Source: Desulfotomaculum nigrificans DSM 574 (GTDB taxonomy: Bacteria; Bacillota; Desulfotomaculia; Desulfotomaculales; Desulfotomaculaceae). From it: 64,000 nt of DNA. Where the stretch lies: NCBI RefSeq assembly GCF_000189755.2, contig NZ_KI912183.1:2631755-2695754 (forward strand). The letters run 5' to 3'. Shown here one piece after another: positions 1-64,000 of the stretch. Numbering within the stretch: position 1 is the first letter of the stretch; every line of letters begins with the position of its first letter. A program made the translations under genes and the position numbers. The notes below the pieces were generated by a model that saw only the letters and a list, made by a program, of their open reading frames with translations, was not told the origin of the DNA and did not search any database.

Positions 1-147
1 CGGGCACGGGGCGGCACCGGTCTGGGACTCGCCATCGTTAAGATGATTGTGGAGGGCCACGGTGGACAGATCAATGTGGATAGTAAGCTAAACGTAGGAA
101 CAACCTTTAACATTGTGTTGCCGGTAAACAATTGCAGTACGAAATAA
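1..147 (+). CDS. Sensor histidine kinase, C-terminal fragment
   Basis: Only the last 48 codons are inside the window. They carry the G2 box of a HATPase_c domain ([10 protein letters not shown] near the start), followed by the usual GxGTxFxIxLP ending ([10 protein letters not shown]). The protein would be the ATP-binding kinase half of a membrane two-component sensor. The partner regulator, sensing domain and H-box lie upstream of the window, so the signal cannot be inferred. The gene ends at a TAA and is followed by about 90 bases without coding signal. Confidence 0.85.
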
Positions 148-236
148 GCACCAGACCTGGGATTACAAATTATTGAATAGCATGTTTGGTAAAAGTATAA
201 TTATTTGCATAATTTTGGATAAAACAGTTGCCATAA

Positions 237-263
237 AGAGAGCAGGCCAGTTGGCCTGCTCTC
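237..263 (-). terminator. Hairpin after the SHOCT gene
   Basis: A perfect inverted repeat (agagcaggcca / tggcctgctct) with a tiny loop lies just past the stop codon of the minus-strand SHOCT gene and past the end of the upstream kinase gene. The U-tract is weak on both sides, so it could serve as a convergent terminator or an RNA 3' end. Confidence 0.55.
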
Positions 264-264
264 C

Positions 265-498
265 TTAACGGGAAATTTCTTCTTTCAGTCGTTTGTATTC
301 GTCATCCGTAATTTCGTTACGGGCGTAGCGGGACTTTAAAATCTCCAGGGCATTGGATGAAGAACTTTCCTTAAGGGCGTTTTTCACCCCGGCACTTACC
401 GCCCAGTAAACCACAAGTCCCAGTAGAGCTAGTTGGATTAGCATCATAAAAATCCCTCCAAACCATCCCATGCCATAACCGCCATACATCATTGGCAT
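265..498 (-). CDS. SHOCT-domain small membrane protein
   Basis: A 77-residue protein with a Met/Gly/Tyr-rich N-terminus, one transmembrane segment (about residues 13-36) and a C-terminal SHOCT motif (NALEILKSRYARNEIT followed by DDEYKRLKEEI). SHOCT domains are short C-terminal oligomerisation-type modules of unknown precise role. I chose ATG 498 because a strong AGGAGG lies 8 bases upstream; a GTG at 501 is the alternative. Proteins of this Met-rich type often sit near metal or two-component genes, but the only neighbour here is a kinase tail on the other strand. Confidence 0.8.
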   Translation of the reverse strand: MPMMYGGYGMGWFGGIFMMLIQLALLGLVVYWAVSAGVKNALKESSSSNALEILKSRYARNEITDDEYKRLKEEISR

Positions 499-645
499 CA
501 CACATTCCTCCTCTATTATGGTTAGTTTTATTGTTTACCCTAAAGGGGTTGTTTTAAAAGGATGCCCTATGCAAGGACAAAATCTATCTGCAAAATCTAT
601 CTGAAAGATGTGACCGTCTTACAGCTTTAGTATACAACCGGGTTG

Positions 646-810
646 TTACAGCCATGTTACAGGAATATCACATTTTTGTGATATTTTCACCCGTTGTAAT
701 GTGGAAAACAGGGGCTTAGCTGTAATAGCACCGGTTTTACTGGTTTCCGGCATTAACAATACAAACTCCTCGCCCCCGAACCGGGCAACCGATGGCTCAC
801 AGAATGTAAA
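646..810 (-). pseudogene. Remnant of a GGDEF diguanylate cyclase
   Basis: On the minus strand a start-less open frame of 54 codons reads VARFGGEEFVLLMPETSKTG, then AITAKPLFSTLQ and, near the end, IPVT before a stop. This matches the active-site region of GGDEF domains (RYGGEEF, then LPET, later the PVTVSIGVA segment). The signature loop GGEEF is intact, but everything upstream and the C-terminal part of the domain are missing. It directly abuts the terminator of the crcB operon, so it is probably a leftover of a deleted c-di-GMP gene. It cannot encode an active enzyme. Confidence 0.7.
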
Positions 811-815
811 AAATC

Positions 816-848
816 AAAAACAGGTTACCCGGTGGGTAGCCTGTTTTT
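816..848 (-). terminator. Terminator of the usp-crcB-crcB operon
   Basis: A long hairpin (AAAAACAGG-T-TACCC / GGGTA-G-CCTGTTTTT, loop GGT) follows the minus-strand crcB gene. On the minus strand it continues into GATTTTTTAC, giving a U-rich tail. It would also work on the plus strand. Confidence 0.75.
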
Positions 849-929
849 GCATGACGTATATGATGTGTTGTTCACGTAAATTGAGATTCTTGAAAGCTTA
901 CCTTGTAAAAAAAGACGGTGTTTTGTCTG

Positions 930-1292
930 TTATAGTATTTTTCCCACCCGATACCCCAGGTAGGCAAATAAAATACCCAGCAGTGCGCTGGATAAAAGGT
1001 ATACCAGGCATAGAAGTATTTTGTTTTTTCGCCTTAATTCGTTGGACTCCAGCTCAAAGGTGGAAAAGGTGGTATAGGCTCCCATGAAGCCGGTACCGAA
1101 GAAAAAGAAGACCCGCGGGTGTAACTTGTTTTGGGCAAAAAGTATTCCTAAAAGAAATGAGCCGGTCAGGTTAATCACAAAGGTGCCGAAGGGAAAGTCG
1201 GTGCGGTGTTTGGATTGCACGAAGTTTCCCAGTAGAAATCGGCATACCGCACCGAGAAAACCCCCGGCAGCCACTAATAGCAAAATATTCAT
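930..1292 (-). CDS. crcB: Fluoride channel subunit CrcB/FluC (second copy)
   Basis: A 120-residue protein with four hydrophobic segments, the size of the Fluc/CrcB family. Family motifs are visible: GGFLGAVCRFLLG at the N-terminus, FGTFVINLTGSFLLG in the second helix with the conserved Asn and Gly-Ser, and GAYTTFSTF in the third helix, which holds the phenylalanines lining the fluoride pore. Fluc proteins are dual-topology dimers that let fluoride leave the cytoplasm. A second crcB lies 27 bases upstream in the same operon, so the two products probably form a heterodimer. The start ATG has an AGGAGG upstream. Confidence 0.93.
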   Translation of the reverse strand: MNILLLVAAGGFLGAVCRFLLGNFVQSKHRTDFPFGTFVINLTGSFLLGILFAQNKLHPRVFFFFGTGFMGAYTTFSTFELESNELRRKNKILLCLVYLLSSALLGILFAYLGYRVGKIL

Positions 1293-1319
1293 CCCTATTC
1301 CCTCCTAACTTTCAGCCGG

Positions 1320-1703
1320 TTACGGATTTTCAAAAAGGACGGTGGCCAGCCGGATGCCCGCCCAGGACAGGAGGAAACCCGCCACCAAACTGATTATCTG
1401 GTAGGAAAGGGCGGTTAGGTATTGTTCCTGTAAAATTAAATTCATGGTTTCCACCGAAAAGGTGGAAAAGGTGGTAAAGGAACCTACGAAGCCAGTATTA
1501 ACAGCCAGCAGGTAGTGTCGGGGCAAATTCCAGCGCAACAGGCTGCCGTAGGCCACAAAGCTCAGCAGAAAACTGCCTATTAAATTTACCGTTAACGTAC
1601 CATAGGGAAAGATAGACACACTCAGGTTGTGGGCGAGGTTGCCGATGCCGTAGCGGCAAAGGGCACCAAAGATTCCCCCTATGCCAACTGCCAGAATATC
1701 CAT
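1320..1703 (-). CDS. crcB: Fluoride channel subunit CrcB/FluC (first copy)
   Basis: A 127-residue CrcB homologue with the same layout as its neighbour: GGIFGALCRYGIG, then YGTLTVNLIGSFLLS, then GSFTTFSTFSVE. I prefer ATG 1703 because AAGGTG sits 6 bases upstream; ATG 1709 and GTG 1712 would be too close to it. It lies only 10 bases after the usp gene and is presumably cotranscribed. Paired crcB genes usually encode the two oppositely oriented halves of one fluoride channel, which is my inference here. Confidence 0.93.
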   Translation of the reverse strand: MDILAVGIGGIFGALCRYGIGNLAHNLSVSIFPYGTLTVNLIGSFLLSFVAYGSLLRWNLPRHYLLAVNTGFVGSFTTFSTFSVETMNLILQEQYLTALSYQIISLVAGFLLSWAGIRLATVLFENP

Positions 1704-1713
1704 GTTCATCACC

Positions 1714-2139
1714 TTACTTTACAATTACCACCGGGCATTTGGCAAGTTGTACCACCTTGTGGCTTACGCTGCCCAGGAAGATTTCCTTGATTTCACTCAT
1801 ACCCCGGCTGCCGATGACAATCTCGTCGTAGTTTTCTTCAACAGACTTTTTAACAATGGTCTCGCCAATGTCGCCCTGGGCGGTGACATATTCTGCCCGG
1901 AGGTTTTTAATTCCCTCAAACAGTACTTCGTAGCGGTGGAAGACCGGGCGGGTTTTTTCTCCCACCAGTTTATAATACTCCTCCTGGTCTATACCCAAAT
2001 AGTTAGCCATATCTACTGTAAATGGAATTACCGAAAAGACAGTTACCTCCAGGGGGATACCGGTGGCGGCCAGTTTAACCACATATTGCCCGGCCCGCAG
2101 GGCGTTTTCCGAATTGTCCACGGCCAGTAAAATTTTCAT
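1714..2139 (-). CDS. Universal stress protein (UspA family)
   Basis: A 141-residue UspA-fold protein. It begins MKILLAVDNSENALRAGQYV and has the nucleotide-binding loop near its end (VIGSRGMSEIKEIFLGSVSH, with G-x2-G-x9-G(S/T) spacing), typical of ATP-binding USPs. I chose ATG 2139 because GAGGTG lies just upstream; a longer frame to 2205 has no ribosome site. It is the first gene of a usp-crcB-crcB operon, which suggests the protein helps cells under fluoride stress, but that is an inference from context only. Confidence 0.9.
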   Translation of the reverse strand: MKILLAVDNSENALRAGQYVVKLAATGIPLEVTVFSVIPFTVDMANYLGIDQEEYYKLVGEKTRPVFHRYEVLFEGIKNLRAEYVTAQGDIGETIVKKSVEENYDEIVIGSRGMSEIKEIFLGSVSHKVVQLAKCPVVIVK

Positions 2140-2290
2140 ACAAACACCTCGTTTTAAGGGCTTTGTTTTTGGTATTACCATACCACGGTTCTTCTGATTT
2201 GGCAAAGGACGTTTCGATAAAAAACAATAAAAAACATGACAAAAGTTTCTTGCCTAATAAACGGTTTGTGATATAATAAAGGAAAATTGA

Positions 2291-2337
2291 ACGGCGATGG
2301 AGTTCGCCTAACGCTGCCAAGCTGATGACTCCTACCT
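2291..2337 (+). promoter_or_regulatory. Fluoride riboswitch (crcB RNA motif)
   Basis: The plus strand shows the hallmark of this RNA: GGCGATGGAGTTCGCC, then TAACGCTGCC, then GCTGATGACTCCTACC, matching the conserved aptamer with its P1 helix and the 3' UGAUGNCUCCUACC strand. The reverse strand does not match. An intrinsic terminator overlaps its 3' end, as expected for fluoride-controlled attenuation. It points away from the usp-crcB operon and into a broken MFS gene. Confidence 0.88.
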
Positions 2338-2369
2338 TTGTATGTACATGGGTAGGGGTTTTTTATTTT
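2331..2369 (+). terminator. Riboswitch expression-platform terminator
   Basis: CCTACC pairs with GGTAGG across a loop of about 14 bases, followed by GGTTTTTTATTTT. The 5' arm is the last conserved strand of the fluoride aptamer, so aptamer folding and terminator folding are mutually exclusive. This is the classic layout for gene activation by fluoride. Confidence 0.8.
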
Positions 2370-2371
2370 CG

Positions 2372-2660
2372 GTAAACCTGGCCATCGCCGGTTACAGCCT
2401 GTCGGCGGTGGCCAAGATTCCCATTATCTTTGCCGTTTCTTGGGCCTGCACCGGGCCATGGACACCCTGGGAGCGGTGATCGGGGTGGCCCTGGCCTACC
2501 TGTTTTTCACCTCCTACCACGGCGACTACCGGACCGTCTTCTTCTGGTCCCTGGTACCGGCCATCATCGGGGTGGGTATTTTATTCGGGGTGCGGGAAAA
2601 GGAGCCCAAGGGCCTGCCCAAGAAAGTCCTGTCTCTCAAATGGTCGTCCCTGCTTTTGGG
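2372..2660 (+). pseudogene. MFS transporter pseudogene under the fluoride riboswitch
   Basis: Two out-of-frame pieces of one MFS permease are visible. The first (from about 2375) reads NLAIAGYSLSAVAKIPIIFA. The second (from about 2437) reads FLGLHRAMDTLGAVIGVALA and continues to GVREKEPKGLPKK near 2630. In intact relatives these blocks are separated by roughly 50 residues including an RxxDRxGKGxR loop, which is absent. The N-terminal helices and the C-terminal six helices are also missing, and the frame changes around 2430. The gene is therefore dead through at least three deletions. Immediately upstream lies the riboswitch, so a fluoride-induced exporter may once have stood here. Confidence 0.75.
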
Positions 2661-2761
2661 TAAAGTAGCTTGTTTTACAGATGAAGAACCCACTGATTTA
2701 AGGATTAATCTTTTCGGCGAAAGAAAAAATGAGTTTAGGAAAAACTAAAGGAGCAGGGCCT

Positions 2762-3151
2762 ATGGCGGAACTGGAGTCCATTAAGAAACTAAAAAACTGG
2801 GCCAAAAATTTTAAGTCAGAAGTTTATACACTTTACCTGGCTTACAGGGACCCGAGGGTTCCTTGGTATGCCAAGCTGTTTATCGCCTGTGTGGTGGGTT
2901 ATGCCTTTAGCCCCATCGATTTAATTCCTGACTTTATCCCGGTTCTGGGATATCTGGATGATCTTGTCTTAATTCCCCTGGGGGTTACCCTAGCCTTGAA
3001 GATGATTCCTGAACCGGTCTTGGAAGAGGCCAGGAAAAAAGCGATTGATTTCAGACCGGGTAAACCAAAAAGCTGGGGTGCAGCTATTATTATCATAGCG
3101 GTCTGGGTTTGCCTGCTGGTCATGGTAACTGTTTTGGTGATCCAGCAATGA
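2762..3151 (+). CDS. YkvA-family (DUF1232) membrane protein
   Basis: A 129-residue protein with the DUF1232 signature YAFSPIDLIPDFIPVLGYLD at residues 47-66, and a C-terminal transmembrane helix (about 105-127). The family is widespread in bacteria and of unknown function; the motif forms a membrane-associated hairpin. I chose ATG 2762 because AAAGGAG lies 8 bases upstream; an earlier ATG at 2729 lacks a ribosome site. It is followed after 36 bases by a PAP2 phosphatase gene on the same strand. Confidence 0.85.
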   Translation: MAELESIKKLKNWAKNFKSEVYTLYLAYRDPRVPWYAKLFIACVVGYAFSPIDLIPDFIPVLGYLDDLVLIPLGVTLALKMIPEPVLEEARKKAIDFRPGKPKSWGAAIIIIAVWVCLLVMVTVLVIQQ

Positions 3152-3187
3152 GTTACATAATTTCCAGTAATAGAAGGTGCTTTAGTC

Positions 3188-3886
3188 ATGAGTATAGATA
3201 AATTATCGAAACCCTTAGTAAGGTTTGTTGCGTCTTCTGTGGTTTTTCTCTCTGTGTTTACCGGGATATTTATAAAGCTTGCCGATGAGCTGAGGGAACA
3301 GGATTTATACCGGTTTGACTATCCAATTATTCAGCTGGTTCAATCGTATATCGACCCGCAGTTAACTGGTGTGATGAAATTTTTTACTTTTATCGGTTCG
3401 GGCAAAGTCATTGTGGTCTTGCTTATTATATCGATGTTCCTAATGGTTCGCCGGAAGAAAAATTGGGAAGCCGTTTTTTTATTAACCGCAGCATCAGGTG
3501 GTGCCCTTTTTAATCTGCTGCTTAAATGGCACTTTCATCGAATCAGGCCAAGTATTCATCCCTTGATTAAAGAAACAGGATACAGTTTTCCCAGCGGCCA
3601 TTCGATGGAGGCAATCATTTTTTACGGGATGTTAGGATACTTTCTTTGTTTATTTTTTGAATCAAAGTTTCTGCAACGTCTCAGCGTAATGGGAGCGACC
3701 GGAATAATTCTTCTCGTTGGCTTAAGCCGTATTTACCTGGGGGTTCATTATCCCAGCGATGTGTTGGCGGCCTACGCCGCCGGTGGGGTCTGGCTGATTA
3801 TCTGTTTAACAGGGTTGAAAATCATTGTAGAAGTACGGCAGCGGAACATCCGGCCCGGAGGGGGATATAGAAAAAATAATAATTGA
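3188..3886 (+). CDS. PAP2-family membrane phosphatase
   Basis: A 232-residue, six-helix membrane protein of the type 2 phosphatidic acid phosphatase superfamily. All three active-site motifs are present: KWHFHRIRP (KxxxxxxRP) near residue 118, PSGHS near 138, and SRIYLGVHYPSD (SRxxxxxHxxxD) near 186. These form the vanadate-type catalytic site that removes phosphate from lipid phosphates or pyrophosphates at the outer membrane face. The substrate could be phosphatidylglycerophosphate or undecaprenyl pyrophosphate, and the sequence does not decide this. It probably shares a transcript with the YkvA gene. Confidence 0.9.
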   Translation: MSIDKLSKPLVRFVASSVVFLSVFTGIFIKLADELREQDLYRFDYPIIQLVQSYIDPQLTGVMKFFTFIGSGKVIVVLLIISMFLMVRRKKNWEAVFLLTAASGGALFNLLLKWHFHRIRPSIHPLIKETGYSFPSGHSMEAIIFYGMLGYFLCLFFESKFLQRLSVMGATGIILLVGLSRIYLGVHYPSDVLAAYAAGGVWLIICLTGLKIIVEVRQRNIRPGGGYRKNNN

Positions 3887-3931
3887 ATGGTAGGTCCAAT
3901 GTCATGTTGTTTTTGATTTTGTTTTTGGTAA

Positions 3932-4264
3932 CCAATTTTAAAAATATTAGCAGACGAAACACGTTTACAAATTATCCAACTGCTGTTAACCCATGATTTC
4001 TGTGTCGGAGCCCTGGCCAAAAACCTGGGCTTATCGGAAGCCGCTGTCTCCCAGCACATCCAAATTTTACGTAAAGGGGGGGTATTAAAGGGGGAAAAAC
4101 GAGGCTATTGGACCCATTATTCAGTGGAGAGAGAAGTGCTGCACCAGGTAGCTAGGGCGCTGCAAGAACTGGCCAACCGACCAACTGCCCACGAGGTGGT
4201 TTGCCGGCGGGGATCTGTCATTGCCACTAATTTAGATGCAGGGGGGGAAGAAACAGATGTGTAA
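3932..4264 (+). pseudogene. ArsR-family regulator lacking a start codon
   Basis: The open frame reads ILADETRLQIIQLLLTHDFC, then ALAKNLGLSEAAVSQHIQIL, KGEKRGYWTHYSV and so on to a stop at 4262-4264. This is a full ArsR winged-helix domain with the recognition helix SEAAVSQHIQ. A stop codon lies at 3929-3931, and no ATG, GTG or TTG occurs between it and the conserved domain; the only candidate is a rare ATT at 3935 with no ribosome site. The usual first residues of the family are missing, so the gene seems 5'-truncated. It is followed directly by a Cys-rich peptide and a split permease, an arrangement typical of ArsR-controlled permease operons. Confidence 0.72.
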
Positions 4265-4381
4265 ATGTACATGTCAGCAACCAGATAAGCTAAAGGAAAA
4301 CCGGGACAGTGCAGCCCGGAACAGATAAAAGAATGTCACGGTAGCGAAGAAAGCCATTCCTGTGAAAGGGAAAATGAATAG
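4257..4381 (+). pseudogene. Frameshifted Cys-rich small protein (SPEQIKECHG type)
   Basis: ATG 4257 overlaps the arsR stop and opens MCKCTCQQPDKLKENRD, then runs to a stop at 4326 after only 23 codons. Adding one base after the Asp codon (at the GACAGTGCAGC stretch, about 4308) restores a 41-residue reading: D-S-C-SPEQIKECHG, then SEESHSCERENE and a TAG at 4379-4381. The restored protein has six cysteines in CxCxC, C and C patterns, and looks like a metal-binding peptide. From memory, similar SPEQIKECHG peptides occur in ArsR/permease operons, but that needs a search. The base count (125, one short of a multiple of three) fits a single deletion or a sequencing error. Confidence 0.6.
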
Positions 4382-4392
4382 CGGTATTACTT

Positions 4393-4421
4393 GGGGGCAG
4401 ATACGACTGTTCACTGCCCCC
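4393..4421 (+). terminator. Hairpin between arsR region and permease genes
   Basis: GGGGGCAG pairs perfectly with CTGCCCCC across a 13-base loop and is followed by TTGTTACT. It is GC-rich with only a short U-tract, so it may attenuate rather than fully end transcription into the permease genes. Confidence 0.5.
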
Positions 4422-4467
4422 TTGTTACTACATAATTAACCGGTTATAAGACAAGGGGTGAAGTAGC

Positions 4468-4944
4468 TTGAAATTTACTGCTGCATTGTTTATTTTTACT
4501 TTTGTCCTGTTAGGCCTATCCTGGAGCAAGGACCGGCAGAAAACCCAAAAGGCCTTAAAGATAGCCTGGAAATCTTTTAATAACCTGTTGCCTACCATGT
4601 TGGGTATCATTGGTTTAATGGGCTTTGCCCTGACTATCCTGCCGCCGGAAGTTATAAAAACCGCCTTTGGGGATCAAAGCATCCTGGGTCTCATTCTGAT
4701 TTCCCTGGTGGGGTCGGTTACCCTGATGCCCGCCTTTGTGGCCTTCCCCCTGGCGGGGTCGTTGTTAAAAGCCGGGGCCGGTGTCACCGCAGTGGCCTGC
4801 TTTTTTACCACCCTGATGATGGTGGGCATTATCACCGCGCCGATGGAAATGAAATATTTTGGCCGGGCCTTTACTGTTAGCCGCAATATTCTTGGCTTTG
4901 GCTTTGCCATTGTTATTGGGCTTTTGATGGGGGTGCTGGTGTAA
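4468..4944 (+). CDS. ArsP/DUF318-type permease, N-terminal-half subunit
   Basis: A 158-residue membrane protein with about four helices. The segment LGLILISLVGSVTLMPAFVA, followed by FPLAGSLLKAGAG, matches the permease repeat of the DUF318 (ArsP-like) family. It starts at a TTG with AAGGGGTG 7 bases upstream. The next gene overlaps its stop codon (ATGA-type junction at 4944) and supplies the other half, so the pair would work as one two-chain permease. ArsP proteins export organoarsenicals, but this family is broad and the cargo here is unknown. It sits in an operon with the decayed arsR. Confidence 0.78.
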   Translation: MKFTAALFIFTFVLLGLSWSKDRQKTQKALKIAWKSFNNLLPTMLGIIGLMGFALTILPPEVIKTAFGDQSILGLILISLVGSVTLMPAFVAFPLAGSLLKAGAGVTAVACFFTTLMMVGIITAPMEMKYFGRAFTVSRNILGFGFAIVIGLLMGVLV

Positions 4945-5480
4945 TGAAGGTGTTGAAAAAGTATGCCTGGTTTTTGCTGGCCATCCTGCTGGACCTGGGG
5001 TTGCATACCGTGGACAGCGGCAAAGGGGCGGTGGCTGTACAAACTAGCTTTAATTATCTTCTCGAAATGCTGATGTTCATCCCACCCATCATGGTGTTGG
5101 TGGGCTTGCTGGATGTCTGGGTACCCCGCCGCATAGTAGAAAAAAATGTGGGCAAAGGCGCTGGCCTCAAGGGTATCCTTATTTCCATTTTGGTAGGTTC
5201 TGCCGCAGCGGGGCCGCTGTACGCCGGTTTCCCGGTGGCGGATGCTATGCTGAAAAAGGGCTGTCGTCTGGCCAATGCAGTGATTTTTCTTTGTACCTGG
5301 GCCACTATTAAAATTCCTATGATCATGATGGAAGTGCGTTTTGTAGGCTGGAAATTTGCCCTGGTGCGCCTGGCACTGACCCTGCCTTCTATTATCATCA
5401 CCGGTTATCTGGTGGAATGGTTTGTGGAAAAAAACAGACAACCGGAGCCAACCAGTAAAGATGCAGCTATGAAGGCTTAG
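4944..5480 (+). CDS. ArsP/DUF318-type permease, C-terminal-half subunit
   Basis: A 178-residue membrane protein translationally coupled to the upstream subunit. It repeats the family pattern in LKGILISILVGSAAAGPLYA followed by GFPVADAMLKKGC, where the Gly/Pro-rich loop parallels the LVGSVTLMPAFVAFPLAG loop of its partner. The two chains therefore look like internally homologous halves of one transporter. A Lys-rich tail ends the protein. No dedicated metal-binding motif is visible, and the neighbouring Cys-rich peptide may have played that part. Confidence 0.78.
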   Translation: MKVLKKYAWFLLAILLDLGLHTVDSGKGAVAVQTSFNYLLEMLMFIPPIMVLVGLLDVWVPRRIVEKNVGKGAGLKGILISILVGSAAAGPLYAGFPVADAMLKKGCRLANAVIFLCTWATIKIPMIMMEVRFVGWKFALVRLALTLPSIIITGYLVEWFVEKNRQPEPTSKDAAMKA

Positions 5481-5546
5481 GGTTAGCTTAACATTCTTTA
5501 CCGGCCAGCATATATTGAGCTAAAAACTTAAAGTAGGGTGGCAGTG

Positions 5547-5618
5547 ATGGAACTGACCATGGCGGTATTAGATTTACAGCAGGTTAAAGTGATGGCCCTT
5601 CGGTCAGAGGAGCATTGA
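5547..5618 (+). other. Possible 23-codon micro-ORF
   Basis: ATG 5547 begins a short frame (MELTMAVLDLQQVKVMALRS and three more residues) ending in TGA. A weak AGGGTGG lies upstream. I do not recognise the peptide; the Val/Leu-rich pattern could be the start of a deleted gene. The stretch around it, 5481-5733, otherwise holds only a GC-rich hairpin. Confidence 0.25.
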
Positions 5619-5689
5619 TAAGGACAAGACTAAACTTGAAAGTGGGAGTATGACAGGGCCAGAAATGAGCTTATTGAACAGAGCTAATT

Positions 5690-5710
5690 TCGGGGGGCTG
5701 GAGCCCCCGA
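5690..5710. terminator. GC-rich hairpin between convergent operons
   Basis: TCGGGG-GGCT / AGCC-CCCGA pairing with one bulged G lies between the permease operon (plus) and cbiO (minus). The U-tract is poor on both strands. Its position suggests a shared terminator. Confidence 0.45.
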
Positions 5711-5733
5711 TAATTTATGTGGCATATTCTAAT

Positions 5734-6588
5734 TTAGAGGCGGCTGTTCTTTGCATATCTACCTATTATTTCAAATAGTTGTTGTCTGCTCCGGGGGATT
5801 GTTATTCCTTCAGGTAGATAACCGTTAAGTTGCAATTTGTTAAAAATATCTAAAACAAATGGCTTTGTTAAAGAGCTTTGATTTAGTAATTCATCATCAA
5901 GAAAAACCTCTACAGGATTACCCTTTTTGATGATTATACCATCCTTCATAATCATAATTGAATCCGCCCAGGCATAAGCCATGTCTACATCATGGGTAGC
6001 CATTATCACTGTTGTTCCTCTTTTATTAATTTCATTTAGAAGATTTAAAATATGTATTGTGTACTGCGGGTCCAATGAAGCAGTTGGTTCATCTAAAATG
6101 ATAACTTCAGGTTCCATAGCAAGAACATCCGCTATGGAGATTAACTTTTTTTGGCCGTAACTTAAAGAATGGGTGGGCCTATCTTTCAAGTGAGTTGTAT
6201 CGGTGATCCTTAAGGCTTTGGTTACCATTTCTTTTACCTTTTCTTCAGTCCAACCTAAATTGAGCGGGCCAAAAGATACTTCCTGCCACACACTGGCAGA
6301 AAACAGCTGGGTATCCGGGTCTTGAAATACGAATCCTACTTTACTGCGTAAGGCCAGCAGAGAGGTCCGGCTGTACTGCACCTCTTGTTGATTAAAGAAG
6401 ATTTTACCCTTGCTTGGTTTTAATGTTCCAATTAAATGAAGGAGGAAGGTGGATTTTCCAGTACCATTGGCGCCTAAAATGGCCGTTTTTTTACCTCTTT
6501 CTATGGCTACGGATAGATCTCGCAAGACAATAGTACCGTCCGGGTAACTAAAATAAAGGTGCTGTGCTTCAAGTACATTTACTGACAT
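5734..6588 (-). CDS. cbiO: Cobalt ECF transporter ATPase CbiO
   Basis: A 284-residue ABC ATPase. Walker A is GANGTGKST near residue 39, the signature is SLSYGQKKLISIA, and Walker B is VIILDEPTASLD, followed by the H-loop ATHDVDMAYAWAD. CbiO powers uptake of cobalt or nickel ions by the CbiMNQO energy-coupling-factor transporter. The start overlaps the cbiQ stop by one base (TAATG) with GGAGG 9 bases upstream, so it is translationally coupled. It is the last gene of the B12-riboswitch-controlled cbiMNQO operon. Confidence 0.93.
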   Translation of the reverse strand: MSVNVLEAQHLYFSYPDGTIVLRDLSVAIERGKKTAILGANGTGKSTFLLHLIGTLKPSKGKIFFNQQEVQYSRTSLLALRSKVGFVFQDPDTQLFSASVWQEVSFGPLNLGWTEEKVKEMVTKALRITDTTHLKDRPTHSLSYGQKKLISIADVLAMEPEVIILDEPTASLDPQYTIHILNLLNEINKRGTTVIMATHDVDMAYAWADSIMIMKDGIIIKKGNPVEVFLDDELLNQSSLTKPFVLDIFNKLQLNGYLPEGITIPRSRQQLFEIIGRYAKNSRL

Positions 6589-7358
6589 TAATGACTGCCT
6601 CCACCTATAATGATTAATAAAATTTCCGTGATAAGTATAATTAGTAGATTTTTTCTAGAAAATTGGTATTCCCGTTCTAGCACCTTGAATTTTCCGTTAT
6701 ATCCTCTTGCTTCCAGTGCTGTGTATAGATCCATAGAACGATGGCATGAGTGTATAAAGAGGTTTACCACCAACTGTCCCATCGACCGATATCCCTTCTT
6801 TAAATCCGCATATCCCAATCTAACAGTTTGAGAAGTATAAATTTTTTCTGCCGTGTCCAATAATACAAATAGAAATCTATAGACAAGAGACATTAAATCT
6901 AAAAACAGTTCCGGGAACTTTAGTTTTCTTAGAATTGATATAATTTCCACCGAAGGTGTAGTTAGCGACAAAAAATAGAGACAGGAAATGGCACCCAATG
7001 ATCTTAATATTAGCTTTATGGCCAGGTGGAGACTTTGGGTGGTTACCCCAATAGTAATATTAAAAATCTGCCAACCCCACAGCAGTTTATTCATATCATC
7101 AACGATGTTTATGGCTATAGTTGTGATTCCTACAGTAAGAAAAGAAGTGGGAATAAGCAAAAGCTTTAGATAAAAACGAAGGGGTATTTTGACCATAAGG
7201 ACAGATACCCCTGCCATAAGAAGCACAATAATCAGTGAAACAATATAGGAGTTTGTAGTTAGGCAGATAATCATGGTGGATAGGGCAAAGAAAAATTTCT
7301 CAGCCGGATGCATGTTTCTGAGAGAATTACTATAGGCATACTTATCTAGATATATCAT
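6588..7358 (-). CDS. cbiQ: Cobalt ECF transporter transmembrane protein CbiQ
   Basis: A 256-residue membrane protein of the EcfT/CbiQ family. After the start MIYLDKYAYSNSLRNMHPAE come four to five helices. The two Arg-containing coupling motifs of EcfT proteins appear as LEARGYNGKF near residue 220 and, less well, TVRLGYAD. These grip the CbiO ATPases. I chose ATG 7358, inside the 3' end of cbiN, because AAAGGCGG lies in the overlap; a longer in-frame extension to 7466 runs antiparallel to no recognisable domain. The 17-base overlap suggests translational coupling. Confidence 0.88.
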   Translation of the reverse strand: MIYLDKYAYSNSLRNMHPAEKFFFALSTMIICLTTNSYIVSLIIVLLMAGVSVLMVKIPLRFYLKLLLIPTSFLTVGITTIAINIVDDMNKLLWGWQIFNITIGVTTQSLHLAIKLILRSLGAISCLYFLSLTTPSVEIISILRKLKFPELFLDLMSLVYRFLFVLLDTAEKIYTSQTVRLGYADLKKGYRSMGQLVVNLFIHSCHRSMDLYTALEARGYNGKFKVLEREYQFSRKNLLIILITEILLIIIGGGSH

Positions 7359-7680
7359 CTCTATTGCTTTCCGCCTTTCTTTTACCCCGCACAAAGCCCA
7401 TGTAATAACCGATAAAACCTGCCCCGAGTGCCGCTTGTAAAGCAAATAACAGACTTTCGATTTCACTGCTGGGTGGTTCCCACAATGGATGGAACCAGGG
7501 TTTATAATCGGAATTCATTTCGGTGATGACCTTTTCCGCTTTATCATCAGAACCACTAAATTCTGCATCGTGTAGCATTAATAAAGGGGTAACAGCCAGT
7601 GCTATCACCGCTGTTAACAAAAGTAAATTTACCTTGAACAGATTTTTTCTAGAGGGGTTTTTAGTTGCTGATGTACTCAT
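7342..7680 (-). CDS. cbiN: Cobalt ECF transporter accessory subunit CbiN
   Basis: A 112-residue protein with two transmembrane helices (about 17-37 and 82-102). The extracytoplasmic loop between them contains YKPWFHPLWEPPSSEIESLL, the hallmark of CbiN. CbiN helps load metal into CbiM and is a feature of cobalt-type (rather than nickel-type NikMN fusion) systems. It lies between cbiM and cbiQ and overlaps cbiQ. Confidence 0.92.
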   Translation of the reverse strand: MSTSATKNPSRKNLFKVNLLLLTAVIALAVTPLLMLHDAEFSGSDDKAEKVITEMNSDYKPWFHPLWEPPSSEIESLLFALQAALGAGFIGYYMGFVRGKRKAESNRDDISR

Positions 7681-7723
7681 ATTTATTCTCCTATCTCAAT
7701 GTTTTGACTTATTCCTACGAATA

Positions 7724-8470
7724 TCAGGAATGCTTAGATAAAAGCAAGAGTTCCTTTAGCTCTGTGCTGTTGTAAGAAGTTAAAAGATTAAAAACAAATA
7801 CGGTAAGAAGTCCTTCACTAATGGCTAAGGGGATCTGAGTCAGGGCAAAAACGCCCATGAATTTTGTTAAAGAAGCAACAATCCCTCCTGTTTCGGCGGG
7901 AAAGGCCAAAGCCAATTGAAAAGAAGTGGTAACATAGGTGAGTACATCGCCCAGTGAAGCCGCCAAGAAAACTGCCAGCCACTGGGGACCACCCATCTTT
8001 TTTACTAAACGGTAAACGATATAGGACGCAAAAGGACCTACCACACCCATTGAAAAGGTATTAGCCCCAAGAGTGGTAATACCGCCGTGGGCCAGTAGTA
8101 TGGCTTGGAATATCAATACAATACAGCCCAGTACACTCATAGTGGTGGGGCCGAACAAAATGGCTCCCAAACCTACCCCGGTTGGATGGGAACAACTGCC
8201 GGTCACTGAGGGAATCTTCAGAGCAGAAAGGACGAAAACAAATGCGCCGGCCAAACCCAGTAGCATTTTAAATTTAGGATCTTTTTGAATGATTTTTTGG
8301 ATTGAGATAAGTCCCCAGATAATAAAGGGTACCGTCAGGACAGCCCAAACAAGGCACCACTTGACAGGTAAAAATCCTTCCATAATATGCATGGCGTAAG
8401 CTGTATTAGGCATGACAAGAAAAATCCCCATCATTAAAGCAGCCCAATACCTATTCTTTTTTAGCAACAA
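7724..8470 (-). CDS. cbiM: Cobalt ECF substrate-binding protein CbiM
   Basis: A 248-residue membrane protein with a signal peptide cut after NTAYA (residue 26), leaving a mature N-terminus MHIMEGFLP. In this family the new N-terminal amine and the His at mature position 2 bind the metal, so correct processing is essential. Further conserved parts include [19 protein letters not shown] and [17 protein letters not shown], both metal-site regions of CbiM. It is the first gene after a cobalamin riboswitch, which ties cobalt uptake to B12 supply. Confidence 0.94.
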
Positions 8471-8560
8471 TTGTCACTCCTTCACTTAATTATCCGCCCC
8501 GAGGAGTCCCTATTAATAATGTCTAATTTGCCAGTTTCACCACCTTTCATTAAAATGAAA

Positions 8561-8585
8561 AGCCTTAACTGCAAGAGTTAAGGCT
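8561..8585 (-). terminator. Riboswitch-controlled terminator before cbiM
   Basis: A 10-bp perfect stem (AGCCTTAACT / AGTTAAGGCT) followed on the minus strand by TTTTCATTTTAATG lies between the cobalamin aptamer and cbiM. It is the likely transcription-off structure when B12 is bound. Confidence 0.75.
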
Positions 8586-8655
8586 ACACGGTTCTAATAG
8601 ACATAAGAACCCCTTTACTTAAACTGCTTGCCTCTCCTCGGGAGGTGTCAGTAGA

Positions 8656-8812
8656 GTGTTAGGCAAGTATCCTGACTCAGGCTGTTACGTTAGTTTCTAC
8701 CTTCCCAGAAATTCATCCAGTGGTATTTCAGAAACCAACTAGCCATTCACAGTGGCCGGACCGTTCGGGAATTACACCCGATTCCTTATTAAATCTATAA
8801 GATACCTAACAC
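8656..8812 (-). promoter_or_regulatory. Cobalamin riboswitch
   Basis: On the minus strand the aptamer landmarks appear in order: AGGTATCTTATA, then GGGTGTAATTCCCGAACGG, then CCGGCCACTGTGA, then GGAAGGT and finally AGCCTGAGTCAGGATACTTG followed by CC. These are the conserved AdoCbl aptamer segments, including the B12 box (AGYCMGGAKACCTGCC-like). It controls the cbiMNQO operon downstream. The 8471-8938 stretch otherwise holds no gene. Confidence 0.93.
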
Positions 8813-8909
8813 TATAATTTATTCACTTTTTTCAAATAATATCATTTTCATTAAAGGATGTCTATTACCAAAAGGCAACAAAAAGCAATTAATGAAATTA
8901 TTGGTTGTA

Positions 8910-8958
8910 GATCGTAAAATAGAATTGACCCCCGATCGTCAAGTAAAACTGACCCACC
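8910..8958. repeat. Tandem imperfect repeats resembling an IS21-family end
   Basis: Two adjacent repeats of about 24 bases occur: GATCGTAAAATAGAATTGAC followed by CCCC, and GATCGTCAAGTAAAACTGAC followed by CCACC. Multiple terminal repeats with GGGTCA...TTTGACG flavour are typical of IS21-type ends. No IS21 transposase genes are nearby, so this is an orphan end. Confidence 0.5.
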
Positions 8959-9130
8959 CCGGGATTTTCCTTCCACCCTTATATACACGATCTTTAGGGG
9001 GATACTTTTTCCGATGGTAGTAAGTAGCTTCATTTACGCCGACAATCCGCAATACGACAGCTGCTGGGTAACCCTGGGCAATCCATTTGTCGGCTATTTC
9101 TATTCTGTCAGAAAGCGGGGTTTTTAACAT
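8939..9130 (-). pseudogene. IS3-family transposase N-terminal remnant
   Basis: A 63-codon frame reads SDRIEIADKWIAQGYPAAVV, then LRIVGVNEATYYHRKK and GGRKIPGW, then stops inside the repeat block at 8910-8958. This resembles the first 50 residues of orfB-type transposases of IS3/IS150 relatives (an HTH with a STYYYRK motif). The DDE catalytic domain is absent. The break coincides with the IS21-like end, which suggests one element inserted into another before both decayed. Confidence 0.55.
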
Positions 9131-9132
9131 TA

Positions 9133-10040
9133 CTATTGTCTAACCCCCATGGAGCAAAAAGAAATGAGAAAAGCAATAAACTCCTCCGTCGCCGGGGATT
9201 GAAATTTTCCTTTGTGATAAATTAGATAAAACTGACGAAATAAAGATAAATCTTTTATTTTAACAGGGACAAGGGTTCCCAGCTTTAATTCCTTTTGTAC
9301 CGCCCATTTGGAAATAATCGTTGTTCCAAATCCCGCTTCCACAGCCGCCTTTACTGCTTCTGTACTTCCTAATTCCATTACCACATTCAAGAAAGACGGG
9401 TCTACTCCCTCCTCTTCCAGTCGCTCTTCAGTAATCCTCCTGGTTCCGGATCCTTGCTCCCTTAGAACCAAGGGTAAGGCTACAAGTTCATCTAATGAAA
9501 TAACCTGTTGTTGAGCCAGTGGATGGTCCTTTGGTATCACAACAATGAGTTCGTCATGCAGGAAAGGTTTCACAGTCAATTCCAAATTTTCCACCCGGTT
9601 TGCCACCAGTCCCAAATCTAGCTCTTGCTTCACTACCATACTCACGACATGTTCTGTGTTTGTCACCTGGAGTAAGGCTTTTACCTGGGGATGTTGTTCA
9701 TTAAATGCCCCCAGTATTTTTGGTATAACGTATTCCCCTAACGTAAAACTTGCCCCCAGTGATAATGGCCCCTGGATACTGCCGGTAAATCTTGCGATAT
9801 CTTTTTCTGCCGCATCGATTAAGGATAATATCTTGTCCACATATTGATACAAGATTCGGCCAGCTTCTGTAATCGTTACCTGCTGGGTGTTACGCTCGAA
9901 CAATTTGGTGCCAAAATGGTCCTCCAAGGACTTAATGTGCATGCTGACTGCCGGTTGAGAAATAAAAAGGGCCTGTGCAGCCCCTGAAAAACTTTTTTGT
10001 CTGCCACTGTCTTAAAAATCCGGAATTGGTACAAACTCAA
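9133..10040 (-). pseudogene. LysR-family regulator with one frameshift
   Basis: Starting at TTG 10040 (AGGAGG 8 bases upstream) the frame reads LSLYQFRIFKTVADKK, then shifts. One extra base in the six-A run at 9993-9998 gives SFSGAAQALFISQPAVSMHI and joins smoothly to the frame used from 9942 down to 9133. The restored protein is about 302 residues: an N-terminal winged HTH and a LysR substrate domain with VIPKDHPLAQQQ and REQGSGTRR segments, like CysB/CbbR/YeiE relatives. It is codirectional with the downstream-adjacent gene remnants and lies just after a YeiH-type exporter gene, which such regulators often control. As read, no functional DNA-binding domain would be made. Confidence 0.8.
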
Positions 10041-10052
10041 ATACGATTCCTC

Positions 10053-11083
10053 CTAAAAACTAATTATGCGGATGGCTAAATAACCAGCAATTGAAATAAT
10101 AACAGAACCAATTATTCCAATAAGAAATGCCTTTTGTCCCATTCGTTTAAACATTTTTAAATGGACGCTAAGTCCCATACCTGCCATAGCTACAGTCAAA
10201 ATTATAGCGCTGGCCTGCAACATAAGTGAAGCAAGTTTTTTATCTATTATACCAACAGTATTAAGACAACTCATAGCAATAAAACCAAAGATAAACCAGG
10301 GAATTGTAATCTTATTTATTCCACTCTTTTCTTTGCTATCCTTAATATGCGAGTTGAACCAAAAACTCGTTACTAGAGTAACAGGAACAATCATTGCCAC
10401 CCGGCCAAGTTTCGTCAAGATAGCCATATCTGCAGCTGCACTGCCAAAAGGTTGAGAAGTGCTACTACATGGGCCACCTCATGAAGGGTTGCTCCGGCAA
10501 AGATCCCATATTCTTTTAAACTCAAACCTAAATAAGGTTGTAACAAAATGTAAATAATACTCCAAAAGGTTCCCAGGAGGGCAACCGTTGCTACCGATAC
10601 TACCATTTCATCCTCATCGGATTTAATCGTTGGTGCAATGGCGGCGATGGCGGCTGCACCGCAAATCCCAGTTCCTACCGCCGTTAATAAGGCAACTTTT
10701 TTCTCAACACGATATATTCTCCCCAAATAATAAATAATACCAATAGCTAAAACAATAACTGAGACATCAAGAAGAATTATTTGTGGACCCGCATTGATGA
10801 TAGCATTCAGATTAAGTCGTACACCCATTAAAATAATTCCCAGTTGTAGAAGTTTTTTACTTGCAAATCTTATACCGGCACTGGCATGAGCAGGTATTCC
10901 CATCAGGGCCCGGCATGTTATCCCCACTATAATTGCAATAATTAAGGGACCAGGTATTGATAAAAGAGGGAGACTCACGATGTTGTGAGCAAGCACCCCC
11001 ACCACTGCTGCCAGAACAAGCCCCCGGATTTCACCCCGAATTTTTCTTTGTTGGTTGCTGTTAAGTAAAGCATTTTCTTGCAT
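10053..11083 (-). pseudogene. YeiH-type (UPF0324) putative sulfate exporter, frameshifted
   Basis: The upstream frame (11083-10415) holds YeiH features such as PLLSIPGPLIIAIIVGI, GVRLNLNAI, TAVGTGICGAAAIAAIAP and GATLHEVAHVVA, then goes out of frame. One added base near 10461 continues as TSQPFGSAAADMAILTKLGR into the second frame (10427-10053). The complete protein would have about 343 residues and ten or so helices. Relatives are proposed to export sulfate or to take part in taurine and sulfoacetate degradation. I prefer ATG 11083, which is 9 bases from AGGAG, over ATG 11092. The next gene in the same direction is the frameshifted LysR gene. Confidence 0.82.
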
Positions 11084-11361
11084 AATAACCATCTCCTAAC
11101 AATTTGTTCTATTCAGAATCTCCTTTCTAAGTCTAATGGAATTATTTTTGAATTGGAAATAATTCATGATGATAAACCCTATAAAGATATGCTTATAAAC
11201 CTATCCTTCACCAGCCTGTTCAGTTCATCATCCAGGGAAGATAAAATTACCAACACGGTCGATATGAGTAAATTTTTAGTGTTAATTTTAATTGTCGCCC
11301 GGTTTAATCTTATTGACGTACCAATCATATAAAAACTAAAAGAAAAAACTCCATGCAGGCG

Positions 11362-12318
11362 TTATTTTAAACAAAGAGAAGTAATATATCTATGCACAGC
11401 TTGATGTTCCAATATCCCCATGTGACCAAAGATTTCTCTTATAGAAATTCCCTTCGCCTTAACATTAACGATGAATCCTTCAGTAACAGGATTGCCCCTC
11501 TCATCCAACAGACAGCCGGTAAAGGGTTTAACAACCAGGTCCTGTTTAGTTGCAAAGGTAGCCACTCGTAAACCGTCATCCTGGAGTTCCCCTATGGTTT
11601 CTCGGCGCATGCGAGCTATTTCCTGCCAGTGGTTAAACTCCCGGAACAATTGCTTTGCCGCCGGACTGGCAAAAAGACTGTTGCTATAATCTAAAAGATG
11701 GGTTACCTCCGGAACTTTGATATCTACACCCAGTAAGGGGGAATTCAGAGTGATCACACCCTTAATTTTTTGCCTGTTTTGAGGGGTGGTTGTACTTACA
11801 AAATCCAGGGCAATTCTTCCCCCTAAACTATGACCCACTAAAATAAATTTAGCCTCCGGGTGAGCCAGGGAAAATTGATCAATTAGAGATGCTAATCGGC
11901 TGACACTTAAAGAAATTGGTTGTCCGGTATCTTTTGCCGAATATTCTTTGGGCTGCCACTTCCCATCAACGACTTGCCCGCCTCTGTAGCTGTAAAGTAA
12001 AAAGTGATCATCAAAGAAGGAATAACCTGCGCTGGCCAAAGACCTTCTAATACCGGGAAACCCTAGATCCTCTGATAAATCCCTGTCATAACGGCACCCC
12101 AACCCGTTTAAGAAAATAATATAAACATTTTTGTGCTTGATATTCGGTTTTAGTGATGGAGAGGGAAGTGGTTCACGGGAAATTTCAGTAACTGCAAATA
12201 AGGAAACTATCAGTGTTATTACAGCCACTAACCCGGTTCTGAGATACCGTCTCAGGCCCTTGATCGGACGCAAGTTAAAATCCACCGCCATTGATATAGT
12301 CAGGTAAATTAGATACAA
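11362..12318 (-). CDS. Membrane-anchored alpha/beta hydrolase
   Basis: A 318-residue protein with an N-terminal membrane anchor (about residues 27-45) and an outward alpha/beta-hydrolase domain. The nucleophile elbow is VGHSLGG near residue 162 and is preceded by AKFIL. A candidate catalytic His lies in FGHMGILEHQAVH near the C-terminus, and Asp in TKQDLVV. The fold resembles lipases of the PGAP1/lecithin-acyltransferase-like group, but I cannot name a substrate. The first codon (TTG 12318) has no clear ribosome site, and ATG 12291 is a possible alternative. It stands alone between remnants. Confidence 0.72.
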   Translation of the reverse strand: MYLIYLTISMAVDFNLRPIKGLRRYLRTGLVAVITLIVSLFAVTEISREPLPSPSLKPNIKHKNVYIIFLNGLGCRYDRDLSEDLGFPGIRRSLASAGYSFFDDHFLLYSYRGGQVVDGKWQPKEYSAKDTGQPISLSVSRLASLIDQFSLAHPEAKFILVGHSLGGRIALDFVSTTTPQNRQKIKGVITLNSPLLGVDIKVPEVTHLLDYSNSLFASPAAKQLFREFNHWQEIARMRRETIGELQDDGLRVATFATKQDLVVKPFTGCLLDERGNPVTEGFIVNVKAKGISIREIFGHMGILEHQAVHRYITSLCLK

Positions 12319-12408
12319 AAGTTATTTTTGCAGTATACGAAAGAAATATACAATAAGCTGTAAATTACCGTAAATTTTCTTCGGTTTAACCAGTTTTAAC
12401 TGGTATAA

Positions 12409-12768
12409 TTAAAGAACGGTCGGTATTTCTCTGGGTGGCGGGAAGATCACCATTACGGAAATTGAAGGGTTCAGGATCTCACTGAGCGGGGGCAGCCCAC
12501 CTCTGATAAGACTTAACGGTGTTCGAAGTTCATGGGATACATTGGCAATCAAATCTTTCCTAAGCTGCTCAAATTTTGAAAGCTGCTGTCCCAAATAATT
12601 AATTGTTTCTGCTAATTTGCCAATCTCATCCTTGTTACTGGATGTTGTCCTGTCGGAAAAATCACCGGCAGCTATTTTCTCCGCCACCTGCTTAATTTCC
12701 AGTATGGGTTTTGTAAATGTTCTGGAAATCATAAAGGAAATAATAACTGATGCAATCAGCAGGATCAA
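12409..12768 (-). pseudogene. Truncated histidine kinase (HAMP + H-box only)
   Basis: The frame begins inside a transmembrane helix (LLIASVIISFMISRTFTKPI), continues through a HAMP linker (VAEKIAAGDFSDRTTSSNKD) and an intact H-box (FEQLRKDLIANVSHELRTPL). It then breaks off after SLIRG into about 30 unrelated residues. The sensor domain and the whole ATPase domain are missing. It therefore cannot autophosphorylate. It lies just downstream of a complete kinase gene of the same direction, so it may be a decayed paralogue of the two-component pair next door. Confidence 0.78.
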
Positions 12769-12812
12769 TGTTATAATTTGTCAGTTTTACTATAGATTCT
12801 TAAAGCCAATAA

Positions 12813-14030
12813 TCAGGGACGATTTTGCAGCGTAATCATAAAGGTTGTTCCTTTTCCGGGGGAACTTTTAACCTTTATTGATCCATGATGGCTTTTAACA
12901 ATCCAATCCGCAATGGATAATCCCAACCCCGTGCCGCTTTTTGACCGGGCCTTATCAATCCGGTAAAAACGTTCAAAAATTTTTTCTAAGTGCTCGGGTT
13001 CAATTCCTTCACCTGTATCTGATACCGTTATTTCTACAGAAGATCCCCGGTTGGCCATTTTTAATGCAACCTCACCGCCCGCCGGGGTGTGCTTAATGGC
13101 ATTATCAATTAATATAACTACCAGTTGCTTGATCCTTTTTTCGTCCCCATTAAATTCTACCTGCGGTTCTATTTCCAGGCGGAGTTTAATTCCTTTGGTT
13201 TCAGCCATGGGAATAATCGGCTTGATAACATCATAAATCGCTTGATCAAGGGAAAAACGACTTAGTTCCAGCAATTGTTGCTCGGAGTCAATTCTAGCCA
13301 GTAAAAGTAAGTCTTCCACCAGTCTGGTCATGTGGCTTATTTCTGTTTGTACATTTTTCAACCAGATTTCCTGGTCTGCCACGGTTTCGTTAGGATTACC
13401 CATGACTAATTCCAGGTTGGTCTGCATAACTGCCAGAGGCGTCCGAAGTTCATGTGAAGCATCGGCGACAAAATCCCGCTGCCTCTGCCAGGATTTCCTG
13501 ATCGGTATGAGTGCTTTATCAGCCAGAAACAGGCTGCTGTAAAAGGCCAATGCCAGGCAAAGGATACCGGCTATAGACAGTGCGGCTAAAAGGAAGCTGA
13601 GTACTTCCATATCCCGTTCAATGCTTAGAAAAATCACTAAAAAACCCGGCCCTTGTTTATGGGGGACTTTGAGAAAAGTGTGGGAGCGATCATGCCAATC
13701 AAAGTCCCCCCTGTCTTTTCCCTTGGCAAAGATTTTATGAACCAGTTCAGGTAACTCCTTTAAATCTGAACGAGGGTTATTGAAAAAGGTTTGCGTGATA
13801 TCCCCTGCCGCATTAGTTATTACGTAAAAGTATTCGGTTTTTTCATATTGGGACAGCTTTTCAGCGGATTCTGACTCGATGGCAAGGGCAATATTCCTCA
13901 TTAATCGCTCGGATTGGGTAAAAATTTGATGTTCCATCAGAAAATATGTTCCTGTCACAAACAGCAATAAAAGAAACCCCATGATTAAAATATTTATCAG
14001 GGTAAGCTTTAACCTTAATGTACGGAACAT
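12813..14030 (-). CDS. Sensor histidine kinase (PhoR/BaeS type)
   Basis: A 405-residue membrane kinase. Helix 1 spans about residues 10-32 and helix 2 about 143-167, with a roughly 110-residue extracytoplasmic sensor between them. No HAMP domain is obvious; the second helix leads almost directly into the H-box DFVADASHELRTPLAVM. The catalytic domain has an N-box (LVVILIDNAIKHT), a G1 box (VSDTGEGIEPE) and a G2 box (GTGLGLSIAD). The start ATG 14030 overlaps the regulator stop by one base (TAATG) and has GGGGAGG upstream. The adjacent genes act on isoprenoid or lipid phosphates, so envelope stress is a plausible signal. Confidence 0.92.
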   Translation of the reverse strand: MFRTLRLKLTLINILIMGFLLLLFVTGTYFLMEHQIFTQSERLMRNIALAIESESAEKLSQYEKTEYFYVITNAAGDITQTFFNNPRSDLKELPELVHKIFAKGKDRGDFDWHDRSHTFLKVPHKQGPGFLVIFLSIERDMEVLSFLLAALSIAGILCLALAFYSSLFLADKALIPIRKSWQRQRDFVADASHELRTPLAVMQTNLELVMGNPNETVADQEIWLKNVQTEISHMTRLVEDLLLLARIDSEQQLLELSRFSLDQAIYDVIKPIIPMAETKGIKLRLEIEPQVEFNGDEKRIKQLVVILIDNAIKHTPAGGEVALKMANRGSSVEITVSDTGEGIEPEHLEKIFERFYRIDKARSKSGTGLGLSIADWIVKSHHGSIKVKSSPGKGTTFMITLQNRP

Positions 14031-14698
14031 TACCTCCCCTTTAAGCAATAGCCGACACCTCGGATTGTTTCTATTGAAATATCCCGGAAATTTAGTTTTT
14101 TACGGAGGTAATGGACATATATTTCCACAGTACCTGTTTCAACATCGGAGTCTAACCCCCAGACCCGATCTAATATTTGTTCTCTGGTTATTACCTGACC
14201 GGGATTGCGCATAAACAGCTCCAGTAGTAATGATTCCTTTAAAGTAAGTTTAATCGTGGTCCCATCTTTAGTTACTTCACAACGTTGTGGGTCAAGAATT
14301 AATCCCCAGGCCTCTAGCTTGTCCCCGCCAAGCTGTACGTTCCTTCTTCTTCCCAGGGCCCTAACCCGGGCCAGTAATTCCCCGGTGGAAAAAGGCTTGA
14401 TCAGGTAATCATCTGCCCCGGCATCAAGCCCTTCGATCCTGTTCTCTACCGCATCCTTTGCCGTTAACATGAGAACGGGTGTACCAATCCCCTGATTGCG
14501 GAGTTCTTTTAATATTTCAACTCCTTCTTTGCAAGGCAACATGCGATCAAGAATAATTATATCGTATATTCCGGTTTCAGCCATGGCCTGGCCGGTTTCT
14601 CCATCATAAGCTGTGTCTACGGCGTAATTATTTTTTTTTAATATATAAGCCAGGGCGTCTGATAAACGTTGTTCATCCTCAACTAACAGCAGTCTCAT
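14030..14698 (-). CDS. OmpR/PhoB-family response regulator
   Basis: A 222-residue regulator. The receiver domain has acidic residues at E7/D8, the phosphoacceptor D51 (IIILDRMLP), T79 (LMLTAKD) and K101 (LIKPF). The C-terminal winged helix includes LTLKESLLLELFM and YVHYLRKKLN, followed by IRGVGYCLK. It is cotranscribed and translationally coupled with the kinase downstream. Its targets are unknown; the divergent or adjacent PAP2 and DedA genes are candidates. Confidence 0.94.
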   Translation of the reverse strand: MRLLLVEDEQRLSDALAYILKKNNYAVDTAYDGETGQAMAETGIYDIIILDRMLPCKEGVEILKELRNQGIGTPVLMLTAKDAVENRIEGLDAGADDYLIKPFSTGELLARVRALGRRRNVQLGGDKLEAWGLILDPQRCEVTKDGTTIKLTLKESLLLELFMRNPGQVITREQILDRVWGLDSDVETGTVEIYVHYLRKKLNFRDISIETIRGVGYCLKGR

Positions 14699-14776
14699 AA
14701 AGTCACCTCAGCAATATCATAATATATTGGTGTACATATTGGCTACCGGGATTGATATTTCAAACCATTAAATTAT

Positions 14777-15376
14777 TTAGAAATTAGGCTGGTGTTTTTC
14801 GTATTGGCCAAAGTGAAAAAGCCGTAATCCTAAATTGGTCAGCGGTTGTAGCAAGGGGCTAAATTTCCACATTATCCGGCCGCTAAAAGTACCTACCACT
14901 ATGCCGCCTAGAACATCAGTGGGCCAGTGAATACCGGCACAAATCCGTGCCACGCCGGTTAAAACTGCTAATAGGGTAAAACTTATACGCACCCAGTAAT
15001 CTGCTTTGCCCCAGGACCCGGCAGCAAATGCAAAACCACCTGTGGTATGGTCACTGGGAAAAGAAGCATCGGCACTGTGAGAAATTAACTGAGTAAAAGT
15101 TCCCTGCTGAAGTACTGTAAACGGGCGTGCACGGAACCAGAACTGAGATATGAGTAGGTTCAGGGCTAATCCCAAAACCCCTGCCGCTCCCATGATCACC
15201 AGAGCATGACGACGGTTAACGTCTTTTTTAGGCAGGGTAAACCAGGCAATAACAAAAAGAAGAACATATAATTCTAAAGAATAATTAGCAAAAAAAATAA
15301 TGATGTGATCTAATGCGGAATTTCGCCCGGCTAAATTATTTAAAAAATGGTAACCCAAAGTATCGAATGAATTCAT
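14777..15376 (-). CDS. Undecaprenyl-pyrophosphatase-like PAP2 protein (BcrC type)
   Basis: A 199-residue, five- to six-helix PAP2 protein. The catalytic motifs are QFWFRARPF (KxxxxxxRP variant), FPSDHTTGGFAFA and ARICAGIHWPTD. The short length, the PSDHT form and the AGIHWPTDVLGG end match BcrC/YbjG-type enzymes that dephosphorylate undecaprenyl pyrophosphate outside the membrane during wall synthesis. A GGAGGGAAG lies upstream of the ATG. It is transcribed in the same direction as, and upstream of, the regulator-kinase pair, and divergently from the next PAP2 gene. Confidence 0.88.
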   Translation of the reverse strand: MNSFDTLGYHFLNNLAGRNSALDHIIIFFANYSLELYVLLFVIAWFTLPKKDVNRRHALVIMGAAGVLGLALNLLISQFWFRARPFTVLQQGTFTQLISHSADASFPSDHTTGGFAFAAGSWGKADYWVRISFTLLAVLTGVARICAGIHWPTDVLGGIVVGTFSGRIMWKFSPLLQPLTNLGLRLFHFGQYEKHQPNF

Positions 15377-15537
15377 TTTTATCTTCCCTCCAAGTTAAAT
15401 GATTTTTGATTGTAACAGACTAATCTTTAAATTTCCTTAGAATTTTAGTTGGTGTTTTCAAAGGAAATCTTAATCTTTTGTCTTTATAATTTAGTCGTAG
15501 TTAATCGAATAAACCTTGGGTTATGGAGGGTAGTGCT

Positions 15538-16206
15538 GTGGGTACGCAAGTTTTTTTAAAAAGATTAAGCTGGATGTTATTAATACCGCTAGTAGGCCTT
15601 ATTTATGTGCAGTTAAATTATAATAATGGCAATGTACATAACCTCATGACGGCCTTGGACCGGATTATCCCCTTTATTCCATACTTTGTTGTGCCGTATG
15701 TGGCCTGGTATGGTGTGTTGTTTTTCTCATTGACCTGGTTTGCCTACAAAAATGATAGACTATATTATCGCTCCTTGGCTTCCCTAGTCCTGGGTATGGC
15801 AGTTAGCTATCTTATATTCTTTGTTTTTCAGACAACCGTTCCCAGACCAGTAATAGAAGGCCATAATTTGTTTAATCAACTTACAAAAATAATCTATGCG
15901 ATAGACAATCCTTACAACGCTTTTCCCAGTTTGCATGTTTTAACAAGTTATATTATTTATCTGGGTAGCCAAGAAACAAAGATATACTCACGATTTATTT
16001 CACGGGCTATACAAATAATGACTATTTTGGTGATTTTATCAACGATTTTTTTGAAACAGCATACTTTGTTGGACGTGGCCGGGGGAATCTTTATCGGCGG
16101 GACAATATTTAACGTAACCGGGTATGTAGTAGATATAATCCTTAGTTATGATATAAGTATTAATCTTTTACCCAAAAGTTTTAAGCATATACCAGGTAAA
16201 AGATAA
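15538..16206 (+). CDS. PAP2-superfamily membrane protein (inositolphosphotransferase-like)
   Basis: A membrane protein of about 222 residues with six helices. It carries a degenerate PAP2 pattern: FQTTVPRP, then NAFPSLHVLTSY (PSLH in place of PSGH) and KQHTLLDVAGG (His and Asp of the third motif). This combination is typical of PAP2_3 proteins related to inositolphosphoryl-ceramide or phosphotransfer enzymes rather than BcrC. I favour GTG 15538, 8 bases after GGAGGG; the ATG at 15523 has no ribosome site. A DedA gene follows in the same direction after about 47 bases. Confidence 0.8.
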   Translation: MGTQVFLKRLSWMLLIPLVGLIYVQLNYNNGNVHNLMTALDRIIPFIPYFVVPYVAWYGVLFFSLTWFAYKNDRLYYRSLASLVLGMAVSYLIFFVFQTTVPRPVIEGHNLFNQLTKIIYAIDNPYNAFPSLHVLTSYIIYLGSQETKIYSRFISRAIQIMTILVILSTIFLKQHTLLDVAGGIFIGGTIFNVTGYVVDIILSYDISINLLPKSFKHIPGKR

Positions 16207-16253
16207 TTTAGGTAGTTTAAAAATACATTTAATTAGAAATGGAGATGTAAAAA

Positions 16254-16865
16254 GTGCATATAATTGATGCAATATTAATGAAGGTTATCGTTATTATTAG
16301 CTCCCTGGGTTACTGGGGGGTAGGCTTAGGGATGCTGATTGAGAGTTGCAATATTCCTTTACCCAGTGAAGTTGTTTTGCCACTTGGCGGGTATCTGGTA
16401 TCAACCGGACAACTTACTTTTTGGGGGGCCGTGGCGGCGGGTACCATAGGAGGTACCATCGGGTCTGTTATTTCATATTACATTGGCCTGCTGGCCGGGC
16501 GACCGTTTCTGTTTAAATATGGCCGTTATCTGGGGATTGGGGAAAGTAAGATCATTAAAGGGGAACAATACTTTGCCCGCTACGGGGAAATAACAGTGCT
16601 TTTCACCAGGCTTTTGCCCGTAGTACGGACATTCATTTCTCTACCGGCAGGTATGGCCGGGATGAACTTTAGCCGGTTTGTTATTTATACGATTATTGGT
16701 TCAATACCCTGGAGTATTGCTCTGGTCTATGCCGGATTTATACTGGGGCAAAATTGGCAGGCCCTAAAACCGTGGTTTCACCGGATGGATTTAGTCGTGA
16801 TTGTCCTTCTTTTGGGGCTGGTGGTTTTCTACTGGCAAAAAAAGAAGCTAAAACAATTAAGCTAA
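16254..16865 (+). CDS. DedA-family membrane protein
   Basis: A 203-residue DedA/SNARE-associated protein starting at GTG with GGAGATG upstream. Family features are visible: GMLIESCNIPLPSEVVLPLG (E and P residues of the re-entrant loop), GGTIGSVISYYIG, and TRLLPVVRTFISLPAGMAGM (the conserved R...G.R.F...PAG motif) followed by a glycine-rich last helix. Some DedA proteins translocate undecaprenyl phosphate or phosphatidylethanolamine across the membrane. The neighbourhood with BcrC-like and PAP2 genes supports a role in carrier-lipid recycling, which is inference. Confidence 0.9.
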   Translation: MHIIDAILMKVIVIISSLGYWGVGLGMLIESCNIPLPSEVVLPLGGYLVSTGQLTFWGAVAAGTIGGTIGSVISYYIGLLAGRPFLFKYGRYLGIGESKIIKGEQYFARYGEITVLFTRLLPVVRTFISLPAGMAGMNFSRFVIYTIIGSIPWSIALVYAGFILGQNWQALKPWFHRMDLVVIVLLLGLVVFYWQKKKLKQLS

Positions 16866-17030
16866 TCTTACGGTTCTAACCCATTAGCTAAATGCTTAGG
16901 TGTGGTAAGACATATAAATCAATTATTAAGGACTTTGGGTAAATCATTTACACGGGCTTCCTCTAATTAAAAGGAATTTTTATGAATCATGTCGAAGAAT
17001 CATTTTAATATATCTATTAGGGGGGGTACA

Positions 17031-17393
17031 ATGAGGATTGCGTTAATTGCCCATGATAAGAAGAAACAGGATATGGTTAAGTTAGTTGAAGAGTATAAAC
17101 AAATACTCAGCGGTCATGAACTGCTGGCTACAGGTACCACCGGGAATCTAATAAAGGAAAGAACCGGCCTGCCGGTAAAGTGTTATATGTCCGGCCCACT
17201 GGGTGGAGATCAACAAATCGGCGGCAAGATTGCCAAAGGTGAGGTAGGACTGGTAATATTCCTCAGAGATCCGTTAACCCCCCAGCCCCACGAACCAGAT
17301 ATTAGTGCGCTGATTCGAATTTGTGATGTGCATAGTATCCCCATTGCCACCAATTTAGGAACAGCCAGAACATTACTCAAAGCATTATCTTAA
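17031..17393 (+). CDS. mgsA: Methylglyoxal synthase
   Basis: A 120-residue enzyme converting dihydroxyacetone phosphate to methylglyoxal and phosphate, a bypass of lower glycolysis under phosphate limitation. It has [14 protein letters not shown] at the start, [11 protein letters not shown] (phosphate-binding loop), [11 protein letters not shown] with the catalytic Asp, and PHEPD with the active-site His. The start ATG 17031 has AGGGGGGG upstream; a longer in-frame start at 16989 adds non-family residues. It lies near the pst/phoU operon, consistent with its known link to phosphate. Confidence 0.95.
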
Positions 17394-17410
17394 ATCAGCT
17401 ATCCCATTAA

Positions 17411-17445
17411 AAAACCAGTCCGGACTGGCCCGGACTGGTTTTTGT
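17411..17445 (+). terminator. Terminator after mgsA
   Basis: A 13-bp perfect hairpin (AAAACCAGTCCGG / CCGGACTGGTTTT, loop ACTGGC) is followed by TTTGTTTTG. It lies 18 bases after the mgsA stop codon. Confidence 0.9.
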
Positions 17446-17564
17446 TTTGTTTATCAGAAATATAAATATTACAAATAAAAGGGGAAAGTACCTTGAAGAG
17501 CGAATAGAATATAGCATGATTTGCCAGGAACGGAAACTAAGGTATTCGGCAAGGAGGTGTGAAC

Positions 17565-17639
17565 ATGGACGCAGGATTAATTATGTGTCTTTATATTCTT
17601 AGCATGCCTTTTATCATTTTAGCTGTTGATAGAAACTGA
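17565..17639 (+). CDS. 24-residue hydrophobic peptide
   Basis: ATG 17565 is preceded by a near-ideal AAGGAGGTGTGAAC ribosome site. It encodes MDAGLIMCLYILSMPFIILA followed by VDRN and TGA: one transmembrane helix with a single Cys and a charged tail. A strong hairpin follows 17 bases later. The unusually good ribosome site, compact helix and own terminator support a real membrane microprotein. I do not recognise the family. It is convergent with phoU, and could be part of a phosphate or membrane-transport complex, in the manner of KdpF or CydX, but nothing in the sequence proves this. Confidence 0.6.
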   Translation: MDAGLIMCLYILSMPFIILAVDRN

Positions 17640-17655
17640 TAACATTTAAACAGAG

Positions 17656-17692
17656 AAGCCAAGCGGCAGAGTTAACTGCCCTTGGCTTTTTT
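17656..17692. terminator. Bidirectional terminator between the micro-ORF and phoU
   Basis: AAGCCAAG-CGGCAG-AGTT / AACTGCC-CTTGGCTT folds into a long hairpin followed by TTTTTAG on the plus strand. On the minus strand it lies directly after phoU. Confidence 0.8.
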
Positions 17693-18347
17693 AGTTCATG
17701 TCCTCCATTGACCCGGTGATTAAATAAACTACTTCTTCGCCGATATTGGTGGCATAATCGGCAATCCGCTCCAGATAACGGCAAACCAATAACAGGTGTG
17801 AAGCCTGTTCAATACAACGGGGTTCATTCTTCATGAACACAATTAATTCTTCAAAGACTTCATGAAAATAATAGTCTACATCATCATCATACCCGCACAT
17901 CCGGCGGGCCTTGGTCACGTCGGATTGGACATAGGCATCCAGGCCCTCTTTCACCATCTGCTGCGCCAAACGGGCCATTTCATTAATTTTCACCAGGGGT
18001 TTGATTAATTTTTCTCCGGCTAATCTTAAAGTTATCTTGGCAATGTCCACCGCAAAATCGGCCATGCGTTCCAGGCTAATAATAATTTTTAACCCCGTAA
18101 TGGCCACCCTGAGATCCCTGGCTATTGGTTGCTGGGTGGCAATAATTTTAATGATGGTATGCTCAATATCATTTAAAAACTCATCTATGGCATCATCACT
18201 ATCAATTACCTTTTGCGCCAGAACAGTGTCTTGCCTGGTTAAAGATTCAACCGCATCATAAATAGCCCTTTCCACCAGACTGGCCATTCTTAAAATATGT
18301 TGTTGTAAATCCATTAGCTGAAGGTCAAAGGACTGACGTGTTGACAT
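17691..18347 (-). CDS. phoU: Phosphate transport regulator PhoU
   Basis: A 218-residue all-helical protein with two PhoU three-helix repeats. Each repeat carries an E/DxxxD metal-binding pattern (SLERMADFAVDIAK near residue 90 and YLERIADYATNIGE near 190). PhoU links the Pst transporter to its sensor kinase and damps the phosphate response when phosphate is plentiful. It is the last gene of pstC-pstA-pstB-phoU and starts 20 bases after pstB. Confidence 0.95.
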   Translation of the reverse strand: MSTRQSFDLQLMDLQQHILRMASLVERAIYDAVESLTRQDTVLAQKVIDSDDAIDEFLNDIEHTIIKIIATQQPIARDLRVAITGLKIIISLERMADFAVDIAKITLRLAGEKLIKPLVKINEMARLAQQMVKEGLDAYVQSDVTKARRMCGYDDDVDYYFHEVFEELIVFMKNEPRCIEQASHLLLVCRYLERIADYATNIGEEVVYLITGSMEDMN

Positions 18348-18367
18348 AATTCTGCCTCCTCAGCGGT

Positions 18368-19126
18368 CTAACCAAAGCGACCGGTGATATAATCTTCTGT
18401 ACGTTTATCTTTGGGCATGGTAAAAATACCTTCCGTATCCCCCACTTCTACCAATTCACCATTCAGGAAAAAGGCGGTGGTATTCGAAACCCTGGCTGCC
18501 TGCTGCATGTTATGGGTAACGATGACAATGGTGTAGCGGTCCTTCAGTTCCCTGATTAATTCCTCAACCTTTACTGTTGAGATGGGGTCAAGGGCGGAGG
18601 TTGGTTCATCCATCAGTAAAACTTCCGGTTCCACTGCCAGCAGCCGGGCTATACATAAACGCTGCTGCTGACCACCGGAAAGACCCAGGGCGCTGCGGTG
18701 CAGGCGGTCTTTAATTTCATCCCACAGGGCTGCCGATTTGAGGCTTTTTTCCACAATTTGATCAAGTTGTTTCTTATCCTTTAAGCCGTGAATACGGGGA
18801 CCGTAGGCGATGTTATCATATATGGACATGGGAAAGGGATTGGGGCGTTGAAAGACCATCCCCACTCTTTTTCTTAAAGCCACCACATCTTCCTCCGGTC
18901 GGTAGATGTCCTGTCCGTCCAGTAATATTTTACCTTCCACCCGCACCCCGTCAATTAAATCGTTCATGCGGTTTAAGGTACGCAAAAAGGTGGATTTTCC
19001 ACAACCGGAAGGACCGATCAGGGCAGTGATTTGATTCTTTTTAATGGTAATGTTTATATCTTTAAGTGCCTGCATTTGTCCGTAGTATAAATTTAAGTTT
19101 TGTACTTCAATCTTGGCCATGTTCAT
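18368..19126 (-). CDS. pstB: Phosphate ABC transporter ATPase PstB
   Basis: A 252-residue ABC ATPase with Walker [10 protein letters not shown] near residue 37, the PstB-specific [18 protein letters not shown] segment, signature [11 protein letters not shown] and Walker [14 protein letters not shown]. It hydrolyses ATP for high-affinity phosphate uptake. ATG 19126 has AAGGGGTG upstream. It follows pstA after 37 bases and precedes phoU. Confidence 0.97.
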
Positions 19127-19163
19127 GCCAGCACCCCTTTGATTTTTTTACATTGGTAAGGCT

Positions 19164-20048
19164 TTACTGAGCGGTTAGCTTTTTATGAATCCGGCGGCCT
19201 AACCATCGGGCAGTGATGTTAAATAACAGTACCACCAAGACTAATATGGCGGCGGAGCCATCGGCTACCCTGCGGACATCCGGAATCAGGCTTTCTGAGT
19301 TCACCTTCCAGATGTGCACCGCCAGTGTTTCCGCCGGACGGAAGGGGTTCCAGGGAGAAGCCGGGCTTAGGATATCCCACTGGTTAAAATTAAGCGGGGG
19401 GCTACTCATGCCGGCGGTAAATAACAGAGCGGCTGCTTCGCCAAATACCCGTCCGGCAGTGATGATGGTACCGGTCAGGATGCTTAGGAAGGCGGAGGGA
19501 ATAACCACCTTCCAAACTGTTTGCCAGCGGGTGGCCCCCAGGGCCAGACTACCCTCCCTTAGTTCCACCGGTACATTGCGAATAGCCTCTTCGGAAATAC
19601 GCACCATCAGGGGTAGATTGATGACAGTCAAGGCCAGTGCCCCGGACATTAAGGAATAACCCCAGCCGGTTAAATTAACAAAGATTAACAGACCAAACAA
19701 ACCAACGACAATGGATGGCAGGGAAGTAAGGGTTTCTATACTTAGCCTGATGCTTTCGGTTACCTTGCCTGGTTTAGCGAATTCGGCCAGGTAAATACCG
19801 GCCAACAGGCCCACGGGAACAGTAATCAACATGGTTAAAAACAGCAAGTAAAATGAGTTAAAAATTTGCGGTCCTACCCCGCCACCGGGAGATAAGTTCT
19901 GCGGCGGGCTGGTGATAAAGGACCAATCGATGGAGCTGGCACCATGGTAGAGAATATAACCGATTAAACCGACTAGGATGATAACCACCAAACCAGCCCC
20001 GGCGTAAAAGAAAGCGGTAGCTAATTTATCAGCAGTTTGCGCCCTCAC
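19164..20048 (-). CDS. pstA: Phosphate ABC transporter permease PstA
   Basis: A 294-residue membrane protein with six helices and the BPD-permease EAA loop (REGSLALGATRWQTVWKVVI). The conserved PstA segments GGVGPQIFNSFYLL and SLPSIVVGLFGL are present. With PstC it forms the transmembrane path for phosphate. Its start overlaps the pstC stop by 4 bases, so the two are translationally coupled. Confidence 0.95.
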   Translation of the reverse strand: MRAQTADKLATAFFYAGAGLVVIILVGLIGYILYHGASSIDWSFITSPPQNLSPGGGVGPQIFNSFYLLFLTMLITVPVGLLAGIYLAEFAKPGKVTESIRLSIETLTSLPSIVVGLFGLLIFVNLTGWGYSLMSGALALTVINLPLMVRISEEAIRNVPVELREGSLALGATRWQTVWKVVIPSAFLSILTGTIITAGRVFGEAAALLFTAGMSSPPLNFNQWDILSPASPWNPFRPAETLAVHIWKVNSESLIPDVRRVADGSAAILVLVVLLFNITARWLGRRIHKKLTAQ

Positions 20049-20977
20049 TTAACAGCACCTCTTTTAACCACCATTTTAATCAACAAAATAAAAAAGAAGG
20101 ACATCAGCAGCAAAACCAAAGCCATGGACCACAGGGTATTATTCCACAGAGAACCGGCGGCGGTGTAGCCCATATCCATGGTGATGCCGCTGGTTAGAGT
20201 GATGGTGGGGTCCAATAAGGAATGGGCGATTTTTCTGGTATTACCGATAACCATTTGTACTGCCAGGGCTTCCCCGAAGGCCCGGGCCAAACCCAAAATG
20301 ATACCCGTAATCAACCCGGTTCTAGCGGCCGGAAGCAGTACCAGGCGGATGGTTTGCCACCTGGTGGAGCCCAGGGCATAGGCCGCTTCTTTTAAATGGC
20401 CGGGTAATGACCGCAGGCTGTCTACGCTGACACTGACAATGGTGGGAATCACCATCACCGACAACACCAGTACCCCGGCCAAAAGACTAAATCCTAAGCC
20501 GCCCAAATGTTCCCGGATAAAGGGTACCAGTACACTTAAACCGATATAACCGTATACCACCGAAGGAATACCGGACAAAAGTTCAATAGTTGGCTGTAAA
20601 ATCCGCTGCCCCCAACCTGGAGCAATTTCCACCATAAATACCGCGGTGATTAAGCTTAAAGGAGCACTAATCAAAACAGCCAGCAAAGAAGTGGCCACAG
20701 AACCGAAAATAAAGGTCAAGGCACCTACCTTGGGGCCGCCTTCAGCCGCTCCCCGGTCCGGAAACCACTCGGTGCTAAAAAGAAATTCACCCAGGCTTAC
20801 TTTGTTTACCAAAAAGGTGGACAGCCCTTTGGAGCTGATAAAGACTACAATGCTTAGGGTTAAAATGATTACAGTTAAGGCGCATAAGAATGACAGATTA
20901 CGGCCAAATAGATCACTTTTTCTTTTAAATTTTTTAGCCGCCCGCCATACCCCAACTGATTCCGCCGTCCGTTCCAT
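20045..20977 (-). CDS. pstC: Phosphate ABC transporter permease PstC
   Basis: A 310-residue membrane protein with six helices, the segments GVPSVVYGYIGLS-like (SGIPSVVYGYIGLSVL) and the EAA loop KEAAYALGSTRWQTIRLVLL, and an ARAFGEALAVQMVIGNT end typical of PstC. The start ATG has a GGGGGGG ribosome site. It is the first gene of the operon here. The phosphate-binding protein gene pstS, which normally precedes it, is absent; only a decayed amidase fragment lies upstream. A Pho-box array sits about 110-170 bases upstream. Confidence 0.95.
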   Translation of the reverse strand: MERTAESVGVWRAAKKFKRKSDLFGRNLSFLCALTVIILTLSIVVFISSKGLSTFLVNKVSLGEFLFSTEWFPDRGAAEGGPKVGALTFIFGSVATSLLAVLISAPLSLITAVFMVEIAPGWGQRILQPTIELLSGIPSVVYGYIGLSVLVPFIREHLGGLGFSLLAGVLVLSVMVIPTIVSVSVDSLRSLPGHLKEAAYALGSTRWQTIRLVLLPAARTGLITGIILGLARAFGEALAVQMVIGNTRKIAHSLLDPTITLTSGITMDMGYTAAGSLWNNTLWSMALVLLLMSFFFILLIKMVVKRGAVK

Positions 20978-21088
20978 AATTTACCCCCCCGTTCATAATT
21001 TAAGCGGCCCGTTAAAGATGCCGCTGGGTAATTTTTCGCGAATTAATTGTCCGCTTGTTTTATTTACAAGTTAATAGTAACTGCGGTT

Positions 21089-21149
21089 TGTTAAGGACCC
21101 ATTAATCAATTGTAAAGACTTAAATAAAAACATATTAAGTTTTGGTTAA
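21089..21149 (-). promoter_or_regulatory. Pho-box array upstream of pstC
   Basis: Read on the minus strand, six hexamers occur in exact 11-base phase: TTAACC, TTAATA, TTATTT, TTTACA, TTAATG and TTAACA, each separated by 5 bases. This is the layout of PhoP/PhoB binding sites (TT(A/T)ACA direct repeats). It lies 112-172 bases before the pstC start and suggests induction at low phosphate. The 20978-21255 stretch holds nothing else I can identify. Confidence 0.65.
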
Positions 21150-21255
21150 CTTCTTAGCAAAATTTATCATTGGCCACAAAATTTTAAGTTTTTTCCCTGC
21201 AAATTACTAGCAAAAAACAGTTTAATCAGGGGAGACTACTAAACTGAAAAAATGA

Positions 21256-21510
21256 CAAGCGGGTGAGTACTTTCAGGAATTAAACCAACCCAACGACAAA
21301 TACCGGGCCGGAGCCATCAGGGAGTTGGCACCGGGGGATCTGATCGGTTATGAGGAAAAGGGCCGGATACAGCATTTTGCCATTATCACCGGCTTTGATA
21401 GTAAAGGTTACCCGTTGGTGAATGCCCACACTACCGACAGGTTTCACTGCCCCTGGGATATGGGGTGGGATAAGAAAACCGTTTTTCATTTATATAAAAT
21501 GAAGGATTAA
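21256..21510 (+). pseudogene. C-terminal remnant of an amidase-domain protein
   Basis: A start-less open frame reads APGDLIGYEEKGRIQHFAII, then TGFDSKGYPLVNAHTTDRFH and CPWDMGWDKKT, and ends in LYKM. This matches the end of the putative amidase (Amidase_6) domain, with the His of QHFAII and the HTTDRFHCPW segment near its active site. The catalytic Cys half and the N-terminus are missing, and a stop codon lies at 21253-21255. It is therefore a truncated leftover next to the pst operon, where pstS would normally stand. Confidence 0.68.
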
Positions 21511-21514
21511 GCAA

Positions 21515-21540
21515 AACCGGCAACTAAAAGGTTGCCGGTT
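21515..21540 (+). terminator. Hairpin after the amidase remnant
   Basis: AACCGGCAAC / GTTGCCGGTT with a 6-base loop follows the remnant stop codon closely. The U-tract is weak, so this may be a relic terminator. Confidence 0.55.
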
Positions 21541-21732
21541 AGTAAATTCCTTTACTGTTAAAGTTGAACAAAAGCGGTAATAAAATTAAAATGTTAGTAA
21601 TGAATAACATCAGATTGACGTATTTATGGTTAAACATAGGCTGATTTTCATGGAAAAAGTCCCAATGGATTAACAAGGTGTTTTTAGATATTTTAGGTTG
21701 GTTATTGCTAACTAACTATTTGGAGGATGCAC

Positions 21733-24700
21733 ATGAGTAACATCTTAAATGTAGGATTGGATATTGGCTCTACGACAGTAAAGATGGTTATTTTGGATAA
21801 GGATGACAATATCGTTTATAAAAATTATTTAAGACATTTCTCCGATATCAAAAACACCGTTTTAGCCATGTTTCAAGACGCCAAATCTGTGCTGCAAAAA
21901 AACCTGTTAACCGTAATGGTGACAGGTTCCGGTGGTTTTAATATCTCCCAAAAACTGCAGATACCTTTTATTCAAGAGGTTATTGCTTGTACTAATGCCA
22001 TTAAAAAGGCCATTCCCAATACTGATGCCGCCATTGAATTAGGCGGCGAGGACGCCAAGATTACCTATTTTGGAGAATCAATTGAACAAAGAATGAACGG
22101 AACTTGTGCCGGTGGGACCGGGGCTTTTATTGACCAGATGGCCTCCTTATTACAAACCGATGCTGCGGGATTAAATGAACTGGCCAAGCAACATAAACAT
22201 ATATATCCCATTGCCTCAAGATGTGGTGTATTTGCTAAGACAGATATTCAGCCTTTATTGAATGAAGGCGCGGCCAAGGAGGATATTGCCGCATCTGTCC
22301 TGCAAGCCGTAGTTAACCAAACCATCAGCGGGTTGGCCCAGGGCCGGCCCATCAGTGGTAATGTGGCCTTTTTAGGCGGGCCGCTGTATTTCATGTCCGA
22401 GCTAAGAAAGCGGTTCATCGAAACCCTTGATTTATCAGATGATAATGTTATTTTCCCGGCAGATGCCCAATTTTTTGTAGCCATTGGGGCAGCCTTATCT
22501 TCCCGGGAAGTTCAGCCCGTACCCTATGAATGTTTATATGAACGGGCCCCCATGTTATATAACCTGGGTAATGAAGATAGTGAGAAACTGGAGCCGCTGT
22601 TTGCCAGTGCAGAGGAATATGAAAAATTTAAACAAAGACATGCCCAACATACAGTCAAAAGAGTAGACTTGGCTAGCTATCAAGGGAATGCTTACCTGGG
22701 TATAGATGCCGGGTCTACCACCACCAAGATAGCCCTGATTAGTGAAAATGGGGAATTATTATACTCCCACTATGGCAGCAATATGGGGAGCCCGCTGGAA
22801 TCCACCATCGAGGCCTTAAGGGACCTATACCGCCAGATAAACCCAAATACCAAAATTGTCAATTCCGCTGTCACCGGTTATGGGGAACAATTAATCAAGG
22901 TGGCCCTTAAGGTGGATATTGGTGAAATTGAAACCGTCGCCCATTATAAAGCAGCGGACTTTTTCCTGCCGGGGGTTGATTTTGTTTTGGATATTGGCGG
23001 GCAGGATATGAAAAGCATGGTGATTAAAGACGGGGTTATAGACTCCATTATGTTAAATGAGGCCTGTTCCTCCGGCTGTGGCTCATTCATTGAGACCTTT
23101 GCCAATTCACTCAACATGGAGGTAAAGGATTTTTCCAGACTTGGCCTTGAGTCAAAGAATCCGGTGGATTTGGGCACCCGTTGTACTGTTTTTATGAACT
23201 CTAAAGTGAAACAAGCCCAAAAAGAAGGGGCCAGTATCAGTGATATTTCCGCCGGCATTTCACTTTCTGTCATTAAAAATGCCCTATTTAAGGTAATCAG
23301 ATTAAGAAGTCCGGAAGATTTAGGTCAAAAGGTGGTGGTTCAGGGAGGCACCTTTTATAATGATGCAGTGCTGCGGGCTCTGGAAAAAATTATCGGTAGA
23401 GAAGTGGTGCGTCCGGATATTGCCGGCATCATGGGTGCCTTCGGGGCTGCTTTAATTGCCCGGGAGCGTTACCAAGAGGGTTATCAATCAAGTCTACTGC
23501 AGGGAGAAGACCTATCAAACTTTACCACCGAGACATTGATGAAACGGTGCGGCTTATGCGGCAACAATTGTTTGCTTACAGTTAAACGCTTTTCGGATGG
23601 GCGTGAGTTTATCTCGGGGAATAGATGTGAAAGGGGCGCCGGTAAAGAGAAGGTAAAAAACGACATTCCTAACCTTTATGAATACAAATATAAAAGGTTA
23701 TTTAACTACCGGCCGCTGCCCGAAGAAAAAGCAACCCGGGGGACCATCGGTTTGCCCAGGGTATTAAATATGTATGAGGATTACCCCTTCTGGTTTACAT
23801 TTTTCACCGAACTGGGGTACCGGGTGATTATTTCCAGCCGGTCATCCAAGAGAATATACGAGTTAGGGATGGAAACCATTCCCTCGGAATCGGTGTGTTA
23901 CCCGGCCAAGCTGGTGCACGGGCATGTTACTGATTTGGTGCGCCGGGGTGTCAAGAAGATATTTTACCCCTGTATACCGTATAACATCCAGGAGGACCCG
24001 GAGGCCAACAACAGGTATAACTGTCCCATTGTCACCTCTTACCCGGAAACCATCAATGCCAATATGGATATTCTTAAGGACAAAGATATAACTTTTTATC
24101 ACCCCTTTTTACCCATTGACATGCCTAACCGGATGGAAAAACGGTTGATTGAGGAACTGGCACCGGAAGGTATACCAAAGCATGAGATAGCCAGAGCGGT
24201 TAAAAAGGCTTATGCCGAGCTGGAGAAATATAAGGAAGATGTGCGGCAAAAGGGAGAGGAAACCCTCAAATATATAAGCGAACATAAAATAAAGGGCATT
24301 GTATTGGCCGGGCGACCTTACCATATTGACCCGGAAATTAACCATGGCATACCGGAAATGATAAAATCCTACGGCTTTGCCGTGCTGTCTGAGGACTCCA
24401 TCAGGCACCTGACCAAGGTTGAACGACCCCTGCGGGTGGTGGATCAGTGGGTTTACCATTCCAGAATGTATGCGGCTGCCACCTACGTGGCTGGGCAGCC
24501 AAACCTGGAATTAATCCAACTGAATTCCTTCGGCTGTGGTTTAGATGCTGTAACCACCGACCAGGTGAAGGAAATCCTGGATGCCTATGGCAAGATCTAT
24601 ACCGTAATTAAAATAGATGAAATTAGTAACCTGGGGGCGGCCAGGATCAGGGTACGGTCTTTAATCGCAGCCATTAATGAGCGGGATAAGAGAAACTTTG

Positions 24701-25992
24701 TCCCCAAAAAACTTTACCATTACCCTGGTAGAGCGGTATTTACCCCGGAAATGAAGGAGAAGCATACAATTTTAGCCCCCCAAATGTCGCCCATTCATTT
24801 CCAATTTTTAAAGACCGGGTTTGTTAAAGCAGGCTACAATATTGAAGTTCTGCCCTCGGTGGATAAATCGGCCATTGATGAAGGCCTGCGCTACGTGCAT
24901 AATGATGCTTGCTACCCCACCATTATAGTGGTTGGTCAGTTAATGAAGGCCTTAAAATCCGGGAAGTACGATTTAAATAACACTTCGGTTATCATTACCC
25001 AGACAGGCGGCGGCTGCCGGGCCACCAACTATATTGCTATTATCAGGAAGGCCCTGCGGGATGCGGGTATGGGGCAGGTGCCGGTTATTTCCCTGTCCAC
25101 CGGATCTACCGGCCTGGAAAACAATCCCGGCTTTAAAATTACCTTCTCCATGCTTAACCACCTGATTATGGGGTTGGTTTACGGTGATCTTTTAATGAGG
25201 GTTTTATACCGGGTGCGGCCCTATGAAAAGGTACCTGGTTCCGCCAACAGTTTATATCAGTATTGGGTGGATAAGTGCCAGCAATCTCTGGTCAGCGGGC
25301 GGCTGAAAGATTTTAGAGAAAATATCTATAATATAGTTAGGGACTTTGATAACCTGGAAATTCATGAGGACCTGGTTAAACCCCGGGTGGGCATCGTGGG
25401 TGAGATACTGGTTAAGTTTCACCCCACAGCTAATAACAACATTGTTGAGTTGTTGGAAGCAGAAGGGGCCGAGGCTGTGGTGCCGGATCTGACAGATTTT
25501 CTTTTGTACTGTGCCTACGACAACAAGATTAAATATCAGCTCTTGTCGGGAAGTTTTCGGAGTATGTTATCCGGGTATTTTTCCATTAATCAAATTGAGT
25601 TCTTCCGGCGGGATATGAAAAAGGCACTGGCGGCCAGTAAGCGGTTTGAACCTCCCAGGTCCATTCAGGAGATAGCCAGGTATGCTGCCAAACACCTGTC
25701 ACTGGGTAACCAAACCGGGGAAGGTTGGTTCTTAACCGGTGAAATGGTGGAGCTTATTCATAGCGGGGTAAATAACATTGTTTGTCTGCAGCCCTTTGCC
25801 TGCTTACCTAACCATATCACAGGCAAAGGCATGATTAAAGAGTTAAGGCGGTCCTATCCCTTAGTTAACATTGCCCCCATTGACTATGACCCGGGGGCCA
25901 GTGAAGTTAACCAACTAAACCGGATCAAGCTAATGCTTTCCGTGGCCATGAAGAACTTGGCAAAGAATAACGCCCTGTCAGAGCACAGGTAA
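21733..25992 (+). CDS. Giant fused acyl-CoA dehydratase activase/dehydratase-like protein
   Basis: A 1419-residue cytoplasmic protein. It joins two ASKHA ATPase modules of the BadF/BadG/HgdC type: [10 protein letters not shown] at residue 8 with [11 protein letters not shown] (about 124) and [10 protein letters not shown] (about 163), and [10 protein letters not shown] (about 324) with [11 protein letters not shown] (about 442) and [10 protein letters not shown] (about 481). The Cys spacing of about 39 in both matches the [4Fe-4S] ligands of HgdC. A Cys cluster (CGLCGNNC, then GNRCERG, about 606-640) starts a DUF2229 region. A dehydratase-like (HgdB/double-cubane-like) C-terminal part follows, with [29 protein letters not shown] and [12 protein letters not shown]. 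Such activases use ATP to fire low-potential electrons into a partner. Here partner and activase are one chain. ATG 21733 is 6 bases after GGAGG. The gene is monocistronic. Confidence 0.9.
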
Positions 25993-26051
25993 AGTGGGGT
26001 TGCCCCACTTAAAAGCAAGAAGTCACTGCGGCTAGATAAGCAAACCAAACT

Positions 26052-26089
26052 AAAACAGGCTAACCTTTTTGGGGGTTAGCCTGTTTTAT
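26052..26089. terminator. Terminator after the giant dehydratase gene
   Basis: AAAACAGGCTAACC / GGTTAGCCTGTTTT with a T-rich loop and an A-tract before and T-tract after works on both strands. It ends the plus-strand gene and also the minus-strand remnant next door. Confidence 0.85.
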
Positions 26090-26199
26090 TAAGCCACCAT
26101 ATCTAATAAATCTTGAATTTCATCCAGGGATAATTGTACCAATTGTTCAATTGCCCTGGCCACAGCTCGGCCGGGCCCAAACGTATTGGGATCTGGCTG
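26089..26199 (-). pseudogene. Unidentified C-terminal gene remnant
   Basis: On the minus strand a start-less frame of 36 codons reads QPDPNTFGPGRAVARAIEQL, then VQLSLDEIQDLLDMVA and stops right at the terminator. The helical, acidic ending and shared terminator look like the tail of a real protein whose body was deleted. I cannot assign the family. It is bounded upstream by an in-frame stop at 26200-26202. Confidence 0.4.
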
Positions 26200-26276
26200 T
26201 TAAAACTTCCTAAGATAGTAAAACTTGAAAATGCAAAACTTTAATATAGAAATACTATCTTTCAACCTTATGGCAG

Positions 26277-26317
26277 CACTGTGTTGAGGAGGTATCGTGA
26301 TTATATCACTGTGTTGA
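26277..26317 (+). repeat. 11-base direct repeat before prfC
   Basis: CACTGTGTTGA occurs at 26277-26287 and again at 26307-26317, a 30-base period. Between them lies AGGAGGTATCGTG, which could start a six-codon frame (MIISLC, TGA) ending in the second copy. Its purpose is unknown. Confidence 0.4.
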
Positions 26318-26395
26318 TAAAAGTTAAACAATAATGTAGGATAAATAAATGAGACGTTTTTAGCCAGTTAAGATTGGAGGATTTTATTTGACGGT

Positions 26396-28000
26396 ATGAG
26401 CCAAGCAATTCATGAGATAAAAAGGAGAAGAACCTTCGCCATTATTTCTCACCCGGATGCCGGTAAAACAACCCTCACAGAAAAGTTACTTTTATACGGT
26501 GGGGCAGTGCGGCTGGCGGGAGCAGTCAAATCCCGCAAGTCCAAACAGTACGCGGTTTCCGACTGGATGGAATTAGAGCGGCAGCGGGGTATTTCGGTGA
26601 CCTCCAGTGTTTTGCAGTTTGACTATCAAGGACACAAAATTAACATCCTGGACACCCCCGGTCACCAGGATTTCAGTGAGGATACTTATCGTACCCTGAT
26701 GGCAGCGGATAGTGCTGTCATGTTAATTGATGCAGCCAAAGGGGTGGAGGAACAAACCAAAAAGTTGTTCCATGTTTGCCGGAAAAGGGGTATCCCCATC
26801 TTCACCTTTATAAATAAAATGGACCGGCATGGTAAAGAACCCCTGGACCTGCTGGATGAAATCGAAAAGGTTTTATCTATTAAGTCCTACCCTATGAACT
26901 GGCCCATTGGCAGGGGACGGGAATTTAAGGGAATTTATGACCGGGCAACATCGAAAATAGAACTCTTCACCGGCACCGGACACGGTGCCACCATTGTGCC
27001 CACCAGGGTGGGGGATTTATCTGATCCGGCCATTACCGGAGCCATGAATGAGTCCGTCTACAACTTATTAAAAGAAGATTTAGAACTGCTGGATTTAGCC
27101 GGGGATAATTTTGACCTGGATCTGATTGCCAAAGGGGAACTTACACCGGTTTATTTCGGCAGCGCTTTGACTAACTTTGGTGTGGGGGCCTTTTTGGATT
27201 CCTTTATTGAATTGGCCCCGGCTCCCCATGAAAAGCCCTCCACCGCGGGCATAATCCGTCCCGAACAGGAGGAATTTTCCGGGTTCATTTTTAAAATTCA
27301 AGCCAATATGGACCCGGCCCACCGGGATAGAATTGCCTTCCTGCGCATTTGCTCCGGTGTTTTCCACCGGGGCATGACGGTGAAGCATGTCCCAACGGGT
27401 AAAAACATCCGGTTATCCCAGTCGAAACAATTTATGGCCCAGGATGCCACCATCATTGAGGAAGCCTACCCCGGAGATATCATTGGTATCTTTGATCCGG
27501 GTATTTTTCGCATCGGTGATACCTTGACCGAGAAGAGCAACTTTGCTTATGAAGCCATCCCCAAATTTCAACCGGAGATATTCGCCCGGGTGCATTTAAA
27601 GGATGCCATGAAAAGAAAACAGTTTGTCAAAGGCATTGAGGAACTTACCGACGAGGGGGCTATTCAACGGTTCCGTCACCCGGATATTGGACTGGAGGCA
27701 CCAATTATTGGGGCAGTGGGCATTCTCCAGTTCGAGGTTTTGGAATACCGGCTGAAGCATGAGTATGGGGTGGATATAAGTTTAGAACACCTGCCCTTTA
27801 GTCTGGCCCGTTGGGCCACCGGAAACAATTTAACGCCACAGATGCTTAAAACGGGAGATAACCTGGTGGTTAAAGATGATGATGGTAACCTGGTGGTTTT
27901 ATTTAGAAACCAGTGGTCTTTAAACTGGGAGATGGATCGCAACAAACAAGTAACCTACCTGGAACACCCGCCTACCCAGGGAATAAATTATGTAGCTTAA
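26396..28000 (+). CDS. prfC: Peptide chain release factor 3
   Basis: A 534-residue translational GTPase that removes RF1 and RF2 from ribosomes after peptide release. The G domain is classic: SHPDAGKTTLTEKLL (G1), RQRGISVTSS (G2), DTPGHQDF (G3) and FINKMDR (G4). Domains II and III follow. The RF3-specific VKSRKSKQYAVSDWMELERQ loop and the ending YLEHPPTQGINYVA distinguish it from EF-G and TypA. The ATG at 26396 has a GGAGG about 16 bases upstream, further than usual. It stands alone between hairpins. Confidence 0.95.
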   Translation: MSQAIHEIKRRRTFAIISHPDAGKTTLTEKLLLYGGAVRLAGAVKSRKSKQYAVSDWMELERQRGISVTSSVLQFDYQGHKINILDTPGHQDFSEDTYRTLMAADSAVMLIDAAKGVEEQTKKLFHVCRKRGIPIFTFINKMDRHGKEPLDLLDEIEKVLSIKSYPMNWPIGRGREFKGIYDRATSKIELFTGTGHGATIVPTRVGDLSDPAITGAMNESVYNLLKEDLELLDLAGDNFDLDLIAKGELTPVYFGSALTNFGVGAFLDSFIELAPAPHEKPSTAGIIRPEQEEFSGFIFKIQANMDPAHRDRIAFLRICSGVFHRGMTVKHVPTGKNIRLSQSKQFMAQDATIIEEAYPGDIIGIFDPGIFRIGDTLTEKSNFAYEAIPKFQPEIFARVHLKDAMKRKQFVKGIEELTDEGAIQRFRHPDIGLEAPIIGAVGILQFEVLEYRLKHEYGVDISLEHLPFSLARWATGNNLTPQMLKTGDNLVVKDDDGNLVVLFRNQWSLNWEMDRNKQVTYLEHPPTQGINYVA

Positions 28001-28008
28001 ATTTGAAC

Positions 28009-28040
28009 AAAGGTTGCTGGTCATGTCCAGCAACCTTTTC
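28009..28040. terminator. Bidirectional terminator between prfC and the convergent gene
   Basis: AAAGGTTGCTGG / CCAGCAACCTTT (loop TCATGT) is followed by TTCTAAT on the plus strand and preceded by an A-run for the minus strand. Confidence 0.85.
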
Positions 28041-28450
28041 TAATAAATTCTTAATTTACGAATAAGGAAATCATGTAACCGCTCAAAAAGTAAGCCTACC
28101 ACAAACCACAGGGGAGCCATGTCCAGCCGGATGAACCAGCCTACTTGCCAGGGGGTGCTCCCGGTATAGTCCCAGGGGATAGTTCCGGTGAGGGCCTTAA
28201 TTAACATACCGCTGCTCATCTCAATGAACCAGATGGCCACCACCCAAAAGGTTCCCCGGGCCCACCAGGGCCAGCGGCGGATACCGTCATGAAAATCTTC
28301 CAACAAAACAGCCATACCGTAAATAGGAAACATCCACAGGTAAGTGGTGGAGGTTAAACGCCAATCACCGGCCAGGGCAGATAGAAAACCGGTCCATAAT
28401 ACCTCCAGGCCCCAGCCAACCATTCCGTAAATAAATAATCGCTTAATCAT
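28040..28450 (-). CDS. Putative membrane protein of the CmpB-type (PF06541-like) family
   Basis: A 136-residue integral membrane protein with four helices, rich in Trp. It begins MIKRLFIYGMVGWGLEVLWTG and contains LWMFPIYGMAVLLEDFHDGI, ending WFIRLDMAPLWFVVGLLFER. The YG..GW..EV....LWM.P.YG pattern resembles proteins annotated as ABC-transporter type IV/CmpB, a name without proven function. No ATPase gene is beside it. The match is from memory and moderate. Confidence 0.6.
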   Translation of the reverse strand: MIKRLFIYGMVGWGLEVLWTGFLSALAGDWRLTSTTYLWMFPIYGMAVLLEDFHDGIRRWPWWARGTFWVVAIWFIEMSSGMLIKALTGTIPWDYTGSTPWQVGWFIRLDMAPLWFVVGLLFERLHDFLIRKLRIY

Positions 28451-28727
28451 AAACCTATTGTTTACGCTAAAGGATTAAATATGCAAAAATGCAATAAAAA
28501 CTACATTGACAAGTATAGCTAACTGCAGCAAAATAAAAGAGCAGCCGATTTTCGCTTTTTATAAAAAAACTATTCTTTTGCCAATGTGATCCATCTTACA
28601 GTTCCGAGTGGGTTATTTTGATACAATGCGTATTAGTATTAGAAGTTAATCAATTTTATTTTTAGCCTTAATAAATGGAATTATTTCAAAATTTATACCA
28701 GCAAATTATATAGGAGGGGTGATTTAA

Positions 28728-29525
28728 TTGCATATCGTTGTGTGCGTAAAACAAGTTCCTGATACAACCGAAGTAAAGATTGATCCCAAAACCAATACTT
28801 TGGACCGGTCCAGTGCCCCTGCCATTATTAACCCCTATGACAGCCACGCGGTGGAGGAGGCAGTGCGAATTAAGGAACGTTTGGGAGGAAAAGTCACGGT
28901 CATTTCCATGGGCCCCCCCAGCGCGGTGGAGGTTATTAGAAGGTGCATTACCCTTGGTGCCGATGAGGGTTATTTATTGAGTGATAAAGCCTTTGCCGGT
29001 TCTGACACCCTGGCCACCAGCTATATCTTAGCCAAGGGGATTGAGATCATTAACCGGCAGCAGCCCATTGACTTGATTTTTTGCGGTAAACAAGCCATTG
29101 ACGGTGACACCGCCCAGGTGGGGCCGGGGATTGCCAGAAGGTTGGGGATGCCCCAGTTAACCTACGTTAACAGCGTGGTGGATGTTGATCCGGAGAAAAG
29201 GGAGGTAAAGGTTCACCGCAAGTTGGATGAAGGCTATGAGGTGGTTATCTCCAAAATGCCTTGCCTGATTACCGTAGAGAAGGAAATAAATGAATTAAGA
29301 TATGCCTCCCTGCCTAATATGCTGCGGGCTGCCACTTACCAGCCCACCATCCTGGGAGTAAAGGATTTGGATGCTGATCTATCAATGATGGGACTCAAGG
29401 GTTCACCCACTTCCGTAGCCAAAATATTTGCCCCGTCCCAAAGGAACCAGGGAGAAATTATTCAAGGTGACGACAGATCAGTGGTTAATCAATTAGTAGA
29501 CAAGCTGGCCCGGAAAATTTCTTAA
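28728..29525 (+). CDS. etfB: Electron transfer flavoprotein beta subunit (FixA type)
   Basis: A 265-residue EtfB/FixA protein, starting at TTG with AGGAGGGGTG upstream. It has the family start HIVVCVKQVPDTTEVKIDPK, the AVEEAVRIKE helix and the segment GKQAIDGDTAQVGPGIARRL, a nucleotide-binding loop conserved in FixA and in bifurcating ETFs. With EtfA it holds FAD and, in bifurcating types, takes electrons from NADH. It opens the four-gene etfB-etfA-fixC-fixX operon. Confidence 0.94.
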   Translation: MHIVVCVKQVPDTTEVKIDPKTNTLDRSSAPAIINPYDSHAVEEAVRIKERLGGKVTVISMGPPSAVEVIRRCITLGADEGYLLSDKAFAGSDTLATSYILAKGIEIINRQQPIDLIFCGKQAIDGDTAQVGPGIARRLGMPQLTYVNSVVDVDPEKREVKVHRKLDEGYEVVISKMPCLITVEKEINELRYASLPNMLRAATYQPTILGVKDLDADLSMMGLKGSPTSVAKIFAPSQRNQGEIIQGDDRSVVNQLVDKLARKIS

Positions 29526-29547
29526 ATATCTGAGCGAGGTGATTAAC

Positions 29548-30894
29548 ATGGCAGTTAATGTATCTCCTGCCTGTATGGGTTGCCAGGCCTGCATCACCAC
29601 CTGCCCATATGAGGCTCTGTTTATAAATGATAACGGTGTTTGCGAAGTAATTAAGGATAAATGCGTGGAATGTGGTAAGTGCGTGGAAGTTTGCCCCGTA
29701 GAAGCTTTAAGTTTGCCTAAAGCTGCCGTTGAGGCTAAAACAACGGCTGACCCGAAATCCGATCCAGAAGCAAACCATACCACCGCTACAGTAAAAGAAA
29801 CACCCTCCGTTAAAGTGGCTCAATTGTCGGGTGACCTGGGCCGCTACCAGGGAGTATGGGTATTTATCGAACAAAGAGAGGGACGGATTATGCCGGTGTC
29901 CCTGGAGCTGCTGGGTGCCGGTCGTAAACTGGCAGATAAACTGGGCGTAGAACTCTCTGGGGTGCTGCTGGGGAACCAGGTTCGTGCTTTGGTGGATACC
30001 ATTTATGAATACGGGGCCGACAAGATTTACCTGGTGGATCACCCAGTGCTTAACTATTACCGGGCAGAAACCTATATGCAGGTGTTTGTCAAACTGGTTA
30101 ATGAGTACCTGCCGGAAATTATTTTAATGGGGGCCACCACCACCGGGCGGGACCTGGCCGGAGCAGTGGCTACGGAACTAGCCACCGGTCTAACTGCCGA
30201 TTGTACCGCTCTTGATATTGATACCGAAAAGCGTTTGCTTTTAGCCACCAGACCTGCTTTTGGCGGTAACATTATGGCCACCATTGTAGCTAAAAATCAC
30301 CGGCCGCAAATGGCCACAGTGCGTCCCAAGGTGATGAAGATGGAGCAACCGGTGCCGGGACGGCGGGGTGTCCTGATAACACCGGAAATTGAGCTGAGTG
30401 AAACCAATCTGTTAACCCGGGTGTTAGAAATTGTTAAGGAGCAGGGCGAACAGGTTAATCTGCAGGAAGCCGAAATCATTGTGGCCGGCGGCCGGGGGCT
30501 GGGTGACCGGGACAACTTCCACAGAATTTGTGGCGGACTGGCCGAGGCCATCGGGGCCCGGGTAGGAGCTTCCCGGGCGGCCGTTGAGGCTGGTTGGATT
30601 GAACAAAAATACCAGGTTGGGCAAACCGGTGTCACTGTAGCACCGAAAATTTATTTTGCCCTGGGAATTTCCGGAGCCATTCAGCATTTGGTGGGTATCC
30701 GGGGTTCGGATATCATTATCGCCATTAATACTGACCCCAATGCTCCTATATTTAAAGAGTGCACCTACGGGATTGTAGGAGACGTTAATAAAATCGTGCC
30801 GTTATTAATAGAACCGTTACAGAAATTATTAGCACCAAATAAAGCTGACCAAGGCAAACAGCTCGGTGAAGGAGGTGTTCGCTATGCCTCATAA
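29548..30894 (+). CDS. etfA: Electron transfer flavoprotein alpha subunit with N-terminal ferredoxin domain
   Basis: A 448-residue protein. Residues 9-49 form a 2[4Fe-4S] ferredoxin (CMGCQACITTCP with C9, C12, C15 and C19, and CVECGKCVEVCP with C39, C42, C45 and C49). A flexible Thr/Ala/Pro-rich linker (about 58-90) follows, then a full EtfA with the FAD domain signature GGRGLGDRDNF near 315 and QVGQTGVTVAPKIYFALGIS. I chose ATG 29548, placed after GAGGTG; GTG 29539 is less likely. The fused ferredoxin could pass low-potential electrons on or off the flavin, as in some anaerobe ETFs. fixC starts inside its 3' end. Confidence 0.94.
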   Translation: MAVNVSPACMGCQACITTCPYEALFINDNGVCEVIKDKCVECGKCVEVCPVEALSLPKAAVEAKTTADPKSDPEANHTTATVKETPSVKVAQLSGDLGRYQGVWVFIEQREGRIMPVSLELLGAGRKLADKLGVELSGVLLGNQVRALVDTIYEYGADKIYLVDHPVLNYYRAETYMQVFVKLVNEYLPEIILMGATTTGRDLAGAVATELATGLTADCTALDIDTEKRLLLATRPAFGGNIMATIVAKNHRPQMATVRPKVMKMEQPVPGRRGVLITPEIELSETNLLTRVLEIVKEQGEQVNLQEAEIIVAGGRGLGDRDNFHRICGGLAEAIGARVGASRAAVEAGWIEQKYQVGQTGVTVAPKIYFALGISGAIQHLVGIRGSDIIIAINTDPNAPIFKECTYGIVGDVNKIVPLLIEPLQKLLAPNKADQGKQLGEGGVRYAS

Positions 30895-32179
30895 ATTTGA
30901 TGTGATTGTAGTGGGTGCCGGGGTAGCCGGTTTGGCTGCTGCCTATAAATTGGCCAAGGAAGGTCTATCCGTGGTGGTTATTGAGCGGGGGGATTATCCC
31001 GGGGCCAAAAACGTCATGGGTGGGGTCCTCTACCGGGCCATGATGGAGGAGATAATACCGGAGTTTTGGAAAGAAGCCCCCTTGCAGAGACCGGTGGTGG
31101 AACAGAGATTCTGGTTAATGGATGATCAATCAGTGGTAACCACCGGTTATAAAGGGCAGGAATGGGCTAAGGAACCCTATAACTGCTTCACGGTGTTCCG
31201 GGGCCAGTTTGACCAATGGTTTGCCCGCAAGTGTACCGAAGCCGGGGCGGTAATTATTAATGAAACCACGGTGGAATCATGTATTGTAGAAGATGACCGG
31301 GTGGTGGGTGTGCGTACCAACCGACCCGAAGGAGATCTTTACGCCAATGTGGTGGTACTGGCAGACGGGGTGAATTCCCTGTTAGCCAAACAATTGGGCT
31401 TTCACCAGGAGTGGAAGCCCCAGCAGGTGGCGCTGGCCGTCATGGAACAGCTGAAACTGCCCGCCCAGGTGATTGAAGACCGTTTTAACCTTGATCCGGG
31501 CATGGGGGCCACCATTGAAATATTTGGCGGGGCCACCCTGGGTATGCTGGGCACAGCCTTCATTTACACCAACAAGGAGCATATTTCCATCGGTGTTGGG
31601 GTATTGCTTTCCCAACTCCGGCAAATGAAAGTACGCCCCTATGAACTGCTGGAACATTTGAAAAACCACCCGGCAGTAAGACCATTAATTAGGAACAGTG
31701 AGCCGGTGGAATACTATGCCCATTTGATTCCCGAAGGGGGCTATAATGCCATCCCCAAACTGGTGGGCAACGGCGTGGTGGTGGTGGGCGATGCTGCCCA
31801 GTTGGTTAACGGTATCCACCGGGAAGGCAGTAATTTAGCCATGACCTCCGGAAAGCTGGCGGCTGAGGCCATCATCCGGGCTAATCAGATAGGTGAATTT
31901 GATGTGCGGGCGTTGTCCCACTATGAAGAAAAATTACGTAACAGCTTTGTCATCAAAGACTTGAAGAAATATAAAGATGCTTCCAGTCTGTTTGAAAGAA
32001 ATCCCCGGTACTTTAATGACTATATCCCCGCCACCAACATGGCCTTGCACGAAATGTTGACGGTGGACGGGATAAGTAAACGGGATAAGCAAAAACTAAT
32101 TATGAAACGGATCTTAAGCGAGAATTCCCTCTTCAACTTAGGTAAAGACTTATACCAAGCATGGAGGGCGATGAGATAA
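30884..32179 (+). CDS. fixC: FixC-type ETF:quinone oxidoreductase-like flavoprotein
   Basis: A 431-residue FAD protein. The dinucleotide fold is VIVVGAGVAGLAAAYKLAKE at residues 8-27, and the second FAD motif is VGDAAQLVNGIHREGSNLAM near 300. The GG(V/A)LYRAMMEEIIPEFW region is typical of FixC. FixC takes electrons from FixAB and delivers them with FixX to quinone. ATG 30884 has GGAGGTG upstream and overlaps etfA by 11 bases, indicating translational coupling. Confidence 0.94.
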   Translation: MPHKFDVIVVGAGVAGLAAAYKLAKEGLSVVVIERGDYPGAKNVMGGVLYRAMMEEIIPEFWKEAPLQRPVVEQRFWLMDDQSVVTTGYKGQEWAKEPYNCFTVFRGQFDQWFARKCTEAGAVIINETTVESCIVEDDRVVGVRTNRPEGDLYANVVVLADGVNSLLAKQLGFHQEWKPQQVALAVMEQLKLPAQVIEDRFNLDPGMGATIEIFGGATLGMLGTAFIYTNKEHISIGVGVLLSQLRQMKVRPYELLEHLKNHPAVRPLIRNSEPVEYYAHLIPEGGYNAIPKLVGNGVVVVGDAAQLVNGIHREGSNLAMTSGKLAAEAIIRANQIGEFDVRALSHYEEKLRNSFVIKDLKKYKDASSLFERNPRYFNDYIPATNMALHEMLTVDGISKRDKQKLIMKRILSENSLFNLGKDLYQAWRAMR

Positions 32180-32180
32180 A

Positions 32181-32501
32181 ATGAAAAATAAATTCTTAAA
32201 GAAAGTCAAGGATTTGAAAGTCCAGGTTAACATCGATGATAAATTATATCTCAACCGTTGGAAACCGGATCATGAGTCTCATCTGGCCATTATTGACCCG
32301 GCGGTTTGCGCAGAAAAATGTGCCGACAAGGATTGTACCGTATTTTGCCCGGCCAGGGTTTACGAGTGGCGGGATGGGCGGATAGCCATTGGTTATGAAG
32401 GTTGTCTGGAATGCGGTGCCTGCCGGATTGCCTGCCCCCATGGCAATATCCAGTGGCGCTACCCCCGGGGCGGTTACGGGGTTCAATTTAAACTGGCTTA
32501 G
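32181..32501 (+). CDS. fixX: Ferredoxin-like protein FixX
   Basis: A 106-residue ferredoxin-like partner of FixC. The second cluster motif, CLECGACRIACP, is complete, and the first region has CAEKCADKDCTVFCP, in which the Cys set is partly degenerate, as usual in FixX and ETF-QO. It starts one base after the fixC stop. The set etfB-etfA-fixC-fixX therefore encodes a complete FixABCX complex, which in other bacteria bifurcates electrons from NADH to quinone and a low-potential acceptor. Confidence 0.94.
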   Translation: MKNKFLKKVKDLKVQVNIDDKLYLNRWKPDHESHLAIIDPAVCAEKCADKDCTVFCPARVYEWRDGRIAIGYEGCLECGACRIACPHGNIQWRYPRGGYGVQFKLA

Positions 32502-32508
32502 TAAAGAC

Positions 32509-32549
32509 AACACCCACTTTACCGGTATTTACCGGAGTGGGTGTTTTTA
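32509..32549 (+). terminator. Terminator of the fix operon
   Basis: AACACCCACT / AGTGGGTGTT, enclosing a second small hairpin (ACCGGTATTTACCGG), is followed by TTTTAC. It lies 8 bases past the fixX stop. Confidence 0.85.
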
Positions 32550-32715
32550 CAATAACCTTTACCAAAATGGCAGAGGTTATTATTTTTTTACTGCGGAATG
32601 GTCATAATAAAACGAATTATTTTGTAATTTGAATAAAATTTTAATTCATTGTGATAATTAAATAACGTTGTTATAATTTCGGCAACCAAAAAAATAAAAA
32701 ACGGAGGTGCTGTTG

Positions 32716-33774
32716 ATGAAAGGTTTTGCTATGATTCAAATTGGTAAAGCGGGATGGATAGAGAAGGAAAAGCCGGTGGCCGGACCTTACGATGCAATTT
32801 GCCGACCCCTGGCCCTGGCACCCTGCACATCTGATATCCACACCGTGTTCGAAGGAGCGATCGGGGAAAGATATAACATGATTCTGGGACACGAGGCCGT
32901 AGGTGAAGTGGTGGAAGTAGGAAGTGAAGTAAGAGACTTTAAAGTGGGTGACCGGGTTGTGGTACCTGCTATTACACCTGATTGGCACACCCGTGAAATA
33001 CAAGAGGGTTATCACCAGCATTCCGGTGGAATGCTGGCTGGCTGGAAGTTCTCTAACATTAAAGATGGTTCAATGGCCGAGTATTTTCACGTTAATGATG
33101 CTGATATGAACTTGGCTCTTTTGCCTGATGGCATTCCTCTGGAAACGGCGGCCATGATTCCTGATATGATGACCACCGGTTTCCATGGTGCTGAAAACGG
33201 GGATATCCAGTTTGGCGATACCGTGGCGGTTCTAGGTATAGGGCCGGTAGGTCTGATGGCCGTGGCGGGTGCTAAATTAAGAGGTGCAGGTAGGATCATT
33301 GTAGTGGGAAGTCGGCCTGTTTGCGTTGATGTGGCTAAGTTTTACGGCGCCACCGATGTAGTTAACTACAGGGATGGTGACATTGCTGACCAGATTCTTA
33401 AGATTACTGACGGTAAAGGTGTGGACGTGGTCATTATTGCCGGTGGTAGTGTTGATGTTATGGCGTCCGCAGTTAAAATTGCCAAACCAGGCGGGAGAAT
33501 CTCTAACATTAACTACTTTGGAGAAGGAGAGTTCTTGCCGGTTCCACGGGTTGAATGGGGTTGTGGTATGGCTCATAAAACCATTCGCGGGGGCCTGTGT
33601 CCCGGTGGCCGTGTAAGAATGGAGAAACTGATTGAACTGGTAAAATATAACCGGGTTGACCCCGGTAAACTGGTAACCCATGTTTTCAAGGGGATAGAAA
33701 ATGTGGAAAAGGCCTTAATGCTCATGAAGGATAAACCAAAAGACCTGATTAAACCTGTGGTGCTGGTAGATTAA
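32716..33774 (+). CDS. Zinc-dependent NADP(H) secondary alcohol dehydrogenase
   Basis: A 352-residue medium-chain dehydrogenase, exactly the length of Thermoanaerobacter TbADH. The zinc ligands fall at C37 (LAPCTSDIH), H59/E60 (LGHEAVGEV) and the Asp of MIPDMMTTGFHGAE near 150. The Rossmann motif GIGPVGLMAVAGAK is followed by VVGSRP near 198-200, the GSR set that selects NADPH. It would interconvert secondary alcohols such as 2-propanol and ketones. ATG 32716 is 8 bases after GGAGG. It is monocistronic, between two terminators. Confidence 0.93.
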   Translation: MKGFAMIQIGKAGWIEKEKPVAGPYDAICRPLALAPCTSDIHTVFEGAIGERYNMILGHEAVGEVVEVGSEVRDFKVGDRVVVPAITPDWHTREIQEGYHQHSGGMLAGWKFSNIKDGSMAEYFHVNDADMNLALLPDGIPLETAAMIPDMMTTGFHGAENGDIQFGDTVAVLGIGPVGLMAVAGAKLRGAGRIIVVGSRPVCVDVAKFYGATDVVNYRDGDIADQILKITDGKGVDVVIIAGGSVDVMASAVKIAKPGGRISNINYFGEGEFLPVPRVEWGCGMAHKTIRGGLCPGGRVRMEKLIELVKYNRVDPGKLVTHVFKGIENVEKALMLMKDKPKDLIKPVVLVD

Positions 33775-33794
33775 CAGCGTTAGGCATTATCCGG

Positions 33795-33830
33795 GCCCCC
33801 AAAGTCTTGATTAACAGACTTGGGGGCTTT
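33795..33830 (+). terminator. Terminator after the alcohol dehydrogenase gene
   Basis: GCCCCCAAAGTCT / AGACTTGGGGGC with one unpaired A is followed by TTTAATTT, 20 bases past the stop codon. Confidence 0.85.
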
Positions 33831-34018
33831 AATTTGGTTTAAGTCTGGCTTCCTTGCCCAAAAAAGATTAAAATAATAATGTAGTTTATATGATATTAAA
33901 TGTATTGATGCCGATAAACACCGGCAGTATACCGGGCGTGTCCAATGAAAAAACTGTGTCGGTAAATCCGGTAAGAAATCAAGGACATAAATTTTTAGCA
34001 GGAGGTAGTGATTTATAA

Positions 34019-34366
34019 ATGTCTTCTTTTAAAGTATTATTTCACGTTTCTGACAACGAAATTTGGCCTAAGGCCCTCACAAATATCCGGAATTTCATTA
34101 AAGATGTTGGCCCAGGCGGGGCGGAAATAGAAGTTGTAGCCAATGCAGCAGCAGTTGCTGCTTACTATAATAACGAGAAAGCGGATATGATTCAGCAAAT
34201 GGCTGAACTGGCCGGCCAAGGGGTAAGATTTATAGCTTGTCGAAATGCTTTGAAAGCCCATTCGTTAGACGAAAATTTAAGGCCTTCCTTTGTAGAGGTT
34301 GTACCTGCAGGTATAACCGAAATTGTAAAAAAACAAAGTGCAGGGTATGCCTATATTAAACCTTAA
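34019..34366 (+). CDS. DsrE-like small protein
   Basis: A 115-residue soluble protein with AGGAGG at good spacing upstream. The beta-alpha pattern FKVLFHVSDNEIWPKAL, then GGAEIEVVANAAAVAAYYNN and QGVRFIACRNALKAHSLDEN fits the DsrE/DsrF-like fold, with a lone Cys at the usual position (IACRNAL). Related proteins carry sulfur or act as orphan sulfur-relay subunits, but many members are uncharacterised. It is a single gene, downstream of an alcohol dehydrogenase gene that ends with its own terminator. Confidence 0.78.
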   Translation: MSSFKVLFHVSDNEIWPKALTNIRNFIKDVGPGGAEIEVVANAAAVAAYYNNEKADMIQQMAELAGQGVRFIACRNALKAHSLDENLRPSFVEVVPAGITEIVKKQSAGYAYIKP

Positions 34367-34384
34367 GATTTATATTTACTTCAG

Positions 34385-34408
34385 GGAGTAGTGTTTAGCT
34401 ACTCCTTA
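34385..34408 (+). terminator. Terminator after the DsrE-like gene
   Basis: GGAGTAG / CTACTCC with a 7-base loop is followed by TTATTGTTCT, just past the gene. The stem is short, so strength is moderate. Confidence 0.6.
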
Positions 34409-34483
34409 TTGTTCTAATTGAACCCCCAAATGTTCCGGTTGATTACCAATGGCATCCTTTTTTACAAGGATGTCTGTTGTTTT

Positions 34484-35386
34484 TTAAATCAATTTAGACC
34501 GCAACCTGATTGGCCTGTTAGCTGAACCGGTGGTAAATAAATAAACGCCGGCTATGACCAGCACTGTACCAACCACCTGTGCCGGTGACATCTGTTCTCC
34601 TAACAGGAAATAAGCTAAAATGGCAGTAAAAATTGGGTTAAAGTTTAAAAACATGCCGGACCTGGTTCCCCCGATCTTCTGGATGCCTATATTCCAGAAA
34701 ACCATGGCTGCCACGGTGGCACCGATACTGGTATACAAAGTGGCCATCCAGAAGGCCTTGTCCGGGCCGGTAATCGTAAAGGAAGGTAAGTTAAAGGGCA
34801 GTAATGCCATAAATCCAAAGGCACCGGCCCACAGAGTGGACATGTAGGGAGACACATACTGCATGGCTTTTTTACCGGTAACCGAATAGAGCCCCCACAT
34901 AACAACCGCCGCCAGCATAAACAAATCCCCGGTATTTAAATGAAACTTGGCGATGCGGTGCCAATCACCATGGGAAATCACCGCCAGTACACCGATTAAT
35001 GAGATGAGCATGCCTAGTACTTGCCGGGCGGAAATCTTCTCGTGCAGCAAAAAATAAGAAGCCACGGCTATGGATACCGGGTTTAAAGCTGATAGAAGAC
35101 CTACATTGTCAGCCGAGGTTCTTTCTAAGGCCAGAAACATAAAAATATTAAAAAAGACTACCCCGGTTAAACCCATTAAAAATAGCGGCAATATTGCCTG
35201 ATGCGGTGGTAGCAGGCGTTTTTCCCGTACCCATACAATGGGGATTAGGCATAATATAGATATAATCCACCGCATGTTAGTCAGAGTTAATGGTGAGGCA
35301 TGACCAACCAGAAATTTCCCTGCCACAAAATTTCCTGCCCAGATCATACTGGTAAAAATCAATAAGAGGTAAAAAAATAATTGCAT
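34484..35386 (-). CDS. EamA/DMT-family transporter
   Basis: A 300-residue membrane protein with ten helices arranged as two EamA repeats. Typical parts are SMIWAGNFVAGKFLVGHASP in the first repeat and GGTRSGMFLNFNPIFTAILA with LGEQMSPAQVVGTVLVIAGV in the second. EamA proteins export metabolites or amino acids; the substrate cannot be told. It is monocistronic and divergent from nothing obvious, with no ribosome-site anomaly. Confidence 0.88.
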   Translation of the reverse strand: MQLFFYLLLIFTSMIWAGNFVAGKFLVGHASPLTLTNMRWIISILCLIPIVWVREKRLLPPHQAILPLFLMGLTGVVFFNIFMFLALERTSADNVGLLSALNPVSIAVASYFLLHEKISARQVLGMLISLIGVLAVISHGDWHRIAKFHLNTGDLFMLAAVVMWGLYSVTGKKAMQYVSPYMSTLWAGAFGFMALLPFNLPSFTITGPDKAFWMATLYTSIGATVAAMVFWNIGIQKIGGTRSGMFLNFNPIFTAILAYFLLGEQMSPAQVVGTVLVIAGVYLFTTGSANRPIRLRSKLI

Positions 35387-35461
35387 TTGTCATTCTTCTT
35401 TCTGTATTGTTTTCGCTTTTTATGATAAAAGATAAAAGTGGTGGGAACAATAGATTAAAGC

Positions 35462-35501
35462 AAAAATCCCGGTACAGTTAAAGCTGAACGCGGGATTTTT
35501 A
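35462..35501 (-). terminator. Terminator of the PilZ gene
   Basis: AAAAATCCCG / CGGGATTTTT encloses a loop of about 19 bases. It lies downstream of the minus-strand PilZ gene and before the EamA gene. A-tract and U-tract are present on both sides. Confidence 0.75.
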
Positions 35502-35550
35502 CTATTAAAACAATAAAAAATTAAATGTCTTACCAGTTTAAATTACCTGA

Positions 35551-35949
35551 CTAAAATTGAGAGATTGATTCTAATAAAATGGATTGCCCATCTTCTTTGT
35601 ACAGGTGTTGTTTGATTAAATCTATTTCTTCCAAAGAGACGTTTAAAAACAAGGCCCCGTAACGGTCATCCAGGCAACGCACAACGGAAATTGGTACCGA
35701 GGCGAAAGGTAAATGAATAATAAAACTTTCGCCTACTTTTATTTCTTCCTTACACTTAAAGGATAAACCACCGGAACTGAAAGTTAATACTTTAACATTA
35801 GAGATAGTCTGTTTTTTATTTAATGACTCCATGTCTACCAACCAGTTTACATTGATGCGCATTACAGTACGTTTTCTCATGATAGACATTAGTTTTTTAC
35901 CCACCCTTACCTTAATGATTAAAAAATTTGTTAGCTTTTTAGAAAACAC
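35551..35949 (-). CDS. PilZ-domain protein
   Basis: A protein of up to 132 residues with a PilZ-like barrel: RKRTVMRINVNWLVD (the RxxxR-type basic stretch), then VLTFSSGGLSFKCKEEIKVG (the D/NxSxxG turn, here SSGG) and a hydrophobic strand-rich end. PilZ domains bind c-di-GMP, but the second motif lacks the usual Asp/Asn, so binding is uncertain. The first codon is unclear: GTG 35949 and ATG 35889 are both possible. No chemotaxis or cellulose gene is adjacent. Confidence 0.65.
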   Translation of the reverse strand: MFSKKLTNFLIIKVRVGKKLMSIMRKRTVMRINVNWLVDMESLNKKQTISNVKVLTFSSGGLSFKCKEEIKVGESFIIHLPFASVPISVVRCLDDRYGALFLNVSLEEIDLIKQHLYKEDGQSILLESISQF

Positions 35950-36113
35950 CTTAATAGTATAGTATTAAAATATGTTCAATGCAATTAAAATATTGTTAAA
36001 TAAGCAAAAAGGGGTTGGAAATTTTTCGCGGTTAAAACCATTTCTTGGTGGAAGGATTTTACAGTATACTCCAGAATTAATTCTATTAGAAACTATAACA
36101 GGGGTGGCATACC

Positions 36114-38261
36114 TTGGACCAACAAACGAATAAAAAGAGCTTTAAACACTTTTGGCAAGTAACAGCTCTGGTGTTAAGTGTGGTCGGATTATTATCGGCC
36201 ATTGGTGCAACTTTTTGGTTAGTTAGGGAATATCAGCAGGTGGCCCTCCGTTATGGCCTTGATTCCTTTAATTATCAAAGTTCCAATAAAGGGGCCATCT
36301 ATTCCTCGGACGGAGTGGTAATCGCGGAACTATCCAATAAGAACAAGGATCACGTGCCTCTAGAAAAAATTTCTGAACCCATGAAAAAGTCCATCATTGC
36401 CATTGAGGACCACCGGTTTTATGATCATTTTGGGGTGGATGTTATTGGTACCCTGCGAGCCTTGTTTAAGGATATTGTCCATGGTGAAGCCATGGAGGGC
36501 GGCAGCACCATTACCCAACAATTGGTGAGAAATTTGTTTCTTACCCAGGATAAAACCTTTTCCAGAAAGATTACAGAAATTCTGTTAGCGGTTAATTTGG
36601 AACGCCGGTTTACCAAAGATGAAATTTTAGAGATGTACCTAAATGAAATATACTTTGGTAATGGCTGTTACGGGGTTGAGGCCGCAGCCCAAAAATACTT
36701 CGGCAAACACGCTGCCGACTTGGATTTAGCCGAAGCCACTATGTTGGCTGGTATTCCCAAGTCACCCAATAATTTTGAACCGTTGCACCATCCCTTGGAG
36801 AATAAATCCCGGCAACAGGATACCTTAAGTCGCATGCTGGAATTAAAATTGATTAACCCGGAGCAAGCCAGAGAGGCCATTCAGGAACAAGTTAAGGTGC
36901 ATAACTTTACTAATAAAACGGCACAAAATAATCACTACAAATTTCCCTATTTTACCACCGAGGTAATTAACCAACTGGTGGAAATGTACGGCAAAGAGAG
37001 AGTGTTCAACGGCGGGCTTAAGGTTACCACTACCTTAGACTCCCGGGCCGCTCAAGCAGCAGAGGATGTGGCCAGACAAAAGGTGGCCGAATTCCGCCGG
37101 AGGGGTATTAGAGCCAGCAACATGGCCATTGTATCAGTGAGTCCCCGGGATGGAGCAATCATAGCCCTGGTGGGCGGGGTGGATTTTACCAAAGATCAGA
37201 ATAACTTGGCCTTACTGCCCAGACAACCCGGCTCGGCCATCAAACCAATTAACTATGCCGGGGCCCTTGATAAGGGCATTATTAATGAGAACACCGTACT
37301 CAATGCCAGTTCTAAAAAATTTGGTAACTATTATGTTTCTTCCCATACTGTCGGTAGTGTCACCGTGTCAACGGCCCTGAAGTACTCCATGAATGTTCCG
37401 GCGGTGGAGGTTGTTCAGTCCCTGGGTATCAATAACACCATTAAAAATTTAAAAAGATTCGGTATCAGTACCGTTACTGACAGTGATGCCAACCTGGCCA
37501 TTGCCCTGGGGGGAATGTATTACGGTATCAAACCGTTAGAAATGGCTGCCGCCTACGCTGCCTTTGCCAATTCCGGCAAGTATTATAAGCCTTATATGAT
37601 TAAAAGCGTGGAAGACAGTATGGGTAATGTCCTGTATCAGCATGACTCCCAACCGGATCAGGTTATTTCGTCACGCACCGCCCAGATTATGACTAAAATG
37701 CTGCAGGAAGTTGTCAGAGGGGGGACCGGTGTGCGGGCTAATATCTCCGGTAACGAGGCAGGGAAGACCGGCACCACCGATGACAGCAGATGTTTATGGT
37801 TTGTGGGTTATAACCAGGAGATATCCACTGCCGTATGGATTGGCAACAGCAATAACCGGCCTGTTTCCGGTTATTCCGGCGGTGACCTGGCGGCTCCTGT
37901 CTGGCGTGAGTACATGTTGACCTTAATGGAGCGCCACGTTATTACCGAACCTGAGAAAAAATATGTGCCGGTGGTTACCACGGGACCACCTTTGGATGAA
38001 GATGTACAAAAGAACCAGGTGAAAACGGATGAACAACCCAATCAAAATGTGCCTTCTGACGGTAATCCCCAGACACCGGATAATGCTGCCGGGGATAACA
38101 GCAAGGCCAATCCTGATGAACCGGGCAGCCAGCCAGTAGAATCACCTCCGGCCACACCACTGCCGCCGGATAATAGCAACCCGGGCAACTCCAATATAAA
38201 TCAGGGAAATACAAATCCTAACACCAGCCCTAACCCGGCTAACCAACAACCTGTGCCCTAG
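36114..38261 (+). CDS. Class A penicillin-binding protein (PBP1A type)
   Basis: A 715-residue bifunctional peptidoglycan synthase. One N-terminal helix (about 13-35) anchors it outside the membrane. The glycosyltransferase (GT51) domain has EDHRFYDHFG, GGSTITQQLVRNLF and LEMYLNEIYFGNGCYGVEAA. The transpeptidase has SAIK (SxxK, in RQPGSAIKPINYA), YSMN (SxN) and KTGTTDD (KTG). A tail of about 85 residues rich in Pro, Asn and Gly ends the chain. It starts at TTG with AGGGGTGG upstream. It is a monocistronic gene with a terminator after it. Confidence 0.95.
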   Translation: MDQQTNKKSFKHFWQVTALVLSVVGLLSAIGATFWLVREYQQVALRYGLDSFNYQSSNKGAIYSSDGVVIAELSNKNKDHVPLEKISEPMKKSIIAIEDHRFYDHFGVDVIGTLRALFKDIVHGEAMEGGSTITQQLVRNLFLTQDKTFSRKITEILLAVNLERRFTKDEILEMYLNEIYFGNGCYGVEAAAQKYFGKHAADLDLAEATMLAGIPKSPNNFEPLHHPLENKSRQQDTLSRMLELKLINPEQAREAIQEQVKVHNFTNKTAQNNHYKFPYFTTEVINQLVEMYGKERVFNGGLKVTTTLDSRAAQAAEDVARQKVAEFRRRGIRASNMAIVSVSPRDGAIIALVGGVDFTKDQNNLALLPRQPGSAIKPINYAGALDKGIINENTVLNASSKKFGNYYVSSHTVGSVTVSTALKYSMNVPAVEVVQSLGINNTIKNLKRFGISTVTDSDANLAIALGGMYYGIKPLEMAAAYAAFANSGKYYKPYMIKSVEDSMGNVLYQHDSQPDQVISSRTAQIMTKMLQEVVRGGTGVRANISGNEAGKTGTTDDSRCLWFVGYNQEISTAVWIGNSNNRPVSGYSGGDLAAPVWREYMLTLMERHVITEPEKKYVPVVTTGPPLDEDVQKNQVKTDEQPNQNVPSDGNPQTPDNAAGDNSKANPDEPGSQPVESPPATPLPPDNSNPGNSNINQGNTNPNTSPNPANQQPVP

Positions 38262-38280
38262 CCAAACGGGCAATAATAAA

Positions 38281-38321
38281 AGCTACCGGTGCTTAAGTAA
38301 GAGTGCCGGTAGCTGTTTTTC
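38281..38321 (+). terminator. Terminator after the PBP gene
   Basis: AGCTACCGG / CCGGTAGCT with a 16-base loop is followed by GTTTTTCTTA. It lies 19 bases past the stop codon. Confidence 0.85.
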
Positions 38322-38372
38322 TTAGCATATCGGAAAGACTTTTCCGACATGCACGATTATCACTTTAATTCT

Positions 38373-39719
38373 CTATTGAATTCGTTCTAAATTTGGATTG
38401 TTGCAAGCCCTGCGGCCTACCTTAGACATGGGATACCACTGATTATTGATTTGTACCCGAACGATATCGGCGGTATAGTCACTGCTGGTGCCATGGGGCC
38501 CGCAGTTCTCAAGCAGGGAGGAACCCACCCCGTAAATATCCACCGGTACCTGCAGTTTTTCAAACCTGGTGATCTTGTCTACGTTAAAGCCGCCTGTGAC
38601 GACAATTTTAACGTCCTGACACCACCGCTGGGCCAGTTTCTGTTCCGGGCGGGTTAAATCCCAAGCAGTGTAAGCATTATCAATGGCCTTGCGTAAATTC
38701 CAGACCAGCCTGGGGTTAACGCCTAAGTCCAGTTCCTCGTTACCCAGTGGTTCAACGGAAATATCCCGCAGGCTGCCGGAGGTGTCGGTTCTTACGGCAT
38801 ATAATTTGTACCTTTTAGCCTCCTCCATTTCTCCTGCCTGATATAACTCCAAGTACTTCCGAAACATTCTTTCCATTACTTTTAATGTATCCCCAACACA
38901 ATCATTATGAAAATCAACCAGGGCAATCCGGGGAACTTCCACCGGAATGATTCTGGCAAATTGCATCATGGTTTCGGCGGTATCGCCCAGGAAGCAGGAG
39001 ATGGAGGCATGGGCAATGGTGCCCCCGCCTTTGCCGCCCCACCAGTCGCCCTGGTCATCGGTGGAAACAAAGGTGGAAGAATTTTTGCTATACTTATGGT
39101 TATAGGCCTGAACTGCCAGGGAATAGGCATAACCGTGCAACGCCTGCAATTTATAGTGAGCAAACCTGGCGGGGAAGAATAGGACATCCTTTCCTTTAGT
39201 GGCCTCCAGCACATTATAGACATTGGTGGCTACCCTGGTGGCCTCTGTCAGGGCACCCAGAATAGGAGTTTCCAGTTTGGCAAAATCCCTGTACCTGCCC
39301 CGCACCTTTAGTACCGGCTGTACTTCCAGGGGGTCATTGTGGTAGTAGACAAAGGTACCGTCCTGCACTGCTTCAACTTCTAACTGATCGTAGGTGTTAA
39401 CAAAATTACCCTGGTCGTCAAAATAACCGGTGCATTCCTCCAACAGAGCCAGGGCCTCATCTACCCCGGCCACCAGGCTAAAGGGTTTCCGCCTGGTAAA
39501 AAACTGCATTTCCACCACCAGATCACCAGTTTGGACCAAATTAGCCTCAATTTCTTTAATATCACTGACACCGTTAAAGGTATAACCTTCCCGGGCCAGG
39601 GTTTCCAGAATGGTTACGATGTTTAGAAAATAGGCGTCCGAATACCATCCCTGGCGCATTCTTTCTGCATCTATGTTAAAGACCCTTTTATCTAATCTTT
39701 TGCCCGTAAATATACTCAT
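38373..39719 (-). CDS. pncB: Nicotinate phosphoribosyltransferase
   Basis: A 448-residue enzyme of the Preiss-Handler NAD pathway that joins nicotinate to PRPP. It begins VFNIDAERMRQGWYSDAYFL, with the substrate-binding YSDAYF. It has GGTIAHASISC, which contains the family's phosphorylated His, then DFHNDCVGDTLKV and VTGGFNVDKI (phosphate loops), and ends GVGSSLLENCGPHGTSSDYT. It faces the ybaK gene divergently from a shared promoter region. Confidence 0.92.
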   Translation of the reverse strand: MSIFTGKRLDKRVFNIDAERMRQGWYSDAYFLNIVTILETLAREGYTFNGVSDIKEIEANLVQTGDLVVEMQFFTRRKPFSLVAGVDEALALLEECTGYFDDQGNFVNTYDQLEVEAVQDGTFVYYHNDPLEVQPVLKVRGRYRDFAKLETPILGALTEATRVATNVYNVLEATKGKDVLFFPARFAHYKLQALHGYAYSLAVQAYNHKYSKNSSTFVSTDDQGDWWGGKGGGTIAHASISCFLGDTAETMMQFARIIPVEVPRIALVDFHNDCVGDTLKVMERMFRKYLELYQAGEMEEAKRYKLYAVRTDTSGSLRDISVEPLGNEELDLGVNPRLVWNLRKAIDNAYTAWDLTRPEQKLAQRWCQDVKIVVTGGFNVDKITRFEKLQVPVDIYGVGSSLLENCGPHGTSSDYTADIVRVQINNQWYPMSKVGRRACNNPNLERIQ

Positions 39720-39789
39720 ATTCCTATTCCTCCGTTTATTGTCTTTAGGCCTGGCTGTCTCTTGTAATTAAATTTATCTTAAAAGGACA

Positions 39790-39860
39790 AGAAGTGTCAA
39801 TTGTCAGAAAGATTTATGAAAAAAAAAGTAATTGACAGGCTCTATATTATTTTAAAATAT
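39790..39860. promoter_or_regulatory. Divergent promoter region of pncB and ybaK
   Basis: TTGACA occurs on the plus strand at 39833-39838 and, as TGTCAA, on the minus strand at 39794-39799. Each is followed by AT-rich sequence suitable for a -10 element (AAATAT/TATAAC on plus, ATAAAT on minus). The two face opposite ways, one for each gene. The spacing to the -10 sites is only approximate. Confidence 0.45.
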
Positions 39861-39933
39861 AACATAGGGGAGTTTATGGCTATCCACTAACTTGTCACAT
39901 TTAATGTTTAACAGAAAGGATTGTTATTAAACC

Positions 39934-40419
39934 ATGTCAAAGGATAAGTTTCCCGTCACTCCGGCCATACGCATGTTACGAAAGGAAAAAGTTGAGTTTA
40001 CCCCTTACCTTTATGAATATGAAGAAAGAGGCGGCACCGCTGTATCGTCCAGGGCACTGGGGGTGGATGAACACCTGATGATCAAAACTCTGATCATGGA
40101 GGATGAAAATAAAAACCCTCTGGTGGTTCTGATGCATGGTGACCTGGAGGTGTCCACCAAAAGTTTGGCCCGGTTTTTGGGAGTTAAAAGTATTAGCCCT
40201 TGTAGTCCCGATATAGCTGCCAAGCACAGCGGGTATTTGGTGGGAGGAACATCTCCCTTTGGCACCCGGAAAACCATGCCTGTTTACATGGAGGAAACCA
40301 TCCTTGATTTACCCCAAATTTATATTAACGGAGGGAAAAGAGGATTTCTGGTAAGCATTGACCCCAGGGAATTGGTGCGGGTATTAAAGCCAACCCTGGT
40401 GAGAGTAGGCATCTCGTAA
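39934..40419 (+). CDS. ybaK: Cys-tRNA(Pro)/aminoacyl-tRNA deacylase YbaK/EbsC
   Basis: A 161-residue YbaK/ProX-domain protein. It removes wrongly attached Cys (or related residues) from tRNA-Pro. Seen features are AIRMLRKEKVEFTPYLYEYE at the N-terminus, VKTLIM-like (MIKTLIMEDENK) with the key Lys, and SPFGTRKTMPVYME near the end, the GxxSPxG motif of the family (VGGTSPFGTRK). The gene starts 20 or so bases after AGAAAGGA. It lies upstream of a CBS-domain gene. Confidence 0.9.
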   Translation: MSKDKFPVTPAIRMLRKEKVEFTPYLYEYEERGGTAVSSRALGVDEHLMIKTLIMEDENKNPLVVLMHGDLEVSTKSLARFLGVKSISPCSPDIAAKHSGYLVGGTSPFGTRKTMPVYMEETILDLPQIYINGGKRGFLVSIDPRELVRVLKPTLVRVGIS

Positions 40420-40463
40420 CCGGGCTAACTTCTGTGTCTGTGTTTAGGGAAGGAGTTGGGTTT

Positions 40464-40877
40464 ATGAACATCGCCTTTTTTCTGTTACCCAAAAAAGATG
40501 TTGTTTACCTTTCACCTGGATGTACCATGCGCCAGGCGCTGGAGAGAATGGAATATCACCGTTACACCGCAGTGCCCCTTATTGATGAGGAAGGTAAATA
40601 TGCCGGGACCATCACTGAGGGTGATTTATTGTGGAAGATGAAAAATACACCTGGCTTAACCTTTGCGGGGACAGAAAAGATTTTACTTAGAGATGTCCCT
40701 CAAAGAATGAGTAATAGGCCGGTGCATATCGACGCCGAAATTGAAGACTTACTATCCCTGGCCATTGAGCAAAACTTTGTACCGGTGCTGGATGATAACG
40801 GGATTTTCATTGGGATCATTAGAAGAAGGGAAATTATTGAGTATTATGCTAAGCTATTGTTAAATCAAAAAAATTAA
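40464..40877 (+). CDS. Two-CBS-domain protein
   Basis: A 137-residue soluble protein made of two CBS domains (about residues 10-62 and 76-132), with the characteristic HRYTAVPLIDEEGKYAGTIT and QNFVPVLDDNGIFIGIIRRR strands. CBS pairs bind adenine nucleotides and usually regulate another domain or partner. No effector domain is attached. ATG 40464 has AAGGAG upstream. It shares the plus strand with ybaK, 44 bases behind it. Confidence 0.9.
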   Translation: MNIAFFLLPKKDVVYLSPGCTMRQALERMEYHRYTAVPLIDEEGKYAGTITEGDLLWKMKNTPGLTFAGTEKILLRDVPQRMSNRPVHIDAEIEDLLSLAIEQNFVPVLDDNGIFIGIIRRREIIEYYAKLLLNQKN

Positions 40878-40882
40878 CATAG

Positions 40883-40916
40883 GCCTCAGAACTGCGCTGG
40901 TTCTGAGGCTTTTTTA
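40883..40916 (+). terminator. Terminator after the CBS gene
   Basis: GCCTCAGAAC / GTTCTGAGGC with a 7-base loop (TGCGCTG) is followed by TTTTTTAC. Confidence 0.9.
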
Positions 40917-41009
40917 CAATTTCCCACAGTTCTTTGATAATTATTCCGCATTCCCGCTTTATATTATAACCGTAGTCAATTTATAAACTTTACCAAGGAG
41001 GAGGAATAA

Positions 41010-41642
41010 ATGATGAAAAGCTGGAAGACCAAAGCTGTATCTACTCTTTTAGCATTGTCAGTGATGCTGCCTACTGCTGCCTTCGCGGCCGATGTGGCGA
41101 ATGGTACCGGGGAGGTGACAGTTAATCAAGGATTTGTCCACCACCAACACTTTAATCAAGAAAAACAACAAAAATTTAATGATAAACTGCTGGAGCTGGT
41201 TAGCAAGTATACACCGGAAAGCCTGACCGCATGGAAAGATGCCCTGGCTAAACAGCAGGAGTTGATGCAACAATTCAAAGACAAACACCCGGTTGATCAG
41301 CAAAGACCCACATTATCCGCTGAAACAAAAGCGAAAGTGAAAGCAATCTTTGATGATCTTAAAAACGGCAAGCTGACCCGTGAGCAAGCCCAGGAACAAC
41401 TAAAGAGTCTTGGTATTGAGTTAAAGGATAAACATAAAGATGGTTTTAAAGGCCAGTCCCAGTTGTCTGATGCAGACAAAGAAAAACTAAAACAAAAACA
41501 AAATAGCCTGATGGGTCAATTCAGAGAAGCAGTCAAAGCCAACGATGAGACTAAAATAAGGGAACTGCTGCCGCAAATGTTAGAACAACTGAAGGAAAAA
41601 AATCAAGATATGTCTAATAAGTTAGCAGAATCCAGTAAGTAA
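41010..41642 (+). CDS. Secreted helical protein next to a two-component system
   Basis: A 210-residue exported protein. The signal peptide ends in AAFA after residue 27. The mature part is almost entirely charged helix (Gln/Lys/Glu-rich), including LTREQAQEQLKSLGIELKDK and a predicted coiled-coil-like end, and contains no Cys. An AGGAGGAGG ribosome site precedes the ATG. It lies 69 bases before a response regulator and kinase on the same strand, so it may be a secreted modulator or target of that system, in the manner of Spy/CpxP. That role is inference; I do not recognise the family. Confidence 0.7.
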   Translation: MMKSWKTKAVSTLLALSVMLPTAAFAADVANGTGEVTVNQGFVHHQHFNQEKQQKFNDKLLELVSKYTPESLTAWKDALAKQQELMQQFKDKHPVDQQRPTLSAETKAKVKAIFDDLKNGKLTREQAQEQLKSLGIELKDKHKDGFKGQSQLSDADKEKLKQKQNSLMGQFREAVKANDETKIRELLPQMLEQLKEKNQDMSNKLAESSK

Positions 41643-41648
41643 CCAAAA

Positions 41649-41683
41649 CCAGACTCCCTCAATAAAGGGGGTCTGGACTTTTT
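41649..41683 (+). terminator. Terminator between the secreted gene and the regulator
   Basis: CCAGACTCCC / GGGGTCTGG (loop TCAATAAAG) is followed by ACTTTTTAG. It lies 6 bases past the stop codon, so expression of the downstream pair may be weakly linked or have its own promoter. Confidence 0.75.
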
Positions 41684-41711
41684 AGTATTACACAGGCAAG
41701 GTGTGATAAAT

Positions 41712-42383
41712 TTGTTTCGTATTTTCCTGGTGGAAGATGAACTAAACTTAAGCCAGATACTAACTTCCTATTTACAAAAAGAAGGCTGGGAAGTACAACC
41801 TTTTAACGATGGAGAATCTGCCCTGCAAGCCATTGCGGAACGTCCGCACCTCTGGATTTTAGACATTATGCTACCAGATATTGATGGTTACCAGCTGCTA
41901 CGCCGCATTAAAGAGGAATCCCCGGACGTACCGGTTATATTTATATCTGCCCGAGATGCTGATATTGATCGAATTATGGGTCTGGAAATGGGCAGCGATG
42001 ACTACCTGGCTAAACCGTTCCTGCCCAGAGAACTGGTTATTCGCACCCGGAGGGTACTCGAACGAGTATATAACAAGTCTGCTGAGGCGGGAAATCCCCT
42101 AATTAATATCGGGCCTTACGTGCTGGACGAAGGTAGACGTGAAATACGTAAGGATCAGGAGATTATTGAACTAACATCAAAGGAATATGATCTGGCTCTA
42201 TACTTTGCCAAACACAAGGGCCAGGCCCTTTCTCGTGAGCAAATTATTAATTGGGTTTGGGGAGAAGACTACGTTGGTACGGATCGTTCAGTGGATGACC
42301 TGGTGCGACGCTTAAGAAAAAAGCTGCCGGACCTGCGTATTGAAACTATTTACGGATATGGTTACAGGATGATTGCCAGATGA
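41712..42383 (+). CDS. OmpR-family response regulator
   Basis: A response regulator of about 223 residues. The receiver has acidic residues (VEDE), the phosphoacceptor D51 (LDIMLPDIDGY), S79 in place of the usual Thr (FISARD), and K101 (YLAKPF). The winged-helix part has ELTSKEYDLALYFAKHKG and RRLRKKLPDLRIETIYG. I favour TTG 41712, 8 bases after AAGGTG; an earlier GTG at 41703 is possible. Its stop overlaps the kinase start (ATGA). Confidence 0.93.
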   Translation: MFRIFLVEDELNLSQILTSYLQKEGWEVQPFNDGESALQAIAERPHLWILDIMLPDIDGYQLLRRIKEESPDVPVIFISARDADIDRIMGLEMGSDDYLAKPFLPRELVIRTRRVLERVYNKSAEAGNPLINIGPYVLDEGRREIRKDQEIIELTSKEYDLALYFAKHKGQALSREQIINWVWGEDYVGTDRSVDDLVRRLRKKLPDLRIETIYGYGYRMIAR

Positions 42384-43705
42384 GAAACCTATCGCTAACT
42401 GTAAAAATATGGCTGGCCATTTCTCTGGTCAGCTTGTTATTATACCTGTTTGTATTAATTGTTACGCCTTTCTTAATCAGAAATTTCTTTACAAATAACA
42501 TGCTGGAACAACCCTCTGGACCACTAAAGAATAAGGTTGAAGAACTGGTTAATGACAGGGGTTTTCATATACGCAGTTTTATCTTGCTGGATGACGGAAC
42601 AACCTTGCCGTCAAAGGCCCGGCAGGCTTTCCAACCTTCTTTTTTTAATGAAATCAAAAGAAATGCGGAGTCCCAGCAACAATCCAATAAACTATATGAG
42701 AGCAAGAACGGGCAGACTCCTATTCGTTACGTTATAGTAAAAGACCTGGCTTACGGGCGTCCTCTGTACCAAATAATGTTTTTGAGAAAGCCGGAAGAGG
42801 ATCGCTTTGTTAGAGAGTTTTTGTTCAATATCATGTTATTTGTGGGGCTCGCTTTGGTAGTAAGCTGGTTTGTTTCCCTATTAATTGTACGTTACCTGAC
42901 CCGGCCGCTTACCATCATGGAACAACACGTGAAACGCATTGCCAACCGCAACTGGCATGAGCCCCTTGATATAAAGCGAAATGATGAAATAGGTAAACTG
43001 GCTAACTCCATCGATTCCATGCGCCAGCAGCTTATTCAGCAGGATGAAACACAGCAATCTATGTTACAAAATATTTCCCATGAATTAAAGACCCCGGTTA
43101 TGGTCATTCGCAGCTATGCCCAGGCTATACAGGACGGGGTCTATCCAAAGGGTGACTTGAACGGTAGTATTGAGGTAATTGACGAAGAAGGAGAACGGCT
43201 GGAAAAGCTCATAAAACAATTGCTTTATTTAACCCGCCTCGATTACCTGGCCACGAAAAACCAGCAGCAGGATGAAGTTCAACTGGATAAATTAATTGAA
43301 AAAACTGTTCAGCGCTTGCACCTTCAGCGTCCGGCCATAAACTTGCAGTTAAACCTGCAGCCGGTTACTGTAATGGGCGACGAAGAAACCCTGCGGGTAA
43401 TGATTGAAAACCTTTTCGATAATCACCTGCGTTATGCACGGTCACAAATTAAAATTAACCTGGCGGTAAATAGTGAGAAAACAGAAGCAGCCCTCTCTTT
43501 CTGGAATGACGGGGCACAGATAGCCCCCCAAATATTAAATGAGGTATTTAAACCTTTTCAGAAAGGGCGAGAAGGTAAATATGGTCTTGGGCTAACCATT
43601 GTGCAGCGAATCCTTAAAATGTATCATGGCGACATTGTGCTTAAAAATGAAAGGGACGGTGTATCCAGTATAGTTAAAATGCACTTAAAATTACCTGAGT
43701 TATAA
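42380..43705 (+). CDS. Sensor histidine kinase
   Basis: A 441-residue membrane kinase with helices at about 8-30 and 149-172, and an extracytoplasmic domain of about 115 residues between them. A HAMP linker (RIANRNWHEPLDIKRNDEIG) leads to an H-box (QNISHELKTPVMVI). The ATPase domain has MIENLFDNHLRYA (N-box), FWNDGAQI (a reduced G1) and GKYGLGLTIVQRIL (G2). The layout resembles CssS/ResE types. The start ATG overlaps the regulator stop, so the pair is translationally coupled. The ligand is unknown. Confidence 0.93.
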   Translation: MRNLSLTVKIWLAISLVSLLLYLFVLIVTPFLIRNFFTNNMLEQPSGPLKNKVEELVNDRGFHIRSFILLDDGTTLPSKARQAFQPSFFNEIKRNAESQQQSNKLYESKNGQTPIRYVIVKDLAYGRPLYQIMFLRKPEEDRFVREFLFNIMLFVGLALVVSWFVSLLIVRYLTRPLTIMEQHVKRIANRNWHEPLDIKRNDEIGKLANSIDSMRQQLIQQDETQQSMLQNISHELKTPVMVIRSYAQAIQDGVYPKGDLNGSIEVIDEEGERLEKLIKQLLYLTRLDYLATKNQQQDEVQLDKLIEKTVQRLHLQRPAINLQLNLQPVTVMGDEETLRVMIENLFDNHLRYARSQIKINLAVNSEKTEAALSFWNDGAQIAPQILNEVFKPFQKGREGKYGLGLTIVQRILKMYHGDIVLKNERDGVSSIVKMHLKLPEL

Positions 43706-43787
43706 GGTACTTATATTACCCTGATTAAGCTATCACCTGCCCGTGAGCTAAAAAACACGGGGTATAAATGATCGAGAATAACAGGAC

Positions 43788-43827
43788 AAGGCGTTTGGGA
43801 CAACCGATTTTCTCAAACGCCTTTTAT
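43788..43827 (+). terminator. Terminator after the two-component system
   Basis: AAGGCGTTTG / CAAACGCCTT with a loop of about 15 bases is followed by TTATTATC. It lies 83 bases past the kinase stop. Confidence 0.75.
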
Positions 43828-43935
43828 TATCAAATGGTATTCTGCCTGTTCGATTTTCAAATAATGTCAGTTCTCTAACTGTAGGTGGCCATAATATCAA
43901 ATATAATAAATATAACAGCTAAAGAGGTGATATTA

Positions 43936-44637
43936 TTGTCCTCTATTCCGTTATACATAGCTTTTAGCGCCGGGATTGTTTCCTTTCTTTCCCCCTGTAT
44001 CCTGCCCCTGGTGCCCGGTTATATTTCCTATTTAGCCGGAGTGTCCATTACTGCACAGGGAGCGGCAGTCAATAGGGGACTGGTGGTTAGGCGGGCGGTT
44101 CTGTTTAATTTGGGTTTTATGCTGGTGTTTATCCTCATGGGGGCCACCGGTAGTTACATCGGTAAATTATTTTTAACTTATAAAACAGTGTTTTTAAAGG
44201 TTGGCGGACTGTTTATATTTATCATGGGTCTACAAATGACCGGGTTGCTTAAACTAAAGTTTCTATACCGAACCTATAAAATCAATCATAACCTGAGTAC
44301 TAACGGTCCGCTGGGGGCGTTGCTGCTGGGGGTAACCTTTGCCGCCGGTTGGACTCCCTGCGTGGGTCCGGTACTGGCATCCATCCTGATGTATGCCGGC
44401 ATGTCAGGGACAGTCACCAAGGGGGTTATCTTGCTGGGGGCCTACTCTTTAGGTCTGGCGGTTCCTTTTATGTTGGCAGCTGTTAGCATTAGCTGGACAG
44501 TTAATTACCTGCCCAGGTTTAATAAATACCTGGCTATGATTTCGGTTATCAGTGGTATTATATTAATGATTGTGGGGGCCGCTTTATTTTTAAATATCTT
44601 TCCGCGCCTCAGCGCATACTTAGCTTTCTGGGAGTGA
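43936..44637 (+). CDS. ccdA: CcdA-type thiol-redox membrane protein
   Basis: A 233-residue, six-helix membrane protein. It moves electrons from cytoplasmic thioredoxin to outside thiol proteins. The two reactive cysteines lie in LSPCILPLVPGYISYLAG and AGWTPCVGPVLASILMYAG, the expected first and fourth helix positions. TTG 43936 follows AAGAGGTG by 7 bases; an in-frame GTG or ATG further upstream has no ribosome site. It precedes a TlpA-like gene by 7 bases, a usual pair. Confidence 0.92.
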   Translation: MSSIPLYIAFSAGIVSFLSPCILPLVPGYISYLAGVSITAQGAAVNRGLVVRRAVLFNLGFMLVFILMGATGSYIGKLFLTYKTVFLKVGGLFIFIMGLQMTGLLKLKFLYRTYKINHNLSTNGPLGALLLGVTFAAGWTPCVGPVLASILMYAGMSGTVTKGVILLGAYSLGLAVPFMLAAVSISWTVNYLPRFNKYLAMISVISGIILMIVGAALFLNIFPRLSAYLAFWE

Positions 44638-44644
44638 AAGGCTG

Positions 44645-45241
44645 ATGAAAAAAAACTGGTTATTTTGGCTGTTAATCATTGTGGTGGTGGCGGGGGTGTT
44701 TATCTATCGCAACTACCAGGAAAAACAATTGGTCAACAATGTGGCCAAGGAGAATAACCCGGTGAGCCAGACGGCAGGACAGGTTCAGCAGGATAAGGAT
44801 ACACAGAAGCAAAAAGACCAGGACTTAAAGGCCCCGGACTTCACCCTTCAAGATTTATCCGGCCAAACCGTTTCTCTGCAGGATTTTAAAGGGAAGGTGG
44901 TTCTGCTGAACTTTTGGAGTACAACCTGCCCCTATTGTAAGATCGAGATGCCCGAGCTGGATAAGACATACCAGAAGTATAAGGATCAAGGTTTGGTGGT
45001 GCTGACGGTTAATCTAACGGGACAGGAAAAAAGCGTGCAAGAAGTCCAGAACTTTATGTCCCAAAAGGGTTACCATTTTCCTGTCTTACTGGATGAGAAG
45101 TTGGACGTGGCTGACCAATACGGTATCCGCAGTATTCCCACCAGCTTTTTTATTGACCGGGAGGGAAATGTGGTCGATGCCAAAATAGGTGCCTTTGTAC
45201 CAATGGAGTTGGAACAAAAAATAAAGGGCATGTTAAAGTAG
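44645..45241 (+). CDS. TlpA/ResA-type extracytoplasmic thioredoxin
   Basis: A 198-residue thiol-disulfide oxidoreductase. One N-terminal helix (4-22) anchors it outside the membrane, followed by a Gln/Lys/Asp-rich linker. The thioredoxin domain has WSTTCPYCKIEMPELDK (CxxC) near residue 98, and the cis-Pro segment GIRSIPTSFFIDREGNV. ResA-like proteins reduce haem-binding cysteines of apocytochrome c or other thiols. Electrons come from CcdA, its neighbour. No cytochrome gene is in view. Confidence 0.92.
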   Translation: MKKNWLFWLLIIVVVAGVFIYRNYQEKQLVNNVAKENNPVSQTAGQVQQDKDTQKQKDQDLKAPDFTLQDLSGQTVSLQDFKGKVVLLNFWSTTCPYCKIEMPELDKTYQKYKDQGLVVLTVNLTGQEKSVQEVQNFMSQKGYHFPVLLDEKLDVADQYGIRSIPTSFFIDREGNVVDAKIGAFVPMELEQKIKGMLK

Positions 45242-45270
45242 AAGATAAGAACTGATTTAATAGGTACACC

Positions 45271-45297
45271 CCATCAAAGCATAGATGGGTATTTTTG
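45271..45297 (+). terminator. Terminator after the TlpA-like gene
   Basis: CCCATC / GATGGG with an 8-base loop (AAAGCATA) is followed by TATTTTTG. The short stem gives moderate strength. Confidence 0.65.
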
Positions 45298-45343
45298 TTG
45301 GCAACTGCAAAAACTACAGGTAAATCTCTTGTGAGGTGATCCT

Positions 45344-45727
45344 GTGTTTGACTATACGGTAAGCACCAGTAAAGATTTTGAAACTGCTGTGGCTGATTTG
45401 GAGAACGCTCTCAAGGAGCGAAAGTTTGGGGTGCTGTGGAAGCTTGATATGAAAGAAAAGCTGGCGGAAAAGGGAGTGGATTTTGCCGGTCAGTTTAAAA
45501 TTCTGGAAGTTTGCAACCCCCAGAAAGCTAAACAGGCCCTGGAGTCAAATATCAAAGTAGGCTATTTCCTACCCTGTAAAGTGGTAGTCTATGTGGAAGA
45601 TGGCCAGACCAAAATGGGCACCGTACGACCATCTAACATGATGAATATGATTGAAGGCGGTGTACCGGAGAATCTGGCGGCAGAAGTGGATGAAATATTA
45701 ACCGGTGCTTTAAACGCTGCCAAGTAA
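45344..45727 (+). CDS. DUF302 family protein
   Basis: A 127-residue soluble protein of the DUF302 fold. The patterns DYTVSTSKDFETAVADLENA, FKILEVCNPQKAKQALES and GYFLPCKVVVYVEDGQTKMG are diagnostic. It starts at GTG with a GAGGTGATCC upstream. The family has no established function and is often found beside copper or thiol-redox genes, as here (TlpA and copZ-copA). It contains two cysteines that could bind metal. It stands alone between terminators. Confidence 0.92.
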   Translation: MFDYTVSTSKDFETAVADLENALKERKFGVLWKLDMKEKLAEKGVDFAGQFKILEVCNPQKAKQALESNIKVGYFLPCKVVVYVEDGQTKMGTVRPSNMMNMIEGGVPENLAAEVDEILTGALNAAK

Positions 45728-45744
45728 GGTAGACTGGCGTTTAA

Positions 45745-45785
45745 AACGGGCTAAGACCTGCCGGAAAAGCAGGTCTTAGCCCGTT
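45745..45785. terminator. Bidirectional terminator between DUF302 and copZ
   Basis: AACGGGCTAAGACCTGC / GCAGGTCTTAGCCCGTT (loop CGGAAAA), one of the longest stems in the window, separates the convergent genes. Confidence 0.9.
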
Positions 45786-45803
45786 ATCACTTCAGGTGAA
45801 TTT

Positions 45804-45998
45804 TTAGCCTACCACTTCATAACCGGCTTCCTCAATGGCTTTAGCCACTTGGGCCCGATCGGCGGAACCGTTAACCACAACTTCCTTTTTGTCTAAATTA
45901 ACCTGCACGCTTTCTACACCGGCAACGGCTTTAACAGCCTTTTCTACAGCCATTTTACAATGGTTGCAGCTCATACCTTCCACTTTAAGTACAGTCAT
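45804..45998 (-). CDS. copZ: Copper chaperone CopZ
   Basis: A 64-residue heavy-metal-associated domain. The GMSCNHCKMAVEKAV motif places the copper ligands at C11 and C14. CopZ hands Cu(I) to the CopA pump and to CsoR. ATG 45998 has AGGAGGTG at 8 bases. It is the last gene of csoR-copA-copZ, 31 bases downstream of copA. Confidence 0.95.
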   Translation of the reverse strand: MTVLKVEGMSCNHCKMAVEKAVKAVAGVESVQVNLDKKEVVVNGSADRAQVAKAIEEAGYEVVG

Positions 45999-46029
45999 GC
46001 TGGTCACCTCCTTTCCGGATGTCCCAATA

Positions 46030-48450
46030 CTAGACCCTTTCCGGGTTATAACGTTTCAACAGTAGGGAGTTGCTGACCACGGATACTGAACTAAAGGCCA
46101 TGGCCGCGCCCCCCATAACCGGGGTCAATAAGCCAAATACCGCCAGCGGGATACCGATGATGTTGTAGAAGAAGGCCCAAAATAGGTTTTGGCGTATTTT
46201 TTTTAGTGTTTGCCGGGATAACCGAATGGCCGAGGCGATGGTGCGTAAATCCCCACGCATCAGGGTAATGGAGGCGCTTTCCATGGCCACATCGGTGCCG
46301 GTACCAATGGCCATCCCTACATCAGCCGTGGCTAAGGCAGGCGCATCGTTAATGCCGTCACCAACCATGGCCACCACTTTACCGGCCTCCTTTAGCTTTT
46401 GTACTTGTTCAGCTTTGTGTTCCGGCAGCACTTCCGCCACCACGTGGTCTATACCCACCTGCCGGGCAATGGCCCGGGCTGTCCGTTGTTGGTCTCCGGT
46501 GAGCATATAGACCTCCAGTCCCATTTGTTTAAGTTCCGCAATGGCTTCCCTGGCGTGTTCTTTAACGGTATCGGCTACCGCTATTAGACCGGCCAATTTA
46601 TTGTCGGCCAGGGCGATCATTACTGTTTTACCCTCTTCCTCCCAGCGGTTTTTCTCCGCCAGTACCGGGGATATGTCTATGCCCAGGGACCTGGCCAGGG
46701 CTTCGTTTCCCACCAACCAGGTGTCCTGGCCCATTTGGAAGCGAATTCCCCGACCAGGCAGAGCTGCAAAATCAGTTACCTCTTGTAAAGCCAGCTCCAG
46801 TTCGTTTGCCCGTTCTACAATGGCTTGGCCCAGGGGGTGTTCGGACTTTCTTTCCCCGGAGGCCACTGCTGCCAGCAGTTGTTTTTCGGTAAAAGGAGGT
46901 ATAACCAGGATATCCGTTACAGATGGCTCCCCTTTGGTTATAGTACCGGTTTTGTCCAAAACAATGGCGTCGATTTTACCTGCTCGCTCCAGGTGTTCTC
47001 CGCCTCTAATTAAGATACCCTTTTCCGCGCCAACCCCGGTGCCCACCATAATGGCAGTGGGAGTGGCTAACCCCAGGGCGCAGGGACAGGCAATCACCAG
47101 TACGGTGGTCATATGAATGAGGGCGGCGGTTACACCGGCGCCACTTAAGTACCAACCGATAAAGGTTAGCAGGGCAATGACAATAACCACCGGCACGAAG
47201 ATGCCGGAAACCCGGTCGGCCAAACGCTGAATAGGCGCCTTGGAACCCTGGGCTGCTTCCACCAGCCTGATAATTTGGGCCAGCGCAGTGTCATTACCTA
47301 CCTTGGTGGCCCGGAAGGTAAAGCTGCCCTGTTTGTTTACGGAGGCCCCCACCACTTCGGAGCCAGGCCCCTTCTCCACCGGCAGACTCTCTCCGGTGAG
47401 CATGGACTCATCCACACTGGAGGTTCCTTCCAAGATAACACCGTCTACCGGAATCCGCTCGCCAGGGCGAACCAGTATGATATCACCAACTTCCACCTCA
47501 TCAATGGGGATATCTTCCTCCACCCCGTTGCGCAGGACCCGGGCCGTTTTAGGCTGCAACCCCATTAATTTTTTAATGGCCTCAGAGGTTTTACCTTTGG
47601 CCACGGCTTCCAATGTTTTACCCAGTAAAATTAGAGTGATAACAATGGCGGCAGATTCAAAATATAATGTCTTCCATCCTAATAGTACTGCCACCAGGCT
47701 GTAAAAGTAGGCCGCAGAAGTTCCCAGGGCCACCAGCACATCCATGTTGGTGCCGCCCGTTTTTAGAGCATGATAAGCCCCCCGGTAAAACTGCCAGCCA
47801 GCCCAAAACTGCACCACCGTGGCTAAGGCCAGCTGCACCCAGGGATTAATCATGAACCGGTGCCAGCCCAAGACTTCGGCCACCATCATCCAGGCCAGGG
47901 GGAGGGATAGCAAGGCTGCCACCACAAACTTGGTAGTTTGTCGGCGAATTTCCCTTTGCCGGGCTTGTCCCTCTTCGTCCCGGCTAACATCAGCGGCCCG
48001 GCGGGCGCCATAGCCCAGGGATTCCACCGCCTTGCGCATCTCGCTGACGGTAATCATACCGGGGATAAATTTGATGTTGGCTTTATTGGTGGCTAAATTC
48101 ACCGTGGCCTGTTGTACACCGGGCAAGGAATTTAATTTTTTCTCCACCCGGGCCGAGCAAGCAGCGCAGGACATACCGGAAATCAGTAGTTCTATATTTT
48201 CCTCCGGTACTTGGTAGCCAATATCACGGATTTTGGCAATTATGTCCGAAGCTTTAGTTTGATCAGGGTCATAGTAAACGGTAGCCTTTTCCAGGGCCAG
48301 GTTAACCCCGGCTGCCAACACGCCGGGCATTTTTCTGAGGCCTCTTTCCACCCGGGCTGAGCAGGCAGCACAGGTCATACCGGCCACCGGTAGAGTTAAC
48401 TTTTTGCCTTTTTCAGCATCAAGCTGTTTTGCCGTATCTTCCATAGCCAC
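46030..48450 (-). CDS. copA: Copper-exporting P1B-type ATPase CopA
   Basis: An 806-residue Cu(I) pump with two N-terminal metal-binding domains (MTCAAC with C27 and C30, and MSCAAC with C95 and C98). Eight helices follow, with the transmembrane ion motif [13 protein letters not shown]. The P-type core has [13 protein letters not shown] (phosphorylated Asp), the HP motif SEHPLGQAI, and [21 protein letters not shown] 48450 lies 8 bases after GGAGG; ATG 48444 is also possible. It exports excess copper and is controlled by CsoR upstream. Confidence 0.96.
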
Positions 48451-48480
48451 TATCTTCGCCTCCCCAAAATTCTATACCAC

Positions 48481-48810
48481 CTATCTCATCATGCGAAAAA
48501 TAGTCTTTATCACCTCGTCCACCACTTGTTCATCCCCGGCCTGCAGCTGTTCTTTAACGCAGGATTTCATATGTCTTTCCAGCAGCAGTTTAGCCACCCC
48601 GTGCAGGGCGGAGTTGACCGAGGCGATTTGGTTTAGAATGTCATCACAGTAAACATGTCGCTCAATCATTCCTTTAATGCCCCGCAGTTGACCTTCGATC
48701 CGATTAATACGGTTAGTCAGCTCTTTGATGGTTTTATCATCATGATGACTTAATCGCTCATTTTTTGCATTATTCATGCAACCACAGGAAGATTGTTTAA
48801 TTTCATCCAT
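48481..48810 (-). CDS. csoR: Copper-sensing repressor CsoR
   Basis: A 109-residue four-helix repressor. The Cu(I) ligands C55, H80 and C84 are spaced 25 and 4 apart, as in known CsoR proteins (ERHVYCDDILNQI and LLERHMKSC). The N-terminus carries extra Cys residues (SSCGCMN) that could help load copper. ATG 48810 has GAGGTGG upstream. It is the first gene of the operon and lies directly after its own promoter. Confidence 0.93.
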   Translation of the reverse strand: MDEIKQSSCGCMNNAKNERLSHHDDKTIKELTNRINRIEGQLRGIKGMIERHVYCDDILNQIASVNSALHGVAKLLLERHMKSCVKEQLQAGDEQVVDEVIKTIFRMMR

Positions 48811-48831
48811 TCGCACCACCTCTGGTTAAAT

Positions 48832-48858
48832 AGTATACCCCCCTACCCTATATGTCAA
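48832..48858 (-). promoter_or_regulatory. csoR-copA-copZ promoter with candidate CsoR operator
   Basis: On the minus strand TTGACA and TATACT are separated by 15 bases. The spacer is a G-rich stretch, TATAGGGTAGGGGGG. CsoR operators are G/C-tracts flanked by A/T-rich ends and overlap the promoter, so this stretch is a good candidate. It is not a perfect dyad. Confidence 0.55.
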
Positions 48859-49035
48859 GTGGCTATAATTTTTCTTTTCTAATATACCCCGGAAACCCGT
48901 TGTAAAAGCGGGTGATTGTTTATTTTTGTAATATTCGGTAATCCGCAAAGTCTATGTTGATCTGCCCTGGTGTATAGCTTATTATATTGAAAGGGTTTTC
49001 ACGCTTTTACCAAAGTATGCCGAGGGGGTAAATTT

Positions 49036-50721
49036 GTGCAAAAAGAACATTTGTGGCAGAAATATTATCCAGAACAGGTTCCCCTTCAACTGGATATTCC
49101 TGACGTTTCCCTATATTACTTTTTGGAGCAGGCTGCGGCCAAATATCCAACTAATCAGGCCATTATCTTTATGGAACGTGAAATATCCTATGGCTGTCTT
49201 AAGGAACAGGTGGACCGGTTGGCCCGGGCCTTAGACTCTCTGGGAGTAAAAAAGGGGGATCGGGTGGCCGTGATGCTGCCCAACTGTCCCCAAACAGTAA
49301 TTACTTATTACGCATTGATCAGGCTTGGTGCGGTGGGGGTGATGACCAACCCGGTTTACGTGGAGCGGGAGTTATCTCACCAACTGATGGATTCGGGGGC
49401 GGAAACAATTATCTTTTTAGATCAGTTACGCCCTAAAGTGGAGAACGCCATACCCGGCTCGGCGGTTAAACGACTTATATCCACCAGTATCCAGGCATAC
49501 CTGGGGCTGCCGGTTAATTTACCTGATGCTGCTGAAAAAGCCCAACCGCAGCAGATAAGCAATGATCCAGGTGCTCCGGTAAGTTTCTCCTTTGAGGAAT
49601 TACTGCTTAACAATCCACCTGCTCCCCCGCCGGTGGAACTGGATCTGGACGAAGACCTGGCACTGCTGCAGTATACCGGGGGAACTACCGGCCAGGCCAA
49701 AGGGGCCATGCTAACCCACAGGAACTTGGTGGCCAATGTAACCCAGGTACGCAGTTGGCTGGCTCACTGCCGGGAAGGCCAGGAAACAGTGATGTGCGTG
49801 CTGCCCTTTTACCATGTGTATGCTATGACCACCTGTATGAATTTGGCAGTAATATTATCTTCCGCCATGATTGTGGAACCCCGGTTGGAGATCGACGGTT
49901 TGCTGAAAGATATAGAAAAATACCGGCCCACGTTATTTCAGGGGGCGCCGGCCCTGTTTAACGCAGTCACGGCCAGTGCCAGGGGAAAGAAATATGATAT
50001 TTCTTCCATTGTGGCCTGTGTCAGTGGTTCAGCACCCCTGCCGGTGGAAGTACAACAGCAGTTTGAAGCTATGACCGGCGGAAAATTGGTTGAGGGCTAT
50101 GGGTTGACGGAAGCATCCCCGGTAACCCATTGCAACCCTATTTATGGTGTTAGGGTTAACGGCTCCATCGGCCTGCCTTTACCAAATACTTTAGTAAAGA
50201 TTGTGGATCTGGAAGATGGCACCAGGGAATTGCCGGTTGGTGAGATTGGTGAGCTATGTGTGAAGGGTCCCCAGGTGATGAAAGGTTACTGGAACCTGCC
50301 ACTAGAAACAGCCGCTGTGTTGCGGGACGGCTGGCTATATACCGGCGATATTGCCCGTATGGATGAAAATGGTTTTACCTATATTGTGGACCGTAAAAAA
50401 GATATGGTAATTACCTGTGGTTTTAATGTTTACCCCAGGGAAGTGGAAGAGGTATTGTACATGCATCCCAAAGTCAAGGAAGCCGCTGTGATCGGCGTTC
50501 CTGATCATAACCGGGGTGAAATATTAAAGGCCTTTATCGTGCTAAAAGAGGGGCAGGAGGCCACCAAGGAAGAAATAATTAAATTCTGCCGCCGGCAACT
50601 GGCCAAATATAAGGTGCCTAAAAAGGTAGAATTCCGTGCTGATCTGCCCAAGTCAATGGTAGGTAAAATATTACGGCGTGTACTGGCCGAAGAAGAAAAG
50701 GCCAAATCAGCAAAGAAATAG
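49036..50721 (+). CDS. Long-chain acyl-CoA synthetase
   Basis: A 561-residue AMP-forming ligase of the FadD type. The P-loop-like A motif is YTGGTTGQAKGAMLTH near residue 214. The adenylation motifs EGYGLTEASPVTH and GWLYTGDIARMDENG lead to DRKKDMVITCGFNVYPREVE and the C-terminal Lys in PKSMVGKILRR. It activates fatty acids to CoA esters. GTG 49036 has GAGGGGG upstream. It stands alone between the copper operon and the ABC exporter. Confidence 0.92.
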   Translation: MQKEHLWQKYYPEQVPLQLDIPDVSLYYFLEQAAAKYPTNQAIIFMEREISYGCLKEQVDRLARALDSLGVKKGDRVAVMLPNCPQTVITYYALIRLGAVGVMTNPVYVERELSHQLMDSGAETIIFLDQLRPKVENAIPGSAVKRLISTSIQAYLGLPVNLPDAAEKAQPQQISNDPGAPVSFSFEELLLNNPPAPPPVELDLDEDLALLQYTGGTTGQAKGAMLTHRNLVANVTQVRSWLAHCREGQETVMCVLPFYHVYAMTTCMNLAVILSSAMIVEPRLEIDGLLKDIEKYRPTLFQGAPALFNAVTASARGKKYDISSIVACVSGSAPLPVEVQQQFEAMTGGKLVEGYGLTEASPVTHCNPIYGVRVNGSIGLPLPNTLVKIVDLEDGTRELPVGEIGELCVKGPQVMKGYWNLPLETAAVLRDGWLYTGDIARMDENGFTYIVDRKKDMVITCGFNVYPREVEEVLYMHPKVKEAAVIGVPDHNRGEILKAFIVLKEGQEATKEEIIKFCRRQLAKYKVPKKVEFRADLPKSMVGKILRRVLAEEEKAKSAKK

Positions 50722-50782
50722 CAAGTTGCCGCCCGAGATTTAAAAAAGCCGGGGTAATTATGTTAAACAAGTGGCATAGGAA

Positions 50783-52654
50783 TTAACCAATCTCATTTGC
50801 CCAATTGGCACCCATAAACTGACTGTTATAAAGATCGGTGTAAAAGCCGCCCTTAGCCAGCAGTTCTTTATGGGTGCCCTTTTCTATTACTCTACCGTTA
50901 TTCATCACCAGGATTAAATCCGCATCACGAATGGTTGATAGCCTGTGGGCAATGACAAAGCTGGTCCTGCCGTGCATCAGATTAGTCATGGCCTTTTGAA
51001 TATGAGCCTCTGTTCTGGTGTCGACACTGCTGGTGGCTTCATCAAGGATAAGGATGGCCGGATCAGCAAGTATGGCCCGGGCTATGGTCAGCAACTGCTT
51101 TTGTCCCTGGGAAATATTCGATGTCTCTTCGTTTAGTACTGTGTCATAGCCAGCGGGCAGGGTTCTAATAAAGTGGTGGGCGTGGGCCGCTTTGGCGGCC
51201 TGAACAATCTCTTCATCGGTGGCGCCTGCCCGCCCATAGGCTATATTATCCCGGATAGTTCCGTTAAAAAGCCAGGTGTCTTGCAGCACCATGCCCAACA
51301 TACTGCGTAAATTGCTTCGTTTTAATTCTCTGATATCGACCCCGTCAATGGTGATTTTTCCGCCATCTATTTCATAGAAGCGCATGAGTAGATTTACCAG
51401 GGTGGTTTTACCGGCCCCGGTTGGCCCCACAATGGCAATGGTTTGTCCCGGTTTTACGTCAATATTCATATTCTCGATCAGGGTGTCCCCTGCCCGGTAA
51501 CCGAATTTAACGTTTTCAAATTTGACCTCACCCCTGGGAAAATTAATAATCTGGGCATCTTTACTGTCAGGAATTTCTTCAGGCTCATCCAGCAGTTCAA
51601 AAACCCGTTCGGCTGAGGCCAAAGTGGACTGAATAATGTTCGCTATATTGGCGGTTTGGGTTATGGGCTGGTTGAACTGCCGGGAGTATTGAATAAAGGC
51701 CTGGATATCCCCAACTTCAATGGCCTTCTTAATGACTAAAATACCGCCCATGACGGAGACAAACACATATCCAATATTGCCGATCAAGTTCATCAGAGGC
51801 ATGATAATACCGGAAATGAACTGGGCCCGCCAGCCTGCCTGGTAAAGTTCTTCATTAATTTCATTAAACTTTTCTATTGATTTATCCTCACGGCCAAAGG
51901 CCTTTACTATGATGTGACCCGTGAACATTTCCTCAACATGCCCGTTCAGTTGCCCCAGGGCCTTTTGCTGGTGGGTAAAGTATTTTTGGGAGCGGGATGC
52001 CACAGCTTTTGTTACCACAGCGTAAAGGGGTAGAGTTACAACTGTAACAAAGGTCATCAAGGGACTTATGGTCAGCATCATCACCGCTACCCCCACCAGG
52101 GTGACAATGGCCGTTATGAATTGGGTGACACTTTGCTGCAAGGTGCTGCTGATGTTATCAACGTCATTGGTAACCCGGCTTAAGATTTCGCCGTGGGTAT
52201 GGGTATCAAAAAATTTTAGGGGTAGGCGGGAGAGTTTGCGGCTTATCTCCTGGCGCAAATCAAATACAGTTTTTTGTGCTACCCTAACCATAATAACTTG
52301 TTGCATGTAGCTAAAGAAGGCACTCATCACGTATAGTACAACCAAAATTAGAAGTATTCGGAGGATATACCCGTAATCTACCCCGGCCCCGGGTACACCC
52401 TTATATTTCAGCATGATACCGGTAAATAATTTGGTTATGGCTTTACCAATCATCAGCGGACTGGCAATGCTGAAAATTGTACTGAGTACCGTGGTTATTA
52501 GCACCGCCAAAAGTTGAAATTTGTAGGGCTTTAAATAAGCCGCCAGCCTTTTGAGAGTGCCTTTAAAATCCCTGGCCTTTTCTACCGGTATATCCATCCT
52601 CGGACCCCGGCCATGGATACGAATTGGTCTAAACTCTCTATGTTCTTTACTCAT
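50783..52654 (-). CDS. ABC exporter half-transporter (canonical ATPase subunit)
   Basis: A 623-residue ABCB-type protein. Six helices (about 45-345) precede the ATPase with GPTGAGKTTLVNLL (Walker A), NISQGQKQLLTIARA (a Q-variant signature) and ILILDEATSSVD, which keeps the catalytic Glu. A long cytoplasmic N-terminus leads it. The upstream partner overlaps it by 4 bases and lacks the catalytic Glu, so the two form an asymmetric heterodimer like TM287/288 or BmrCD. The cargo is unknown; drugs or lipids are common for this group. Confidence 0.93.
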   Translation of the reverse strand: MSKEHREFRPIRIHGRGPRMDIPVEKARDFKGTLKRLAAYLKPYKFQLLAVLITTVLSTIFSIASPLMIGKAITKLFTGIMLKYKGVPGAGVDYGYILRILLILVVLYVMSAFFSYMQQVIMVRVAQKTVFDLRQEISRKLSRLPLKFFDTHTHGEILSRVTNDVDNISSTLQQSVTQFITAIVTLVGVAVMMLTISPLMTFVTVVTLPLYAVVTKAVASRSQKYFTHQQKALGQLNGHVEEMFTGHIIVKAFGREDKSIEKFNEINEELYQAGWRAQFISGIIMPLMNLIGNIGYVFVSVMGGILVIKKAIEVGDIQAFIQYSRQFNQPITQTANIANIIQSTLASAERVFELLDEPEEIPDSKDAQIINFPRGEVKFENVKFGYRAGDTLIENMNIDVKPGQTIAIVGPTGAGKTTLVNLLMRFYEIDGGKITIDGVDIRELKRSNLRSMLGMVLQDTWLFNGTIRDNIAYGRAGATDEEIVQAAKAAHAHHFIRTLPAGYDTVLNEETSNISQGQKQLLTIARAILADPAILILDEATSSVDTRTEAHIQKAMTNLMHGRTSFVIAHRLSTIRDADLILVMNNGRVIEKGTHKELLAKGGFYTDLYNSQFMGANWANEIG

Positions 52655-54387
52655 GCTGATTCCTCTTCTGCCAGCTGGGAAGTTACAATCTCACGATATA
52701 CCCGACAGCTTCTTAAAAGCTCTTTATGCCGGCCAATTCCTGCAATTTGCCCCTCATCCAGAACTATAATCTGATCTGCATGCATTATAGAGTTAACTCT
52801 CTGGGCCACCATCAGCACAGTGGCGTTCACCGTTTCTTTTTTCAGGGCTGTCCGCAGCTTGGCCTCGGTTTTAAAGTCAAGGGCTGAGAAGCAGTCGTCA
52901 AATATAAATATTTTCGGTTTTCTCACCAGGGCCCGGGCGATGGCCAGGCGCTGTTTCTGGCCCCCGGAAACATTGGTGCCACCCTGGGCGATAACGGTAT
53001 TAAAACCGTCTTTCATACCAAAAATAAATTCGGTGGCCTGGGCGACTTCGGCGGCATGCTTTATTTCTTCATTGGTGGCATCTTCCTTACCATACCTGAT
53101 ATTGTCCGCAATGGTACCGGAAAAAAGAACCGCCTTTTGCGGCACCAAACCAATTTGGGACCGGAGATCGGCCTGGGCCATTTCCCGGATATCCACACCA
53201 TCAACTAAAATACTGCCGCTGTCAATATCGTAGAAGCGGGGGATAAGGTTGACCAGCGTTGACTTACCTGAACCGGTACCGCCGATAATGGCGGTTGTTT
53301 CACCTGGTTTGGCCGTAAATGAAATATTACTGATGGCGGGTTTGGCTGCCCCGGGGTAACTATAGGTAACGTTCCTAAACTCCACTAAACCGCTTTTAAC
53401 GGCAGCACTCTTAACCGGTTTACCATCCTTAATTTCCAGCACCATGTCCAGCAATTCATTAACTCTGGCGGCCGAAGCGGAGGCCCGGGGAATGTTCATA
53501 AGCAGCATGGAAAGCATAATCAGTGAGAACATAATCTGCATGACATATTGAATAAAGGCCATCAAATCACCCACTTGCATGTGCCCATAGTCAATCCGAA
53601 TACTGCCAAACCAAATAATGGCCACAGTGGTTAAGTTCAGTATCAGCATCATGATGGGCATTAAGGCGGCCATGATGGCATTGACTCTGACAGCGGTATC
53701 GGTGAGGTCTAAATTTGCGTCCTTAAATCGTTTTTGCTCATAATCAATGCGGTTAAAAGCACGGATGACCCTGATGCCGGTCAGTCCCTCGCGCAAAACC
53801 AGGTTTAATTGATCGAGTTTGGCCTGCATTTTTTTAAAGAGTGGTACTCCTTTACCGGCGATAATAAAGATGGCAACCGCAAGTACAGGTATAACTACGA
53901 CGATAACGAGAGATAGTTTGGCGTCCTTTGCTACCGCCATAATAATACCACCGATGGCCAGCATAGGTGCTCTGACTGCCAGGCGCAGCATCATTAACAC
54001 AACTTGTTGTACCTGGGTAATATCATTGGTGGTTCTGGTAATCAGAGAGGCAGTACCTATCTGGTTAAACTCATTAAGGGAGAAACTCTCCACCCGCACG
54101 AAAACCTTACTGCGCAGAACTTGGCCAAAACTTGCTGCTATTTTGGCGGATAAAAACCCGGCCACAACTGCAGCAGCAGTGCCTGCCGCAGCCACCAGCA
54201 GCATCAATCCCCCAACTCTTAGAATGTAATTGATGTCCCCGTGGACGATACCGTTGTCAACGATATCTGACATTAAGGTTGGCAGGTACAACTGAGAGAG
54301 GGATTGCCAAAACATGAGTACCAAAACAACAGCCACTGAGATGGTGTAGGGTTTTAGCAACCTTAACAACTTAAGCAATAACATCAT
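52651..54387 (-). CDS. ABC exporter half-transporter (degenerate ATPase subunit)
   Basis: A 578-residue ABCB-type protein with six helices and an ATPase. Walker A is GGTGSGKSTLVNLIP, and the signature is VSGGQKQRLAIARAL. Walker B reads KIFIFDDCFSALD, with Asp where the catalytic Glu should be. This is the usual state of the silent site in heterodimeric exporters. Its 3' end overlaps the partner gene by 4 bases, so both chains are made together. No regulator gene is adjacent. Confidence 0.93.
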   Translation of the reverse strand: MMLLLKLLRLLKPYTISVAVVLVLMFWQSLSQLYLPTLMSDIVDNGIVHGDINYILRVGGLMLLVAAAGTAAAVVAGFLSAKIAASFGQVLRSKVFVRVESFSLNEFNQIGTASLITRTTNDITQVQQVVLMMLRLAVRAPMLAIGGIIMAVAKDAKLSLVIVVVIPVLAVAIFIIAGKGVPLFKKMQAKLDQLNLVLREGLTGIRVIRAFNRIDYEQKRFKDANLDLTDTAVRVNAIMAALMPIMMLILNLTTVAIIWFGSIRIDYGHMQVGDLMAFIQYVMQIMFSLIMLSMLLMNIPRASASAARVNELLDMVLEIKDGKPVKSAAVKSGLVEFRNVTYSYPGAAKPAISNISFTAKPGETTAIIGGTGSGKSTLVNLIPRFYDIDSGSILVDGVDIREMAQADLRSQIGLVPQKAVLFSGTIADNIRYGKEDATNEEIKHAAEVAQATEFIFGMKDGFNTVIAQGGTNVSGGQKQRLAIARALVRKPKIFIFDDCFSALDFKTEAKLRTALKKETVNATVLMVAQRVNSIMHADQIIVLDEGQIAGIGRHKELLRSCRVYREIVTSQLAEEESA

Positions 54388-54635
54388 CTCCGGTTAAACG
54401 GATAAAAAAGTGATTCTCATATATATAAAAGTATAACATTTACCTATGCCTAATTGGTTATAATCATTAATTCAAAATAAGAACCATAACAGCAGGATGG
54501 TAGTCATCTTGAAGTGAAGATTTTATATCCAATTATCTTATCCGATGGATATTACCGGTTAATCACGGTTAATGGTAAAATATGTTGAGTAGAATTAAAA
54601 ATTTGCGATGATGTCAAAACATAGGAGGTTAAAAC

Positions 54636-56012
54636 ATGACTTACAATGCGGTGGTTATTGGCGGCGGTCCCGGCGGCTATGTGGCGGCCATTAGAATAGC
54701 CCAACTGGGCGGCAGGGTGGCAGTGGTAGAAAAGGACAAATTAGGCGGTACCTGCCTGAACAGAGGCTGCATCCCCACCAAATCACTGATTGCTGCGGTG
54801 GATAGACTGAAAGCGGTGGAGGAAGCTGCTGAATTTGGTATTGAAGTGAGCAAGCCGGTAATTAACTTTGGCAAAGTTCAGGCCAGAAAGGCTGAAGTGG
54901 TAGAGAAGCTAGTGAGCGGCATCAATTTCTTATTTAAGAAAAACAGAGTAGACCTCTTTACCGGTACAGCCAAAATCAAAGCCCCCGGTGTAGTGGAAGT
55001 TGAGCATAACGGCGAAGTTCAAGAACTGCCGTGTGAAAACATTGTGATTGCCACCGGGTCCAGTCCGGCCTTAATCAAGTCCCTGGGTTATAATGGAACC
55101 ACCGTCATTACCAGTGAAGAAGCTTTACAATTGACTGAGGTACCCAAAAGCCTGTTAATTATTGGTGCCGGCGTAATTGGCTGTGAATTTGCCCATATTT
55201 ATGGTAGTATGGGAACAGAAATAACTATGGTGGAAGCTGCTGCAAGTATTTTATCAATTCAAGATAAAGATATTTCCCGCCGTATGCAGACCATCTTTAA
55301 GAAGAAAAAATTTAATATCAAGACTAATGCAACCATTAAGAAAATAGAAGAGGTTGATGGCGGTGTCAAAGCTGAGTTAGAAAACGGTGACATCATCACC
55401 GCCGAGAAAGCACTCATCTCCATTGGTCGGACACTCAATACCCAAAACCTGGGATTGGCAGAGGTTGGTGTTGAGCTTGGCGACAGGGGACAAATTTTGG
55501 TTAATGACCAAATGCAAACCAACATCAAGGGCATCTATGCCATCGGTGATGTGGTTATGAAATACCAGCTGGCTCACGTGGCCTCTGCCCAGGGTATTGT
55601 GGCGGCAGAGAACATCATGGGCAAAAATTCCACCATGGATTACAGTGCCGTACCCAGCTGTATTTTTACCAGTCCGGAAATAGCTTCCGTGGGTATGACC
55701 GAGCAGCAGGCAAAAGATAAGGGGATCCCTGTAAAAACCGGTAAATTTAATTTTATGGCCAACGGCAAGGCTTTAAGCATGGGGGAAGGGGAAGGTTTTG
55801 TCAAAATTATTACCAACCAGGAGAACGATGTGGTATTAGGTGTACACATCATGGGACCCCATGCTTCAGACTTAATTGCTGAAGCAACCCTGGCCGTAAG
55901 AAAGGGTATGAGTGCTAAAGAATTGGCAACTACCATTCACGCTCACCCCACCCTGGCGGAAGCCATTATGGAAGCTGCGGAAAATGTGCACGGTTTAAGT
56001 ATTCACGGCTAG
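54636..56012 (+). CDS. lpdA: Dihydrolipoamide dehydrogenase (E3)
   Basis: A 458-residue flavoprotein disulfide reductase. FAD fold VVIGGGPGGYVAAI opens it. The redox pair is C40/C45 in GGTCLNRGCIPTKS, and the NAD fold is IIGAGVIGCEFAHIYGSMG. The C-terminal HAHPTLAEAIMEA carries the His-Glu pair. It reoxidises dihydrolipoyl groups of 2-oxoacid dehydrogenases or glycine cleavage. It shares a strand with lipB and lipA, which make the lipoyl group, but no E2 or GcvH gene is in the window. Confidence 0.95.
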   Translation: MTYNAVVIGGGPGGYVAAIRIAQLGGRVAVVEKDKLGGTCLNRGCIPTKSLIAAVDRLKAVEEAAEFGIEVSKPVINFGKVQARKAEVVEKLVSGINFLFKKNRVDLFTGTAKIKAPGVVEVEHNGEVQELPCENIVIATGSSPALIKSLGYNGTTVITSEEALQLTEVPKSLLIIGAGVIGCEFAHIYGSMGTEITMVEAAASILSIQDKDISRRMQTIFKKKKFNIKTNATIKKIEEVDGGVKAELENGDIITAEKALISIGRTLNTQNLGLAEVGVELGDRGQILVNDQMQTNIKGIYAIGDVVMKYQLAHVASAQGIVAAENIMGKNSTMDYSAVPSCIFTSPEIASVGMTEQQAKDKGIPVKTGKFNFMANGKALSMGEGEGFVKIITNQENDVVLGVHIMGPHASDLIAEATLAVRKGMSAKELATTIHAHPTLAEAIMEAAENVHGLSIHG

Positions 56013-56047
56013 GATCGATGTTGGTGGATGTTGAGGAGTGATATTGC

Positions 56048-56743
56048 ATGAAACTATTAGTTGCTATACTGGGAGAGGTAGATTATCAAGAGAGCTTAAA
56101 TATGCAGGAAAAATTACTGCAATTACGCCAGCAAAATAAGGTGCCGGATATCATGCTCCTGCTGCAGCATCCGCCTACATTAACTTTGGGTACCAGGGAA
56201 AATCGCTGTAATATCATTACTCCAGAAGCAGAGCTGCAAAGACAAGGGGTAAAAATATTTAAAATTAACCGGGGTGGCGATGTCACTTATCATGGACCGG
56301 GCCAGATTGTGGGCTACCCCATCATGAATCTTAATGGTTATGGCAAAAGTGTGCGGGGGTATATCCATAATATTGAAGAAACATTTATTCAGTTGTTAAA
56401 GGCTGAATATGATATCACAGCTACCCGGGAAGACCGGTACCACGGGGTTTGGGTTGGTGACGAAAAAATAACCGCCATTGGTTGTGCGGTGAAGCGGTGG
56501 GTCACCATGCATGGTTTTGCCTTTAATGTTAATACCAACTTAAATCACTTTAAATGGATCAATCCCTGCGGCATTACCGATAAAGGAGTAACATCACTGC
56601 AAAAGATTTTAGGCCAACCACAGGATATACAAAAGGTTAATCATCAGGTAGTTTCCCACTTTAGCCGGGTTTTCCATTGTGAACCGGAAATCATTAACCA
56701 GCAGCAATTACACCAAATTATAGGAGGACAAGCCAATGCATAA
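56048..56743 (+). CDS. lipB: Octanoyltransferase LipB
   Basis: A 231-residue enzyme that moves octanoate from acyl carrier protein to lipoyl domains. The motif [17 protein letters not shown] holds the substrate-binding His, and the catalytic Lys and Cys lie in [19 protein letters not shown] and [15 protein letters not shown]. The start ATG follows GAGGAGTG. Its last 8 bases overlap the start of lipA. Confidence 0.95.
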
Positions 56744-57587
56744 ACGAAAACCCGAATGGCTAAGGGTGAGATTACAAGGGGCGGAAAAATCCCAACAGGT
56801 TAAAGATATGCTGAAAAGACTTTCCCTGCATACAGTGTGTGAGGAAGCCAACTGCCCTAATCTGATTGAATGTTTTGGTCGTAAGACAGCTACTTTTATG
56901 ATTTTAGGCAGTGTCTGTACCCGCAACTGCACCTTCTGTAATGTCACCAAGGGTTTGACCCAGCCTGTTGACCCCGAGGAACCGGCCCATGTGGCAGAGG
57001 CAGTTAAAGAACTGGGCCTAAAGCACGCTGTGATTACCTCGGTAACCAGGGATGACCTGCCCGACGGCGGTGCCGGGCACTTTGCCCGGGTGATTGAAAA
57101 ACTAAAGGAAGCCGGGGTCATTGTGGAAGTGCTGATACCTGATTTTCAAGGTAGCCGTGAAGCACTGGAGATAGTGATTAAAGCTAAACCGCATATCCTT
57201 AATCACAACATCGAAACTGTGCCAAGACTATATCCAACAGTTCGCCCCAAAGCCAGTTATCCACGTTCACTGGAACTGCTTAAAAACTCCAAGGAACTTG
57301 ACGACAGTATATTTACTAAATCAGGTATCATGGTAGGTTTGGGTGAGCAGGAAGCAGAGGTAATTAAGGTAATGCAAGATTTGCGGGAAGCCGGCTGTGA
57401 TATTTTAACCATCGGTCAGTATTTAGCACCATCAGCCAAACATCACCCGGTAATAGAGTATATTCACCTGGACATCTTTAAAAAGTATAAGGATCTGGCT
57501 TATCAAATGGGCTTCAAATATGTTGCTGCCGACCCGCTGGTGCGAAGTTCTTACCATGCGGCAGATGTTTCCGAGGTAATTAGCTAA
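56736..57587 (+). CDS. lipA: Lipoyl synthase LipA
   Basis: A 283-residue radical-SAM enzyme that inserts two sulfurs into octanoyl groups. The auxiliary cluster ligands are C35, C40 and C46 ([12 protein letters not shown]), and the radical-SAM ligands C61, C65 and C68 (CTRNCTFC). The closing Arg-Ser-Ser-Tyr ([10 protein letters not shown]) supplies the Ser ligand of the auxiliary cluster. The start overlaps lipB and lies 7 bases after AGGAGG. lpdA-lipB-lipA thus form one lipoylation unit. Confidence 0.96.
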
Positions 57588-57592
57588 TGACC

Positions 57593-57631
57593 AAAAGGCT
57601 GCCCCAGAAGTAAATGGGGTTGGCCTTTTTC
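57593..57631 (+). terminator. Terminator after lipA
   Basis: AAAAGGCTGCCCC / GGGGTTGGCCTTTT with one bulge is followed by TCTTTG. It begins within 6 bases of the lipA stop. Confidence 0.8.
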
Positions 57632-57719
57632 TTTGTTGTCAAAAATTATTTAAACTTTGTTCACAATTTCGTGACATTTACGGGGAATAATGCTTTTAAA
57701 CAGAAAGGAGGTGTAGCCA

Positions 57720-58196
57720 GTGAAAAGGAAGTTGATGCTTTTTATTTTGACACTGCTTTTGGTTTTCGGCATCGTGCAAATTGCTTCCGCTGCCGGCCCG
57801 GGGTGGAGCGGTGGTCCAAGGGCACTTTCCAGTGATAACTGGGTTAACCTGGCGGAGACACTGAAGCTCACCGACCAGCAAATCAGCAAGATGCGGGAAA
57901 TACAGCAAAATAGCTACCGGCAGACCCGTGACTTGCGGATCAAATTGCAGGATAGCATGTTCGAATTAAGGCAAATGCAGCTGGAAAAGAATCCGGATAA
58001 GGCTAAAGTGGATGCCAAGATCAAAGAAGTGAATGATCTGCGCAGTAAACTCTATGATGTTCGCCAACAAAGCAGACAGCAGTGCCAAAATATCTTAACA
58101 CCGGAGCAGTTGGCCCAGCTGGCCAAAATCCGCGGGGGGTGCGGTTTATGCCCTAAAGCCGGTGTGGGCGGCACCGGTCAAGGGAATTCCCGGTAA
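57720..58196 (+). CDS. Spy/CpxP-like exported helical protein
   Basis: A 158-residue exported protein with a signal peptide cut after IASA (residue 23). The mature part is a helical hairpin in the style of Spy, CpxP and metal-resistance LTxxQ proteins: LKLTDQQISKMREIQQNSYR, a long amphipathic helix, then ILTPEQLAQLAKI. The tail CGLCPKAG is rich in Gly and has a CxxC. The GTG start has AAAGGAGGTG upstream. Such proteins chaperone periplasmic clients or bind metal; here in a probably monoderm cell the site would be the outer membrane face. Confidence 0.82.
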   Translation: MKRKLMLFILTLLLVFGIVQIASAAGPGWSGGPRALSSDNWVNLAETLKLTDQQISKMREIQQNSYRQTRDLRIKLQDSMFELRQMQLEKNPDKAKVDAKIKEVNDLRSKLYDVRQQSRQQCQNILTPEQLAQLAKIRGGCGLCPKAGVGGTGQGNSR

Positions 58197-58218
58197 GTGA
58201 GGATGCGAAATGCCAAAA

Positions 58219-58252
58219 CGAGGGAGGGGTAATATAAATACCCTCCCTCGTT
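58219..58252 (+). terminator. Terminator after the Spy-like gene
   Basis: CGAGGGAGGG / CCCTCCCTCG (loop GTAATATAAATA) is followed by TTATATTAAG. It lies between convergent genes. Confidence 0.75.
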
Positions 58253-58267
58253 ATATTAAGTTAAACC

Positions 58268-59035
58268 TTATTGTTTCCATCTGCAAACTTTATGTTCTAT
58301 ATAATCCAATCCCATGTAAATGATAAACCCCAACAACCCCATGGCAATAATGCCCGCAAACATCTCCTTATAAGCGTACATGGACCAGGCGTCCAACAGG
58401 TAGTAACCAAGCCCCTCCCGACTGGCCACAGTTTCGGCAAAGAACAAAACGGCAATGGCGGTGCCTGAGGCAATGCGCAATGATGTTAACACTTCCGGGA
58501 TCACCGCCGGCCAAACCACGTGTCTGTAAATGTCCCGGCGGGTGGCACCCAGGGATAAAACGGAAGTAATTACCTCTTTATTTATCCCCCTGGCTGCATC
58601 TCTGGTGGTCACCAGGATTTGAAAAAACAGGACAAAGGAAATGAGCGCTATTTTGGACACATCCCCCAAACCAAAAAGGATCATTAATATGGGTAAAAAG
58701 ACAATTTTGGGGATGGGGTAAACAAGGTATATTAAGGGCGCCAGATAGCGATCCAACTTTTCTTCCCGCCCCGCCACCATACCCATGGGTACTGCAAGTA
58801 ACAGAGATATGCCCAGGCTCACCAACACCCTGTAGGTACTAACGTAAAAATGATACCAAAGGGTTTTTGTCATTTCAGTAAAAAAAGTTTTAAATGAAAG
58901 TACCGGCCCCGGCAGGGTATTGATACCATTCATCTCCAACAAAGCCGACAGTAATTGCCAGAATAATAACAGGCTGGCTATCGATAAGATTGTTGATATT
59001 TGTTTATGCCCTGCTTCCTTCTTTTTGTTCTTCAC
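58268..59035 (-). CDS. SsuC/TauC-type ABC permease
   Basis: A 255-residue membrane protein with six helices and the EAA loop SVLSLGATRRDIYRHVVWPA near residue 168. PMGMVAGREEKLDRYLAPLI and PIPKIVFLPILMILFGLGD are typical of nitrate/sulfonate/taurine-type permeases. It overlaps the ATPase gene by 4 bases. Substrate cannot be set from the permease; HMP-type thiamin precursors, sulfonates and nitrate are all possible. Confidence 0.92.
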   Translation of the reverse strand: MKNKKKEAGHKQISTILSIASLLLFWQLLSALLEMNGINTLPGPVLSFKTFFTEMTKTLWYHFYVSTYRVLVSLGISLLLAVPMGMVAGREEKLDRYLAPLIYLVYPIPKIVFLPILMILFGLGDVSKIALISFVLFFQILVTTRDAARGINKEVITSVLSLGATRRDIYRHVVWPAVIPEVLTSLRIASGTAIAVLFFAETVASREGLGYYLLDAWSMYAYKEMFAGIIAMGLLGFIIYMGLDYIEHKVCRWKQ

Positions 59036-59772
59036 TGCTCCAGTATCTCCCTTACCCTTGTGGCCACTTCATGAAAATCCTTGGTTTTGCGGTAGGCCAT
59101 GTCTCCTGCCCGGGGGTTATCAACTATTTCTATCACTTGCCCCGGGTGGCCCGCAAAAATTATAATTCTTTGACCCAGGAATATCGCTTCTTCAATGCTG
59201 TGAGTTACTAAAACAAAGGTTATTTTATTGTTTAACCAAATGCTGAGGAGCTGTTTTTGCAGGGCTTCCCGGGTTAAGGCGTCCAGTGCGGAAAAGGGCT
59301 CATCCATTAACAACAGGTCAGGATCTAAGGCCAGGGCCCGGGCAATGCCAATTCGCTGGCGCTGACCACCGCTCAGCTGGGCAGGATAACGGTCTTTCAT
59401 TTCCCAAAGGCCCAGGTCCTTAAGTATTACAGAAACCTTTTCAGTCATTACCTTTTTGGGCACACCTCGTATCTGCAAACCCAATACGGCATTGTCCCAT
59501 ACTGTTTTCCACGGCAGCAACCCGTGCCCCTGTAAAATCAAGGCAGTTTGGCGCCGCACCTGGTGAACTTTTGCCCCATCCACTAATACTTCCCCGGAGT
59601 AATCATGATGTAACCCGGACAGCACGCTAAGCAAAGTGGATTTGCCGCAACCCGAGGGTCCGATAATGGCGCAGGTGCTGCCCCGGGGAACGGTAAAGCA
59701 GACATCCTTTAAGGCTTGTACAGTGCTATTTTTTTGCTTGTAGTACACCGAAAGGTTATTTACTGTGATCAT
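59032..59772 (-). CDS. SsuB/TauB-type ABC ATPase
   Basis: A 246-residue ATPase with [16 protein letters not shown] (Walker A), [18 protein letters not shown] (signature), [17 protein letters not shown] (Walker B plus the family-specific FSALD) and the H-loop [15 protein letters not shown]. It drives the importer. It lies between the permease and the binding-protein gene, all on the minus strand, with the binding protein first. Confidence 0.93.
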
Positions 59773-59846
59773 AGCGATTATTATTTCGCTCCTTACTAAA
59801 TAGAGGGCGCCAAGAATCGCGCCCCCGCTGGATGGGTTTATTTAAA

Positions 59847-60812
59847 TTACTTTTCTAAAACCCGCGCATCAACCAGGTCTTGATAAGAAAGAGTGCTTTT
59901 TAACAATTTGTGATCAACCATCCACTTAACCACTTTTTCCACGTCCTGGGCGGCAGGCAGCACCGGCTGTGAGAAATGAAACTTGAGCTTATTCTCCTTG
60001 TTATCCAGCAGCTGCTTGGGCACCCTGGCCTTTTCCACCAGGATGTTGTCAAATTGCTCGGGTTTGGACTGGATGTCGGAAACAGCTTTGGTGTAGGCTT
60101 GCATCAGTTTCTTTATGCCAGCCAGGTTTTTATCCAGAGCTTCTTGTCTAACCATTACCACCGTTGGCGAAACGGTATTCTTAGTATTATCCAAAACTAA
60201 ATTAGCACCGCTCTGTTCAGCCAGGGTGGCAAAAGGATCCGGCAATACCGCTGCCTTTACGGTACCGTTTAAAAGGGCATCTAATCGTACGGGAAGTTTG
60301 GGGATGGCTGTCTTCTTAATTTCATCCTGATTAAACCCGGCACTGAGCAGTAACCCGTCGGTAATGAATTCATTAATGGTATTTAACGACATAGCAATGG
60401 GTACATTTTTCAGCTGAACAACGTTTTTAATGCCGGAGTTTGGTGCCGATAAAATACCAAATCTATTTTCGCCGGGTGTAATACCCTGGGCAACGGCAAC
60501 CGCCTTGACTTTGGTGCCGGAATTTTGCATGGCTGCCACTGCCAGCAGATCTCCTACTGCTCCATCAATTTGTTTAGCGGCAAAGGCACTATCCCGTTCA
60601 AGCGCGCTGGGAAAAGGAACTAATTCTACATCCAGCCCCGCTTCTTTAAAATATCCCTTTTCTTCGGCTACCCAAAAGGGCAGGTTATCCGCTATAGGTA
60701 ACATACCCAACTTAATCTTTAAGGGCGCTTGTTCCTTACCCGCACATCCTCCGGTAAAAAGAACAACGGTAATTAATAAAAAGAATGAGATGAACTTCAG
60801 GGACCTTTGCAT
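59847..60812 (-). CDS. Substrate-binding lipoprotein of the importer
   Basis: A 321-residue NMT1/SsuA-like binding protein. The lipobox is FTGGC near residue 23, so it is anchored outside the membrane. The domain reads KIKLGMLPIADNLPFWVAEE, then KGYFKEAGLDVELVPF, as in sulfonate, nitrate and taurine binders, and continues with AVAQGITPGENRFGILSA. ATG 60812 has AAGGAG 8 bases upstream; a longer start at 60821 is less likely. With the ATPase and permease it makes a complete importer. The ligand is unknown. Confidence 0.9.
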   Translation of the reverse strand: MQRSLKFISFFLLITVVLFTGGCAGKEQAPLKIKLGMLPIADNLPFWVAEEKGYFKEAGLDVELVPFPSALERDSAFAAKQIDGAVGDLLAVAAMQNSGTKVKAVAVAQGITPGENRFGILSAPNSGIKNVVQLKNVPIAMSLNTINEFITDGLLLSAGFNQDEIKKTAIPKLPVRLDALLNGTVKAAVLPDPFATLAEQSGANLVLDNTKNTVSPTVVMVRQEALDKNLAGIKKLMQAYTKAVSDIQSKPEQFDNILVEKARVPKQLLDNKENKLKFHFSQPVLPAAQDVEKVVKWMVDHKLLKSTLSYQDLVDARVLEK

Positions 60813-60984
60813 CGCAGCCACTCCTTGTCATATTTGTATTACAGAATTTCTACTTTTTACACGTAAATCCTTCATCTTAAATTTTATATGATCGACAATT
60901 TGCGACGGAATATCTAAAGGAATAAATCAGCATGCAAAGAATTACCGTTGGTAATATATTTGTAAGCAAAGATTTATTTTTAGT

Positions 60985-61000
60985 TGTGATAAATGTCACA
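60985..61000. promoter_or_regulatory. CRP/FNR-type palindrome
   Basis: TGTGATAAATGTCACA is an exact TGTGA-N6-TCACA dyad, 68 bases before the ankyrin gene start and about 170 bases before the divergent importer. This is the recognition pattern of CRP/FNR/HcpR-family regulators. No such regulator gene is in the window. Confidence 0.6.
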
Positions 61001-61067
61001 GTGGTTTAATAATTTTCACAATAATATTAATTAAACAACTATTCTTTAAAGGGGGAGGTTAACAAGC

Positions 61068-62342
61068 GTGACAAAAGCTGGGAAGTTATTGCTGGTGCTG
61101 ATAATCTCAATGATTATTACCGCATGCAGTGGGCCAACTGCCGACAAATTGGCCAAAACCGGCGAAGCCAACCGGGAAGCTTTTCTGGCAGCTGTGGCTA
61201 AAGGGGATGTGGCGGCGGTCAAAGCCGGGGTGGATGCCGGTGTAAACCTCAATGAAAAAGGCACGGACGGGAAAACACCTCTAATTCTGGCTGCCCAGGC
61301 CGGTCGGACGGAAATCGTAAAACTACTGTTGGCTAAAGGGGCAGCAGTTACGGCCAGGGATAATGCCAATGCTTCAGCCCTTTTCTACGCGGCCAGTAAT
61401 GGATGTACCGAGATTGTTCAAATGCTGCTGGAAAAAGGGGCGGATGTTAACGATAAAAACAAAGACGGTATGACGGCTTTAATATCTGCCGCGGGGATGG
61501 GTCACCAGGAGATTGTGCGCATGCTGTTGGCCCGGGGCGCTGATCCCAATGCCGCGAATGATTTTAATACCACCCCCTTAATTGCGGCCGCCGGGGAAGG
61601 CCATACGGAAATTGTGCAAATGCTGCTGGCCCAGGGTGCTAATATCAATGCCCAAAATAATGATGGCACTACAGCGTTAATTTTTGCCGCCGGTGAGGGG
61701 TACACCGATATTGTTAAATTATTGCTGGCTAAGGGGGCTAATGTTAACCTGTGCAATACCAGCGGGGTGACAGCTCTTATCCCCGCTGCGGGCAAAGGTT
61801 ATACCGACATAGTTAAAATGCTGCTGGCCAAGGACGCAGCGGTTAACATCCAGGATAAAACCGGTCTTACGGCACTGATGGCGGCAGCGCAAAATAACTA
61901 TGGCCAAATAGTTAAGCTGCTACTGGCCAAAGGTGCAAAGGTTGATGCCAGGGATAATGATGGTGTAACGGCCCTGATGTTAGCCGCTGGCCAGGGTTAC
62001 GCCGATATTGTAAGTGATTTGTTAGCCCAAAATCCGGATGTGAACACCAGAGATAACCTGGGTATGACCGCTCTGCACCCGGCAGCCGGTAACGGCCATG
62101 TAGAAATTGTAAAATTATTATTGGCCAAAGGGGCCAATATTAACGCCCAAAATAATATTGGCATAACCCCCTTGATGTTTGCTGCCGGCAAAGGCCACGC
62201 CAAGGTAGTAGAATTACTTTTGGCCCATGGCGCCAATGTTAATGACAGGGATAAAGACGGACGCACCGCCCTCATGCATGCCATGGGTATGGGTTATAAG
62301 AATGTGGCGGCCATATTGAAGGAAAAGGGTGCCAGTACTTAA
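61068..62342 (+). CDS. Ankyrin-repeat lipoprotein
   Basis: A 424-residue predicted lipoprotein. The signal ends in the lipobox IITAC (Cys 24), giving an N-terminal lipid anchor. After a short linker the rest is about twelve ankyrin repeats of 33 residues, with the unit DGxTALxxAAGxGxxEIVxLLLAKGAxxN. Neighbouring repeats are close copies at DNA level too, so they expand and contract easily. Ankyrin stacks bind proteins; the partner is unknown. GTG 61068 has GGGGGAGG upstream. A CRP/FNR-type site precedes it. Confidence 0.9.
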   Translation: MTKAGKLLLVLIISMIITACSGPTADKLAKTGEANREAFLAAVAKGDVAAVKAGVDAGVNLNEKGTDGKTPLILAAQAGRTEIVKLLLAKGAAVTARDNANASALFYAASNGCTEIVQMLLEKGADVNDKNKDGMTALISAAGMGHQEIVRMLLARGADPNAANDFNTTPLIAAAGEGHTEIVQMLLAQGANINAQNNDGTTALIFAAGEGYTDIVKLLLAKGANVNLCNTSGVTALIPAAGKGYTDIVKMLLAKDAAVNIQDKTGLTALMAAAQNNYGQIVKLLLAKGAKVDARDNDGVTALMLAAGQGYADIVSDLLAQNPDVNTRDNLGMTALHPAAGNGHVEIVKLLLAKGANINAQNNIGITPLMFAAGKGHAKVVELLLAHGANVNDRDKDGRTALMHAMGMGYKNVAAILKEKGAST

Positions 62343-62374
62343 GTGCTATGGTGTAAGTTGTGCCGGGAGGTGGA

Positions 62375-63385
62375 ATGATGAAGACTTTGCTTTTTCTCCC
62401 GTCACGTAATTTGGCCTTGACCATCCCCATCGTTTTAATGGCAGGTTTTATCGTCGGACTGTCAGTGGATACGGCAGGGTTGAAAAACTATATTTTACCT
62501 GTATCAATGCTGATGATTTATCCCATTATGATTGGTTTCAGTATTGGGGAATTGTTGAATCTGTCTCATACCAGGTTAATACTGACCGCCGGTGTCATAA
62601 ATTTTGCCTTTATTCCGCTGGCGGCCTACCTGCTGGGTAAAGTTCTTTTGTCCCATGACCCGCAACTTTTTGCCGGTTTGGCGGTGGCCTCCTTACTCCC
62701 CACCTCTAACATGACCATTGCCTTTACCATGTTTACTAAAGGCAATGTTACCGCCAGTATTAAAATGACAGTGGCAGGACTGGTTGCCGGTTCATTGTTA
62801 GCTCCCTGGTATTTGCTGGCCATGGTGGGCAAGTATATACCCTTTGATGTGCTGTTTATTATCAAGACCCTGGGCATAGTGGTCTTTATTCCGCTTATAT
62901 TGGGTAACATTACTTATTCATTCTTACTAAGAAAATATACCCATGAGCAGTTTAATCGGCAGATTAAACCTTACTTACCGGCCATTAGCGCATGGGGGGC
63001 CATATATATTGTTTTTACCAGCATTAGCATTAACGCTTACCGGATTGTTGCTAATCCCAAACTACTTCTCAATGGGTTGTTGGTGCAGGTAATCTTTTAT
63101 GTGATTAATTACTTTATCGTGATTAAAATAGGACGGCATTATTTTAATAAAGAAGATGCCATATCCCTAGTTTATGGTACCGTTCTACGTAACCTTTCTA
63201 TTTCCATTGGCCTGGCAGCCACCGCCTTTGGGCCCCGTGCTGCTTTGATGGTTTCGCTGGCCTTCCTGTTTCAGGGGCAGGCTGCGGCCTGGTTTTCCAG
63301 GTTGGTGGAGAAAAATAAATTAAGGGTGGGAAAGGAATACAAATTAAATGGGTCAGACCATCAACCTGTTTTCAGAGATGGTTGA
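62375..63385 (+). CDS. BASS-family (bile acid:sodium symporter-like) transporter
   Basis: A membrane protein of about 336 residues with nine to ten helices of the bile acid:Na+ symporter fold, related to ACR3-type arsenite exporters. Seen are MLMIYPIMIGFSIGELLNLS, LLPTSNMTIAFTMFTKGNVT and LRNLSISIGLAATAFGPRAA. The ACR3 Cys in helix 4 is not present, so arsenite export is unlikely; an organic anion is more probable. The start ATG follows GGGAGG. It lies 32 bases after the ankyrin gene on the same strand and may be cotranscribed. Confidence 0.85.
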   Translation: MMKTLLFLPSRNLALTIPIVLMAGFIVGLSVDTAGLKNYILPVSMLMIYPIMIGFSIGELLNLSHTRLILTAGVINFAFIPLAAYLLGKVLLSHDPQLFAGLAVASLLPTSNMTIAFTMFTKGNVTASIKMTVAGLVAGSLLAPWYLLAMVGKYIPFDVLFIIKTLGIVVFIPLILGNITYSFLLRKYTHEQFNRQIKPYLPAISAWGAIYIVFTSISINAYRIVANPKLLLNGLLVQVIFYVINYFIVIKIGRHYFNKEDAISLVYGTVLRNLSISIGLAATAFGPRAALMVSLAFLFQGQAAAWFSRLVEKNKLRVGKEYKLNGSDHQPVFRDG

Positions 63386-63440
63386 GGTGACAGGGTAAAA
63401 AGGCTCGGATTTGAGTTTATCCCATAAGATTAGTTTTTTA

Positions 63441-63470
63441 AGAAGTAGTCCCGGCGGCTGCTTCTTTTAT
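63441..63470 (+). terminator. Hairpin after the transporter gene
   Basis: AGAAGTAGT / GCTGCTTCT (two G-T pairs) with a 7-base loop is followed by TTTATTATC, 55 bases past the stop. Confidence 0.6.
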
Positions 63471-63564
63471 TATCTTCAGCTTGGGCAGGATACGGGCACC
63501 GCCGATGGTCATTACTTGGTGATTTAATGGTAAAACTAAAAACCTTATGGTAATATTTAGGTAC
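63442..63564 (-). other. Open minus-strand stretch, possible gene tail
   Basis: A start-less frame of 40 codons reads FLVLPLNHQVMTIGGARILP, then KLKIIKEAAAGTTS and a stop just before the hairpin. It could be the C-terminal remnant of a gene, or an ATG-initiated 24-residue peptide (MTIGGARILPKLKIIKEAAA plus four). I do not recognise it; it may be chance. Confidence 0.25.
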
Positions 63565-63586
63565 TATAAATTCGAGGTGAGCGCTG

Positions 63587-63955
63587 GTGAAGGATGATCA
63601 GGTAAATCCTGCTTTTAGTTACATTGCCGCCAATATTGATAAAATGCTGGTGCCAACGCTGCTGTTTTTTTTGTATCGGAAACCGTCCCACGGGTATGAA
63701 CTGATTCAAAAAATCAATGCATCTCCTTTTTGCGAAGTGGAGGTGGACCCGGCCACCATCTATCGCAATTTACGCCGGATGGAAGAGGACGGACTGGTGG
63801 TTTCCAAGTGGCAGACCGGTCAGGCAGGCCCAGCCCGGCGGTCTTATGAATTAAGTACGGAGGGTGAAGCAGCACTGAGGTATTGTGTTGATTTAATCTC
63901 CCATAAGGTTAAAGTTTTACAAGCCTTTCTGGAGGAATATAAGAACAGAGGTTAA
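63587..63955 (+). CDS. PadR-family transcriptional regulator
   Basis: A 122-residue winged-helix regulator. It has LLFFLYRKPSHGYELIQKIN, VDPATIYRNLRRMEEDGLVV with the recognition helix, and RRSYELSTEGEAAL at the wing, the PadR pattern. GTG 63587 has GAGGTG upstream. A gene starts 9 bases after its stop codon in the same direction and continues out of the window, probably its target or partner. Confidence 0.92.
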   Translation: MKDDQVNPAFSYIAANIDKMLVPTLLFFLYRKPSHGYELIQKINASPFCEVEVDPATIYRNLRRMEEDGLVVSKWQTGQAGPARRSYELSTEGEAALRYCVDLISHKVKVLQAFLEEYKNRG

Positions 63956-63964
63956 GGGGGTAGG

Positions 63965-64000
63965 ATGGTTTTGTACCTCAAAATATTACATGCCGGGGCT
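63965..64000 (+). CDS. Partial gene at the window edge
   Basis: ATG 63965 follows AAGGGGGTAGG, 9 bases after the padR stop, and starts MVLYLKILHAGA. Only 12 codons are visible. It is probably cotranscribed with padR. The function is unknown. Confidence 0.5.
   Translation, partial: MVLYLKILHAGA

What the first reader, a model, noticed from the sequence alone, without database searches (positions are those of the whole stretch)
4257..4381. Six-cysteine peptide revived by one base
The frame MCKCTCQQPDKLK... stops early, but one base restores a SPEQIKECHG peptide with CxCxC and further Cys, ending in a clean stop. It sits exactly between an ArsR gene and a split ArsP-type permease. A conserved metal-binding micro-protein of ArsR/permease operons would be a little-described partner of these exporters.
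Basis: partly seen in the sequence, partly recalled or inferred. Interest (0 to 1): 0.6.

Follow-up and report, generated by a model that had tools for sequence, protein, structure and literature searches.

The report
Broken copy of unnamed metal-binding microprotein
The stretch is a frame-damaged copy of a real, widespread but unnamed roughly 40-residue cysteine/histidine-rich protein that other bacteria encode beside an arsenic-type repressor and metal exporters; it probably binds a toxic metal, and in this genome both it and the repressor gene appear damaged.

Summary
The peptide is real. Both halves (4257-~4296 and 4307-4381) match a conserved family separately (E 3.8e-7 and 2.9e-12 in its own genome). 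Relatives occur in 30 other genomes, including 23 of 399 sampled from the phylum. No Pfam or NCBIfam model covers the family. Its core is C-x12/13-C-x7-CHG-x3/5-H-x-C, often preceded by CxCxC.

It is encoded three ways: overlapping the arsR stop codon by 8 nt (as here), fused in frame to the ArsR C-terminus (as in sister species D. putei), or free-standing. Nearly every copy, fused ones included, has its own Shine-Dalgarno and start. A shared palindrome, TTAAGTnnnTACTTAA, precedes arsR or the free-standing gene. Partners are split ArsP_1-type permeases, ABC-2 exporters or chromate-type transporters.

The window copy is damaged. arsR has lost its promoter, palindrome and start at a junction with DNA 98% identical to D. 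putei, and the micro-ORF has one frameshift. Sequencing error cannot be excluded for the frameshift: lysR and yeiH nearby carry similar ones. Metal binding and hand-over to the exporter are inferred, not shown.

The parts
3116..3892 (+). Segment with a PAP2 phosphatase gene (3188-3886), 98% identical to D. putei DNA; foreign to the rest of the locus
   Evidence: blastn against L095; PAP2 PF01569 1.3e-19
3886..3923 (.). 38-nt scrap matching a hisE-like gene of D. putei (95%); junction beside truncated arsR
   Evidence: the name hisE is my reading of the protein sequence
3932..4264 (+). arsR, open frame without start codon (5'-truncated), 110 codons; ends GATGTGTAA
   Evidence: homology to D. 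putei arsR begins at 3939
4241..4247 (+). G7 run, Shine-Dalgarno-like, 9 nt before the micro-ORF start
   Evidence: sequence, same place as AGGAGG-type sites of relatives
4257..4328 (+). micro-ORF, first half: MCKCTCQQPDKLK then out of frame, stop at 4326-4328; overlaps the arsR stop by 8 nt
   Evidence: family match 3.8e-7; same overlap in G225 and G095
4307..4381 (+). micro-ORF, second half in the shifted frame: QCSPEQIKECHGSEESHSCERENE, stop 4379-4381
   Evidence: family match 2.9e-12, 6.2e-11
4393..4421 (+). stable hairpin between micro-ORF and permeases, also in D. putei
   Evidence: z -3.9 and -3.2; not called a terminator in the window
4468..4944 (+). first half-size ArsP_1-like permease, intact
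4944..5480 (+). second half-size ArsP_1-like permease, intact
   Evidence: PF03773 5.5e-15

Best explanation
The feature is a damaged copy of a small Cys/His-rich protein that belongs to the regulon of one clade of ArsR repressors. In intact relatives ArsR is proposed to bind TTAAGTnnnTACTTAA upstream of an operon that holds arsR, the micro gene and an exporter (split ArsP_1-like permeases, an ABC-2 exporter or a chromate-type transporter). When a thiophilic metal or metalloid binds ArsR, the operon is derepressed. The micro protein, with a core of four Cys and two His, has its own ribosome site even where it is fused to ArsR. It most likely binds the same metal(loid) in the cytoplasm, buffering it and handing it to the exporter. 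Shown by sequence: family, layouts, ribosome sites, shared palindrome, neighbours, damage in the window. Inferred: that ArsR binds the palindrome, that the internal start is used, metal binding, hand-over, and which metal.
For: Family in 30 other genomes with invariant Cys/His core. ArsR fused or within 5 kb in 19 of 28 loci against about 2% expected from 3-12 PF01022 genes per genome. Palindrome with at most one mismatch 14 times in 297 kb against 0.6 in resampled sequence, 23-56 nt before the start of six free-standing micro genes. Exporters next to it. Shine-Dalgarno before the start also in fused genes. A degenerate copy fused to an ABC exporter ATPase in G276. Window damage.
Against: No metal-binding, expression or interaction data. 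Nine of 28 loci have no ArsR within 5 kb (some contigs are short). Split permeases often lack the module. Structure models are of low confidence. Exporter types are unrelated, so a direct hand-over to each would be unusual; plain buffering may be enough.
Confidence: 0.55

Rival explanations
1. It is primarily a C-terminal metal-sensing domain of ArsR. The fused form is the working one, and separate forms arose by frame changes and act in trans on ArsR.
For: In frame with ArsR in five genomes, including the sister species D. putei; six others overlap or abut the arsR stop; G167 and G205, of one genus, differ only in this.
Against: Free-standing genes with their own palindrome, some far from ArsR; a ribosome site and start at the module even in fused genes; a fusion to an ABC ATPase instead.
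Confidence: 0.25
2. The break in the micro-ORF is a sequencing or assembly error, and the micro gene itself is intact in the organism.
For: Both halves still carry protein-level constraint; lysR and yeiH 5-6 kb away show similar single breaks in or beside short runs of one base.
Against: arsR is also 5'-truncated by a clear junction with different DNA, so decay of the neighbour is expected; another member (G117) is broken in the same manner, though in a draft genome.
Confidence: 0.35
3. A Cys-rich leader peptide that controls the permeases by attenuation at the hairpin after it.
For: A short Cys-rich ORF directly precedes a stable hairpin in the window and in D. putei.
Against: Conservation includes non-Cys residues (P, H, G) and is at protein level. 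The gene also lies after the permeases (G112) or alone, and is fused to ArsR in five genomes.
Confidence: 0.05

Closest known systems
ArsR/SmtB metalloregulators (PF01022, NF033788)
   Same: The module is fused to, overlaps or neighbours such a regulator; some ArsR/SmtB proteins have Cys sensor sites in the C-terminal part (own knowledge).
   Different: The module is a separate 40-residue Cys/His unit with its own start, present without ArsR fusion in most genomes.
Small metal-binding proteins of resistance operons (ArsD, CopZ, MerP, bacterial metallothioneins; own knowledge)
   Same: Small, rich in metal-binding residues, co-regulated with an exporter and its repressor.
   Different: No detectable similarity above cut-off to any Pfam or NCBIfam model; different motif and length.
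ArsP_1 permeases (PF03773), SaoE and SO_0444 efflux families
   Same: The two window permeases and their relatives are half-size versions of this fold family.
   Different: Split into two genes; far below the SaoE and SO_0444 cut-offs, so substrate cannot be read off.

Membership tests
CHG microprotein family (defined here) | Core C-x12/13-C-x7-CHG-x3/5-H-x-C | tested here: met
   Both window halves together carry all core residues; each half matches the profile
CHG microprotein family (defined here) | One open frame of about 40 codons | tested here: not met
   Frame changes around 4296-4306 in the window; intact in nearly all relatives
CHG microprotein family (defined here) | Linked to ArsR and exporter, palindrome upstream | tested here: inconclusive
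   ArsR and permeases are adjacent, but the palindrome is missing in the window
CHG microprotein family (defined here) | Binds metal | not testable with these tools
   Needs purified protein
ArsR/SmtB regulator (PF01022) | HTH_5 domain above cut-off | tested here: met
   42.6 bits against 22
ArsR/SmtB regulator (PF01022) | Complete gene with start codon | tested here: not met
   No start codon in frame after the upstream stop; 5' end missing
ArsP_1 permease (PF03773) | Match above the Pfam cut-off | tested here: inconclusive
   Second half 55.7 bits, met; first half 29.4 against 32.3, just below
SaoE / SO_0444 efflux transporters | NCBIfam equivalog cut-off | tested here: not met
   13-27 bits against 300-325

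The most novel reading that the evidence does not exclude
An undescribed family of metallochaperone-like microproteins that moves between three gene forms (ArsR tail, overlapping ORF, free gene) by small frame changes, keeps its own ribosome site in all of them, and serves both as co-sensor for ArsR and as feeder of several unrelated exporter types.
Probability: 0.22. Interest if true: 0.72.

Novelty: new variant of a known kind. Interest (0 to 1): 0.52.

Why it matters
Small cysteine-rich proteins are often missed by gene finders. This one recurs in at least 30 genomes in association with a repressor, a shared palindrome and an exporter, so it may be a missing component of metal export in this phylum. 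Fused and overlapping versions inside one genus give a natural test of whether the module acts on the repressor or on the exporter. The damaged window copy also suggests how such a regulon comes apart: repressor control lost, exporter kept.

Tried and rejected
Chance frame restoration: rejected, both halves match separately. Programmed frameshift: rejected, intact relatives have no such break. First thought that the peptide is only an ArsR tail: revised after finding the 8-nt overlap in G225 and G095 and the free-standing copies with the palindrome. Two frameshifts in the window (one in the G7 run): rejected, because the GATGTGTAA overlap is found elsewhere. Plasmid and phage searches: no match. 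PDB: only a chance-level match. Weak Pfam CSRNP_N match to one member (E 0.0024, below cut-off): taken as chance. Structure models too uncertain to use, so no fold search was run. Papers: nothing on such a partner found in the open library. G281 (E 0.003) dropped as a likely false match.

Full report
Observation. The window (a complete 3.05-Mb genome of the genus of Desulforamulus putei) has an ATG at 4257 whose frame reads MCKCTCQQPDKLKENRDSAARNR and stops at 4326-4328. The frame two bases on reads QCSPEQIKECHGSEESHSCERENE and stops at 4379-4381. The two halves match a family profile separately (E 3.8e-7 and 2.9e-12 with A1; the second half 6.2e-11 with A2). A1 contained my joined reading of the window; A2 was built from 26 other sequences only and again finds 24 of 399 genomes, the window's included.

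What it is. Searches in the genus, order and phylum found relatives in 30 other genomes. The alignment of 26 has an invariant or near-invariant core C-x12/13-C-x7-CHG-x3/5-H-x-C, usually with PE after the first Cys and often CxCxC in front. No Pfam-A or NCBIfam model reaches its cut-off, and plasmids, phages and the PDB give nothing.

Layouts. In D. putei (G005), G026, G426, G264 and G167 the module is the in-frame C-terminus of the ArsR protein. In G225, G095, G205, G362, G475 and G492 it is a separate ORF that overlaps or abuts the arsR stop (-11 to +4 nt); G225 and G095 have the same 8-nt overlap as the window (GATGTGTAA or GATGTGTGA). G167 and G205 are of one genus and differ in layout. 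In the rest it stands alone or at the head of an operon. Almost every copy, fused ones included, has a Shine-Dalgarno-like sequence just before its ATG or GTG, which argues that it is made as its own protein. In G276 a degenerate copy is fused to the ATPase of an ABC exporter.

Regulon. ArsR is fused to or within 5 kb of the module in 19 of 28 loci; with 3-12 PF01022 genes per genome about 2% is expected. A palindrome TTAAGTnnnTACTTAA with at most one mismatch occurs 14 times in these 297 kb, against 0.6 in Markov-resampled sequence (maximum 4 in 20 draws), at the start of arsR or of the micro gene (for three the distance was read by eye because the script took the wrong start). Six free-standing copies (G403, G410, G201, G482, G228, G032; G403 with two mismatches) have it 23-56 nt before their own start, and one of the two copies in G499 has an exact site as well. 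D. putei and G095 have good promoter hexamers beside it. That ArsR binds this site is inferred.

Partners. Split ArsP_1-like permease pairs: G005, G095, G482, G228, G112 and the window. ABC-2 exporters (DrrA/DrrB-like): G426, G225, G475, G026, G032, G163, G117, G276 and G499. Chromate-type transporters: G264 and G403 (families were assigned by clustering and checked in Pfam/NCBIfam for one member each). Split permeases also occur without the module (L020, L030-L035). So the module belongs with this ArsR clade and its exporters, not with split permeases alone.

State in the window. The arsR frame (3932-4264) has no start codon. DNA at 3116-3892 is 98% identical to D. putei, followed by a 38-nt scrap of a hisE-like gene, and arsR homology begins at 3939 at 75% identity. 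The promoter, palindrome, ribosome site and first codons seen in D. putei are missing, and no exact palindrome is left in the genome. The micro-ORF carries one frame change. Yet arsR and both micro halves show protein-level constraint against D. putei (pS 0.72-0.89, pN 0.15-0.20), so any decay is recent, or the micro break is an assembly error. lysR and yeiH, 5-6 kb away, each have one similar break, which makes error a serious possibility. The permeases are intact; what drives them now is unknown.

Mechanism. Most likely a cytoplasmic metal(loid)-binding protein that is induced with the exporter and buffers or hands on the metal, possibly also tuning ArsR. Metal identity and binding are inference from Cys/His conservation and neighbours; models of the tail and the free protein are of low confidence.

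Literature. Six searches in the open library found no description of such a partner. The survey of transporters in ars operons (PMC4435449) covers ArsP, ABC and chromate-type transporters; the passages read mention no such protein. Subscription journals are not covered, so absence of a description is not certain. The survey is limited to the window's phylum.

Noticed in passing
window 9133-10040 (minus strand): A lysR-type gene is split by a one-base frame change beside an A run near 9990; both parts are open.
   Followed up: partly
window 10100-11092 (minus strand): A yeiH-like membrane protein gene changes frame near 10405-10415 and continues in another frame.
   Followed up: partly
window 2284-2748: A fluoride riboswitch (RF01734, 50.5 bits) stands before what looks like a remnant of an MFS transporter; two crcB-like genes lie on the other strand.
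   Followed up: partly
window 3116-3923: About 800 bp 98% identical to D. putei, flanked by unrelated or 75% identical DNA: looks like a recent transfer or recombination.
   Followed up: partly
L133 1406-2521: In G276 a degenerate copy of the module is fused to the N-terminus of an ABC exporter ATPase directly after arsR.
   Followed up: partly
L088 1402-1599 region (also L057): G136 carries two tandem copies of the module motif in one ORF, and a further broken pair elsewhere (L134).
   Followed up: no
L089 5999-6151: In G117 the micro gene is also broken by one frame change, near a transposase-like gene.
   Followed up: partly
L073 and L092: In G410 and G032 the micro gene follows a siderophore-type ABC importer with a CobW/HypB-like GTPase and an unusual ABC ATPase.
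   Followed up: partly
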